This document shows, piece after piece, positions 1 to 46,030 of a DNA stretch of 46,030 bases (positions are counted from its first letter, which is position 1; the number at the start of each line of letters is the position of its first letter). The position numbers and the translations under genes were made by a program. The notes under the pieces are model-generated. The model was not told the DNA's origin and made no database searches. It saw only the letters and a program-made list of their open reading frames with translations. Source of the stretch: Candidatus Palauibacter australiensis (GTDB lineage: Bacteria > Gemmatimonadota > Gemmatimonadetes > Palauibacterales > Palauibacteraceae); assembly GCA_026705295.1 (NCBI GenBank), contig JAPPBA010000074.1, positions 1 through 46,030 on the forward strand, written 5' to 3'.

Positions 1-750
1 CGCAACCCCGAATTGAAGTCGGTGGTGAATCTGCGCGCGTCGTACGCGCAGGAGCTCATGTACAACATCCATCCGGAGGAGACCTTCCGCGAGATCCGCC
101 CGCACATCTCCTACTTCACCTTCCGGAGCGAAAAGACGGGAGTGACGCCGGGGTTCGAGGAGTCGGCCCGGCTCCACATCGACAACCACTGGGAGTTCAA
201 CGACGGGATGGAGGCCCACACCGGGATGAACTGGAATCGCGAAGGGCTGTACGAGCCCTTCACGATCTACGGCACGGACGTCACCGTGCCCGCCGGCACG
301 TACGATGGATGGGAAACGCAACTGCGCTTCTGGACGAACGAATCGGCGAAAGTCTCCTTCCGCAGTGGGGCGAACATCGGCCAATTCCTGTCGGGTTCGC
401 GCCGCAGCCTGAACGGTACGCTGACGGTGCGGCCGGGTTCCTCGTTCAGCACGTCGCTCCGGCTCGACTACAACAACGTCACGCTGGAGCAGGGGGACTT
501 CGTCACGACGCTGGCGGGGGTGAACTTCGGGTACTTCTTCACGCCGCGGATCTACCTGCAGTCGCTCGTCCAGTACTCGACGCAGCTCGACACCTTCTCC
601 GCCAACGTGCGGTTCGGGTGGCTCAACACGGCGGGGACCGGCCTGTTCATCGTCTACAACGACATCCAGGGGATCCAGGACCTGCACGGGCCGCAGGGGC
701 GTTCGCTGGTCGTCAAGTTCAGCCGGCAGTTCAACGTCCTCGGCGGCTAG
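1..750 (+). CDS. DUF5916-type outer-membrane protein, C-terminal part (5' truncated)
   Basis: The reading frame is open from the first base, so the start lies upstream; about 249 residues remain. The protein is a run of alternating amphipathic beta strands rich in aromatics, with segments such as YFFTPRIYLQSLVQYS, SANVRFGWLNTAGTGLFIVYND and a terminal RSLVVKFSRQF. This is the usual C-terminal barrel of DUF5916 family proteins, which carry an N-terminal carbohydrate-binding-like domain and are found in Bacteroidota and Gemmatimonadota. The role of the family is not established; location in the outer membrane is inferred from the strand pattern. The next gene starts six bases after the TAG stop. 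The missing N-terminal half prevents a firmer assignment. Confidence 0.75.
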   Translation, partial: RNPELKSVVNLRASYAQELMYNIHPEETFREIRPHISYFTFRSEKTGVTPGFEESARLHIDNHWEFNDGMEAHTGMNWNREGLYEPFTIYGTDVTVPAGTYDGWETQLRFWTNESAKVSFRSGANIGQFLSGSRRSLNGTLTVRPGSSFSTSLRLDYNNVTLEQGDFVTTLAGVNFGYFFTPRIYLQSLVQYSTQLDTFSANVRFGWLNTAGTGLFIVYNDIQGIQDLHGPQGRSLVVKFSRQFNVLGG

Positions 751-756
751 CAGCCC

Positions 757-1197
757 GTGCGCCCGCGGCTCCTCTTCGTCTGCGTGGAGAACTCCTGCCG
801 GAGCCAGATGGCGGAGGGGTTCGCCCGCATGCTGGCGGGTGGCGGCGTGGAGGCGTCGAGCGGGGGCTCCACGCCTTCGGGCGTCGTGAATCCGCGGGCG
901 ATCGAGTCCATGGCGGAGGTGGGCTACGATCTCCGCGTCCACCGGTCGGAGGGGTTGGACGACGTGCCGGCCGGGCCGTTCGATGCGGTCGTCACCATGG
1001 GGTGCGGCGACGCCTGTCCGCACGTGCCCGCGCGGCGGCGCGAGGACTGGGAAGTGAAGGACCCGAAGGACCTGCCGCCGGAGGAGTTCCGCATGGTCCG
1101 GGATGACATTCGCCGGCGGGTGGCCGCGTTGCTGGCGGAGCTGGGCGTGGCGCCTGGGGCGCGGGCGGCCGGGCCCGACGGGCCTCCCGGAGCGTGA
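757..1197 (+). CDS. arsC: Low-molecular-weight phosphatase fold, arsenate reductase-like protein
   Basis: This 146-residue protein has the P-loop C9-x5-R15 (FVCVENSCRSQMAEG) of the low-molecular-weight tyrosine phosphatase/ArsC fold. Downstream it carries MGCGDACP (residues 81-88), REDW and the DPKD acid motif, which resemble thioredoxin-linked arsenate reductases; C83 and C87 could take part in the disulfide relay. Known family members reduce arsenate to arsenite in the cytoplasm. The start is GTG at 757, placed so that the P-loop sits near the N-terminus as usual. Its stop overlaps the GTG of the next gene by four bases (GTGA), so the two are probably co-translated. No arsenite pump or ArsR is visible, so a protein phosphatase role is possible. 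Confidence 0.72.
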   Translation: MRPRLLFVCVENSCRSQMAEGFARMLAGGGVEASSGGSTPSGVVNPRAIESMAEVGYDLRVHRSEGLDDVPAGPFDAVVTMGCGDACPHVPARRREDWEVKDPKDLPPEEFRMVRDDIRRRVAALLAELGVAPGARAAGPDGPPGA

Positions 1198-1910
1198 GTG
1201 GGCCGGACCGGTCGCTCGTGATCGTGGCCGGCGGACGTTCCCGCCGCCTCGGCCGCGACAAGCCGCTGGTCGAGATCGGCGGCCGCACCGTGCTGTCGCG
1301 GATCCTGGAAGCCACGGCGCAGTTCGCGGACGTGGTGCTGGCGGTGCGCGAGGTTCCGCCCTTCCGGCGCGCCCTCGCCGCGGAGGGCTGGGAGCCCGGC
1401 GCCGCCGGCGCGGAGAGCGCGGGCCCGCCCGGCTCGGTCGCGCTCCGCAGCCCGGAGGGCCGCGCCCTGCTCGTCGTGCCCGACCCGGTGCCCGACCTGG
1501 GCCCGCTCGCCGGCGTGGCCTCGGGGCTGGAGGCGGCGCGGGGCGCGATCTGCGTCGTGCTGGCGGGCGACCTTCCCTTCGTCACGCCGGAGCTCGTCGA
1601 CCGCCTGAGCCGCGAACTCGCGATCGACGCCGACCTGGACGCCGTCGTGCCGCACGCGCGCGGCCGGGCCCAGCCGCTGTGCGCCGCCTATCGGCGGGAG
1701 GTCGGCCGGCTGGCCAGGCGGCTCTTGTCGCTCACCGCCGCGTCCGACGACCCGTCCCCCTCGATGATGAGCTTCCTCGATCGCCTGCGCCTCCGCCAGG
1801 TGCGGGCCGGCGACTTTCCCGCCGGCGTGGACCTTCGGGCGTCGACGCGCGGTGTCGACGTCCCCGACGATCTGGTGTGGGCCGCGCGCCGCGCGGCTCG
1901 AGACGGCTGA
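1194..1910 (+). CDS. mobA: MobA-like molybdenum cofactor nucleotidyltransferase
   Basis: The 238-residue protein begins with the nucleotidyltransferase signature VVAGGRSRRLGRDKPL (residues about 10-25), close to the LAGGxSxRMGxDK motif of MobA, and has AGDLPFVTPEL near residue 124, the usual Mg/GTP-binding aspartate region. MobA attaches GMP to molybdopterin in the cytoplasm. The start is GTG and overlaps the stop of the arsC-like gene by four bases. An insertion around residues 60-85, rich in Gly, Ala and Pro, makes it slightly longer than Escherichia coli MobA. Related MobA-like enzymes use CTP with other substrates, so the family call is safer than the substrate. Confidence 0.72.
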   Translation: MSGPDRSLVIVAGGRSRRLGRDKPLVEIGGRTVLSRILEATAQFADVVLAVREVPPFRRALAAEGWEPGAAGAESAGPPGSVALRSPEGRALLVVPDPVPDLGPLAGVASGLEAARGAICVVLAGDLPFVTPELVDRLSRELAIDADLDAVVPHARGRAQPLCAAYRREVGRLARRLLSLTAASDDPSPSMMSFLDRLRLRQVRAGDFPAGVDLRASTRGVDVPDDLVWAARRAARDG

Positions 1911-2182
1911 CCCTGATCCTCGCCACGGGCATCCACTCTGGTTCCGGGGAGGGATCGCCAACGCCTCTTTTGCACCGATTTCGTCACAAATTCACCGATT
2001 CTGCCCGCTTTCGAGCTGTCGGCGCACTCCTAGATTCATGGGCAGCGTCACGCCTGGAACGTACGAGTTGGGGGCGACGGGGGCGTAGACGGCCCCGGCC
2101 GCCGGAGGCTCTGGAGCTTCCAGGCTGACGTCGACGGTCAGGCGTCACAAGAGGTGGCACGTCCCCAATGCGGGAGAACGCG

Positions 2183-2851
2183 ATGAAGCTTCGATCAGGT
2201 ATCCTCCGCTGGATTGGGTGGGGCGTACTCGTACTTGCGGTCGCCTGGACTGGATACCGCTTTAGCGTCTTGCGGACATTAGCGAACGAAATCGTCGTGC
2301 GGGCCCAGGAGCTGCAAACGGAGCAGACACGGTTGACGGGCACCTTGCGAGCTTACGAAGCCGGCTTCCTCCACCGCCCCGCCCGGGCGTTTACGCCGCA
2401 ATTCATGGAAGCCTCGGAATGGGTATCCGAAACCACCAACATCGCACTCAACTGGGAATGGCCGACCGATGGGATTTTCCTGGTAGTGGACTGGGACTGC
2501 CCGTGGTCGGAGGCGGCTGTGGAAGCAGCACTTGCCCTTCGCGAGATGTCGCCGAAACGGGAAGTGTTTCTGCTCGATACGGATCCTCGCAACGGATCCC
2601 GCTGGCGTCGGGCGTACGGTGCCGAGAAGTCGAAGTTGCTCCGAGTCGTGACCCCCCATGACGGCTGGTGGTCCGTCGGTACACCTCGCGGTGTCACCCC
2701 CGTGTGGTTCGTGGTTGAGGGAGGTGAGTTCACCGGCGTCGGCGTCGGCGCCGACGGTTTGCGCGCGCTGAGTTCGTTTGAATTCGATCCGGCGGCGCCG
2801 ATCGTAACGTCAATTGGCCCCGTTGAAGAACTGACTCTGAACGAAAGGTGA
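2183..2851 (+). CDS. Membrane-anchored thioredoxin-fold protein with CPWS site
   Basis: An upstream in-frame ATG exists at 2168, but ATG 2183 has GGGAG eight bases ahead, so the protein is taken as 222 residues. Residues 9-27 form one membrane segment, followed by a helical region and then a thioredoxin-like part: strand FLVVDWD, active site C106-P-W-S109, helix EAAVEAALALREM, and the cis-proline strand VTPVWFVV (P173). C106 is the only cysteine, so the site is CxxS rather than the CxxC of TlpA or MauD. It would face the periplasm. The stop is six bases before a cysteine-rich mini-protein gene, which suggests a redox or quality-control role towards that product. I assign no family below thioredoxin-like. 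Confidence 0.68.
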   Translation: MKLRSGILRWIGWGVLVLAVAWTGYRFSVLRTLANEIVVRAQELQTEQTRLTGTLRAYEAGFLHRPARAFTPQFMEASEWVSETTNIALNWEWPTDGIFLVVDWDCPWSEAAVEAALALREMSPKREVFLLDTDPRNGSRWRRAYGAEKSKLLRVVTPHDGWWSVGTPRGVTPVWFVVEGGEFTGVGVGADGLRALSSFEFDPAAPIVTSIGPVEELTLNER

Positions 2852-2857
2852 TCTCCC

Positions 2858-3106
2858 ATGCCGGCAAGACACGTTGCATCCTTCGCGCTTGCGCTGATCG
2901 CAGCAGCGCTGGTGGCGGTGACGGTCCCGCCGATTCCGTCGCTGCAGGCGATGAGTATGGCGTGCCAGGCGGGCCCCACGACGAAGTGCTGCACCTGCGG
3001 AGAGCAGGACGGAGAGCCATTCTGCAAGGGTGGAGCCTACATCGGAGCTGTGTCGTGCAGTGGCTCCTCCTGCCCGGATAATCCAGCCTGTCTGTGGATC
3101 CAGTAG
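2858..3106 (+). CDS. Secreted eight-cysteine mini-protein A
   Basis: The gene encodes 82 residues. Residues 1-31 form a signal peptide (basic start, hydrophobic core ALALIAAALVAVTV, probable cleavage near SLQA). The mature part is about 51 residues with eight cysteines at 36, 44, 45, 47, 56, 67, 72 and 78. It has the block PTTKCCTCG followed by DGE and CKGGAYIG, shared almost exactly with the second mini-protein encoded at 4319-4600. A Shine-Dalgarno-like AAAGGTG lies eight bases upstream of the ATG. I recognise no named family. The even cysteine count suggests four disulfides or a cross-linked cofactor. Its position between a thioredoxin-fold gene and a propeller-like lipoprotein gene suggests these three work together. 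Confidence 0.72.
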   Translation: MPARHVASFALALIAAALVAVTVPPIPSLQAMSMACQAGPTTKCCTCGEQDGEPFCKGGAYIGAVSCSGSSCPDNPACLWIQ

Positions 3107-3115
3107 GGACAGCGA

Positions 3116-4270
3116 GTGCTCTCGTCCCCTCGGCTGCGATTCATCGGGCCCCCGCCGCAGTTGCGTGGCGGCTACGTGAGAACTCGACGCTTCCATGCCT
3201 TGCGGCAGCTGTTACTGTGTTTCTCGGTTCTTGGCTGCGGAGAGGACAACCACCCGTGGCTAATACCCGGCTTGAGCGAGGTGAGGGCCGAGACGGCGGA
3301 GGCGGATTCCTCGTGGGTTGCCGTACCGCTCCGAGAATACGGTAGTCTATCCGGCGAGATATCCTTCGGCGCCCCTGTCGACGCGACGGTTCTCGCGGAT
3401 GGCAGTCTCGTTGTAGCGGATCTATACGCCTGCACCCTTACGGTGATCGCGCGACCTGACGGTCGTTTGCGCCAGAAGCTGGGTCGTTGTGGCGATGGCC
3501 CCGGCGAATTCCGCATGATCCGAATCATCGACGCGTTCGCCGGTTCCCTCTTCGTTTACGATCAGGGCCACGGCGCCGTCGTCGTGTTGGACGAAACGGG
3601 CCATGAGACGAGGCGAGTACCGCTGGAGATCGTGGGCGGGCGGGGTGTGACCCTTTCGCATCTGGCCGTGCTGGACGATTCGACGCTAGTGATCGCCACC
3701 GAGTCGGTCGACCACGCCGGCGTGGCGCTGGTCGACAGTCGCACGGGAGCGTTTCGCAGGTCCTTGGTGGAAGCTCCGCCTATCGCCGTGCGCTCGGACG
3801 GCTGGATCAGGCACATGGCGGCTTGCGTTGAGCCCAACGGCCGGTCGCCTACCATCGTCGCGACAAGTGAATGGGCGCTTGAAGGTGTTGGACTCGTATC
3901 CGATACCGGCGAAGAACGGTTTCATTTTCTGACATCGCTGGATCTGCCTCCCACGCTCGCATCGGGCGGGGCATGGGTGCCGGGACCGGCCAGAATCGAC
4001 GTTGCCTGTGGTCGCTCGCTCGCCCTTTTCCGCGCCGTGACCGTGGATCCGGACGACTTTACGGGAAGCATGGCGGACATCCGTGCATCGTCCGTGATTC
4101 TTGAAGCACGCGCGTACGACGGAGCCCTGCTGATGCGACGGTCGATCATGGACACGTCGTCCGTACTGCGGGCGCCCATGGGCGCCTTCAGGGGGGACAC
4201 GGTTTTTCTCTTGGCCGACAGAGTCCGACCGTACCCGGTAGTGAGCGAGATCGTGCTCCGGCCGCGCTGA
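3116..4270 (+). CDS. Six-bladed beta-propeller-like lipoprotein
   Basis: The protein has 384 residues from GTG 3116 (GGGAC five bases upstream). An alternative GTG at 3176 would give a more typical short leader, MRTRRFHALRQLLLCFSVLGC. Either way a hydrophobic stretch ends in VLGC (C41), a near-lipobox, so surface or periplasmic anchoring is likely. After that come repeated blade-like units: PVDATVLADGSLVVADLYACTL, a GRCGDGPGEF loop typical of 6-bladed propeller/NHL-like proteins, DAFAGSLFVYDQG and VALVDSRTG. In Bacteroidota, similar propeller lipoproteins sit beside small secreted Cys-containing peptides. Here the gene is flanked on both sides by paralogous eight-cysteine mini-proteins. No enzyme motif is visible. 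Confidence 0.66.
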   Translation: MLSSPRLRFIGPPPQLRGGYVRTRRFHALRQLLLCFSVLGCGEDNHPWLIPGLSEVRAETAEADSSWVAVPLREYGSLSGEISFGAPVDATVLADGSLVVADLYACTLTVIARPDGRLRQKLGRCGDGPGEFRMIRIIDAFAGSLFVYDQGHGAVVVLDETGHETRRVPLEIVGGRGVTLSHLAVLDDSTLVIATESVDHAGVALVDSRTGAFRRSLVEAPPIAVRSDGWIRHMAACVEPNGRSPTIVATSEWALEGVGLVSDTGEERFHFLTSLDLPPTLASGGAWVPGPARIDVACGRSLALFRAVTVDPDDFTGSMADIRASSVILEARAYDGALLMRRSIMDTSSVLRAPMGAFRGDTVFLLADRVRPYPVVSEIVLRPR

Positions 4271-4318
4271 GTCGTCGCGGAGATGTGTTCCACGCTTATC
4301 TTGACAAGGTGGTGTACC

Positions 4319-4600
4319 ATGAGGGACAAACAGAGCGACCTGGAGGGTCGGCGTTTCTTCGTTCTTGCCTCCGTGATCGCTGCGGGATTGATGGCGATTG
4401 TGATGCTGCCGGCTCCCTCCCCCGCACTCGGCTCGAGCGGGGCCGCGTGCAGTAGCTCGCCGACGACCAGATGCTGTGCTTGCGGCGATACTGACGGCGA
4501 ATTCTACTGTCACGGTGGCGCGTACATGGGGTCGCCGTACTGCGACGAGGGCACCGAGTTTTGCGAAAGAAGACTCTGCAGATCGCCGCAGCTACAATAG
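4319..4600 (+). CDS. Secreted eight-cysteine mini-protein B
   Basis: ATG 4319 is chosen because AAGGTGG precedes it by about seven bases; an in-frame ATG at 4283 has no such site. The 93-residue product has a leader with RR and a hydrophobic core (FFVLASVIAAGLMAIVML), with likely cleavage after ALG near residue 38. The mature part has eight cysteines at 44, 52, 53, 55, 64, 75, 82 and 87, in the same order and almost the same spacing as mini-protein A. The conserved core is PTTRCCACG, DGE, then C-x-GGAYMG. The two copies differ mainly in the last loop and tail, so this is an old duplication. Its end overlaps the convergent kynureninase gene by nine bases. Confidence 0.72.
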   Translation: MRDKQSDLEGRRFFVLASVIAAGLMAIVMLPAPSPALGSSGAACSSSPTTRCCACGDTDGEFYCHGGAYMGSPYCDEGTEFCERRLCRSPQLQ

Positions 4601-5803
4601 ACCGGAGCTTTCACCCAGAGCGGCCAGCGTGTCGTCCAGTTGCCGGTCGCTCAGATAGGGAGCCGGACCGAATCGCAGCAGATTGTCCCGATAATCCGTC
4701 GCGACGCCGCGCGCCGCGAGGGCCTCGTGGAAGTTGCACGCCCGCGCGGTGCGCAGCGCAAGGAAACCGCCCACCGTCTCGAGCGGCGTATTTCGGTCGC
4801 GGTCGATCAGTCCCGGGTCCAGGTCGAGCGCATCGAAACCCGCGGCCAGCCGGTCCACCTGATGCCGGCTCACTCCGCGCAGAAACTCCGGCGTCAGCCC
4901 CTGTTCGCGGAAGAAGTCGAACACCTCGGCCGCCCGGTAGTGGCTCGTCGGATCGTAGGTGCTGCCCGCGAACCGTTCAGCTCCGGGTCCGTACCCCACC
5001 CGCCCTTCTTCCTCTCCCCCGTGCAGCGCGGAGAACTCCGCGAACCACCCGGTGACGGCGGGGCGCAGCCGGCAGTCCGGAGGTACCCGGAGGAAGCAGT
5101 TCCCCTCGCCGAGCTGGCAGTACTTGTACCCGCCCCCCACCACGAACGCGCGTCCGAGTCCGAGGCTCGAGAGATCGAAGGGGATCGCGTTCAGCGCGTG
5201 GTAGGCGTCCACGAGGAGGTGGCACCCCACCTGTTCGCAGCGTTCCGCCACGCGGTCCAGCCCGCCGACGATCCGGGCGTCGCGGTAGAGGACGGCGGAG
5301 ACCAGCACGCCCGCCGTCTTGTCGTCCGTCGCGAGACCGAGCCGCTCGGAGAGCGAGTCGATCGGGTCCACGGGCACGCGGACGATGGTGAGTCCCTCCT
5401 CCTCCAGCCGGTCGAGCTGGCGCCGGATGGAGTGGAACTCCCCCCCCGTCGTCACGAGGCGGGGCCGCGTGCGCAGGGGCAGGGCGGAGAGAAAGCGCAC
5501 CACAAGTTCGTGCGTGTTCGAGCCCAGCGCGACGTCCCCGTCGTCCGGGCGCCCCGGGCGTCCGAGGAGTTCGGCGTACCCGGCGCGGACCCGGTTCCCC
5601 CGGGCGAACGCCTCCTCCCACTTCCCGTCCACGAGGCGGGCGGCGTCCTCCCAGGCCCGGAGCTGTCCCTCGAACCCGCGGTCGGGCCACGCCTGGTGCG
5701 AATGTCCGGTGAGGAGCAGCCGCTCCGCGACCCGGAAGCGCGAGTAGAACGGGGCCAGCGCGTTCGGCTCCCGGTAAAGGTCCTCCGGCGCGAAGCCGGT
5801 CAC
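4592..5803 (-). CDS. kynU: Kynureninase
   Basis: This 403-residue PLP enzyme would cleave kynurenine to anthranilate and alanine in the cytoplasm. The PLP lysine is K227 in GGGYKYCQLGEG, matching the kynureninase YKY motif. The pyridine-binding aspartate lies in LLVDAYHALNAIPFDL, and GGEFHSIRRQLDRL and TSHYRAAEVFDFF are also characteristic. The start is GTG, ten bases after the kynA stop, and it is the last gene of the minus-strand operon. The cysteine-rich locus converges on its 3' end. A 3-hydroxykynurenine preference cannot be excluded, but the anthraniloyl-CoA genes in the same operon favour kynurenine. Confidence 0.9.
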   Translation of the reverse strand: MTGFAPEDLYREPNALAPFYSRFRVAERLLLTGHSHQAWPDRGFEGQLRAWEDAARLVDGKWEEAFARGNRVRAGYAELLGRPGRPDDGDVALGSNTHELVVRFLSALPLRTRPRLVTTGGEFHSIRRQLDRLEEEGLTIVRVPVDPIDSLSERLGLATDDKTAGVLVSAVLYRDARIVGGLDRVAERCEQVGCHLLVDAYHALNAIPFDLSSLGLGRAFVVGGGYKYCQLGEGNCFLRVPPDCRLRPAVTGWFAEFSALHGGEEEGRVGYGPGAERFAGSTYDPTSHYRAAEVFDFFREQGLTPEFLRGVSRHQVDRLAAGFDALDLDPGLIDRDRNTPLETVGGFLALRTARACNFHEALAARGVATDYRDNLLRFGPAPYLSDRQLDDTLAALGESSGLL

Positions 5804-5813
5804 GGGAAACTGG

Positions 5814-6617
5814 TCACAGGTCGGTGCGGATCGCCCACAGGTCGGGAAACACCGGGCGGTTCAGCGACTTCCTGAGGTAGGCGGCGCCCCCTGTCTGACC
5901 GGTGCCGGGCCGCGCCCCGATCGTGCGCTCCACCATCTTCACATGCCGGTAGCGCCATTCCTGGAGCCCCTCGTCGAGGTCCACGAACCGCTCGCACAAC
6001 TGGACGAGCTGCGGATCCTCCCGGTAGAGCCGGATGAGGGCCGCCCGCACGCCCGCGGAGGGTTCGGTCGGCGCCGTGACCTCCCGCTCGAGGTCTTCCG
6101 CCGGGATCGCGTAGCCGCGCGCGTGGAGGAACCGAAGAAAGGCGGCCCACAGCGACGGTTCCTCGTAGCGGGAGGCGAGCCGCAGGCGCGCGTCGCTCCC
6201 TTCCGGGTATCGATCGAATACGTCCGTCCGCTTGTGGCCGAGGATGAACTCGAGTTCGCGGAACTGGTACGATTGCAGGCCGCTCGCCTCCTCCAGCCGT
6301 TGCCGGAAGGCGAGGAACTCCAGCGGTCGCATCGTCTCCAGGATGTCCAGCTGGGCGACCTGGACCTTCAGGATCGTGAGGATGCGTTCCATCGTATGCA
6401 GGAGCCGCGGCATGTCGTCCGCGCCCATGCGGTCGCGCGCGAACTCGAGCTCGTGCAGGAGCTGCTTGAACCACAGCTCGTACACCTGGTGGATGATGAT
6501 GAACAGCATTTCATCATGTTCCGGGTTCCCGCCCTCGCCCGATTGCTCTTCCTGGAGCGACAGCAACTCGTCGAGGTGCAGGTATCCGGAATAGGTCAGG
6601 TATTTGCCGTGCGCCAT
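5814..6617 (-). CDS. kynA: Tryptophan 2,3-dioxygenase
   Basis: The 267-residue protein matches the bacterial TDO length. It shows HDEMLFIIIHQVYELWFKQL near residue 35 (substrate-pocket His), SGLQSYQFRELEFILGHK near 115, the heme-ligand H225 in WRYRHVKMVERTIG, and the GTGQTGG loop. It would oxidise L-tryptophan to N-formylkynurenine using heme and O2. ATG 6617 is chosen over TTG 6620 because GGAGGA lies five bases ahead of it. It lies between the fused monooxygenase/reductase gene and kynU in the same operon, so the entry and the middle of the pathway are transcribed together. No classical formamidase gene lies next to it, which is unusual for a kyn operon. Confidence 0.93.
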   Translation of the reverse strand: MAHGKYLTYSGYLHLDELLSLQEEQSGEGGNPEHDEMLFIIIHQVYELWFKQLLHELEFARDRMGADDMPRLLHTMERILTILKVQVAQLDILETMRPLEFLAFRQRLEEASGLQSYQFRELEFILGHKRTDVFDRYPEGSDARLRLASRYEEPSLWAAFLRFLHARGYAIPAEDLEREVTAPTEPSAGVRAALIRLYREDPQLVQLCERFVDLDEGLQEWRYRHVKMVERTIGARPGTGQTGGAAYLRKSLNRPVFPDLWAIRTDL

Positions 6618-6654
6618 CAATCTCCTCCGGCGGCCGTTCCCCGGGAGGCCCGCG

Positions 6655-8991
6655 TCAGTACCCCCATTCGAATCTCGGCGTATAGCCGTCCAGCGACGAA
6701 TACTGCGGCGGCCACGGGATCGGCGCCCCCGAAGCGTAGGCGGCGTGCCGGGTCCAGTATGGGTCCCAGAGGTGCGCGCGGGCGAGACAGCAGAGGTCCG
6801 CGCGCCCCGCCGCGAGGATCGTGTTCACGTCCATGAAGGACGAGATGTTGCCCACGGCCATGGTCGCGATCCCCGCCTCGTGCCGGATGCGGTCCGAGAA
6901 CGGCGTCTGGTACTGGCGGCCGTAAACCGGCTCCTGCCAGGGGACGGTCTGGCCCGCCGAGACATCGACGATGTCCACGCCCGCCTCCTTCAAGCGTCGC
7001 GCGATCTCGACGGCGCCGTCGGCGCTCATCCCGCCCTCCGCCCAGTCCACCGCGGAGATTCGGACTGAAATCGGCTTCTCCGGCGGCCACGCCGATCGCA
7101 CCGCCGCGAGCACCTCGAGCGGGAACCGCAGCCGTCCATCCACGTCGCCCCCGTACTCGTCCTCACGGAGGTTCGTGAGGGGAGAGATGAAGCTGGCCAG
7201 CAGGTAGCCGTGCGCGAAGTGGATCTCCAGCAGGTCGAACCCCGCCTCCTCCGACATCTCCGCCGCGCGGCGGAACTCGTCGGTCACCCGGTCCATGTCT
7301 CGCCGCGTCATCTCGCGCGGCACCGGGCTGTGTTCGAACCAGGGCACGGGAGAGGCGGCCATGATCGGCCAGCCGCCCTCCTCGAGCGGTTCGTTGTCGC
7401 CCTCCCAGGACAGGTGCGTGGAAGCCTTCCGGCCCGCGTGGCCCAGCTGCATCCCGATCGCCGCTTCGGAGTGGCGATGCACGAAATCGACGATCCGCTT
7501 CCACGCGCCCACATGCGCGGGAGCGTACATCCCCGTGCAGCCCAGCGAGATACGGCCTTCCCTACTCACGTCCGTCATCTCCGACATCACGAGTCCGGCT
7601 CCGCCGATCGCCCGGCTGCCGAGGTTCACCAGGTGCCAGTCATCCGGCGTCCCCTCGTCCGCGGAATACTGGCACATGGCCGAGACGACGACCCGATTCT
7701 TCAGTTCGAGCTCCCGCAGCCGGAACGGGGCGAGGAGAGGGGGCGGAGCCTGGCCGCGCCCGACGCTCTCGAGGGGAGATGTTCCGGCCGCCGCGGCTGC
7801 ATCCGCTGTGGCTGCATCCGCTGTGGCGGCATCCGCCGCGGCCCGCTCCGCGAACCGGCGGTCGACGCGCGCGGTGAACTCGGGGTCGCGCAGGGCGAGG
7901 TTGGAGTGGGTGATGCGGAGGCTGCGCGTGATGAGGTTGAAGGCGAACTGCACGGGTTCCGTCTCCAGGAAACGCTCGGTGCCCTCGAACCACTCGAGAC
8001 TGGCCTGGGCCGCCCTCTGCGCGCTCTCGACCTCGGGCCGGCGCGCCGTCTCGTAGGCCTCCAGCGCGGGAGCCACCGCGAGATCGTGCGCGAGGAGCGA
8101 TTCGTGAAGCGAAATCGCGTCGATCATCGCCAGCCGCGTGCCCGACCCGATGGAGAAGTGGGCCGAGTGCGCGGCGTCGCCGACGAGCACGATGTGGCCG
8201 TGCCGCCACGACCGGTTCCGGACGGTCGGGAAGCCCCGCCAGATCGAGCGGTTTGCGATGAGCCGGTGGGAGTCCAGTTCCTCGCGGAACGCATCCTCGA
8301 GAAAGGAGACGGTCTCCTCTTCGGAGGCGGCGTCCATGCCGGCGGCGCGCCACGTGGCCTCGGTCGCCTCGACGATGAAGGTGGAGACGGCTTCTCCGTC
8401 CGCGCCATCGGGCCTGTACTGATATGCGTGCACCCGCCACAGGCCGTGTTCGGTCTCCCGAAAATAAAACGTGAAGGCGGGGAAGGGCTTCGTCGTGCCG
8501 AGCCACACGAACCGGTTCGGACGGAGATCGACGCGGGGGCCGAACGCGTCGGCGTATCGATCCCGCATGCGGCTGTTCACTCCATCGGCGGCGAGCACGA
8601 GGTCGGCGCCGGCGTACGCCTCCTCCGACCCGACTTCCACGCCGCACCGCAGATCGACGCCGAGTTCGCGCGCCCGCGACTCCAGGACCTCGAGGAGCGT
8701 GGTGCGGGCCAGGCCGCTGAACCCGTGTCCGGTCGACGTGAGCCGGTGGCCCCGGTAGTGGATGTCGATGTCGTCCCAGTGGTGGAAGGACCGCGTGATC
8801 GCCTCGTAACTCTCGAGGTCGGCGGCGGCGAGTTCCTCCAGCGTGGCGTCGGAGAAGACAACGCCGAAGCCGTAGGTGTCGCCGGGACGGTTGCGTTCGA
8901 GGACGATGACATCGTGCGCCGGATCCGAGCGCTTCATCAGGATCGCGAAGTACAGGCCGGCCGGCCCGCCTCCGACGCAGACGATCCTCAG
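6655..8991 (-). CDS. Anthraniloyl-CoA monooxygenase/reductase fusion (FAD hydroxylase + OYE domain)
   Basis: The 778-residue protein is a two-domain fusion. Residues 1-375 form an aromatic hydroxylase FAD domain starting RIVCVGGGPAG, with VLVGDAAHSAHFSIGSG as the second FAD motif. Residues about 380-405 are an Ala/Thr/Asp linker. The rest is an old-yellow-enzyme domain (LKNRVVVSAMCQYSA, GMQLGHAGRKAS, AVGNISS). This is the layout of 2-aminobenzoyl-CoA monooxygenase/reductase and salicylyl-CoA 5-hydroxylase. It would hydroxylate and then reduce anthraniloyl-CoA, ending aromaticity. No ATG, GTG or TTG precedes the Rossmann motif close by. CTG at 8991 overlaps the previous stop as CTGA and is the likely start. 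The kyn genes in the operon favour anthraniloyl-CoA over salicylyl-CoA. Confidence 0.85.
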   Translation of the reverse strand: MRIVCVGGGPAGLYFAILMKRSDPAHDVIVLERNRPGDTYGFGVVFSDATLEELAAADLESYEAITRSFHHWDDIDIHYRGHRLTSTGHGFSGLARTTLLEVLESRARELGVDLRCGVEVGSEEAYAGADLVLAADGVNSRMRDRYADAFGPRVDLRPNRFVWLGTTKPFPAFTFYFRETEHGLWRVHAYQYRPDGADGEAVSTFIVEATEATWRAAGMDAASEEETVSFLEDAFREELDSHRLIANRSIWRGFPTVRNRSWRHGHIVLVGDAAHSAHFSIGSGTRLAMIDAISLHESLLAHDLAVAPALEAYETARRPEVESAQRAAQASLEWFEGTERFLETEPVQFAFNLITRSLRITHSNLALRDPEFTARVDRRFAERAAADAATADAATADAAAAAGTSPLESVGRGQAPPPLLAPFRLRELELKNRVVVSAMCQYSADEGTPDDWHLVNLGSRAIGGAGLVMSEMTDVSREGRISLGCTGMYAPAHVGAWKRIVDFVHRHSEAAIGMQLGHAGRKASTHLSWEGDNEPLEEGGWPIMAASPVPWFEHSPVPREMTRRDMDRVTDEFRRAAEMSEEAGFDLLEIHFAHGYLLASFISPLTNLREDEYGGDVDGRLRFPLEVLAAVRSAWPPEKPISVRISAVDWAEGGMSADGAVEIARRLKEAGVDIVDVSAGQTVPWQEPVYGRQYQTPFSDRIRHEAGIATMAVGNISSFMDVNTILAAGRADLCCLARAHLWDPYWTRHAAYASGAPIPWPPQYSSLDGYTPRFEWGY
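7796..7840. repeat. Three 15-bp tandem repeats in the fusion linker
   Basis: Units at 7796-7810 and 7811-7825 are identical (gctgcatccgctgtg), and 7826-7840 is a diverged copy. Read on the minus strand they encode a DAATA-type repeat in the linker between the FAD and OYE domains. The repeat is a likely site of length variation between strains and is not expected to affect catalysis. Confidence 0.85.
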
Positions 8992-10148
8992 AGGTCGCTC
9001 TCGCCGCGCGCGGCGTCGAGCAGATGACGCGCGATGATGAGACGCTGGATCTCGGTGGCGCCCTCGTAGATGCGGAGGGCCCTCACGGAGCGGTAGAGCC
9101 GGTCGACCGGGTGGTCCGCCAGCACGCCGCGTCCGCCGAGGATCTGCACGGCGTCGTCCACCACGCCCTGCGCGATTTCGGTCGCGAAGGACTTTGCCAT
9201 GGCGGCTTCGAGGTCGGTGCGGTCTGCCCCGCCGTCGCGCTCCCAGGCCGCTCGATACACGAGGAGCCGGGCGGCGGTCAGGTCGGTGCCCATGCGCCCC
9301 ACCTTCTCCTGCGTGATCTGAAAATCGGCGAGCGCTCGTCCGAACTGTCGGCGTGAGAGGGCGTGGTGGAGCGCTTCGTGCAGCGCGCGGCCCGCCATCC
9401 CGCAGGCCGCGGCGCCAACGGTGGGGCGCAGGCGGTCGAGCGTGGCGAGCCCGAGCTTGTACCCTTCGCCCTCGCCTCCGACGCGGGCCGAGGCCGGAAG
9501 CCGGCAGTCCTCCAGCGCGATCTCGCCCAGCGGGTGGGGGTCGGCCATCACGAGCGGCCGCACGAAGCGGAATCCCTTCGTATCGGCCGGGAGGAGGAAG
9601 GCGGAGATCCCTGCCACGCCTTCGCCCGGATCGGTGACCGCGAACAGGAGATAGAAGTCCGCGATCCCCGCGTTCGAGATGAAGGTCTTCACGCCGTTGA
9701 GGACGTAGTCGTTCCCGTCCCGGACGGCGGTCGTGCGCATGGCGGCCACGTCGGACCCCGCCTCCGGCTCGCTCATCGCGAAGGCGGCCACGGCTCGCCC
9801 GCGGATGGCGCGGTCGAGCCACAGCCGCCGCTGCCTCTCATCGCCGGCCAGTGCGATCGGGGTCGACCCCAACGCCTGGAGCGCGAACATTGCGTCCGCG
9901 AGCGGTGAGTAGAAGGCCAGCGTCTCTCGCGTCACGGAACAGGCCCGGAAGTCCTGTTGGGCAACCGCCTTCAGCCAGCCGCCCCGCCCCAGGGATGCGC
10001 AGATCTCCCGCGCGTAGCGGCGGGCGAGATCATCATCGTCCCGGTGCGCGTGTTCGGCGAACTCCGCCGCCGCATAGCGCCCGAGCCCCTCCCCGAGTTC
10101 GAGGTGCCGCGGTTCGAGGAAGGCGCGGACCGGGTGGAGATCGATCAC
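8988..10148 (-). CDS. Acyl-CoA dehydrogenase
   Basis: The 386-residue flavoprotein has the acyl-CoA dehydrogenase signature AFAMSEPEAGSDVAAM, the middle-domain motif NGVKTFISNAG, and near the C-terminus QILGGRGVLADHPVDRLYRS followed by YEGATEIQRLIIARHLL, where the glutamate of YEG is the expected catalytic base. GTG 10148 is the start and overlaps the hydratase stop as GTGA. Its own stop overlaps the next start as CTGA. The substrate is not readable from sequence. In this operon it probably oxidises an alicyclic or ring-opened CoA thioester made after the monooxygenase/reductase. An electron-transfer flavoprotein is needed but is not encoded here. Confidence 0.88.
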   Translation of the reverse strand: MIDLHPVRAFLEPRHLELGEGLGRYAAAEFAEHAHRDDDDLARRYAREICASLGRGGWLKAVAQQDFRACSVTRETLAFYSPLADAMFALQALGSTPIALAGDERQRRLWLDRAIRGRAVAAFAMSEPEAGSDVAAMRTTAVRDGNDYVLNGVKTFISNAGIADFYLLFAVTDPGEGVAGISAFLLPADTKGFRFVRPLVMADPHPLGEIALEDCRLPASARVGGEGEGYKLGLATLDRLRPTVGAAACGMAGRALHEALHHALSRRQFGRALADFQITQEKVGRMGTDLTAARLLVYRAAWERDGGADRTDLEAAMAKSFATEIAQGVVDDAVQILGGRGVLADHPVDRLYRSVRALRIYEGATEIQRLIIARHLLDAARGESDL

Positions 10149-10945
10149 GAGAACACCGCGGCCCGCTTCTCGACGAAGGCGCGGAAGCCCTCGCGGAAGT
10201 TCGGTTCCTCCATGCAGGCGGCCTGCAGGCGGGCCTCCTCGGCGAGCGCGTCGCGCAACGTCATGTGTGCCTCCGTCTCCAGAGCGCGCTTGGTGACGGA
10301 CAGCGCGGCGGTGGGTCCCGCCGCCAGCCGCGCCGCCCACTCCGTCCCCGCGGCGAGCGCCTCGCCATCGGGCACGACCCGATGGTACAGTCCGACGCGG
10401 AGCGCCTCCCGCGCGTCGAGAAAATCGCCCGTCATCAGAAGCTCCGTCGCACGCCCGAGACCGATGATTCGCGGCAGGAGCCAGGCGATCCCCATGTCGG
10501 CGCCGGACAGCCCGACGCGCGTGAACAGGTAGGCGATCTTCGCGGATTCCGCCGCGATCCGCACATCGCAGGCGGTCGCGATCACGGCCCCGGCCCCCGC
10601 CACCGTGCCGTTCAGGGCGCCGACGACGGGCCTTCCGCACTCCCGCATGGCGGCGATCAGGTCGCACGTCATCCGCGTGAAGTCGAGCAACTCCGCGGCG
10701 TCCATCTCGAGGAGTGGTCCGATGATGTCGCGCACATCTCCGCCCGTGCAGAAGGCGGCGCCGGCGCCCGTGATGACGACCGCGCGAACCCCCGGCTCAC
10801 GGTCGAGCGCGCGGAACGTGTTTCGGAGTTCGTCGTAAATCTCGAAGGTCAGCGCATTGCCCCGTTCCGGACGGTTCAGCGTGATCGTCGCGACGGATGT
10901 CGCCGCATCGACCTCGTACAGGAATGAACTCGGGTTCAGATGCAC
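10145..10945 (-). CDS. Enoyl-CoA hydratase/isomerase family protein
   Basis: The 266-residue crotonase-fold protein has both oxyanion-hole segments, GAGAAFCTGGDVRDI and NGTVAGAGAVIATACDVRIA, and the trailing FTRVGLSGADMGIAWLLPR. GTG 10945 is the start, with GGAAGGA about eight bases upstream; 31 bases separate it from the RidA-like gene. The two glutamates that define classical enoyl-CoA hydratases (rat E144 and E164) are not seen: the positions appear as Ala/Val and Thr/Arg. An Asp in SGAD lies where PaaG-type isomerases have a catalytic Asp. It may therefore be an isomerase, ring hydrolase or hydratase with other chemistry. Assignment beyond the crotonase family is inference. Confidence 0.82.
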   Translation of the reverse strand: MHLNPSSFLYEVDAATSVATITLNRPERGNALTFEIYDELRNTFRALDREPGVRAVVITGAGAAFCTGGDVRDIIGPLLEMDAAELLDFTRMTCDLIAAMRECGRPVVGALNGTVAGAGAVIATACDVRIAAESAKIAYLFTRVGLSGADMGIAWLLPRIIGLGRATELLMTGDFLDAREALRVGLYHRVVPDGEALAAGTEWAARLAAGPTAALSVTKRALETEAHMTLRDALAEEARLQAACMEEPNFREGFRAFVEKRAAVFS

Positions 10946-10976
10946 GGTGCGCTTCCTTCCAGGCGGTGGTGCGAGG

Positions 10977-11384
10977 TCATGGCAGGACGGCGGTCGCCTC
11001 GATCTCGACCTGCGCGCCGGTATCGACGAGCCCGCTGACCTCGACGAGCGCCATGGCGGGATAGTGCCGGCCCAAGCGGGCGCGCCACGCGGCCCCAAGC
11101 TCGGAACGGGCCTCCCGGTAGGCGGCGAGATCCGTCACGTAGATGGTCATCCGTCCGATGTGCGAGGGCTCGCCGCCCGCTGCCCGCACGACCGTCAGCA
11201 CGCGATCGAGCGCGAGCGCGAACTGCGCGGCGAAGTCCGGAGTCTCAATCTGTCCTCCCGATCCGCTTGCGGTCTGGCCGGCAACGAAGAGCACGCGCCC
11301 GCCGGGAGGAGCGAGGAGGCCGTGATTCCAGCCCCTCGGCTCGCCAAGCGCGGCCGGGTTCAGCACCTCGAACGCGTCGGTCAC
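10977..11384 (-). CDS. RidA/YjgF/TdcF-family protein
   Basis: This 135-residue protein has the Rid fold pattern: LFVAGQTAS, FALALDRVLTVVRAAGG, MTIYVTDLAAYREA and the C-terminal YPAMALVEVSGL...VEIEATAV. Archetypal RidA has Arg105 in PARSCVEV, needed for imine hydrolysis; here the matching position is M111 (PAMALVEV). GTG 11384 overlaps the SDR stop as GTGA. Family members hydrolyse enamines/imines, and 2-aminomuconate deaminase is a Rid protein. In this operon the monooxygenase/reductase product is expected to hold an enamine nitrogen, so a deaminating role is attractive, but the missing arginine argues for altered chemistry. Confidence 0.83.
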   Translation of the reverse strand: MTDAFEVLNPAALGEPRGWNHGLLAPPGGRVLFVAGQTASGSGGQIETPDFAAQFALALDRVLTVVRAAGGEPSHIGRMTIYVTDLAAYREARSELGAAWRARLGRHYPAMALVEVSGLVDTGAQVEIEATAVLP

Positions 11385-12163
11385 GGGAGAGTCGCCGTGG
11401 CACCGCCGTCCAGCACGATGGTCTGGCCGTTGATGCTCCGCGCTTCGTCTCCGCAGAGGAACGCGATCGATGCCGCGACCTCCCCGGGGGCAATGAGCCG
11501 GCCCTGCGGCGTCGTCGCAAGGATCGCCTCGACGGCGTCGGTCTCATCCATGTCCGTTCGCTTCACGATGTTCTCGATCGTGGCGTCCGTCATCGGCGTG
11601 TCGACGTAGCCGGGACAGACCGCGTTCACCGTAACCCCGGCCCCGGCCACCTCGGCCGCGGCGGCACGCGTGAGTCCGAGCAGGGCGTGCTTCGATGCGG
11701 CGTAGGCGGCGATGTAGCGCGCCCCGCGCAGGCCGGCGACCGAGGCCACGTTCACGATCCGGCCCCAGCCGCGCTCCATCATGCCGGGCATCACGCCCTG
11801 CATCGCGAGAAACGCGCCGGTCGCGTTGATGCGCCACAGCCGGTCCCACTCCTCCAGGGCGAGTTTCACGACGGCCGCGGAACTGGCCACACCGGCGTTG
11901 TTCACGAGGATGTCCACGGCGCCGAGACGATGCTCGGCCTCGCGGCACAGGGCCTTCACGTTCGCCGGGTCCGACACGTCGCACGTCGCCGCCCAGGCCT
12001 CGCCGCCGCCGTCCCGCAGTTCGGCCGCGACGGCCTCGATCTCCGGCGTGCTCCGCGCCGCCAGGACCAGCCGGACGCCTCGATCCGCCAGCGTCCGCGC
12101 CGTCGCGGCCCCGATGCCGCGCCCCCCGCCCGTGACGAGAGCGCCACGTCCGGCAAGACTCAC
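11381..12163 (-). CDS. Short-chain dehydrogenase/reductase
   Basis: The 260-residue classical SDR has the NAD(P) motif TGGGRGIG near residue 11, NNAG near 88, a catalytic serine in NVASVAGLRGA, Y-x3-K in YAASK, and NAVCPGYVDTPM. It ends with the usual INGQTIVLDGG. The start is GTG 12163, overlapping the creatininase-family stop by four bases, and its stop overlaps the RidA-like start. The family oxidises or reduces alcohols and ketones. In this operon a 3-hydroxyacyl-CoA dehydrogenase or ring-keto reductase step is likely. The substrate is inferred from neighbours only. Confidence 0.86.
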   Translation of the reverse strand: MSLAGRGALVTGGGRGIGAATARTLADRGVRLVLAARSTPEIEAVAAELRDGGGEAWAATCDVSDPANVKALCREAEHRLGAVDILVNNAGVASSAAVVKLALEEWDRLWRINATGAFLAMQGVMPGMMERGWGRIVNVASVAGLRGARYIAAYAASKHALLGLTRAAAAEVAGAGVTVNAVCPGYVDTPMTDATIENIVKRTDMDETDAVEAILATTPQGRLIAPGEVAASIAFLCGDEARSINGQTIVLDGGATATLP

Positions 12164-12927
12164 GACTCTTTCTCCTCCCTCAGGGCTTCTCTCACGGCCT
12201 CCGCGAGGATGTCGCCGAGCGTCTCAATGGTAGCACGTCCCTCTTCCGCCGTCGCCTGCGACGGGTAGCCGAAATAGGCGCGCGTCCCCCCCGCTTCCGC
12301 GAAGTCTCCCATCCCGGCCCGGATCGCGGCGGAGAGGGAGACGGGATTGTCCTCCAGTTCACGCATGATCTCCTCACGTACGCGCCGGGGGTCGCGGGCG
12401 AGGAGGATCGAACCCTCGTACCGCCCGGCATGACAGGCGCCGCTCCGGAACTCCTCGGTGAGCCGGCCTCCCCACGGCCGGAGCGTGACATCCGGAAACA
12501 CGACGCGAATCGAGTCGTCCCCGCCGGTCGTCTCGGCGGCAGCCCGAAGCGCCTCGAGGTTGGCGGGATCGAAGTGGGCGTTCGCGATCGCCAGGGTGGC
12601 GATCCCGGCCCGACGCAGGCTGGCGGCGATGTCGGCGATGAGCGCGGTGAGCGTCGCGGTCCCGATATCGATCGTGCCGGGGAAGCTCGCCGAGAAGGCG
12701 GCCGGCGTGTACCGGAGGCCGTCGAGGAGCACGATCTCCAGACCCAGAGCCGAAAGCCGTCGCGCGCCGGCTTCCGCCATCGCTTCCGCAATGGTGACGT
12801 CGGTGTCGAGAGGCAGGTGGGGGCCGTGCGCTTCGGTCGCTCCGACGGGCAGGATCGCCACCGTTCGCCCGAGGTCGAGCGCCCCGACTTCCTCCCAGGT
12901 GAGGTCCGAAAGCCTGTGCAGAGTCAT
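12160..12927 (-). CDS. Creatininase-family metal-dependent amidohydrolase
   Basis: The 255-residue protein has the metal-binding block E32-x-H34-G-x-H37-L-P-x3-D43 (VGATEAHGPHLPLDTD) and the later CHAGRYEGS with its conserved Glu, both typical of creatininase-fold amidohydrolases. The usual NGHGGN motif is changed to NAHFDPAN. It is the first gene of the minus-strand kyn/anthraniloyl-CoA operon. Family members include creatininase, MftE and ArfB, the last being an archaeal N-formyl hydrolase. With no classical kynurenine formamidase here, this protein is a candidate for that step; ring C-N hydrolysis lower in the pathway is the alternative. There is no clear Shine-Dalgarno; TTGCGC and TAGCGA, 17 bases apart, end just before the ATG, so translation may be leaderless. 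Confidence 0.83.
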   Translation of the reverse strand: MTLHRLSDLTWEEVGALDLGRTVAILPVGATEAHGPHLPLDTDVTIAEAMAEAGARRLSALGLEIVLLDGLRYTPAAFSASFPGTIDIGTATLTALIADIAASLRRAGIATLAIANAHFDPANLEALRAAAETTGGDDSIRVVFPDVTLRPWGGRLTEEFRSGACHAGRYEGSILLARDPRRVREEIMRELEDNPVSLSAAIRAGMGDFAEAGGTRAYFGYPSQATAEEGRATIETLGDILAEAVREALREEKES

Positions 12928-12982
12928 GGAGTCTCGCTACGCCCTGCCGGGGAAGGGCGCAAGTCCGGGCGGGCCGGGTCGG

Positions 12983-13011
12983 TTGTAGACGCTCCGGCCC
13001 GCGCATACCCT
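12983..13011 (+). promoter_or_regulatory. Candidate promoter of the CoA-ligase gene (TTGTAG-N17-TACCCT)
   Basis: TTGTAG at 12983-12988 and TACCCT at 13006-13011 are 17 bases apart and end 45 bases before the ligase ATG. The same TTGTAGAC upstream half, with the same 17-base spacing, is found before both dimethylformamidase-like genes (27493-27521 and 29720-29748), which supports a real promoter class. Confidence 0.5.
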
Positions 13012-13055
13012 GCGAACCTCAGCCCGGACCGGACGACCCCCGCCGCTGGAGCCCG

Positions 13056-14669
13056 ATGCGAGACGCCGCACCGCAGCCGATCTTCGATCCGCCCGAGCGC
13101 TTCAACATCGCCGAGTACTTCCTGGGCGACCGCATTCGAGAAGGGCGGGGCGGCCGCCGCGCGCTACTCACGGCCGGCGGCGAGCAGACCTACGCGGAAG
13201 TCGAAGCGCTGGCGAACCGTTACGGCCACCTGCTGCGCGGCGCGGGCGTGCGACCGGAGGAGCGGGTCCTCATCGCGCTTCCGGACGGACCGGACTTCGT
13301 CGGCGCCCTCTTCGGCACGCTGCGGATCGGCGCCGTGGGTGTCATGCTGAACCCGTGGCTTCGGCCCGACGAGATCTCGTACTTCTTTCGTTACACGCGC
13401 GGCGCCGTCCTTCTCGTGGATTCGGGCCGTGCGCCCTCCTTTCGCGAGGGAACGCCCGCGGCGCCGGCAGCGGCGACGGTGCGGGAGTCCGGAATCCCCT
13501 GGCGCGAGGACGCCTCCGCGCCGCGCGAGACCTTCGTCGTGGACGACCCCGCGTTCGTGGCACGGCTGCATGCCCAGCCCGCGACGCTGGACCCCAGCCC
13601 GACCCACCGGGACGACCCCGCCCTCTGGCTGTTCAGCGGCGGGACGACCGGCCGCCCGAAAGGCGTCGTGCAGACGCACGCCTCGTTCGCGAACACGACG
13701 GAGTGTTACGGCAAGCGGGTGTTGGGCCTGACGGAAGACGACATCACGCTCTCCGTCCCGAAGCTGTTCTTCGGATACGCCACCGGCTCCAACCTTTTCT
13801 TCCCCTTCTCGGTCGGCGCGACCGCGGTCCTCTTCCCGGAGCGGTGCAGTCCGGAGGTTCTGTTCGAGAGGATCGCACGATTCCGGCCCACGGTGCTCGT
13901 CAACGTCCCCACCATGATCCGGCACATGGTGGCGCACCCGGACGCCGCCGCGAGCGATCTCTCAAGCCTTCGTCTCGCGACCTCGGCGGGAGAGGCCCTC
14001 CCGCCCGAACTCCACCGGCGCTGGCGCGACCGCTGGGGGGTGACGCTCCTGGACGGCCTGGGGACAGCGGAGATGTGGCACATCTTTCTCAGCAACCGCC
14101 CCGACGAGGTGCATCCGGGAACGCTCGGGCGCGCGGTGCCCGGTTTCGAGGTGCGGGTCTGCGACGACGAGGGTCGAGACCTTCCGGACGGCGAAGTGGG
14201 TTGGCTCTGGGTCCGCGGGGGGTCGCGGGCGCTGGGATACTGGCGGCGGGCGAAGGCGACGGCGGAGGCCTTCCGCGGCGAGTGGTACGTGTCGGGCGAC
14301 ATGATCGTCCGCGACGAGCGCGGCGTGTTCCGCTACTGCGGTCGCGGCGACGACATGCTCAAAGTCAGAGGAAAATGGCTCTCACCCGGCGAGGTCGAGG
14401 ATTGCCTGCTTCGGCACGCCGCCGTGGCGGAGGCGGCCGTCGTCGGCGTGCCGACTCACGAGGGCCTCGTGGAGCCGGTCGCCTGGATCGTCCCGACGAA
14501 GCGGGCCGCCGCGCGAGCCGGCGAGCTTGTTCCGGAGCTCAGGGAGTTCGTCGCTTCGCGACTGCCCTCGTACAAGACGCCCGCCGCCGTTCACGTCGCG
14601 GCCGACCTGCCGAGGACGCACCTGGGAAAGGTCGACCGCGCCGCGCTCCGCGACCGATCCCGGAGCTGA
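13056..14669 (+). CDS. 2-aminobenzoate (anthranilate)-CoA ligase, benzoate-CoA ligase family
   Basis: The 537-residue adenylate-forming enzyme has the AMP-binding loop LFSGGTTGRPKGVVQTH, the middle motif LDGLGTAEM, the hinge YVSGDMIVRDERGVFRYCGRGDDMLKVRGKWLSP and a C-terminal lysine in THLGKVDRAAL. Overall it follows the benzoate/2-aminobenzoate-CoA ligase pattern (N-terminal FNIAEYF, PKLFFGYATGSN). It would activate anthranilate from kynureninase to anthraniloyl-CoA in the cytoplasm using ATP and CoA. It is divergent from the catabolic operon, 128 bases from the creatininase-family gene, so one intergenic region probably controls both arms. Benzoate or another aryl acid is possible by sequence alone; context favours anthranilate. 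Confidence 0.88.
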   Translation: MRDAAPQPIFDPPERFNIAEYFLGDRIREGRGGRRALLTAGGEQTYAEVEALANRYGHLLRGAGVRPEERVLIALPDGPDFVGALFGTLRIGAVGVMLNPWLRPDEISYFFRYTRGAVLLVDSGRAPSFREGTPAAPAAATVRESGIPWREDASAPRETFVVDDPAFVARLHAQPATLDPSPTHRDDPALWLFSGGTTGRPKGVVQTHASFANTTECYGKRVLGLTEDDITLSVPKLFFGYATGSNLFFPFSVGATAVLFPERCSPEVLFERIARFRPTVLVNVPTMIRHMVAHPDAAASDLSSLRLATSAGEALPPELHRRWRDRWGVTLLDGLGTAEMWHIFLSNRPDEVHPGTLGRAVPGFEVRVCDDEGRDLPDGEVGWLWVRGGSRALGYWRRAKATAEAFRGEWYVSGDMIVRDERGVFRYCGRGDDMLKVRGKWLSPGEVEDCLLRHAAVAEAAVVGVPTHEGLVEPVAWIVPTKRAAARAGELVPELREFVASRLPSYKTPAAVHVAADLPRTHLGKVDRAALRDRSRS

Positions 14670-14694
14670 CGCGGGGTCTTGCCACGGACTGCTA
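14666..14694 (-). repeat. Dispersed intergenic motif, copy 1
   Basis: Read on the minus strand from the TAG stop of the DUF1015 gene, the sequence is TAG followed by CAGTCCGTGGCAAGACCC and GCGTCAG. It fills the gap between the convergent ligase and DUF1015 genes. Three more copies occur at 15984-16012, 29770-29797 and 35609-35637. Confidence 0.6.
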
Positions 14695-15951
14695 GTCGCC
14701 GTCGAGCTGCGCCATGACGAGTCCGCTCCGGATCTTGGGCTCGAACCAGGTCGACTTTGGGGGCATCATCCGCCGCTGCCGGCACACCGCGATGAACTGA
14801 CGCATCGTCACGGCGGGAAGGGTGACCGCCAGGTCCGCCCGACCTCCGTCCACTTCGGCCACGAGCCATCCCGCATCCTTGTTCGCGCCCACGAACGTGA
14901 GCCGTTCGTCCGCCGCGTCCGCCAGACCCAGATCGGCGAACAGCGTCCGCTGCACGATGTCGTGGTCGATGGAGGCGGCGGCATCGGCCGCGTCGTACAC
15001 ACCGCTCCGGGGCGTCGCGCGCCGCCAGCCCCGCCCCGCCGCATAGACGCCGATCACGTGGGTCTCGCGAGGCTGTAGAGGTTCTTCCCCGGCGGGCGAA
15101 ACCTCGAAGGAGCGCTCCAGCGCCGCATCGACCGCCGCATCGACGGCAGTCGCGTCGTGTTGGCGAGGGAGGCGGACCAGCCGGTTGTACGGGGAAATCC
15201 CCATCCGGTCCGCCGGAAAGAATACCGCGAGGAAAGACTCGTACCCCAGCATTGCGGCGGCCGCGCTCCGGTGGTTGCCATCGGCCACGTATGCCTCGGG
15301 CTCCGCGGCCAGCAGTCGCTGGAGGCGGGCGATGGCCCCCGGTTCCTCAACGAGCCAGATGCGATGGGATGTGCCTCCCGAGCCCCCGGTCTCGAAGTCG
15401 GGTGCGGTCCCGTCGGCGTGGCGCTCGAGGGCTGCCGCGAACTCCCCGGACGCGTCCGGGACCGCGTTGTTCACGGTCCCGATGATGGCGCCCGTCGCTT
15501 CGATGAGCCGGGCGCGTCCCCTCGCCTTGGGCGGGCGAACCCCTTCGTTCCGAATGATCGGCCCGGCCGGCGTGTCTTCCGTCCGGATCTCGTTCGTGCG
15601 GGCCAGCCCGCCCAGGCCGATCTGCCGCACGCCGGGGCGCCGCGGGTCCACGATCTCGTAGAGGTACAGGATCCGCTTCGCCTCGCGGGTGAGGCGCGAG
15701 GCGCTCAGCCGCTGGAAGTTGCGGCGCGCGAGTCTCATCGACGCCTCCGAGTCACCCGGCAGGACTGCCGTCGGGCTGTCGACCGCGCAGTGCGCCATCG
15801 TGACGCCGAGGACGGAGTCGGGTGCTCGCCGAATGGCCTCCCAGATCTCCACATCTCCCTGGAATTCGTCGTAGTTCCGCGCCGAGACGCGGCGGGCGGC
15901 GTCGGAGTCGACGGGTACGAGCGCGCGCGGGACGGGGCGTATCGTAAGCAT
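14692..15951 (-). CDS. DUF1015 family protein
   Basis: The 419-residue protein starts MLTIRPVPRALVP, the usual DUF1015 N-terminus, and has the family block YVADGNHRSAAAAM near residue 220, preceded by RIWLVEEPGAI. A C-terminal segment KDAGWLVAEVDGG...TMRQFIAVCRQRRMMPPKSTWFEPKIRSGLVM is also typical. The DGNHR block resembles the DGxHR motif of ParB/Srx-fold nucleotide-binding enzymes, which is suggestive only. The family's biochemical role is not firmly known; in many genomes it neighbours serine or amino-acid metabolism genes. It is convergent to the ligase gene and is bracketed by direct repeats at 14666-14694 and 15984-16012. Confidence 0.82.
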   Translation of the reverse strand: MLTIRPVPRALVPVDSDAARRVSARNYDEFQGDVEIWEAIRRAPDSVLGVTMAHCAVDSPTAVLPGDSEASMRLARRNFQRLSASRLTREAKRILYLYEIVDPRRPGVRQIGLGGLARTNEIRTEDTPAGPIIRNEGVRPPKARGRARLIEATGAIIGTVNNAVPDASGEFAAALERHADGTAPDFETGGSGGTSHRIWLVEEPGAIARLQRLLAAEPEAYVADGNHRSAAAAMLGYESFLAVFFPADRMGISPYNRLVRLPRQHDATAVDAAVDAALERSFEVSPAGEEPLQPRETHVIGVYAAGRGWRRATPRSGVYDAADAAASIDHDIVQRTLFADLGLADAADERLTFVGANKDAGWLVAEVDGGRADLAVTLPAVTMRQFIAVCRQRRMMPPKSTWFEPKIRSGLVMAQLDGD

Positions 15952-15983
15952 GGCGTGAGGGACTCGGTCTGGAGTTGGCAGCC

Positions 15984-16012
15984 CGACGCAGGGTCTTGCC
16001 ACTGGCTGCAAG
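15984..16012 (-). repeat. Dispersed intergenic motif, copy 2
   Basis: On the minus strand the core reads CAGCCAGTGGCAAGACCC then TGCGTCGG, matching copy 1 at 22 of 25 core positions. It lies about 35-60 bases upstream of the DUF1015 start and on the same strand, so it could act in its leader or promoter region. Confidence 0.6.
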
Positions 16013-16207
16013 GGACGGTTCGGCGACAACCCTGCCAAGCCGGACCACGCGGCGCAACGCCCGCCGCGCGCCCCGCGCGCACGCGGAGGGTTGCCGTAGT
16101 CCCCTCCCGACGGTTTCATAAGGGGCGACGGAGGCAGGTACGCCGAGTGCGGCGGCATGCCGCGGACGGTCCGCAGGCTACCGGCCGCCACGAAGGTTGG
16201 GGGTACG

Positions 16208-16768
16208 ATGGGACTCTTCAAGGCCCGCGTCCGGACGCGAGGCATCAGCCGGGCGATTTCGGTCGCGGCCCTGTCGGTCGCCGTCACCGGGTGCGAGATC
16301 GACAACAACCCGTACGGACCCGCATACCGCACCGTTCATCACACCATCGTCGGTGCCTACCGGCCGCTCGAACTCCTCAGGCGCCAGGTGCCGCATCTTC
16401 CCGACGATTTTCAGCCCCTTCCACCCGGTTCCGATATCCGTCTCGTCCTGGGGTCGATCCAGAACCTGAGTTCACGGATCACCTTGACCGGAGTTGGGCC
16501 GGGCGGTGCGACCTTCGACACTCGGTACTACGGTTCGTGGGAGTACGATGTCGGTAGGCGACGGATTACGATGACGATCGACCCCACCGCGACGACCGCC
16601 GGGTTCGAAACGGTGCTTCAGGTCACGCTCCTCGACCGCTGGGTCCGCGTACAGGGCGTCGCGGAGATCGGCGGCCGGCTCGTGCCGCTGGATCTCGGCA
16701 AGTCGCTCGTCGAAGTTGCCGACGGCGGCACCGGGGGCGGGCCAGCGAACCGAGTCTCGGCGCGGTAA
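16208..16768 (+). CDS. Small lipoprotein of unknown function
   Basis: The 186-residue product begins with a basic leader, a hydrophobic segment AISVAALSVAV and the lipobox AVTGC (C29), so it is probably lipidated. The mature part is beta-rich (DIRLVLGSIQNLSSRITLTG, TRYYGSWEYDVGRRRITMTID, TVLQVTLLDRWVRVQGV), resembling a small beta-sandwich or barrel. I recognise no family. ATG 16208 is chosen because GAAGGTTGGGGG lies just upstream and the lipobox then falls at a normal distance. Its stop is 16 bases before the next start, so the two may be co-transcribed. Confidence 0.65.
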   Translation: MGLFKARVRTRGISRAISVAALSVAVTGCEIDNNPYGPAYRTVHHTIVGAYRPLELLRRQVPHLPDDFQPLPPGSDIRLVLGSIQNLSSRITLTGVGPGGATFDTRYYGSWEYDVGRRRITMTIDPTATTAGFETVLQVTLLDRWVRVQGVAEIGGRLVPLDLGKSLVEVADGGTGGGPANRVSAR

Positions 16769-16784
16769 GGCGTACGGCTCCCCC

Positions 16785-17561
16785 GTGGCCAAGAAGACGA
16801 AGGCGCGGCCCGGGACCGCCCGCGGCATCGAACTGACGGCCTTCCGGGTCGCTGAAACCGCCCTTGAGATCGTGACGGGCGACCAGCGGCGCGAGTGGAT
16901 GGACGAAACGCCCGATCGCTTCGCCTACCGCTGCTTGCCGCTCCTCATCGCGAACCAGGCCGGCTGGGACCTGCTCTGCCCCACGAAGTTCTGGCTTCGC
17001 TGGGACGGCGGGGTCGCGCTGGACTCCATCCGTTTTCGATGGGAGGACGAGCCGCACCCGGCCATCGCGAGCCATTTCGGGAGCGGAGTCCTGACCTTCA
17101 CGCCCGGTTATCTGTTCCGTACCACGAAGGGACACAACCTCTGGGCGAGAGGCTGCCCCAACCTTCCAAAGGACGGCATCGCCCCGCTCGACGGGATCAT
17201 CGAGACCGACTGGGCTCCCTTCTCGTTCACGATGAACTGGAGGGTCACGCGGCCCAAGCACTGGATCCGCTTCGACGAGGGGGAGCCGATCTGCCGGATC
17301 GTCCCCATTCCGCGGCAATATCTCGAAAACGTGCGCCCGCGCACCCGAGAGCTGTGGGACGACAAGCTCATCGCGAACCAGTACACGGCGTGGAATGAAT
17401 CCCGAGCCCAGTTCATCGACGACCTCCACGCCCGGGAGGAGGAGGCGGTTCAAGAGGGCTGGCAGCGGACCTATATTCGCGGCCAGAACATGCGCGGCGT
17501 GCGGATGCAGGACCACCAGACGAAACTCCGGCTTCGCGATTTCCTGTCCGTAGGGAAATAG
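16785..17561 (+). CDS. DUF6065 family protein
   Basis: The protein has 258 residues from GTG 16785; a longer in-frame start at 16716 would overlap the previous gene. It shows [59 protein letters not shown] and [10 protein letters not shown], which I recognise as the pattern of DUF6065 proteins, a tryptophan-rich family of unknown function often found near natural-product or oxygenase genes. There is no signal peptide, so it is probably cytoplasmic. The start is uncertain because no good ribosome site is visible. Confidence 0.7.
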
Positions 17562-17580
17562 ACGCGTCCCGCCCGGCGCA

Positions 17581-17609
17581 TGGACAACCGCAAATTTCCC
17601 GTGTATTCT
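17581..17609 (+). promoter_or_regulatory. Candidate sigma-70-type promoter of the cold-shock gene
   Basis: TGGACA at 17581-17586 and TATTCT at 17604-17609 are 17 bases apart, close to the -35/-10 consensus. They leave a long leader of roughly 97 bases before the cold-shock ATG, as is usual for csp mRNAs. Confidence 0.6.
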
Positions 17610-17712
17610 GGGCTCCGGAAAATGCGAACCGGATCAGGTTCGCCGGCATTGTGGTCGGCACGTGCGGCAAGCCCGTACTCTCGGCGACACCAATACCTTC
17701 AGGAGCACGGGC

Positions 17713-17925
17713 ATGCGCAGAAGCGGCACAGTCAAGTGGTTCAACGATCAGAAGGGCTTCGGGTTCATCGCGCTCGATGATGGATCGGCCGAGGTCTTCG
17801 TTCACCACACGGCGATCCAGGCGGATGGGTTTCGGAGTCTGGCGGAAGGTGAGAAGGTCGAACTCGATGTCGTCGACGGACCGAAGGGCCCCAAGGCCGA
17901 GAACGTGGTCAAGCAGGCCTATTGA
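17713..17925 (+). CDS. cspA: Cold-shock domain protein
   Basis: The 70-residue protein is a single cold-shock domain with RNP1 KGFGFIAL (residues 14-21) and RNP2 VFVHHTAI, starting [11 protein letters not shown]. Such proteins bind single-stranded RNA and DNA and melt mRNA structure in the cytoplasm. AGGAG lies seven bases before the ATG. The gene has its own near-consensus promoter at 17581-17609, a long leader and a strong intrinsic terminator at 17971-18003, so it is a monocistronic unit. The symbol is used in the broad family sense. Confidence 0.95.
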
Positions 17926-17970
17926 TCCGCAGGTAGAATCGCGCATCGCGTTGAGAGGCACGTAGAAGGA

Positions 17971-18003
17971 GGGGGCGTCCGGGACGGGACGCCCCCCTTT
18001 TTT
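17971..18003 (+). terminator. Intrinsic terminator after the cold-shock gene
   Basis: A perfect 10-bp stem (GGGGGCGTCC at 17971-17980 with GGACGCCCCC at 17987-17996), a six-base loop, then six T residues at 17998-18003. It lies 46 bases after the cold-shock stop. Confidence 0.92.
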
Positions 18004-18109
18004 AGTGGCCTCGCGCGACCCTCCTCCCACCGCCACCTAGCGGTCTCGTGCCCGTTTAATCAACTTGAAGGCGTGACGGCCGCGTAACCTCCAGCGTCGG
18101 GAGGGAAGC

Positions 18110-19015
18110 ATGGAGATCGACCGAAGGAAGTTCCTCGCATCGGTTGGTGCCGGTGCCCTCGCGGTCATGACGCCCGAGGACAAGGCGGAAGCCTTGGAGC
18201 ACTACATGTGCGATCTTCTCGACGGCGAGGATCCGGGTCACGCCCACGACCATCACCACCATCACGGTCCGGTTCCGCGGACCGAAGACCTCGACCCGCG
18301 GCTCCTCGACGAAAACGAGTTGCTTGCGGAAGCCGCCGAGGCCGAAGCCGAATTCGCGGACGAAGACCACCACGACGATCACGATGCCGGACAGGAAGTC
18401 AGGCCCCCCCGCGGAACCGGCAACCTGTTCAGGCCCACCGACGAGGTTCTCGAACCCCTCCCCGCGAATCCCACGCTGGAGGATTTCTTCCGCCGCAGGT
18501 TCTGGCCCGCCCGGCATGTCCTGCAGAGCGCGACTCACGCGTTAAATGACGGGCAGCCCGAGGAGAACGTCCTCGCCGGCCTGCTCCACGACACGGTGCA
18601 GAACCTGATCAAGGTGGATCATGGCTGGTGGGGCGCGCAGCTCTACGAACCGTATGTTCCCGAGTACGTCAGTTGGGGCATCCGGTATCACGGCGCGCTA
18701 CGTTTCTATCCGGACGAGGAGTACGGGTACGAATACCCCGAGCTGTACAACCGGATCTTCGGCGAGGACTACATCCCGCCGGACTACATCAAGCAGGCGG
18801 CGGAGTACGCGACAGGTCACCCGCTGTACGTTTCGGCCCGCATGATCTGCGTCAACGACACATATGCCTTCCAGGATGGCATGGAGGTCTCGCTGGATCC
18901 GTTCATCGACATCATCGGGCGACACTTCAAGCAGCCAAAGGAGGGTCTCGGGTACGACAACAGTCCGGTCGCACACATGTGGAGGTCACTCGAGATGCCC
19001 TGGGCGCCGCTCTAG
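18110..19015 (+). CDS. Tat-exported HD-domain (diiron oxygenase-like) protein with His-rich segment
   Basis: The 301-residue protein starts MEIDRRKFLASVGAGALAV, a Tat-type signal. Residues 44-52 (HAHDHHHHH) and 87-91 (HHDDH) form a His/Asp-rich region. The C-terminal domain carries a full HD-domain metal ligand set: H136 in RHVLQSA, H160-D161 in LAGLLHD, H171 in KVDHGWWGAQL, H194 in IRYHGAL and D250 in MICVNDTYAF. This layout, and the first-motif HxLQxA, resemble mixed-valent diiron oxygenases such as PhnZ and myo-inositol oxygenase more than HD phosphohydrolases. Tat export would fit a protein that folds with its metals before export. The substrate is unknown. A large inverted repeat spans its stop codon. 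Confidence 0.7.
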   Translation: MEIDRRKFLASVGAGALAVMTPEDKAEALEHYMCDLLDGEDPGHAHDHHHHHGPVPRTEDLDPRLLDENELLAEAAEAEAEFADEDHHDDHDAGQEVRPPRGTGNLFRPTDEVLEPLPANPTLEDFFRRRFWPARHVLQSATHALNDGQPEENVLAGLLHDTVQNLIKVDHGWWGAQLYEPYVPEYVSWGIRYHGALRFYPDEEYGYEYPELYNRIFGEDYIPPDYIKQAAEYATGHPLYVSARMICVNDTYAFQDGMEVSLDPFIDIIGRHFKQPKEGLGYDNSPVAHMWRSLEMPWAPL

Positions 19016-19042
19016 TGCGGCGTCGCTACACCCAGGCATCTC
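18992..19042 (+). other. Long inverted repeat spanning the stop codon of the HD-domain gene
   Basis: GAGATGCC-C-TGGG at 18992-19004 pairs with CCCAGGCATCTC at 19031-19042 (12 bp with one bulge). Inside, CGCCGC at 19005-19010 pairs with GCGGCG around 19017-19022 about a TCTAGT loop containing the TAG stop. There is no T-run, so it is a strong RNA hairpin rather than a classical intrinsic terminator. Confidence 0.6.
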
Positions 19043-19106
19043 CAGACGTTCCGGGGACCATCGGCTCGGGTCCGCGGGGGACGGGGAAGTGTCGAGCCGA
19101 CCTGTT

Positions 19107-19136
19107 TTGAACCGACCATTCGGGATTTGATACGAC
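19107..19136 (+). promoter_or_regulatory. Possible promoter of the TonB-dependent receptor gene
   Basis: TTGAAC at 19107-19112 and TACGAC at 19131-19136 are 18 bases apart and lie 20 bases before the chosen ATG. The match to consensus is partial. Confidence 0.35.
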
Positions 19137-19155
19137 CAAAACTCAGGAGATGAGT

Positions 19156-21921
19156 ATGCTGAAACGAGCATTCCTCGCCCTTGCCTTTCTGGCGCTGCCG
19201 GCGGCGGCCTTCGCCCAGGGGACCATCGAGGGCAGGGTGACCAGTCCGACCGGCGCTGGCCTCAGCGGCGCGAGGGTCGCAATCCCCGGGCTCGACATAT
19301 CGGTGGGCTCGGGCGCCGGCGGCGCCTATTCGATTTCCGGCGTCCCGGCCGGCGACCACGTGGTCGAAGTCCGGCTCATCGGTTACGCGATTCAGGCGCA
19401 GACGGTGTCGGTCACGAGCGGCCAGACGTCGAACCAGGACTTCGCGCTGGAACTCCAGGCGATCAACCTCGGTGAGCTGGTGGTGGTCGGAAGCCGTACG
19501 CAGCCGCGGACGGTGACCGAGTCGATGGTGCCCGTGGACGTGATCCCGGTGTCCGAGATCACCAGGCAGGCGGAGACGAACATCGACTTCCTGCTCCGCA
19601 CCGCGGTCCCGTCCTACAACGTCCGGGTCGAGCCCATCAGCGACGCGGCCACGATCACGCGTCCTGCGAACCTGCGAGGTCTCGCGTCCGATCACACCAT
19701 GGTGCTGATCAACGGGAAGCGGCGGCACCGCGGGTCGATCATCACGTGGCTCGGGGCCGGTCTCTCGGACGGGGCCCAGGGCGTGGACATCGGCTCCATT
19801 CCCGGCATCGCGCTGCGGCAGGTGGAGGTGCTGCGCGATGGCGCCTCGGCGCAGTACGGTTCCGACGCCATCGCCGGCGTGATGAACTTCATCCTGAAGG
19901 ACGACCGCGACGGCGGCATGATCGAGGTCAAGAGCGGCAGCTACTACGAGGGCGACGGCGACATGCTCACCGTCTCCGGCAACGTCGGGGTCCCCCTGGG
20001 GTCTACCGGCTTCGCCAACCTCAGCGTGGAGTACGGCAACCAGGATCCGACCGACCGGGCCATCCAGCGCGCCGATGCCATCGCGCTACTCGCGGCCGGC
20101 AACAGCGCCGTCCGCACCCCCACGGCCCAGATCTGGGGGTCGCCCGAGGTCAACGACGACCTGAAGGTGTGGCTCAACACCGGCTACACGTTCAGCGACG
20201 ACGAGCAGTTCTACGCGTTCGGGAACCTCTCCACCAAGGAGGTGGACGGCGGGTTCTTCTTCCGTAACCCGAACACGCGCGGCGCCGTGTTCAGCGGTGA
20301 CGGCGGGGAGTCGCTTCTCATCGGTGACGTGCTGATGGCGAAGGGCCTCGGGACGGCGAACTGCCCGGAGGTCCTCATCACCAACAATGTGCCGGACCCG
20401 GTGGCGCTGGCGCAGGTCTTCGCGGATCCGAACTGCTTCTCGTTCCAGGAGATGTTCCCCGGCGGCTTCACGCCCCAGTTCGGCGGCAACGTCACCGACT
20501 GGTCCGTCGTGAGCGGCGTCAAGGGCGGCAACGATGACGGCTTTACCTGGGATGCCAGCGCCGGCTTCGGCAGCCATACCGCCGACTTCTTCATCTACAA
20601 CACGGTGAACGCGGCACTCGGGCCGGAGACGCCCACGCATTTCGACCCGGGGCTCTACCGGCAGGACGAGTTCAACCTCAACTTCGACGTCGCGTACGAG
20701 GCCAGCGACCAGGTCCACCTCGCCGGCGGACTCGAGCGGCGGGAAGAGCGCTTCACGATCGGGCAGGGGCAGGACGAGTCGTGGAAGATCGGGCCCTACG
20801 CCGCGCAGGGCTTCAGCTCGTCCTCCAACGGCTTCCCCGGCTTCAGCCCGATCGCGGCGGGGAACTGGGACCGCCAGAACGTGGCGGTCTACGGAGATCT
20901 CCAGCTGGGCGGGAGCGAAGATCCGTGGACGATCGGCGCCGCGCTGCGGTTGGAGGACTTCTCCGACTTCGGAACTCAGTTGACGGGGAAGGTCTCGGGC
21001 CGCCTGCAGGTCAGCGACGCGGTCGCCCTGCGCGCCGGCGGGAGCACCGGCTTCCGCGCGCCGACGCCGGGGCAGCAGAACGCCTTCAACGTGTCGACGG
21101 TGTTCGACGCGACGATCGGCGACCTCGTCAACCGCGGCACGATTCCGTCGACGTCCGCCGTGGCGGCCCTTCGAGGCGGGCGGCAGTTGACGCCCGAGAA
21201 GGCGTTCAGCCTGACCGCCGGGACGGTGTTCGACGCGGACGCGTTCAAGCTTACGGTGGACTACTACCGGATCGCGATCTCGGACCGCTTCGCGCAGACG
21301 CAGACGTTCTCGCTCACCGACGATGAGGTCACGCGACTGCTGGGCGAGGGGATCACGAGCGCGGCGAACCTCGCCGAGTTCCGGTTCTTCACGAACGACT
21401 TCAGCACGAGGACGCAGGGGCTCGACATCGTGGCGAACTACACGCCGCCGTCGATGGCCGGCGCGACGAGCTTCAGCGTGCTCTTCAACTACAACGGCAC
21501 GTCGGTCACCGATTTCAACCCCGACGTCATCGACACGGACCGGGTGGACCAGCTCGAACAGTCCGTCCCCTCGTGGCGGGGTTCGCTCAACGTGCTGCAC
21601 GCGCTGGGCGGAGTGCGCACCCTCCTGCGCGGTACCTGGTACGATTCGTGGGTGGATGTCGGCGGCGTGGTGATCGGCGGCGTCGAGGGCACGGCCTTCC
21701 CCGGCCGGTTCCTGATCGACGTCGAGTTGTCGACCGACCTGACGGACGATGCCGAGCTCACGATCGGCGCGAACAACCTGTTCGACACGTATCCGGCGAC
21801 GCAGGCTCCGGACACGGCCGACGACGTCGGTCTGCTCTATCCGGAGAGCTCGCCGTTCGGTTTCAACGGCGGCTACTACTACGTCCGCGTGAACTACCGG
21901 TGGTCGTGGCTGACCGGGTGA
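19156..21921 (+). CDS. TonB-dependent outer-membrane receptor with regulatory-like N-domain
   Basis: The product is 921 residues from ATG 19156. The earlier ATG at 19150 directly abuts AGGAG, whereas 19156 has the proper six-base spacing. A signal peptide (RAFLALAFLALPAAAFAQ) is followed by a carboxypeptidase-regulatory-like beta-sandwich (GTIEGRVTSPTGAGLSGARV, about residues 22-100). Then comes a plug (VPSYNVRVEPISDAATITRPANLRGL, VEVLRDGASAQYGSDAIAGVMNFILK) and a 22-strand-type barrel ending YYYVRVNYRWSW. It takes up a large substrate across the outer membrane using TonB energy. The ligand cannot be read. A terminator follows, so it is probably transcribed alone or with little downstream. 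Confidence 0.9.
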   Translation: MLKRAFLALAFLALPAAAFAQGTIEGRVTSPTGAGLSGARVAIPGLDISVGSGAGGAYSISGVPAGDHVVEVRLIGYAIQAQTVSVTSGQTSNQDFALELQAINLGELVVVGSRTQPRTVTESMVPVDVIPVSEITRQAETNIDFLLRTAVPSYNVRVEPISDAATITRPANLRGLASDHTMVLINGKRRHRGSIITWLGAGLSDGAQGVDIGSIPGIALRQVEVLRDGASAQYGSDAIAGVMNFILKDDRDGGMIEVKSGSYYEGDGDMLTVSGNVGVPLGSTGFANLSVEYGNQDPTDRAIQRADAIALLAAGNSAVRTPTAQIWGSPEVNDDLKVWLNTGYTFSDDEQFYAFGNLSTKEVDGGFFFRNPNTRGAVFSGDGGESLLIGDVLMAKGLGTANCPEVLITNNVPDPVALAQVFADPNCFSFQEMFPGGFTPQFGGNVTDWSVVSGVKGGNDDGFTWDASAGFGSHTADFFIYNTVNAALGPETPTHFDPGLYRQDEFNLNFDVAYEASDQVHLAGGLERREERFTIGQGQDESWKIGPYAAQGFSSSSNGFPGFSPIAAGNWDRQNVAVYGDLQLGGSEDPWTIGAALRLEDFSDFGTQLTGKVSGRLQVSDAVALRAGGSTGFRAPTPGQQNAFNVSTVFDATIGDLVNRGTIPSTSAVAALRGGRQLTPEKAFSLTAGTVFDADAFKLTVDYYRIAISDRFAQTQTFSLTDDEVTRLLGEGITSAANLAEFRFFTNDFSTRTQGLDIVANYTPPSMAGATSFSVLFNYNGTSVTDFNPDVIDTDRVDQLEQSVPSWRGSLNVLHALGGVRTLLRGTWYDSWVDVGGVVIGGVEGTAFPGRFLIDVELSTDLTDDAELTIGANNLFDTYPATQAPDTADDVGLLYPESSPFGFNGGYYYVRVNYRWSWLTG

Positions 21922-21989
21922 GTTCCGAAGCGTAGTCGGACGGAATCCGGGGTCGCCGGTAGTCGAGGGCGAGCCCGGAGAGTAGGATC

Positions 21990-22036
21990 CGACCCCGGCG
22001 GGAGGCGAAGGCCGCCCCCCGCCGGGGTCGTGTTTT
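21990..22036 (+). terminator. Intrinsic terminator after the TonB-dependent receptor
   Basis: A 13-bp perfect stem (CGACCCCGGCGGG at 21990-22002 with its complement at 22018-22030), a 15-base loop, then TGTTTT. It separates the receptor gene from the aldehyde dehydrogenase pair. Confidence 0.85.
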
Positions 22037-22083
22037 ACGGAACCATCATGACGCCGCGTCGCGCGGCGCGGGAAAGGGCATCC

Positions 22084-23516
22084 GTGGGGAACTTCCGCAG
22101 ATTTTATGTCAATGGGGCGTGGGTCGAGCCGTCGGCCGAGGAGACGCTGGACGTGGTCAACCCGGCCACCGAGGAGGTGATCGGAACCATCGCGATGGGC
22201 GGGCAGGCCGACGTGGACGCCGCGGTGGCGGCCGCGAAGGCGGCATTCGACGCGTTCTCGCTGACGGGCAGGGAAGAGCGGGTCGCGCTGCTGGAGCGTA
22301 TCTGCGACGGCTACGCGGCCCGTGCGGCGGAGCTGGCCGCGACCGTCAGCGCGGAGATGGGCGCGCCCATGGCCCTGGCGGCGCAGGCACAGGTCCCGTC
22401 CGGCCTGGCGCACTTCCGAACCATGCTGAAGATCCTCGCGGACTTCGAATTCGAAACGGACCTCGGGACTTCGCTGCTGGTGCGGGAGCCGGTGGGGGTG
22501 TGCGCCTTCATCACGCCGTGGAACTGGCCGCTGAACCAGATCGCCTGCAAGGTGGCGCCGGCGCTTGCGGCGGGATGCACGATGGTGCTCAAGCCGTCGG
22601 AGGTCGCGCCGCTGAACGCGCTGATCTTCACGGAAATCCTGGATGAGGCCGGCGTGCCGGCGGGGGTCTTCAACCTCGTGAACGGCGCCGGTCCGGTCGT
22701 GGGCGCGGCGCTGGCGTCGCACCCCGACGTGGACATGGTCTCCTTCACGGGCTCCACGCGGGCGGGGGTGGAGGTGGCCCGGAACGCGGCGCCGACCGTG
22801 AAGCGCGTGGCGCAGGAACTGGGCGGCAAGTCGGCCAACATCATCCTGGACGACGCCGATTTCGGGCGCGCGGTGTCCCGGGGCGTCTTCGCCGTGTGCA
22901 ACAACACGGGACAGTCCTGCAACGCGCCGACGCGCATGCTCGTGCCGAATTCGCGGATGGACGAGGCCGCGGACATCGCGGCCGCGGCGGCCGGGAAGGT
23001 CGTCGTCGGCGACCCGGGTGCCGAGGGGACGACGATCGGCCCCGCGGTGTCCGACGTCCAGTTCGGCAGGATCCAGCGGCTGATTGAACAGGGAATCGAG
23101 GAGGGCGCGCGCCTCGCGACGGGCGGACCCGGCCGGCCGGAGGGACTGGAGCGGGGGTACTACGTTCGCCCGACCGTCTTCTCGCACGTGAGCAATGAGA
23201 TGGTCGTCGCACGCGAGGAGATCTTCGGCCCGGTGCTCGTGCTCATCGGATACGAGGATGATGATGACGCGGTTCGCATCGCGAACGACACGCTGTACGG
23301 TCTCGCCGGCTACGTATCGGCCGGAGACCGCGACCGCGGGCGGGCCGTCGCGCGCCGGATCCGGTCGGGCCAGGTTAACCTGAACGGCGCGCGTCCGGAC
23401 TTCCGGGTGCCGTTCGGCGGCTACAAGCAATCCGGCAACGGGCGCGAGTGGGGTCGCCACGGACTCGAGGAGTTCCTCGAAGTGAAGGCGATCCTCGGCT
23501 ATCACGAGGGGGCGAA

Positions 23517-23520
<4 letters not shown>
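22084..23520 (+). CDS. NAD(P)-dependent aldehyde dehydrogenase
   Basis: From GTG 22084 (GGAAAGGG six bases upstream) the protein has 478 residues; ATG 22048 is an alternative that begins just after the upstream terminator. It shows ITPWNWPLNQI, the catalytic Glu E245 in QELGGKSANI, the nucleophile C279 in NNTGQSCNAPTR, EEIFGPV and the C-terminal VPFGGYKQSGNGREWG. It would oxidise an aldehyde to the acid in the cytoplasm. Its TGA overlaps the GTG of the MmsA-like gene, so the two dehydrogenases are probably translated together and act on linked substrates. The specific aldehyde is not evident. Confidence 0.9.
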
Positions 23521-25079
<1,559 letters not shown>

Positions 25080-25251
25080 TCAGCGCTGTCCGGGCTCCCA
25101 CGCTCCGCCTGGTTCGGCGGTGTCATGATCGCGGCCACGGCGGTCAGCGGTGGCTACCGGGTCGCGACGCGGGATCGGCGAAGCTACGCCCGAATCGAGG
25201 GGTTGGACGTAGAGTACTGGTAGAGGGCCGAATGTCGACAGCCCGCCGCGA

Positions 25252-25267
25252 CGTTCCCGCGGGAACG
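25252..25267. other. Perfect 16-bp palindrome between convergent genes
   Basis: CGTTCCCGCGGGAACG is a perfect dyad in the gap between the mmsA-like gene (+) and the dimethylformamidase-like gene (-). On the plus strand it is followed by CGTTTTC, so it could be a weak terminator or a protein-binding site. The rest of the 25080-25296 gap shows nothing recognisable. Confidence 0.4.
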
Positions 25268-25296
25268 CGTTTTCAGGTAGCGTGGCGGACGGAGGG

Positions 25297-27432
25297 TCAA
25301 CTTCCCGAGCCGCCGCCCGCGGTGGTCACGCCTGGCGTCTCGAGGTTGCCGCTGTCGTCCACCGCGCGGCTCAGGATCGAGACCTCGTCGCCCGCCGTGG
25401 CGGAGTCGTACTCGTAGCTCCAGGCCGTCCGCCCGCGGGCCGGGCGCCACGTCTCTCCTCCATCGAGCGAGACTTCGACGGCCGCGACGACGCCACCACC
25501 CGAATCCGAAGCTGTCCCCGAGATCGTGACCATCCCGCTCTCGGCGTCCGGCGGCGAGGGCGGCCCGAAGGACGACACGGGCGGGTCGGAATCCGTCGAC
25601 GCGGTCGCCGGGACGAGATCCGACTGCATCGTGGCGGGCTGCACCCCCATGTCCGCGAACAGGTTCATCGTCGCCTGCTGCAGCACCAGGTCCGGGCCGT
25701 GCGGGTCGACACCGACCCGCGTGTTCGCGCCGTTCATCCGTTCCGGCGGTACGCCGGTCTCGGTGTCGTGGTGCGCGTCCAGACCCCACGACCACTGCAG
25801 CGTCCCCGAGCCGAACACGAGCGCGCCGCTCTCGTGGCGGTACAGCACCGAGTGGTGCGTCGCGGTCGCCGTCTCGCAGTCACGCCCGGGGTGCACGCAG
25901 TAGAGCGTGTTGTCGATCGTCGTCGCGGCGACCCGGAAGAGCCCCGGCGGGCGGAACCCGTTGTCGATGTCGGAGTCCCACTCGTGGCCGAGGATCCCCT
26001 TGATCGATACGTAGCGCTCGCCGGCCTGCAAGCGCGCGACCTCCGTGTTGCGCCAGAACCGCAGGTCGGCGAACTCGGCGTCCACGATGATCGGATCGTT
26101 CCGCCATGCGTTCACGGTGAACAGCGTCCCGGTGAGCGCGTTCTCCGGCCACGGCCCTTCGGCGTTGATGGATCGGTGGTCGCGGAACTCGCCGGTCCAT
26201 TCCACGGGGTCAAGCCGCCGGTGGTCCTGTGAGTCCTTGTACGTTACGAGCGTCCGGTAGGGCTCGCCCGAACCGTCGATGCTCGCCTCCCAACGCACCT
26301 TCCAGTAGACCTCGTTCGAACTGAAGAAAGCGAGGTGCAGGCCGGCGGCGCGGGCCGCCTCCACGTTGCGCCGCTGCCGTCCCGTCCAGTATTCGTCGTG
26401 GCCCACCGAGAGGAAGACCTTGTGCTCGAGCAGTTCCTCGCCGCGCCGGTCGGTGTCGATGCCGGAGGAATAGCTGACATCGTAGCCGTTCCGTTCCAAC
26501 CAGCGCACCATCGGGTACTCAGAGTTGAACACCTTGTTGACCGCGCGATAGTGCCGAGTCTCGAACGGCCGGTTGTAGCTCACCTTCGGCGCCCGAGGCT
26601 CCCCGCCGTGCAGCCGCAGACGCTCCGGGTTGAGCCGACCGTATACACTGTGGCCGCCGTAGCGGTTGTACGCCTGCCAGGTGAGGTCCGATGTCTGAAA
26701 GAGCATGTCGGACTCACCGTCGTCGTCCCGCACGACGAAGTAGATGTGGCTGGCACGCGCCTCGCGGAGCGGATTGCGCATGACGGCGCGGAAGCCCGGC
26801 GCCTCCCACAATGAGTCCTCGCCCGTCGGCGGCAGCGGCGTCGGCTGGAACTGGTCGTTCTTGATCCAGCCCTCGATCGGGTCTTCGCGCACGAGCCGGG
26901 CGAAGTAGATGCCCGAGGTCGCGTCTTCCGGAGCCTGCCAGGACGCCGATACCGCCCAGTTGCCGCAGTCGACGAGCGGCGCGGGCCACGTCTCCATCCC
27001 GCCCCCCTCGGCCAGCACGGGGATCGGGCCCCGCAGGCATTCGGGCTGGATCTGGGGCAATGTCGCGGAGGGCTCGAACGAGTCGACGCGGCGCGCGCCC
27101 ATGCCGCCGTAGTAGCCCATGCGGTAGATGTCGATGCGGTAGTCGTCCGAGTCGGTGTCGACCTTGAACTCGATCGTCTCGCCCTGGGCGATCGCGATGT
27201 CGGTGCCGAATCCCTGGATGCTGGGGTCGCCGTAACTGTTGATGTCCCACTCCGTGGGCGGGTGTCCCTCCAGACAGTTCTCCGCCACGATCTCGTTGGC
27301 GGGGTTCGCGCACGGATCCCCCAGGGAGACCTGCAAGCTGCAACTGGATCCTGCGAGGGCCGCGATCAGCAAGACGACGGAGGCGGGGAACGCAGCGGGG
27401 CGGTTGCCACGGGCTGCCAGGTACGCGGTCAT
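25297..27432 (-). CDS. N,N-dimethylformamidase large-subunit-like lipoprotein, copy 1
   Basis: The 711-residue protein starts with a leader ending SSC (probable lipoprotein). A conserved region (ANEIVAENCLEGHPPTEWDI, YRIDIYRMGYYGGMGARRV) precedes the large domain seen in dimethylformamidase beta-subunit-like proteins (LTWQAYNRYGGHSVYG, LSVGHDEYWTGRQRRNVE, FFSSNEVYWKVRWE). An Ig-like C-terminal domain has VAAVEVSLDGGETW and SRAVDDSGNLETPG. The tail is Gly/Ser-rich. GGGAG lies about eight bases before ATG 27432. It is a tandem paralogue of the gene at 27546-29657, with long identical blocks. The only characterised relative hydrolyses dimethylformamide; here an exported amidase or carbohydrate-related role is equally possible. 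Confidence 0.8.
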   Translation of the reverse strand: MTAYLAARGNRPAAFPASVVLLIAALAGSSCSLQVSLGDPCANPANEIVAENCLEGHPPTEWDINSYGDPSIQGFGTDIAIAQGETIEFKVDTDSDDYRIDIYRMGYYGGMGARRVDSFEPSATLPQIQPECLRGPIPVLAEGGGMETWPAPLVDCGNWAVSASWQAPEDATSGIYFARLVREDPIEGWIKNDQFQPTPLPPTGEDSLWEAPGFRAVMRNPLREARASHIYFVVRDDDGESDMLFQTSDLTWQAYNRYGGHSVYGRLNPERLRLHGGEPRAPKVSYNRPFETRHYRAVNKVFNSEYPMVRWLERNGYDVSYSSGIDTDRRGEELLEHKVFLSVGHDEYWTGRQRRNVEAARAAGLHLAFFSSNEVYWKVRWEASIDGSGEPYRTLVTYKDSQDHRRLDPVEWTGEFRDHRSINAEGPWPENALTGTLFTVNAWRNDPIIVDAEFADLRFWRNTEVARLQAGERYVSIKGILGHEWDSDIDNGFRPPGLFRVAATTIDNTLYCVHPGRDCETATATHHSVLYRHESGALVFGSGTLQWSWGLDAHHDTETGVPPERMNGANTRVGVDPHGPDLVLQQATMNLFADMGVQPATMQSDLVPATASTDSDPPVSSFGPPSPPDAESGMVTISGTASDSGGGVVAAVEVSLDGGETWRPARGRTAWSYEYDSATAGDEVSILSRAVDDSGNLETPGVTTAGGGSGS

Positions 27433-27492
27433 GGAGACATCTCCCGGACAGAGTAGAGCGCCGACCGGCCTCCCCGGCCGCCGCGTCCCCGG

Positions 27493-27521
27493 AACATGAC
27501 TCCGCGCTCGAAAGTCTACAA
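27493..27521 (-). promoter_or_regulatory. Candidate promoter of dimethylformamidase-like copy 1
   Basis: On the minus strand TTGTAG (27521-27516), a 17-base spacer and CATGTT (27498-27493). The sequence GTTGTAGACTT and the following spacer are shared with the promoter region of copy 2, so the duplication included, or kept, its own control region. Confidence 0.5.
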
Positions 27522-27545
27522 CGGGCGGCGGGGAGCCCCGTCGGC

Positions 27546-29657
27546 TCAGCCGCCCTCGCCCGGAGTCTCGAGGTTGCCGCTGTCGTCCACGGCGCGGCTC
27601 AGGATCGACACGTCGCCGCCGGTCACGTCCGGATCCCACGCGTAGCTCCAGGTCGTGCGGCCGCGGGCCGGGCGCCACGTCATCCCTCCGTCCAGCGAGA
27701 CCTCGACTGCGGCGACCACGCCGCCCCCGGCGTCCGAGGCCGTCCCGCTGATCGCCATCAGGCCGCTCTCCGCATCGGGACCGGAGGGCCCCTCGAAGGA
27801 CGAGGTCGGCGGGACGTCGTCCGTCGAAGCCGTGGCCGGCACCAGGTCCGCCTGTATCGTGGCGGGCTGCACGCCCATGTCCGCGAACACGTTGAGCGTC
27901 GCCTGCTGCAACACCCGATCCGGACCGTTCGGATCGACGCCGACCCGCGTGTCCATGCCGTTCTGGCGCTCGGGCGGGACGCCGGTCTCGGTATCATGAT
28001 GGGCGTCGAGGCCCCACGGCCACTGCAGCGTCCCCGTGTCGAAGACGAGCGCGCCGCTCTCGTGCCGGTACAGGACCGCGTTGTGCGTCGCCGATCCCGT
28101 CTCGCAGCCCCGGCCCGGGTGGACGCAGTATTGCAGGTTGTCGATCGTCGTCGCGGAGAGCCGGAACAGCCCCGGCGGGCGGAACCCGTTGTCGATGTCC
28201 GAATCCCACTCGTGCCCGAGGATCCCCTTGATCGACACGTATTGCTCGCCCGGCCGCAGCCGAGCGACCTCTGTGTTGCGCCAGAACCTCAGGTCGGCGA
28301 ATTCGGCGTCCACCATGAGCGGGTCGTTACGCCATGCGTTGACCGTGAACAGCGTTCCGGTGAGCGCGTTCTCCGGCCACGGGCCCTCCGGGTTGATCGA
28401 ACGATGATCGCGGAACAGCCCCGTCCACTCGACCGGATCGAGCTTCCGGTGGTCCTGCGTTTCCTTGTACGTCACGAACGTCCGGTACGGCTGTTCCGAT
28501 CCATCGATGCTCGGCTCCCAGCGCACCTTCCAGAAGACGTCGTTCGAACCGAAGAAGCCGAGGTGCACGCCGGCCGCGCGCGCTGCCTCCACGTTGCGCC
28601 GCTGTTGGCCCGTCCAGTACTCGTCGTGTCCCACCGAGAGGAAGACCTTGTGCTCGAGCAACTCCTCGCCGCGACGGTCCGTGTCGACCCCGGACAAGTA
28701 ACTCACATCGTAGCCGTTGCGCTCGAGCCAGCGGACCATCGGGTACTCGGAGTTGAACACCATGTTCACCGCGCGGTAGTGCCGCGTCTCGAAAGGCCGG
28801 TTGTAGCTGACTTTCGGCGCGCGCGGGGGTCCCCCGTGGAGCCGGAGGCGCTCTGGATTCAGGCGTCCGTACACGCTGTGGCCCCCGTAGCGGTTGTACG
28901 CCTGCCAGTTGAGATCCGAGGTCTGGAAGAGCAGGTCGGATTCGCCGTCGTCATCCCGGACGACGAAATAGATGTGGCTGGCGCGCGCCTCGCGCAGCGG
29001 GTTCCGCATCACGGCGTGGAAGCCCGGCGCCTCCCATAGCGAGTCCGTTCCGGTCGGCGGGAGCGGGGTCGGCTGGAACTCATCGTTTTTTACCCAGCCC
29101 TCGATCGGGTCCTCGCGCACGAGCCGGGCGAAGTAGATGCCCGAGGTCGCGTCCCCCGGTGCCTGCCAGGAGGCGGAGACCGCCCAGTTGCCGCAGTCGA
29201 CGAGCGGCGCGGGCCATGTTTCCGTCCCGCCCCCCTCGGCCAGCACGGGAATGGGTCCTCGCAGGCACTCGGGCTGGATCTGGGGCAGAGTGGCGGAGGG
29301 CTCGAACGAGTCGACGCGGCGTGCGCCCATGCCGCCGTAGTAGCCCATGCGGTAGATGTCGATCCGGTAGTCGTCCGAGTCCGTGTCGATCTTGAATTCG
29401 ATCGTCTCGCCCCGGTTGATCCCGATGTCGGTCCCGAATCCCTGGATGCTGGGATCGCCGTAGCCGTTGATGTCCCACTCCGTGGACGGGTGACCCTCGA
29501 GACAGTTCTCCGCCACGATCTCGTTGGCGGGGCTTGCACACGCCTCCTCCACGGTCATCCGCGGGGGGGCGCAGGCACTCGCGAGGAGCACCGCCGAGGC
29601 GAGGAAGACGAGGAAGACGAGGAAGGACGGACGGAAGCGCGTGCGTGGCTGGGTCAT
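27546..29657 (-). CDS. N,N-dimethylformamidase large-subunit-like lipoprotein, copy 2
   Basis: The 703-residue paralogue of the downstream gene has the same domain order: lipoprotein leader ending LLASAC, conserved N-terminal region, central dimethylformamidase-like domain (VGHDEYWTGQQRRNVEAA) and an Ig-like C-terminal domain (VEVSLDGGMTWRPARGR). Almost all domain blocks are identical to copy 1. Differences concentrate in the leader, scattered surface positions and the tail, where it ends LETPGEGG without the Gly/Ser extension. It lies 137 bases after the metallophosphoesterase gene. The pair probably arose by recent tandem duplication, and both copies are intact. Substrate unknown. Confidence 0.8.
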   Translation of the reverse strand: MTQPRTRFRPSFLVFLVFLASAVLLASACAPPRMTVEEACASPANEIVAENCLEGHPSTEWDINGYGDPSIQGFGTDIGINRGETIEFKIDTDSDDYRIDIYRMGYYGGMGARRVDSFEPSATLPQIQPECLRGPIPVLAEGGGTETWPAPLVDCGNWAVSASWQAPGDATSGIYFARLVREDPIEGWVKNDEFQPTPLPPTGTDSLWEAPGFHAVMRNPLREARASHIYFVVRDDDGESDLLFQTSDLNWQAYNRYGGHSVYGRLNPERLRLHGGPPRAPKVSYNRPFETRHYRAVNMVFNSEYPMVRWLERNGYDVSYLSGVDTDRRGEELLEHKVFLSVGHDEYWTGQQRRNVEAARAAGVHLGFFGSNDVFWKVRWEPSIDGSEQPYRTFVTYKETQDHRKLDPVEWTGLFRDHRSINPEGPWPENALTGTLFTVNAWRNDPLMVDAEFADLRFWRNTEVARLRPGEQYVSIKGILGHEWDSDIDNGFRPPGLFRLSATTIDNLQYCVHPGRGCETGSATHNAVLYRHESGALVFDTGTLQWPWGLDAHHDTETGVPPERQNGMDTRVGVDPNGPDRVLQQATLNVFADMGVQPATIQADLVPATASTDDVPPTSSFEGPSGPDAESGLMAISGTASDAGGGVVAAVEVSLDGGMTWRPARGRTTWSYAWDPDVTGGDVSILSRAVDDSGNLETPGEGG

Positions 29658-29719
29658 GGCGACGTCTCCGGGCCGGAGTCGGCATGCGGACGGCCGACCT
29701 CCGGCCGCCCCATCCTCGA

Positions 29720-29748
29720 AACATGGACCCACGCTCGGAAGTCTACAA
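29720..29748 (-). promoter_or_regulatory. Candidate promoter of dimethylformamidase-like copy 2
   Basis: On the minus strand TTGTAG (29748-29743), 17 bases, then CATGTT (29725-29720), the same arrangement as before copy 1 and related to the ligase promoter at 12983-13011. It lies 63 bases upstream of the ATG. Confidence 0.5.
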
Positions 29749-29769
29749 CGCCCGCTGTGCGTCTCGGCA

Positions 29770-29797
29770 CCGACGTATGGTTTGCCGCGGGCTGCTA
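29770..29797 (-). repeat. Dispersed intergenic motif, copy 3
   Basis: On the minus strand it starts with the TAG stop of the metallophosphoesterase gene and continues CAGCCCGCGGCAAACC, then ACGTCGG. It matches copies 1, 2 and 4 with a two-base gap in the second half. Confidence 0.5.
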
Positions 29798-31306
29798 GGT
29801 CAGGCGCAGAGCCTCGGAGTAGACGCGACCAACGCGGTCCGTGGCCTCTACCCGCACCTCGGCCACGCCCGGGTCGACGGGCGCGTAGAACATGTGGTTC
29901 GTGATGCGGGGTTCGACCCACGACCGGCGCGGCGGAAGGTCCTCTCCCGTGTGCAGTTCGATGCTGAGCGGATCCAGTCCGTTGCGTCTAGTCATCAGCC
30001 CCCGGGCCTCGCCATCGGCGAACCAGCGCACCGTCCACTCCGGGTCCCAGTCCCACACGTTCGCGATGACGGCCCCCGGCGCGTTTGGGTCGGCCCCGGG
30101 TGCATACAGCCGCATCTGGTGCGTCGCATCGAATCCCGTGGACTTGTAGCGCCACGAGATCTCCTCGCCCGCCGCCTCGTAGACGCAGTATCCGTTCGGG
30201 GCGCCGTCCCAGCAGATCGGCCCGCTCCACCACGCGCCGCAGATTGCGCCCGCCACGTGCTCGTGCGTCCCCGCTTCGAACACATGTTCGAGTTCGTGCG
30301 TGTGCCCGGTGAGGATATGTGCCTGGAAGGGCTCCAGCAGACGGTACAGCGCGTCGCGGTTCATGATCGCGCCGGGCGGATCGGGCGAGGTCAGGCCGCG
30401 TCGAACGTGGTTGCTCCCGAGCGCCGGGATGTGTGTGGCCACGATGACCGGCGCCCCTGCCTCCACCCGGCGGAGATCGGCCTCCAGCCAGGTCAGCGCG
30501 TCGGCATCCAGGTATCCGAGGTATCCGCTCCCGTGCCAGAACACGTCGTCGAGGACCACGTAGTGCACCGCCCCGCGGTCGAACGAGTAATAGCGTGGCC
30601 CGAAGTGGCGGGAGAAGGTGTCCGAGGACGCCTCGTCCGTCGGACTCTCCTGGTCGAGGTCGTGATTCCCGATCACCTGGAAGAACGGAACCCCAATCCG
30701 CTGCACGCCACGCTCATACTCGGGATAGAGCTCCAGGTGATCGTACATGATGTCACCATCGGAAACACCGAATACGTGGACGTCGCCCAGTTCCCGCACG
30801 GTCTGCACGAGGTCGGGGACGGAGCGCTCGTGGAACCACGCCATCTCCTCATCGGTCTCGGTCTGAATGTCTCCGAGCAGGAGAAGCGTGTGCCGCTCGT
30901 CCGACACGCCGAGCGGCGCGAGGTCGAACGCGACGGACATCTCGCTCGCGGATGGGTCGATGCGTTCGTAGAAGCGCGCGGTGCCGGATGGGTTCGTCGG
31001 GATCTGGTATCCGGCCGGGACCCGGACCCACACGAAGCCCCGGTCGGCCGAGGTCACGAGTTCGAAGCGGCCATCGGCGTCCGAATCCACGACCTGGAGT
31101 CCATCGGAGACCGCGACGCGCCCCACGCCCCGCCCCCCCGCGCGGACCATCCCCTGCACGCGAATCGGGTTCCCCGTCGGGGGAAGACGGGGAAGAGGAT
31201 CGTAGGGGGCGGCCAGGACGCGGTCGGCCAACCACGCGGCTCCGCCAGCGGCGAGTGCTCCGCTCTTGAGAAACGTTCGTCGGGTCAGCGTTCTCTCAGA
31301 AATCAT
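29795..31306 (-). CDS. Tat-exported calcineurin-like metallophosphoesterase
   Basis: The 503-residue protein begins with a Tat signal (TRRTFLKSGALAAGGAAWL). A short N-terminal beta domain (IRVQGMVRAGGRGVGRVAVSDG) precedes the metallophosphoesterase core: LLGDIQTE (D146, Q148 in place of the usual His), SDGDIMYDH, GNHD (N214-D216), VIVATHIP and LTGHTHELEH. A C-terminal beta domain follows. The three-part layout and the D-x-Q motif are known for exported phosphoesterases of Bacteroidota type. It overlaps the end of the upstream TonB-dependent receptor gene by 11 bases, so uptake and phosphoester hydrolysis are probably coupled. The substrate is not known. Confidence 0.87.
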   Translation of the reverse strand: MISERTLTRRTFLKSGALAAGGAAWLADRVLAAPYDPLPRLPPTGNPIRVQGMVRAGGRGVGRVAVSDGLQVVDSDADGRFELVTSADRGFVWVRVPAGYQIPTNPSGTARFYERIDPSASEMSVAFDLAPLGVSDERHTLLLLGDIQTETDEEMAWFHERSVPDLVQTVRELGDVHVFGVSDGDIMYDHLELYPEYERGVQRIGVPFFQVIGNHDLDQESPTDEASSDTFSRHFGPRYYSFDRGAVHYVVLDDVFWHGSGYLGYLDADALTWLEADLRRVEAGAPVIVATHIPALGSNHVRRGLTSPDPPGAIMNRDALYRLLEPFQAHILTGHTHELEHVFEAGTHEHVAGAICGAWWSGPICWDGAPNGYCVYEAAGEEISWRYKSTGFDATHQMRLYAPGADPNAPGAVIANVWDWDPEWTVRWFADGEARGLMTRRNGLDPLSIELHTGEDLPPRRSWVEPRITNHMFYAPVDPGVAEVRVEATDRVGRVYSEALRLT

Positions 31307-33980
31307 AGCGCACCCTAATCAAGGCTAACCTCCCCAGCTCCGGCGCCCCCACGAACTCCCGATGCAGGTTGTTGAGCAAGTTGTACACCGTCAGTTCCAG
31401 GCGAGCGTTAGGCTGGAAAGGAAGCTGATAGCCGGTCGTCAGATCCAGGACGTGGTAGGCGTCCACGGCCCCGGCGAACACGCCCGACCTCATGTCGAAA
31501 CCATCGGTGAAGCGCCACCGCCCGTCGAGCACGAATCCCCGGGCGCGGTCGGTGAACGCGAACCCCACGGAGCCCTTGTGGCTCGGGGCATTGAGCGCCA
31601 GGTCGTTGCTCCCGGGGCAGTCCCCGTCCTCGTCGAAGTCGAAGCACTCCCTGCTCTGGAAGGAGTAGGCGGCAGTCAGGCTGACCCGGTCGGAGACGAT
31701 GAACTGGGTGGAGAAGTCGGCGCCCCAGTAGCTGGCCGAGCCGAAGTTGCGCGAGGCCAGCAGCAGGTCCGGCGCGTCGAACTGGTCCGGAGTGACGGCA
31801 CCGACCGGCACTTCGGCGAGACCGGCGGCCAGTTCGGCGATCTGTTCAGTCGTGACACGCCCGGCTTGCACCAGCGGTGCGAGACGGCTCGCCAGGAACG
31901 CGCCCGTGGAGGCCGGGTCGAGGAAGACGTTGGGGGATTCGACCTTCAGCGCGCCGACGAAGTTCTCGACGTTGGCGAAGTACAGGTCGACGGCCAGCCG
32001 TACACGGTTCCGGATCAATCCCTTGTACCCCGCCTCGATGGTGTTGAAGACGGTCGGCACGAGTTCGGGCAGCTCGACGGGCCCGGAGTCGAGGGGGAAT
32101 ACCTCTCCACCGGCCGGTCCGAGCGCATCGGTGTTGAGACGCCGGAAGACCGTGCCGAGCGCGGGATCGGTCGGCCGCATTCCGGGTCCCAGCAGTAGAG
32201 GCCGCAGCGCTGCCGGCGCGAACTGCTCGATCAGCGAATCCCAGAACAGCGCGGCGTTGGCGGGGAGTTGGCCCGGGAGGAACGGGGAACGCATGCAGTG
32301 GTCCATGAGTCCCCCCTGGCACCGGTCCGAGAAGGTGATGCCCCCGGAAGGGACGCCGTGTGCACGCAGCGTGTATCCGACGCCGGGCGCGATCGGGACC
32401 GTGCCGGTCGGGATGTCCAGGAACATGGCAGACGTCGAGGGCGTCGCGTACGCCTGATTGTAGGTGAGGCGCAGATTGTGGCCCTCCCCGGGACGAAACA
32501 CGAGAGCCGCCCGGGGCGAAAGGTTGACGTCGGTCAGGCGGTTGTGGTGGTCGACCCGCAGGGCGGTCACCAGGTCGAACCGGTCGCCCAGACCCGTCTC
32601 GGAGTGCAGGTAGGCGCCGGTTTCGACCAGCAGATCGTCGTCCTCGTTGCGACCGTAAATCGTGCCCTCGGAGCGCGGCTCGGTGCGTTGCCAATCGAAC
32701 CCGTAAGTGAAACGCTGCCTGGGGCCCCAGTCGAACCCGTGTTGCACCTGGGCCGCCATGGTGCGTGACCGGTCGACGATCAGCTCCCCGCTCCGCAGCA
32801 GATAGCTGTTGTCCCCCGAGTGCGTCTGGTTGAGAAAGAACTGGGCGAACAGCCGGCCCTTGAGCAGCCGCGCCTGCCCGTAGCGGTACTGCCAGTCGTG
32901 CGTCTGCGCGGATCCGACGCTGGTGAGGTTGATGCTGCTCAGTGAGTTGTTGAGACCGCCCGACAGGATGAATTCGCCGTCGTCGGAGAACCGGAAGTCG
33001 GTGCGGAGATCCGCGAAGTAGCGCTCGTTGACCGGGTCGCGCACGCCGATGCGCGGATGGCCGGGACTGGCCTCGCGCGCCGCCTCCTCCCAGGGATCCA
33101 CATACGCCCAGTCGTTCCCCCGCAGGTATTGGCCGGAGACCTTGATTCCGAAGCGCTCCGACACGGCGTTCGCGCTCCGGAAGAGCATCTGGAAAACGGA
33201 CCGCTCTCCGCCGGCCATGGACACCGTCGTGCCCGGCCTGTCGATCGGCGAGGACGTGATGATGTGCATGACGCCCTCGGCCGCGTTGGGACCGTAGAGG
33301 GCCGCCCCCGGTCCGCGCGCCAGCTCGATCCTCTCGATGTCCATGTCGGTGGTGGGGATCATGTTGATGGCGTTGATCCTCAGCGCCGGGATGCGGGCGT
33401 AACGGTTGTCCACGATGCTGAGTAATCGTCCGGACGAGACGTTGTTGAATCCCCGCACCACCATGTAGCTCTGCGTCAGTCCCGTTGCGGCGAGGTCGAC
33501 CCCGGGCAGCGTCTTGACATGGTCCGCCGGAGTGCGCGCGATGATCCTGGACAGCTGTTCGCCCGTGAGGGTCGAGATGGATGCCGGAGCGTCGAGCTCC
33601 TTCTCCTCGCGGCGCGATACCGTGACGACGAGCTGGTTGAGGGCCAGCGCCCGGGAGCGGAGTTCGATCGCCACCGACACTGTGCCTCCCGCCCCGACGC
33701 GCACTCCGTCAGTGCGCGATGTCTCGTAGCTGATCCGGGTCACCAGGATGGAATGCGTACCCGGCGGCACGGAGAGGCGGAAAGCGCCCAACTCATCGGT
33801 GGCGGCAGGCCCGGCCGCCAGCCCGAGCACCCGGACGGCGGCGCCGCTCACGGGCCTGCCGGTCTCCAGGTCGGTCACTCGGCCCGCGATGTTGGCCTGC
33901 TGGGCGAGGAGCTCGAGGGGGCTGAGCACGGCCAGAGCCATGATGGCGCACGCCCCCGCGACGGTAGCCCTGGTGTGCAT
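31296..33980 (-). CDS. TonB-dependent outer-membrane receptor with regulatory-like N-domain
   Basis: The protein is 894 residues from ATG 33980, giving a normal signal peptide (RATVAGACAIMALAVLSPLELLAQQ); an in-frame start at 34085 would add an unlikely basic leader. A carboxypeptidase-regulatory-like domain (ANIAGRVTDLETGRPVSGAAV) is followed by the plug (LVVTVSRREEKELDAPASIS, IERIELARGPGAALYGPNAAEGVMHIITS) and a barrel ending RLALIRVRYDF with a terminal aromatic residue. It imports an unknown ligand. It is the first gene of a minus-strand unit with a Tat phosphoesterase and probably two dimethylformamidase-like lipoproteins. Confidence 0.9.
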   Translation of the reverse strand: MHTRATVAGACAIMALAVLSPLELLAQQANIAGRVTDLETGRPVSGAAVRVLGLAAGPAATDELGAFRLSVPPGTHSILVTRISYETSRTDGVRVGAGGTVSVAIELRSRALALNQLVVTVSRREEKELDAPASISTLTGEQLSRIIARTPADHVKTLPGVDLAATGLTQSYMVVRGFNNVSSGRLLSIVDNRYARIPALRINAINMIPTTDMDIERIELARGPGAALYGPNAAEGVMHIITSSPIDRPGTTVSMAGGERSVFQMLFRSANAVSERFGIKVSGQYLRGNDWAYVDPWEEAAREASPGHPRIGVRDPVNERYFADLRTDFRFSDDGEFILSGGLNNSLSSINLTSVGSAQTHDWQYRYGQARLLKGRLFAQFFLNQTHSGDNSYLLRSGELIVDRSRTMAAQVQHGFDWGPRQRFTYGFDWQRTEPRSEGTIYGRNEDDDLLVETGAYLHSETGLGDRFDLVTALRVDHHNRLTDVNLSPRAALVFRPGEGHNLRLTYNQAYATPSTSAMFLDIPTGTVPIAPGVGYTLRAHGVPSGGITFSDRCQGGLMDHCMRSPFLPGQLPANAALFWDSLIEQFAPAALRPLLLGPGMRPTDPALGTVFRRLNTDALGPAGGEVFPLDSGPVELPELVPTVFNTIEAGYKGLIRNRVRLAVDLYFANVENFVGALKVESPNVFLDPASTGAFLASRLAPLVQAGRVTTEQIAELAAGLAEVPVGAVTPDQFDAPDLLLASRNFGSASYWGADFSTQFIVSDRVSLTAAYSFQSRECFDFDEDGDCPGSNDLALNAPSHKGSVGFAFTDRARGFVLDGRWRFTDGFDMRSGVFAGAVDAYHVLDLTTGYQLPFQPNARLELTVYNLLNNLHREFVGAPELGRLALIRVRYDF

Positions 33981-34185
33981 TCTCGGTCTCAGCCGCCTGG
34001 CGCGTGGTGCTGGCCTCGACTCACCATGGCTGGCTCCCCCGGCCGCGGCTGCGAATCGATCCAAACTCTCCCGCTGACGTCCCATTCTTAACGATAGCAG
34101 TTTTCCCTGGACGGTACACTGCCTGGGAGGACGGCTACGCCACGGGTTGCCGGCCCGTCACCTCACGGTCGTCGGTCGTCTCCCC

Positions 34186-35571
34186 TCAGCTGAAGTCGCG
34201 GCCCAGGATGACGGCGACGATGATCGCCCCCACCGCGAGCGGCGCCACCCAGCGGATGAAGAAGCGCCACGCCCCGTAGCGGAACCAGCGCGGCTCCGTG
34301 CCGTCCACCAGCTCCCGCTCCGTCGCGTTCCGGGTCATGAACCAGCCCGCCGCGAGCGTGATCGAGAACCCGCCGATCGGCAACATCCAGTTCGAGACAA
34401 AGTGGTCAGCGGTCGCGAACCAGCCGGCCTTGCCCGCGAAGATCTCCAGCGTGGAGAGGAACGGCGTGCCCGTGAAGGAGAGCGCCGCGAAGATCGTGAA
34501 CACGAAGATTGCCGTGCCGCAGAGGACCGTCGCCTTGTGTCGAGGGAGGCCGTGCTCGTCGATGACGTAGCTCGACACGACCTCGAGGAGAGAGATCGTC
34601 GAGGTCAGCGCCGCGAGCGCCACGAGCACGTAGAAGAGCGGCCCCAGCACGACGCCGAACGGCACCGCGGTGTAGAACAGCTCCGGCAGCGAGATGAAGA
34701 GCATCCCCACCGGCGATCCGCTCACCTGGTCGCTCATCCCCGCCACGGAGAAGATGACGGAGAACATGATCACCGTCGCCACGAGCGCGATCAGCGTATC
34801 GAGCGCCACGATCGCGCCTGACGCCTTCACGATCGACTGCTTGCGCGAGATGTAGGAGCCGTAGGTGATCATCGCCCCCATCCCGAGGGAGAGGGTGAAG
34901 AAGGAGTGTCCCAGCGCCTCGAGAACCCCGCTCATCTCCAACTCCGAGAAGTTGGCGCGGAAGATGAAACGCAGCGCCTCCCCGGACCCGCTCATCCCCA
35001 GCGCGCTGACGAGCAGCAGGAGGAGGATTCCGAACAGGATCGGGAGGAAGATGCGGGCGATCCGCTCGATCCCCTTGCTCACGCCGAAGTAGACGACCGC
35101 GATCGTGGCGACGCTGAAGCTGAGCGAGAGCGCGAGCTGCAGGCCGGCGTTCCCCACCTGCTCGTTGAACAGGTCGCCCGCCGCCATCCCGGCGGGATAG
35201 CCCCCGAACGTCCAGCCGATCGACTGGGCGAAGTAGTACAGCGACCAGCCCGCGATCACCGTGTAGTAGCTGAGGAGGATGAACCCGGCGAGCACGCCCC
35301 ACCCGCCGACGACGCCCCACCAGGGTCCGGCCGCCTCCTTGAGCGCCCCGACCGCGCTCTTCTGGCTCCTGCGCCCGATGAGCAGTTCCGCCATCATGAT
35401 CGGCAGGCCGACGGCGAGAATGCAGACCAGGTAGACGAGGACGAAGGCGCCCCCCTCGTTCTCCCAGGTGATGAACGGGAACTTCCAGAGGTTGCCGAGG
35501 CCGATCGCGCTGCCGGTCGCGGCCAGCACGAGACCGACGTTCGAACTCCAGTTATCGCGGGGTTGGCTCAT
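34186..35571 (-). CDS. Sodium-dependent neurotransmitter:sodium symporter (NSS) family transporter
   Basis: The 461-residue inner-membrane protein opens with the NSS signature NWSSNVGLVLAATGSAIGLGNLWKFPF (TM1, with the sodium-site unwinding at IGLGN). It contains FFTLSLGMGAMITYGSY (TM6 region) and about eleven or twelve hydrophobic helices. Bacterial members such as LeuT, TnaT and MhsT carry amino acids with sodium; TnaT takes tryptophan, which would suit the kyn genes elsewhere in the window, but that link is only a suggestion. The gene is divergent from the adenine deaminase gene with 117 bases between them. Confidence 0.92.
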   Translation of the reverse strand: MSQPRDNWSSNVGLVLAATGSAIGLGNLWKFPFITWENEGGAFVLVYLVCILAVGLPIMMAELLIGRRSQKSAVGALKEAAGPWWGVVGGWGVLAGFILLSYYTVIAGWSLYYFAQSIGWTFGGYPAGMAAGDLFNEQVGNAGLQLALSLSFSVATIAVVYFGVSKGIERIARIFLPILFGILLLLLVSALGMSGSGEALRFIFRANFSELEMSGVLEALGHSFFTLSLGMGAMITYGSYISRKQSIVKASGAIVALDTLIALVATVIMFSVIFSVAGMSDQVSGSPVGMLFISLPELFYTAVPFGVVLGPLFYVLVALAALTSTISLLEVVSSYVIDEHGLPRHKATVLCGTAIFVFTIFAALSFTGTPFLSTLEIFAGKAGWFATADHFVSNWMLPIGGFSITLAAGWFMTRNATERELVDGTEPRWFRYGAWRFFIRWVAPLAVGAIIVAVILGRDFS

Positions 35572-35608
35572 GGGACATGTCCAGTCGGGCGTTATCCGGG
35601 CAGGGGCT

Positions 35609-35637
35609 TATCAGCCCGTGGCAAACCCCTGCATGAG
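35609..35637 (+). repeat. Dispersed intergenic motif, copy 4
   Basis: Plus-strand copy, TATCAGCCCGTGGCAAACCC then CTGCATGAG, about 50-80 bases upstream of the adenine deaminase start, comparable to the place of copy 2 before DUF1015. Confidence 0.55.
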
Positions 35638-35688
35638 TTCGACGATCCAACCTACTCCGTCGTCACGAGACGCCACCAGACGCGCGCC

Positions 35689-36645
35689 ATGCCGAACCTG
35701 AACGAAGTCATCCGGAGCACGCCCAAGGCGGAACTCCACATCCACGTCGAAGGCTCGCTGGAGCCGGAGATGATGTTCGACCTGGCCCGCCGGAACGAGG
35801 TGTCGCTCCCCTACCGCAACGTCGAGGAGGTCCGCCGCGCGTACTCGTTCGGCAACCTCCAGGAGTTCCTCAACCTCTACTACGAGGGCATGAACGTTCT
35901 GCGGACGGAGGAGGACTTCTTCGCGCTGGCCGACGCGTACCTGCGGCGGGCGGCGGCGGACAACGTCGTCCGCGTCGAGATGTTCTTCGACCCGCAGGCC
36001 CACACCGGGCGGGGCGTGCCGCTGCGGACGCTGATGGACGGCCTGGAGCGGGCCATCGCCCGCTCACGCGAGCGGGGCGTGCGCGTCTCCCTCATCCTCT
36101 GTTTCTTGCGCCACCTGACCGAAAGGGAAGCGTTCGAGACGCTCGAAGCCGCGGCCCCCTACCGCGACCGGCTGCTGGGCGTGGGCCTGGATTCAAGCGA
36201 GGTCGGACACCCGCCGTCGAAGTTCGCCCGCGTGTTCGAGGCCGCGCGCGACATGGGGCTGCGGCTCGTCGCGCACGCCGGCGAGGAGGGACCGCCGGAA
36301 TACGTATGGGAAGCGCTCGACATCCTCGGCGTGGAGCGCATCGACCACGGCAACCGCGCCCTGGAGGACGACGCCCTGGTGGCCCGCCTGCGCGAGGACC
36401 GCATCCCGCTCACCGTGTGCCCGCTGTCGAACCTCGAACTCCGCGTCGTGGACGACCTCGCCGCGCACCCGATCAAGCGCATGCTCGACCTCGGTCTCCT
36501 CGCGACCGTGAACTCCGACGACCCCGCCTACTTCGGCGGCTACATCAACGAGAACTTCCGCCGCGTCGCCGAGGCCGTCGACCTCTCGACCGACGACATC
36601 GAAACGCTTGTCCGGAACTCCTTCGCGGCCTCGTTCGCCGCTTGA
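35689..36645 (+). CDS. Adenine deaminase (adenosine deaminase family, AAH1-like)
   Basis: The 318-residue amidohydrolase has HIHVEGSLEPEMMFDLA (zinc-binding HxH), GLDSSEVGHPPSKF, VAHAGEEGPPEY (His plus Glu), RIDHGNRALED and NSDDPAYFGGY with the catalytic Asp pair. The combination SSEVGHPPSKF plus DPAYFGGY is characteristic of the adenine deaminase subgroup (yeast AAH1, Pseudomonas PA0148) rather than true adenosine deaminase. It would convert adenine to hypoxanthine in the cytoplasm. ATG 35689 gives the normal length. The purine permease at the end of the window may supply substrate, although they are far apart. Confidence 0.88.
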   Translation: MPNLNEVIRSTPKAELHIHVEGSLEPEMMFDLARRNEVSLPYRNVEEVRRAYSFGNLQEFLNLYYEGMNVLRTEEDFFALADAYLRRAAADNVVRVEMFFDPQAHTGRGVPLRTLMDGLERAIARSRERGVRVSLILCFLRHLTEREAFETLEAAAPYRDRLLGVGLDSSEVGHPPSKFARVFEAARDMGLRLVAHAGEEGPPEYVWEALDILGVERIDHGNRALEDDALVARLREDRIPLTVCPLSNLELRVVDDLAAHPIKRMLDLGLLATVNSDDPAYFGGYINENFRRVAEAVDLSTDDIETLVRNSFAASFAA

Positions 36646-36725
36646 CGCGACAACCGTTCGTGACAACCGTCGGGCTTGAATTCCTCGCCGAGGAGGTGAC
36701 CATCGATTCACGCGATATCTGACGC

Positions 36726-39700
36726 GTGCCTGTCAACGTAGTTCGAGCGCCGGCGGCAGCCCCGCTGTGGGAGGCGTGCGCCGAGCGTTTTCTGGCGGGG
36801 GCGGCGTCACCGGCTGAGCCCGGCGTCGAGGCGTCGGCTTGGATCTGGCTCAACAACGCACACCTTCGCGACCTCCTGTACGAAGTCTCCCAGGCACGCG
36901 GCCATCCGGGGTGGCTCGACCCGCCCGTGACCCTGTTCGGGGACCTTGTCGACCGCTTCGGCATCCGGGAGAAGTCCGTCGGGCTCCTCACGCGCCGCCG
37001 GCTGGTGAGCCGGCACGCGGCGCGGCTGGGGCGGCGAATCCTCGCGCGGGAGCCCGGCCGGGGCGACGGCGTGATCCGCGGGCACATGCTCGACCGGCTT
37101 TTCGGCGACCTGCTGCCGGAGGGCGTGCCGCCGGAGCGGCTCGAACGGGCGCTGGATCGGCTCGGGGGTGACGACTTCGCACGACGCCGCAACCGGTGGG
37201 CGGTAGAGGTCTACCGCGCGTATCTCGATTCGCTGCGGGAACGCGACCTCCTGGATGCCCGTTCCGTGAACGCACACATCGCGAACCGGATCGAGGCGGG
37301 TGGACTCCCCGGGGCCGTCGGGGGCGCCCGCGAACTGCACATCTACAGCATCGGGAGTCCGCGCACGCGCCGCCGCATCATCGAAGCGCTCGCCCGGCAG
37401 GAGGAGGTCGACGTCCATCTCTATCTCCCACTGGAGCCGGAGCCCGATCCGTTCTTCGACGGACTTGCAGCCCGAACGGAGGTCGTTGACGAATCGGGCG
37501 GGGGCACGCAGCCGCTGAAGGTACAACCCGTCCCGGACGCGGCGCGGGAAATGGCCTGGGTGGCGCGACAGGTCAAGGAGATTCTGGTATCGGGCGCCGC
37601 GGAGCCGCATAAGGTCGCGGTTGTGGCGCGCTCCGGCCGCGATAACACGCACCGCGCATACCGGGCTCTCCGTCGGGCCGGCGTTCCGGCCACGGCACGT
37701 ATCCGGACGCCGCTGGACGAGGTCCCGGCGCTTAAGGCCCTCCTCCTCCTCCTGCGGGGAGCGGCCCGAAACTGGGACTACCGGTCCCTGCGGGCTCTCC
37801 TCGAGCACCCCTATTTCAACACGCGCGTAGACCTCCGGAGCGTCGATGCGATCGCCGCGAACCGGCGCGTCGTGGGGCTCGAAGCCTGGGCGGAAGGCCT
37901 CGTCGGCCTCAAGCAACTCGTCATCGACAAGGCGCGCGAGATCCGTGGTCGGGGGCTCTTCCTCGACCGGGTCGAGAAGGACATCGACGCGTTCGCGGCC
38001 ATGTGCGAGGTGCTTGCACCGCTGGACCGGGGCCGCACCGAGGCCGAGTGGATCGAGCTGACCCTGGCCCTGCTCGCGGAAGACCGCGGCGTTTTCAGCC
38101 TGAGGCGCAGAGTGTGCGATGCCGTCGAGGAACGGTGGGAGGTCGTGCGCTCCGACCAGCGCGGGATCCTTCTCCTGGAGCGGCTCCTCAGGGAATGGCG
38201 GGATCTCGACCACTCGGACGATCCGCTACGCCCGGCGGCGTGGCATGCGCTGCTCAGGAAACTCCTGCAGGCGAACGAACTTTCCCTCTCGACGCCGGGA
38301 CAGAAGGGAGTGCAGGTGCTCGAGGCGCACGACGCGGCGCTCGTTCCCTTCGCCCATACGTTCGTTGTGCACGCGAACGATCGCGAGTTCCCGCGCACCA
38401 CCGGCTTCACAGGGGTGTTCACAGACGCGGAACGCCGCCGTCTCGCCGATTTCGGGCTGCCGGTGAGCCATCGCAACGAGGCGCTGCGCCGGGAGCGCGG
38501 GCTGTGGCGCGCCGTCACCCAGCAGGCGGGCCCCGTGTGCGTCAGTTACCGGACGACAGATGCCGGCGGCACCCCTCTGCTGCCGTCCCTCATGGTCCCG
38601 CCGCATGACGACGCCATCGAGTTGCCACGAATTCGCCGGCCTTCCGACGAGGAGGAGCCGGTCACCCCGGCCGAGGCGGACCGTCGCGCCGCCTTCGCAC
38701 TGTTCGAGACGCTCGGCCGACCCGATGCGGAGGGATCGACCCGTATCGCCCCCGCCCGCCCCGAGCGGATCGCCCGCGCCATCGTGGCGGCCGCGGCGGA
38801 AACGCACCGCGGCCCGGGGCTTGAGCGCTACCCCGGCTTTCTCCTGCCCTCCGGGCGCCTGGACGAGATGCGGCATCCCGCCTATCGGCCGAATCCCTGG
38901 AACGGCCATCTGCGGGATCCGGACGTGCTTCGGGAACTGGCGCGTCGCTTCGACGACGGCCACCGGTGGTCCGCCGGCAAGCTCGAAGCCTACGCCCGGT
39001 CTCCGTTCACCTTCCTCATCGAACGTGTGCTGTGGCTCGAAGGCGTTGAGGAGGCGGAAGAGGAGACGACGCCCCTCATCTTCGGAAGCATCGCGCACGA
39101 GATCCTCGAGCGCTTCTACGCGGAGTTCAAGGACGCGCTCCCTGTCTCGCTTTCGGGCGCGGCCGAGGATCGTCTGGCGGAGATCTCCGAGGCGGTCTGC
39201 GCCGAACGCGTGGAAAAGGGAGAATGGCTCGGCGTCGAAGCCCTCTGGGAACAGACGCGAGGGACGATCCTGACCGCGGTGCACGACTACATCGCGTGGG
39301 AACTGGGGCACATGGCCGCGAAGAGCGAACGGCCCGTGTACACCGAGTTCGCGTTCGGGTTCGACGACGAGCACACGTTCCTCGAAGGTGAGGATGTACG
39401 CGGCCACGCTGCCCGCGTCCGGCTCTGCGGGTTCATCGATCGCGTGGATCGGAGCCTCACGGCCGACGGACTGCACCACGTACTGGATTACAAGAGCGGC
39501 GGAACCCCGGGTGCGCCGAAGTTCGATGACGGCACCGCCCTTCAGGGCGTTCTCTACGCCCAGGTGATGGCTGAACGTGGCTACGCGATGGGCTCCTGCC
39601 GCTACCGGTCGATCAGGAGTCCCGGAAAGCCGCTCAACGGAGGTCGCGTCGAGTTTGGCGAGGAGCGGTACGAGCGGGCCCTTTCCCTGGCGTTGTCCAT

Positions 39701-39902
39701 CCCCGGCCGTGTGCGGGCCGGGTGCTTCGAGGCGGTCGCCTCATGGAAGGGCGGTTGGGCGCCCTGGGATCCCAGGCCTGAGATCCGTCGCAACGAGGCG
39801 CGACTCGACGGGAGACACCGCTTCGGAGACTTCGGAGACGACCCCGAGGACGATGGCGTGAGCGGGGGGGCAGACAGCGGCGAGGCAGGCACCGATGGCT
39901 GA
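36726..39902 (+). CDS. addB: AddB-like PD-(D/E)XK nuclease subunit
   Basis: The 1058-residue protein has a long N-terminal region without a Walker A motif, containing RecC/AddB-like segments (YSIGSPRTRRRIIEAL, AWVARQVKEIL, VLEAHDAALVPFAHTFVVHANDREFPR). A C-terminal RecB-family nuclease has GSIAHEILERFY near residue 788, CGFIDRVD, VLDYKSG near 919 and QGVLYAQVM. In AddB a cysteine of an iron-sulfur cluster sits where this protein has YARSPF, so the cluster appears lost. It would pair with the next gene, which it overlaps by eight bases, for end resection in double-strand-break repair. GTG 36726 is the first possible start after an in-frame stop and lacks a clear ribosome site. Confidence 0.75.
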   Translation: MPVNVVRAPAAAPLWEACAERFLAGAASPAEPGVEASAWIWLNNAHLRDLLYEVSQARGHPGWLDPPVTLFGDLVDRFGIREKSVGLLTRRRLVSRHAARLGRRILAREPGRGDGVIRGHMLDRLFGDLLPEGVPPERLERALDRLGGDDFARRRNRWAVEVYRAYLDSLRERDLLDARSVNAHIANRIEAGGLPGAVGGARELHIYSIGSPRTRRRIIEALARQEEVDVHLYLPLEPEPDPFFDGLAARTEVVDESGGGTQPLKVQPVPDAAREMAWVARQVKEILVSGAAEPHKVAVVARSGRDNTHRAYRALRRAGVPATARIRTPLDEVPALKALLLLLRGAARNWDYRSLRALLEHPYFNTRVDLRSVDAIAANRRVVGLEAWAEGLVGLKQLVIDKAREIRGRGLFLDRVEKDIDAFAAMCEVLAPLDRGRTEAEWIELTLALLAEDRGVFSLRRRVCDAVEERWEVVRSDQRGILLLERLLREWRDLDHSDDPLRPAAWHALLRKLLQANELSLSTPGQKGVQVLEAHDAALVPFAHTFVVHANDREFPRTTGFTGVFTDAERRRLADFGLPVSHRNEALRRERGLWRAVTQQAGPVCVSYRTTDAGGTPLLPSLMVPPHDDAIELPRIRRPSDEEEPVTPAEADRRAAFALFETLGRPDAEGSTRIAPARPERIARAIVAAAAETHRGPGLERYPGFLLPSGRLDEMRHPAYRPNPWNGHLRDPDVLRELARRFDDGHRWSAGKLEAYARSPFTFLIERVLWLEGVEEAEEETTPLIFGSIAHEILERFYAEFKDALPVSLSGAAEDRLAEISEAVCAERVEKGEWLGVEALWEQTRGTILTAVHDYIAWELGHMAAKSERPVYTEFAFGFDDEHTFLEGEDVRGHAARVRLCGFIDRVDRSLTADGLHHVLDYKSGGTPGAPKFDDGTALQGVLYAQVMAERGYAMGSCRYRSIRSPGKPLNGGRVEFGEERYERALSLALSIPGRVRAGCFEAVASWKGGWAPWDPRPEIRRNEARLDGRHRFGDFGDDPEDDGVSGGADSGEAGTDG

Positions 39903-42900
39903 GATCCGGTGGACTCCCGAACAGGTGCGGGCGATCCGGACCGAGGATGACACGCTCCTCGTCGCGAACGCCGGTACGGGCAAGACGACGACCGTGGTCG
40001 GCAAAATCATGTGGCGGCTCGGACTCCCGTTCGGCGTCAGCGAGGAGACGGGCGAACCCATCGAACCGCCCGCCGACCCGTGCGGGCTCGACGAGATCGC
40101 CGCCATCACGTTCACGGAGAAGGCGGCCTACGACCTGAAGCGACAACTCAGGAAGCAGATCGAAGCATCGGATCGCGCAGACGACCTGCGCTGGGAGATC
40201 GACCGCGCTTCGGTCGGAACCATCCATTCCTTCTGCGGGGAGCTGCTACGCGAACACGCGCTGCGGCTGGGGATCGATCCCACGTACGAGGTCCTGGACG
40301 AGGACAGCGCCTGGGCCGAGCAGGACGAACTGATCAAGGCGCTCCTCCTCGAAAGGCTCGAGGCGGAAGACCCCGCGGCTCAGGCGCTGCTCCGCCGCTG
40401 GAAGCTGACCGGCGGGGAGCGCTTCCGAGGCGCGACCGATCATGTGCGGGACGTCCTGCGCGACCTGCGGTGGCGCGAGAGGCGTTACGCGAGGTGGCTG
40501 CAGCCCGCACTGCCCCCGGTGGAGGACGGTACGCTCGACCTGTTCGAGGCACACGGTCGCCCCGGCGCGCTGGACGTGCCGGCCGTGTTGGCCGCGAGTC
40601 CTGAGCGCGAGGAAAAAGACGAAGAGGCGCTCGCGATCTGTTCGCAGCTCCTGGATGTGGCCCGCGAAGCCCGCGGGCGCTGGAACGCCTGGCTGGAAGA
40701 GGAGAACCAGCGCGACTTCGACAGCCTGGTCCTCGGGGCGGCCGAACTCCTGGCCGGCGTGTCCGGCGACGCCGCGCTCGCCGCGATCCGCGACCGCTAC
40801 CGGATGCTCATCATCGATGAGTTCCAGGACACGGACTTCACGCAGCGGGACATCGCCTTCGCCATCGCCCGGGGCACGGACCGCCCCCAACTCTTCCTCG
40901 TGGGCGACCCGAAGCAGAGCATCTATCGCTTCAGGGGCGCCGATATCTCCGTGTGGAACGACGTCGCTGCCGATTTCGCGGAGGAAGGCGAAGTCCTGGA
41001 TCTCTCCCGGAACTTCCGCAGCGCCCCCCCGATCGTCGATTTCGTGAACGTGGTGAGCGGGGCCTCAATGAAGGAGACGGGAGATGCCCTCGCGGAGGAA
41101 CGACTTCCGAGCCGCATCGGCTACACGGATCTGGTGGCCGGCATCCCCGACCATTCGGAGACCGGGGTGGATTGGATCGGCGTTGAAGGCAGGACGGTGG
41201 ACGCTCGGCGCGAGGCCGAAGCCGTCCGCATCGCCTCCTGGATTCTGCAGGCGCGGGACCGGGTCGAAATCCGGGATCCCGACACGGGCAGCCTGCGCCC
41301 ACTCGCATTTCGGGACATCGCGCTCCTCTACCGCTCCCGCGGCGGGCTGAAGCACTTCGAGACGACGCTCAAGCGCTACGGCATCCCCTACTTCGTGTCG
41401 GGGATGGCGCACCTGGGCGAGCGTCAGGAGATCCTCGACGTCTTGAACGCCCTCCGGCTACTGCAGAACGAGCGGGACGATCTGCGGGCGTTCGGCTACC
41501 TGCGCTCACCGTTCGTCGGACTCAGGGACGAGACCATCGTACGTCTGCGCATGCTGGGGCGCCGCGGGCCGCTCCTTCGGCAGGCGAGTCGGTGGCTTGA
41601 GAGTGGCGAGTGGCCGGAGGCTCCCGACCACCCGCGGCTCACCGCAATCGAACGGGAGGCGCTCGAGGAGGGTCTCTCGGTTCTCGACGATCTGCGCCAG
41701 CTCGCGCCGCGGCTGGGACTGGACGAGGTCATCGAGGAACTGCTTGTACGCACCGGCTACCGCCTTCACATCCTTCTCATGGAGGGTGCGGAGGAGGTCC
41801 TCGGGAACCTCCAGAGTCTCATTCACTTCGCGGCGTCCCATCGAGCGCACGACCTCACCGCGTTCTTCGAGGTGTGGGACCGGTCGATGAGCCGCGACAT
41901 CGGGCTCCCGCAGGCCCCTCTCTACTCGAAGGAAGATGACATCGTCACGCTCTCGACGATTCACCAGGCCAAGGGACTGGAGTGGCCCGTCGTCTTTCTG
42001 GTCGGGGTCGAGAAAGCGCTGTGGCGTCAGCCTTCGAACGTGTACTGGTCGGATCCGGAACTGGGCCCCCTTTTCTGCCTGAGAGCGGATGCCCGCGGGA
42101 GGCGGGGCAACCGCCTGGTGCGCCGCGAAGAGCTCGAATCGAAGGCGGAGGAAGCGCGTCTCCTGTACGTGGCGACGACGCGGGCCCGCGACCGCCTGGT
42201 CATCGTGGGGCCGACCGGCGGCAACAAGGGCTACGACCGCTGGCTGGCCGAAGGTGATGCCACGACACGGCAAGACGCGGGGGTGAGTGCCGCCCCCGAG
42301 ACGAGCCGCCCGCCGACGCTGGAGTGGCTGGACCGGTACGAGACGGCGACGCCGCCGGCGTTGATCCAGCCGCTCCCCGAGCCGCCGCTGCGCTGGACCC
42401 GCTCGGCGACCGAACTCATGCTCCTGGAGGAAGATCCGGAAGAATGGGAGCGCCGGTACAGGCACGGCGCCCTCGCCCCCTGGCACTTCGCGCCCGAAGC
42501 CTCGGCGGAGGAAGCGGGACTCCCGGCCCTGGTCCGGGGCCAGATCATCCACGGCGTGCTGGAGCGGCTGGAGGCGGAAGCGGAGATCGCCCGCGTCGTT
42601 GAAGAGACCATCGGTTCGCTCGACGAGCCCGAACTCGAGGCCATGCTCCGTCCGGGGAGCGAATACCGCGAGCAACTGGAGGAGGAGATCCGCCGCGTGG
42701 CCGCGAGCGAGGAGTGGGCCTGGTACACGGCGGGCGACCTCGGCCGCGACTACTGGAAGGAACTCACCTTCACGCACCTCGTGGGCGCACGGGACTGGCG
42801 GTTCGGCGCCTTCGACCTGTACCGGCGTCTCGCCGGCCCCGGCCCCGGCCCCGGCGTCGGCCCCGCGCCTTCCCGCCTGGCTGGAGCCCTCGGCCTGGAC

Positions 42901-43101
42901 GACGGACTGGATGCCCTCGTCATCGACTTCAAGACGCACCCCATCACGGCGGCCCAGGCGCCGCATACCGCTCGCGGCTACCGGATCCAGGCCGACGTGT
43001 ACCGGGCCGCCGCCTCGAGCATGGCCGGCCGGGTCGCTGTGGGCCTGCATTTCACCGGCCCTAACGAACTCGTCTCGATGCCGGAAGAATCCCCCGCCTG
43101 A
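39895..43101 (+). CDS. addA: AddA-like UvrD/Rep-type helicase-nuclease
   Basis: The 1068-residue protein shows all superfamily 1A motifs: Q-region WTPEQVRAI, Walker A ANAGTGKTT (K30), GTIHSFC, Walker B IDEFQDTD near 307, GDPKQSIYRFRGAD, LSRNFRS, TIHQAKGLEWPVVFL near 688 and VATTRARDRLV. The C-terminus is a RecB-type nuclease with GQIIHGVLERL, FGAFDLY and VIDFKTHP near 1011, then YRIQADVYRAA. A Pro/Gly linker (GPGPGPGVGPAPS) interrupts the nuclease domain. It would unwind and degrade DNA ends. ATG 39895 overlaps the addB-like stop by eight bases, so the two subunits are translationally coupled. No recD-like gene is present, as expected for an AddAB-type complex. Confidence 0.85.
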   Translation: MAEIRWTPEQVRAIRTEDDTLLVANAGTGKTTTVVGKIMWRLGLPFGVSEETGEPIEPPADPCGLDEIAAITFTEKAAYDLKRQLRKQIEASDRADDLRWEIDRASVGTIHSFCGELLREHALRLGIDPTYEVLDEDSAWAEQDELIKALLLERLEAEDPAAQALLRRWKLTGGERFRGATDHVRDVLRDLRWRERRYARWLQPALPPVEDGTLDLFEAHGRPGALDVPAVLAASPEREEKDEEALAICSQLLDVAREARGRWNAWLEEENQRDFDSLVLGAAELLAGVSGDAALAAIRDRYRMLIIDEFQDTDFTQRDIAFAIARGTDRPQLFLVGDPKQSIYRFRGADISVWNDVAADFAEEGEVLDLSRNFRSAPPIVDFVNVVSGASMKETGDALAEERLPSRIGYTDLVAGIPDHSETGVDWIGVEGRTVDARREAEAVRIASWILQARDRVEIRDPDTGSLRPLAFRDIALLYRSRGGLKHFETTLKRYGIPYFVSGMAHLGERQEILDVLNALRLLQNERDDLRAFGYLRSPFVGLRDETIVRLRMLGRRGPLLRQASRWLESGEWPEAPDHPRLTAIEREALEEGLSVLDDLRQLAPRLGLDEVIEELLVRTGYRLHILLMEGAEEVLGNLQSLIHFAASHRAHDLTAFFEVWDRSMSRDIGLPQAPLYSKEDDIVTLSTIHQAKGLEWPVVFLVGVEKALWRQPSNVYWSDPELGPLFCLRADARGRRGNRLVRREELESKAEEARLLYVATTRARDRLVIVGPTGGNKGYDRWLAEGDATTRQDAGVSAAPETSRPPTLEWLDRYETATPPALIQPLPEPPLRWTRSATELMLLEEDPEEWERRYRHGALAPWHFAPEASAEEAGLPALVRGQIIHGVLERLEAEAEIARVVEETIGSLDEPELEAMLRPGSEYREQLEEEIRRVAASEEWAWYTAGDLGRDYWKELTFTHLVGARDWRFGAFDLYRRLAGPGPGPGVGPAPSRLAGALGLDDGLDALVIDFKTHPITAAQAPHTARGYRIQADVYRAAASSMAGRVAVGLHFTGPNELVSMPEESPA

Positions 43102-43130
43102 TTCGGTGAGCGTCCTTCGCTTGCCGCACA

Positions 43131-43360
43131 TCCGTGAAGAGACCGGCGAATCCGTGAAGGTTTCTTGGCGTTTGGCGCTCACCGTGAAACGATTCGCAAA
43201 TCTGCGAAAGATTTTTGACGATTAGGGTCCGTTTGTGATCGTTTTCCCCACAGTGGAAAAATTGTGAAGATTTTCTTGCGCTTCGCTAGATTTGTGATAG
43301 TTTTCGGCGATCCGTGAAGGTTTTCTTGCGAGAACGGGCAACTCTGTGAACTATGCGGTT
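43131..43360. repeat. Iterated 20-bp element array in near 10-bp register upstream of the Fic gene
   Basis: About nine degenerate copies of a unit resembling TCCGTGAAGGTTTTCTTGCG begin at 43131, 43151, 43181, 43201, 43232, 43261, 43291, 43311 and about 43342. Neighbouring copies start 20 or 30 bases apart within one or two bases, all in the same direction. The copies at 43151, 43261 and 43311 are the best preserved. The region is clearly AT-richer than its flanks and contains no convincing gene. It fills the gap between the addA-like gene and the Fic gene, and the last copy overlaps the false GTG start at 43346. Confidence 0.8.
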
Positions 43361-43366
43361 TCTTCC

Positions 43367-44884
43367 ATGAACTTCCGATGGCGGCCTCCAGAACCCGGGC
43401 AACCTGCGGGTTACGCTGCGCTCATCGCGCGGTACGACCTTGAAGTTCCGCTGCCGCCACGCATGGCTGCCATCGCCAAGCGTCATCGCCCCACCTCGAC
43501 ACGCGAGTGGATGTTGCTTTCTCCGGGCTACGCCCCGGAGGAGAGTCTTCGAGGACACCTCGAGTTCGCTTTGAAGTGGGAGGGGGTGAGCTTGGGGGTC
43601 CTCGCTGCTCTCTTCAGGCAGATCGACCCGCGAGAGATCGTGCGTATGGTGCGTGCCAAGCCAACGGGCGCCTACGCCCGCCGCATCTGGTTCCTGTACG
43701 AATGGCTGCTGGACACGCGCCTGGATCTTCCCGACGCCGGGACGGTGAAGGCCGTTCCGGTGGTGGATCCAAAGCAACAGTTTGCTTCGGCGAGCGGCCC
43801 TCTCTCACGACGGCATCGTGTGCGCAACAACCTGCCCGGTACGAACCGGTTCTGTCCGCTCGTCCGGCGGACTCCCGAGCTTGAGCGCTATTCGGACATG
43901 CGCCTCGGCGAGCAGGCTCAAGTTGTCGTTGGTCGTACCCATCCGGATATCGTTCGGCGCGCCGCGGCGTTTCTACTCCTCGAGGACAGCCAGGCATCGT
44001 TTCAGATCGAGGGCGAGCACCCGACGCCGGATCGCGGACTCCGGTGGGGCCGGGCGATCGGCGAGGCCGGCCAGCGAGACCTTGGGGTCGATGAACTGGT
44101 GCACCTGCAGGAACTCGTGATCGGGGACTCGAGATTCGTCGAGCTCGGGCTCCGGACCGAGGGCGGGTGGATCGGCGAGCGGGACCGGCGCACCCGTAAC
44201 CCGATCCCGGAACACATCAGTGCACGCCCGGAAGACCTTCCGGATCTGATGCGGGGGATGGTCGAGTATGGCCGGATGGCGGAAGAAACGTCGGTCGATC
44301 CCGTCATATCCGCGGCGGCCCTGTCCTTCGGGTTCGTGTACATCCATCCCTTCGAAGACGGGAACGGGCGCCTCCACCGGTGGTTGGTCCATCACGTCCT
44401 CTCCCGTGCGGGCTATAGTCCGCCAAGCCTGGTGTTTCCGGTGAGCGTGCCGATGCTCAGGCGGATCTCGGAGTACCGCGAGGTTCTCCGGGGCTACTCC
44501 TCGAGAGTTCTGCCCCGGGTTGAACGGCGCGCGACGAGTGGACACAACGTCGAGGTCCTGAACGAAACGGCCGACTTCTACCGGTTCTTTGACGCGACGG
44601 CTCACGCCGAGTTTCTGTATAGCTGTGTGGAAGAGACGGTGACACGGGATCTCCCCGGAGAAGTCGAATACCTGGAGAAGTACGACGAGTTCTCGCGACG
44701 GGTCCAGGAGGAAGTGGCGGACATGCCGGACCGGACGATCGATCTCCTGTCGACGTTCCTCCGTCAGAATCACGGCACGCTGTCCAGGCGGGCGCGCACC
44801 CGCGAGTTCAAGCGATTGACGGCGGATGAGGTGGAGCGGGTCGAGGCGCTCTATGCGCGTTGCTTTTCTGCAGAGATATCTTGA
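43367..44884 (+). CDS. Fic-domain protein with N-terminal inhibitory motif
   Basis: The protein is 505 residues from ATG 43367; the in-frame GTG 43346 is part of the upstream repeat array and is less likely. The Fic active site HPFEDGNGRLHR begins at H327. The inhibitory motif S-x3-E-G is S211-F-Q-I-E215-G216, ahead of the Fic core, as in class II Fic proteins that self-inhibit. The first about 200 residues (YEWLLDTRLDLPD, SRRHRVRNNLPGTNRFCPLVRR) match an extension seen in one Fic subgroup. Fic enzymes usually transfer AMP to a protein hydroxyl. No antitoxin gene lies beside it. The gene and its leader look accessory: lower GC and an iterated upstream array. Confidence 0.88.
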   Translation: MNFRWRPPEPGQPAGYAALIARYDLEVPLPPRMAAIAKRHRPTSTREWMLLSPGYAPEESLRGHLEFALKWEGVSLGVLAALFRQIDPREIVRMVRAKPTGAYARRIWFLYEWLLDTRLDLPDAGTVKAVPVVDPKQQFASASGPLSRRHRVRNNLPGTNRFCPLVRRTPELERYSDMRLGEQAQVVVGRTHPDIVRRAAAFLLLEDSQASFQIEGEHPTPDRGLRWGRAIGEAGQRDLGVDELVHLQELVIGDSRFVELGLRTEGGWIGERDRRTRNPIPEHISARPEDLPDLMRGMVEYGRMAEETSVDPVISAAALSFGFVYIHPFEDGNGRLHRWLVHHVLSRAGYSPPSLVFPVSVPMLRRISEYREVLRGYSSRVLPRVERRATSGHNVEVLNETADFYRFFDATAHAEFLYSCVEETVTRDLPGEVEYLEKYDEFSRRVQEEVADMPDRTIDLLSTFLRQNHGTLSRRARTREFKRLTADEVERVEALYARCFSAEIS

Positions 44885-44920
44885 GGGACAGGTCACCACG
44901 GAACAGCCGGAGGAGAGGCG

Positions 44921-46030
44921 ATGACCGGGACGCTGGAACGCTGGTTCGGGTTGTCGGAGCGCGGCTCCGACGTGCGGACGGAGGTGACGGCGGGGGTCAC
45001 GACCTTCCTGACGATGGTCTACATCGCCTTCGTCAATCCGTCGATCCTCTCCGAGGCCGGGATGCCGTTCAGCCCGGTGTTCGTCGCGACCTGCCTCGCC
45101 GCGGCCTTCGCCACGCTCGTGATGGGGCTGTACGCGAACTACCCGATCGCGCTGGCGCCGGGGATGGGTCTGAACGCCTTCTTCACCTACGGCGTCGTGC
45201 TCGGCATGGGGTACGCCTGGGAGGTCGCGCTCGGGGCGGTGTTCCTGTCGGGGACGCTGTTCGTCACGCTGAGCGTGCTTCCGGTGCGGCGTTGGATCAT
45301 CGACGCGATCCCGCGGGGACAGAAGATGGCGATCTCGGCCGGCATCGGGATCTTCCTCGGGGTGATCGCGCTGCGGGACGCGGAGATCATCGAGGGGAGT
45401 CCGGCCACGCTCGTCACCATGGGCGAACTGACGGCGCCGCCGGCCGTGCTCGCCCTGCTCGGCTTCTGCGCGATCGCGGCGCTCTCGGCGCGCCGCATCC
45501 CCGGTGCCGCGATCCTCGGCATACTCGGCGTGACGGCGCTCGGCCTGATCCTCGGCGTTTCGGAGTGGCACGGCTTCGCGTCGCTGCCGCCGGATCCGAC
45601 CCCCACGCTGCTCGCGCTGGACATCGGCGCCGCGCTGCAACTGGGCATGATCGCGGTCATCTTCACCTTCCTCATCGTCGACCTCTTCGACACGGCGGGC
45701 ACGCTGATCGGCGTCGCGCACCAGGCCGAACTTCTCGACGACGCCGGGAGGCTGCCGCGCATCCAGCGGGCCCTGATGGCCGACTCGACCGGGACCGTGG
45801 CGGGGACGCTGCTGGGCACCTCGTCGGTGACCAGCTACATCGAAAGCGCCGCGGGCGTGAGCGCCGGCGGTCGCACCGGCCTGACCGCCGTCGTCGTGTC
45901 CGGACTGTTCCTGGTCTGTCTCTTCCTCTCGCCACTGGCGGAATCCGTCCCCCCGTTCGCAACCGCGGCCGCGATCCTGTACGTCGCGTGTCTCATGGCG
46001 CGCGCGTTGAAGGACGTGGAATGGGACGAC
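44921..46030 (+). CDS. NCS2 family (AzgA-like) purine permease, 3' truncated
   Basis: The frame stays open to the window end, giving 370 residues. The start MTGTLERWFGLSERGSDVRTEVTAGVTTFLTMVYIAFVNPSIL is the hallmark of AzgA/PbuG-type permeases, followed by APGMGLNAFFTY, GIFLGVIAL, FLIVDLFDTAGTLIGVA and GTSSVTSYIESAAGVSAGGRTGLTAVV, all conserved in guanine/hypoxanthine/adenine transporters of the inner membrane. AGGAGAGG lies three bases before the ATG. The C-terminal helices lie outside the window. An adenine deaminase in the same window gives a possible metabolic link. It follows the Fic gene by 36 bases but is unlikely to be functionally tied to it. Confidence 0.92.
   Translation, partial: MTGTLERWFGLSERGSDVRTEVTAGVTTFLTMVYIAFVNPSILSEAGMPFSPVFVATCLAAAFATLVMGLYANYPIALAPGMGLNAFFTYGVVLGMGYAWEVALGAVFLSGTLFVTLSVLPVRRWIIDAIPRGQKMAISAGIGIFLGVIALRDAEIIEGSPATLVTMGELTAPPAVLALLGFCAIAALSARRIPGAAILGILGVTALGLILGVSEWHGFASLPPDPTPTLLALDIGAALQLGMIAVIFTFLIVDLFDTAGTLIGVAHQAELLDDAGRLPRIQRALMADSTGTVAGTLLGTSSVTSYIESAAGVSAGGRTGLTAVVVSGLFLVCLFLSPLAESVPPFATAAAILYVACLMARALKDVEWDD

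Follow-up and report, generated by a model that had tools for sequence, protein, structure and literature searches.

Results

Organization of the locus

The window, meaning the whole 46,030-nucleotide stretch of DNA analyzed here, belongs to the genome of a sponge-associated bacterium of the phylum Gemmatimonadota (G000). Between mobA (positions 1194-1907, + strand), which forms the left flank, and the convergent kynU on the right (4592-5803, - strand), it carries a cassette of four + strand genes encoding, in order, a thioredoxin-like protein, a small peptide (peptide A), a propeller lipoprotein and a second small peptide (peptide B). The presence of four co-directional genes, as given in a preliminary description of this DNA, was confirmed. 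The intergenic region upstream (1908..2167, + strand), bounded on its left by the mobA stop codon, is the presumed promoter region. The membrane-anchored thioredoxin-fold protein is encoded at 2183..2851, in a reading frame that spans 2168-2848 before the stop codon; a GGAG sequence about 7 bases upstream makes ATG 2183 a likelier start than 2168, in agreement with the choice made earlier. Peptide A, a predicted exported precursor of 82 amino acids, occupies 2858..3106 (last sense codon ending at 3103), the beta-propeller lipoprotein 3176..4270 (last sense codon ending at 4267) and peptide B, a predicted exported precursor of 93 amino acids, 4319..4600 (last sense codon ending at 4597), with its 3' end overlapping the convergent kynU stop. 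The gaps between the genes had been put at 6, 9 and 48 bases. The first and last of these values stand, and the middle gap becomes 69 bases because the propeller gene most likely starts at GTG 3176, a codon that is ATG in the sister species G024; the 9-base gap would apply if the alternative upstream GTG 3116 were the start. Scanning the window for Rfam families and tRNAs gave no matches.

Peptides A and B

Analysis of peptides A and B revealed a signal-peptide-like segment at each N-terminus, read from the sequence, and exactly eight cysteines in each mature peptide. The spacing is 7-0-1-8-10-4-5 in peptide A and 7-0-1-8-10-6-4 in peptide B; the cysteine pattern first proposed for the pair was right in essence, with slightly different spacings in the two. 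The peptides are paralogues (45-49% identical), and tryptophan occurs once in peptide A and not at all in peptide B. Comparison of G000 with G024 identified 11 synonymous and 2 nonsynonymous changes in peptide A (Fisher P = 4e-6 against equal rates) and about 12 synonymous and 7 nonsynonymous changes in peptide B (Fisher P = 1.3e-4 against equal rates), and dN was lower than dS for all four genes of the cassette. This synonymous excess indicates that both peptides are translated and under selection and are not chance reading frames; judged from these codon changes, they are real genes under purifying selection. In each, the eight cysteines probably form four disulfides within a compact fold. 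Neither peptide matched any model in Pfam (E 1), NCBIfam or PHROGs. Phylum-wide profile searches, each covering 395 genomes, identified no further genuine homologue of the peptides or of the thioredoxin-like protein, and weak peptide profile matches at six loci (L016 and L020-L024) were chance frames when read in context. All homologues of the peptides detected in genome and profile searches were located in the same cassette; homologues standing apart from a propeller or thioredoxin gene, which the preliminary description had named as evidence that would count against its proposal, did not occur.

Thioredoxin-fold protein

The protein reported earlier as a lone-cysteine thioredoxin begins with a single membrane helix at the N-terminus, followed by an extended helical stretch and a domain with a single active-site cysteine. 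Its active site reads D-C-P-W-S, which specifies the lone cysteine as part of a CxxS site (C111-P-W-S), and a GVTP cis-Pro motif follows; relative to a redox-active CxxC site, CPWS keeps the first cysteine only. Searches of Pfam, NCBIfam and PHROGs gave no match. An AF2 model built from three near-identical sequences, with an alignment that takes in proteins of loci L110 and L111, was of low confidence (mean pLDDT 51), and its element order was beta-alpha-beta-alpha-beta-beta-alpha, as in thioredoxins. When this low-confidence model was compared with the PDB using Foldseek, the best matches were nearly all thioredoxins of the TlpA/ResA/CcmG type (best E 0.011, prob 0.99). A thioredoxin topology with cis-Pro is predicted from this model of low confidence.

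Propeller lipoprotein

The signal peptide of the propeller lipoprotein ends VLG-C. Sequence searches identified a match to the NHL domain of TRIM2 (E 4.5e-6) and a match to DUF5128 (PF17170, a 6-bladed propeller) at E 0.003 that lies below the curated cut-off (17.1 vs 22.9 bits). A low-confidence AF2 model, for which the alignment was limited to the window and L009, was all-beta, and its PDB matches were NHL propellers and BtuG-type surface lipoproteins, with E values down to 5e-7. Single-query searches showed that propellers are plentiful in the lineage: several genomes within the genus yielded 12-17, and a single genome of the class yielded at least 39. In a propeller tree whose marked rows left out the propellers of L201, L231 and L232 (see below), the peptide-associated members were scattered, requiring 9 changes for 10 marked rows, which led us to reject one common clade of peptide-associated propellers.

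Distribution and origin of the cassette

The cassette is present in 3 of the 17 genomes of the genus, and no copy was found in the other genomes of the family searched. It is about 95% conserved with the sister species G024, yet G025, whose distance from G000 is about that of G024, lacks it. In six sister species without the cassette, the mobA and kynU stops are only a few tens of bases apart. The G+C content of the cassette is 63% compared with 68% for the window, and the GC3 of its genes is 0.70-0.74 compared with 0.88-0.94 for the flanking genes. From its presence in 3/17 genomes, its absence at the same site in six sisters and its lower G+C, the cassette looks acquired, which points to gain by transfer, with repeated loss as the less likely alternative. 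Searches of viral contigs, phages and plasmids with parts of the cassette found no relative.

The same arrangement elsewhere in the phylum

To look for small exported ORFs rich in cysteine, we scanned 232 distinct propeller regions from across the phylum. The order thioredoxin-fold gene, exported 8-Cys peptide or peptides and propeller, all on the same strand, is shared by the window and three loci in genomes of another family. L201 (G074) encodes a propeller, a thioredoxin with a CSAC site, an 8-Cys peptide and a second propeller; L231 (G405) a lone-Cys thioredoxin (CAVS), an 8-Cys peptide and a propeller; and L232 (G303) a CAAC thioredoxin, three tandem 8-Cys paralogues and a propeller. The peptides of these three loci form a family with a cysteine spacing of about 3-4/5-5/9-1-1-8/9-1 and one tryptophan each, and homology to peptides A and B was not detectable; since the two peptide families are not detectably homologous, the parallel between the loci could be convergent. 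When aligned with the thioredoxins of L201, L231 and L232, the window protein has its cysteine and the TP of the cis-Pro motif in register. Pairwise, it shows weak similarity to the L201 thioredoxin (E 9e-5, the active sites being out of register; hhalign E 0.054). Using the L201 thioredoxin as a query within its own family, we identified homologues in 3 of 21 genomes, 39-43% identical, each of which keeps both the peptide and the propeller as neighbors. Weak thioredoxin matches in family f6 (L233, L234) lie in ordinary housekeeping regions and were discarded.

Other propellers have part of this set alongside. L118 (G019) encodes a 6-Cys peptide, a propeller and a Thioredoxin_4/DsbA protein; we make no pseudogene claim for G019, as a 100-N scaffold gap, together with one-base differences, accounts for most of its apparent gene damage. 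L169, in a genome of the window's genus (G029), encodes a peptide, a propeller and a second peptide, the two peptides being paralogous (E 3e-7). A 7-Cys peptide family lies upstream of its propeller in four loci (L064, L151, L069 and L144), with frame breaks in L069 and L144. Peptide-propeller pairs without a thioredoxin were found at L064, L151, L168 and L187, and at L070, which encodes a DsbA-like protein and a propeller, a peptide was looked for and none was found. For the majority of the phylum's propellers, no Cys-rich peptide and no thioredoxin lies alongside.

The association of peptides with propellers was compared with control genes under identical criteria, using thresholds set after first looks and small numbers. 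A Cys-rich exported mini-ORF lay directly upstream on the same strand for 9/172 propellers compared with 1/371 controls (P = 2e-4). The window family was left out of this count through de-duplication, and one of the nine upstream mini-ORFs (L156) looks like a chance frame; under three other thresholds the enrichment remained at P < 0.001. Among the other propellers with a thioredoxin neighbor (L118, L201 and L070, found by a regex that misses lone-Cys forms), 2/3 are accompanied by a Cys-rich peptide (P about 0.005-0.01). About 1.45 Mb of Gemmatimonadota DNA contained 9 mini-ORFs with at least 8 Cys and a signal-like segment, and 8 of these were beside propellers, a figure that is supportive only, since the scanned regions were chosen mostly around propellers. 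Taken together, these data demonstrate the linkage of thioredoxin, 8-Cys peptide and propeller genes. The multi-gene unit of exported Cys-rich peptides, propeller lipoprotein and thioredoxin-fold partner put forward in the preliminary description is upheld by its recurrence in three genomes of another family and by the upstream enrichment. The three-part unit is modular, in that other members of the phylum have the same order around 8-Cys peptides of an unrelated family.

Discussion

The recurrence of this three-part set with an unrelated peptide suggests an undescribed kind of cell-envelope module. In the NVEALA loci of Bacteroidota, a small exported Cys-containing peptide lies beside a DUF5128-type propeller lipoprotein, often with redox proteins nearby. 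The cassette is like these loci in pairing a small exported Cys peptide with a propeller lipoprotein, which here sits between peptides A and B; it is unlike them in its 8-Cys pattern and in the CxxS thioredoxin directly upstream. Peptides A and B did not match the NVEALA model PF14055 (Pfam, E 1), and the earlier statement that the system is not of the NVEALA type agrees with the occurrence of PF14055 in 0/200 genomes of the phylum, the control Bacteroides ihuae giving matches. DUF6520 (PF20130) did not match peptides A or B and exceeded its curated cut-off in 0/298 genomes; a peptide of the unrelated 7-Cys family gave a match below the cut-off (E 0.017). The only real-looking DUF6520 matches below the cut-off in the phylum were the tandem peptides of L214, which have no propeller beside them. 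No published description of a thioredoxin/8-Cys peptide/propeller set was found in the family libraries and open-access literature searched, and the literature searched yielded no function for peptide-plus-propeller loci in any bacterium. We file the cassette as a peptide-plus-propeller envelope locus with a thioredoxin partner, the parent kind itself being functionally undescribed.

On balance, we favor as probable a reading in which the cassette is an envelope module whose thioredoxin folds, and whose propeller holds, a disulfide-rich mini-protein at the envelope. Peptides A and B would be exported via their signal-peptide-like N-termini and then folded with four disulfides. Having a single active-site cysteine, the CPWS thioredoxin cannot resolve its own mixed disulfide, and by analogy with established CxxS chemistry the membrane-anchored protein most likely serves the peptides as a dedicated disulfide isomerase or holdase. 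The CxxS isomerases/holdases ERp44, AGR2 and AGR3, which are without a resolving cysteine, bind their clients for longer (PMC12384036). Like the cassette protein they have a single active-site cysteine with serine at the second cysteine position; they are eukaryotic secretory-pathway proteins, and the likeness is one of chemistry only. In predicted fold the cassette protein resembles the TlpA/ResA/CcmG thioredoxins, with which it shares an N-terminal membrane helix, a thioredoxin domain and cis-Pro, and from which it differs in having CPWS instead of CxxC and in matching no thioredoxin family model. The propeller lipoprotein would be the peptide-binding partner, holding or displaying the peptides at the outer membrane, as suggested by the recurrent linkage and by BtuG-like lipoproteins. 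The complex may serve in capturing a ligand, in signaling, in antagonism or in contact with a host. For the BtuG-type propeller lipoproteins of Bacteroides, surface ligand capture is described in the group (PMC6143338, PMC10404256). The structure search with the low-confidence model relates the cassette protein to these in its propeller lipoprotein fold; it is unlike BtuG in its NHL-type sequence, its peptide neighbors and the lack of an adjoining TonB-dependent transporter. We put forward more tentatively, as a possibility we still regard as doubtful, that the loci represent a new class of envelope system, a cassette-based display or ligand system in which a dedicated CxxS/CxxC thioredoxin folds exchangeable eight-Cys mini-proteins held on a propeller lipoprotein, the peptide being swapped between lineages for unrelated sequences.

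Alternatively, the peptides may be released as disulfide-stabilized bacteriocin-like toxins or signals, with the propeller lipoprotein as immunity or receptor protein. Such a role in antagonism or communication would suit secreted peptides that are small, paralogous, Cys-rich and wholly different from one lineage to the next, as it would the three tandem copies in L232, the patchy distribution, the atypical composition and the narrowness of every peptide family. We nevertheless consider it unlikely, given that the cassette is without an exporter, peptidase or lysis gene, that a Sec-type signal peptide alone is insufficient to cross the outer membrane, that family searches found nothing similar to known bacteriocins and no noteworthy defense-family match, and that selection on peptide A is purifying and not diversifying.

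A second alternative derives from the methylamine dehydrogenase (mau) cluster, which combines a small Cys-rich exported subunit, a propeller subunit and a dedicated thioredoxin-fold protein (MauA, MauB, MauD, MauE). The same three kinds of component also occur together in the window, L201, L231 and L232, and by this three-part logic the small subunit would dock on the propeller as MauA does on MauB, with the thioredoxin acting as MauD, to form a periplasmic redox or ligand-converting enzyme. This complex appears less likely still. In methylamine and quinohemoprotein amine dehydrogenases, the small subunit supplies Trp, or Cys and Trp, for the quinone cofactor. With tryptophan absent from peptide B and single in peptide A, the pair of residues that forms a Trp-Trp quinone is missing and peptide B cannot form a Cys-Trp quinone, so that, for the cofactor system raised in the preliminary description, a role of the amine-dehydrogenase type is unsupported; the other 8-Cys peptides likewise carry one tryptophan each. 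The cassette also differs in having no MauE-like gene, one propeller for two paralogous peptides, and an NHL/DUF5128-like lipoprotein propeller, and no sequence match to any mau family was found.

It is very unlikely that an unrelated pair of Cys-rich peptides and a thioredoxin relic came to lie by chance beside one of many propellers. The abundance of propellers in these genomes and the narrow, probably acquired cassette would allow such a coincidental island; against it stand the same order with unrelated peptides in three genomes of another family, the 39-43% identical thioredoxins that keep both neighbors, the upstream enrichment (P = 2e-4) and the conservation of the four genes in the sister species with dN < dS. 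A CDGSH protein profile matched the peptides marginally (E 0.053), with the C-x-C-x8-C spacing common to both, and CDGSH iron-sulfur membership was rejected because the three-Cys-one-His ligand set is incomplete, the His position being Ala in A and B; the peptides also differ in lacking the CDGSH motif and in having an export signal. That they are exported metallothionein-like or CDGSH-like carriers delivering metal to the propeller is, despite this marginal match, scarcely credible, as the His ligand is replaced in both peptides, an exported protein encoded next to a thioredoxin is likelier to contain disulfides than free thiolates, and the 8-Cys family of L201, L231 and L232 shows no detectable similarity to peptides A and B.

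Under the favored reading of an envelope module, a thioredoxin that travels with unrelated eight-Cys peptides provides a mechanistic handle, in that the peptides should be its disulfide-bonded clients. With a natural CxxS thioredoxin, the peptides should become trapped in mixed disulfides, a prediction that is directly testable. If correct, this would define, in a sponge- and soil-dwelling phylum that has received little study, an envelope system of modular design, and would open a source of mini-proteins naturally rich in disulfides.

The 3' ends of the peptide B gene and the convergent kynU gene were found to overlap (window 4592-4600). The gap between mobA and kynU in cassette-free sister species is a few tens of bases.

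Analysis of the two exported mini-proteins of the window, peptide A (2858-3103) and peptide B (4319-4597), revealed a core of C-x-C-x8-C, with spacing like that of the CDGSH iron-sulfur motif; however, the CDGSH ligand His is replaced by Ala in both peptides. A tandem pair of paralogous exported Cys-rich mini-proteins (CPAEGYDYYY...) was also identified in another genome, G291 (region L214, 1173-1704). These displayed marginal similarity to the DUF6520 family, and no propeller was detected near them within the stretch examined. We also examined the separate 7-Cys family of exported peptides, encoded upstream of propellers. Both copies in genome G023 are split by a frame change (L069, 4624-4901; L144, 5074-5356); the copies in G024, a sister species that carries the cassette, are unbroken.

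The genome of the window itself contains a row of four genes on the minus strand of contig C179 (region L056, 1395-5999), whose products are a sigma factor, a protein of 763 aa, an exported peptide with five Cys, and a propeller. The N-terminal part of the 763-aa protein is zinc-finger anti-sigma-like, and its C-terminal end is redoxin-like and Cys-free. Elsewhere in the genus, a conserved gene run was identified in regions L125, L128, L148, L159 and L174 (genomes G026, G030, G023, G025 and G031, respectively), consisting of a propeller, an ECF-type sigma factor, a small membrane protein, a secreted protein and a TPR lipoprotein whose C-terminal end is a TlpA-type thioredoxin with CGPC. Compared with the window cassette, this run lacks a Cys-rich peptide, but represents a second setting in which a propeller is paired with a thioredoxin.
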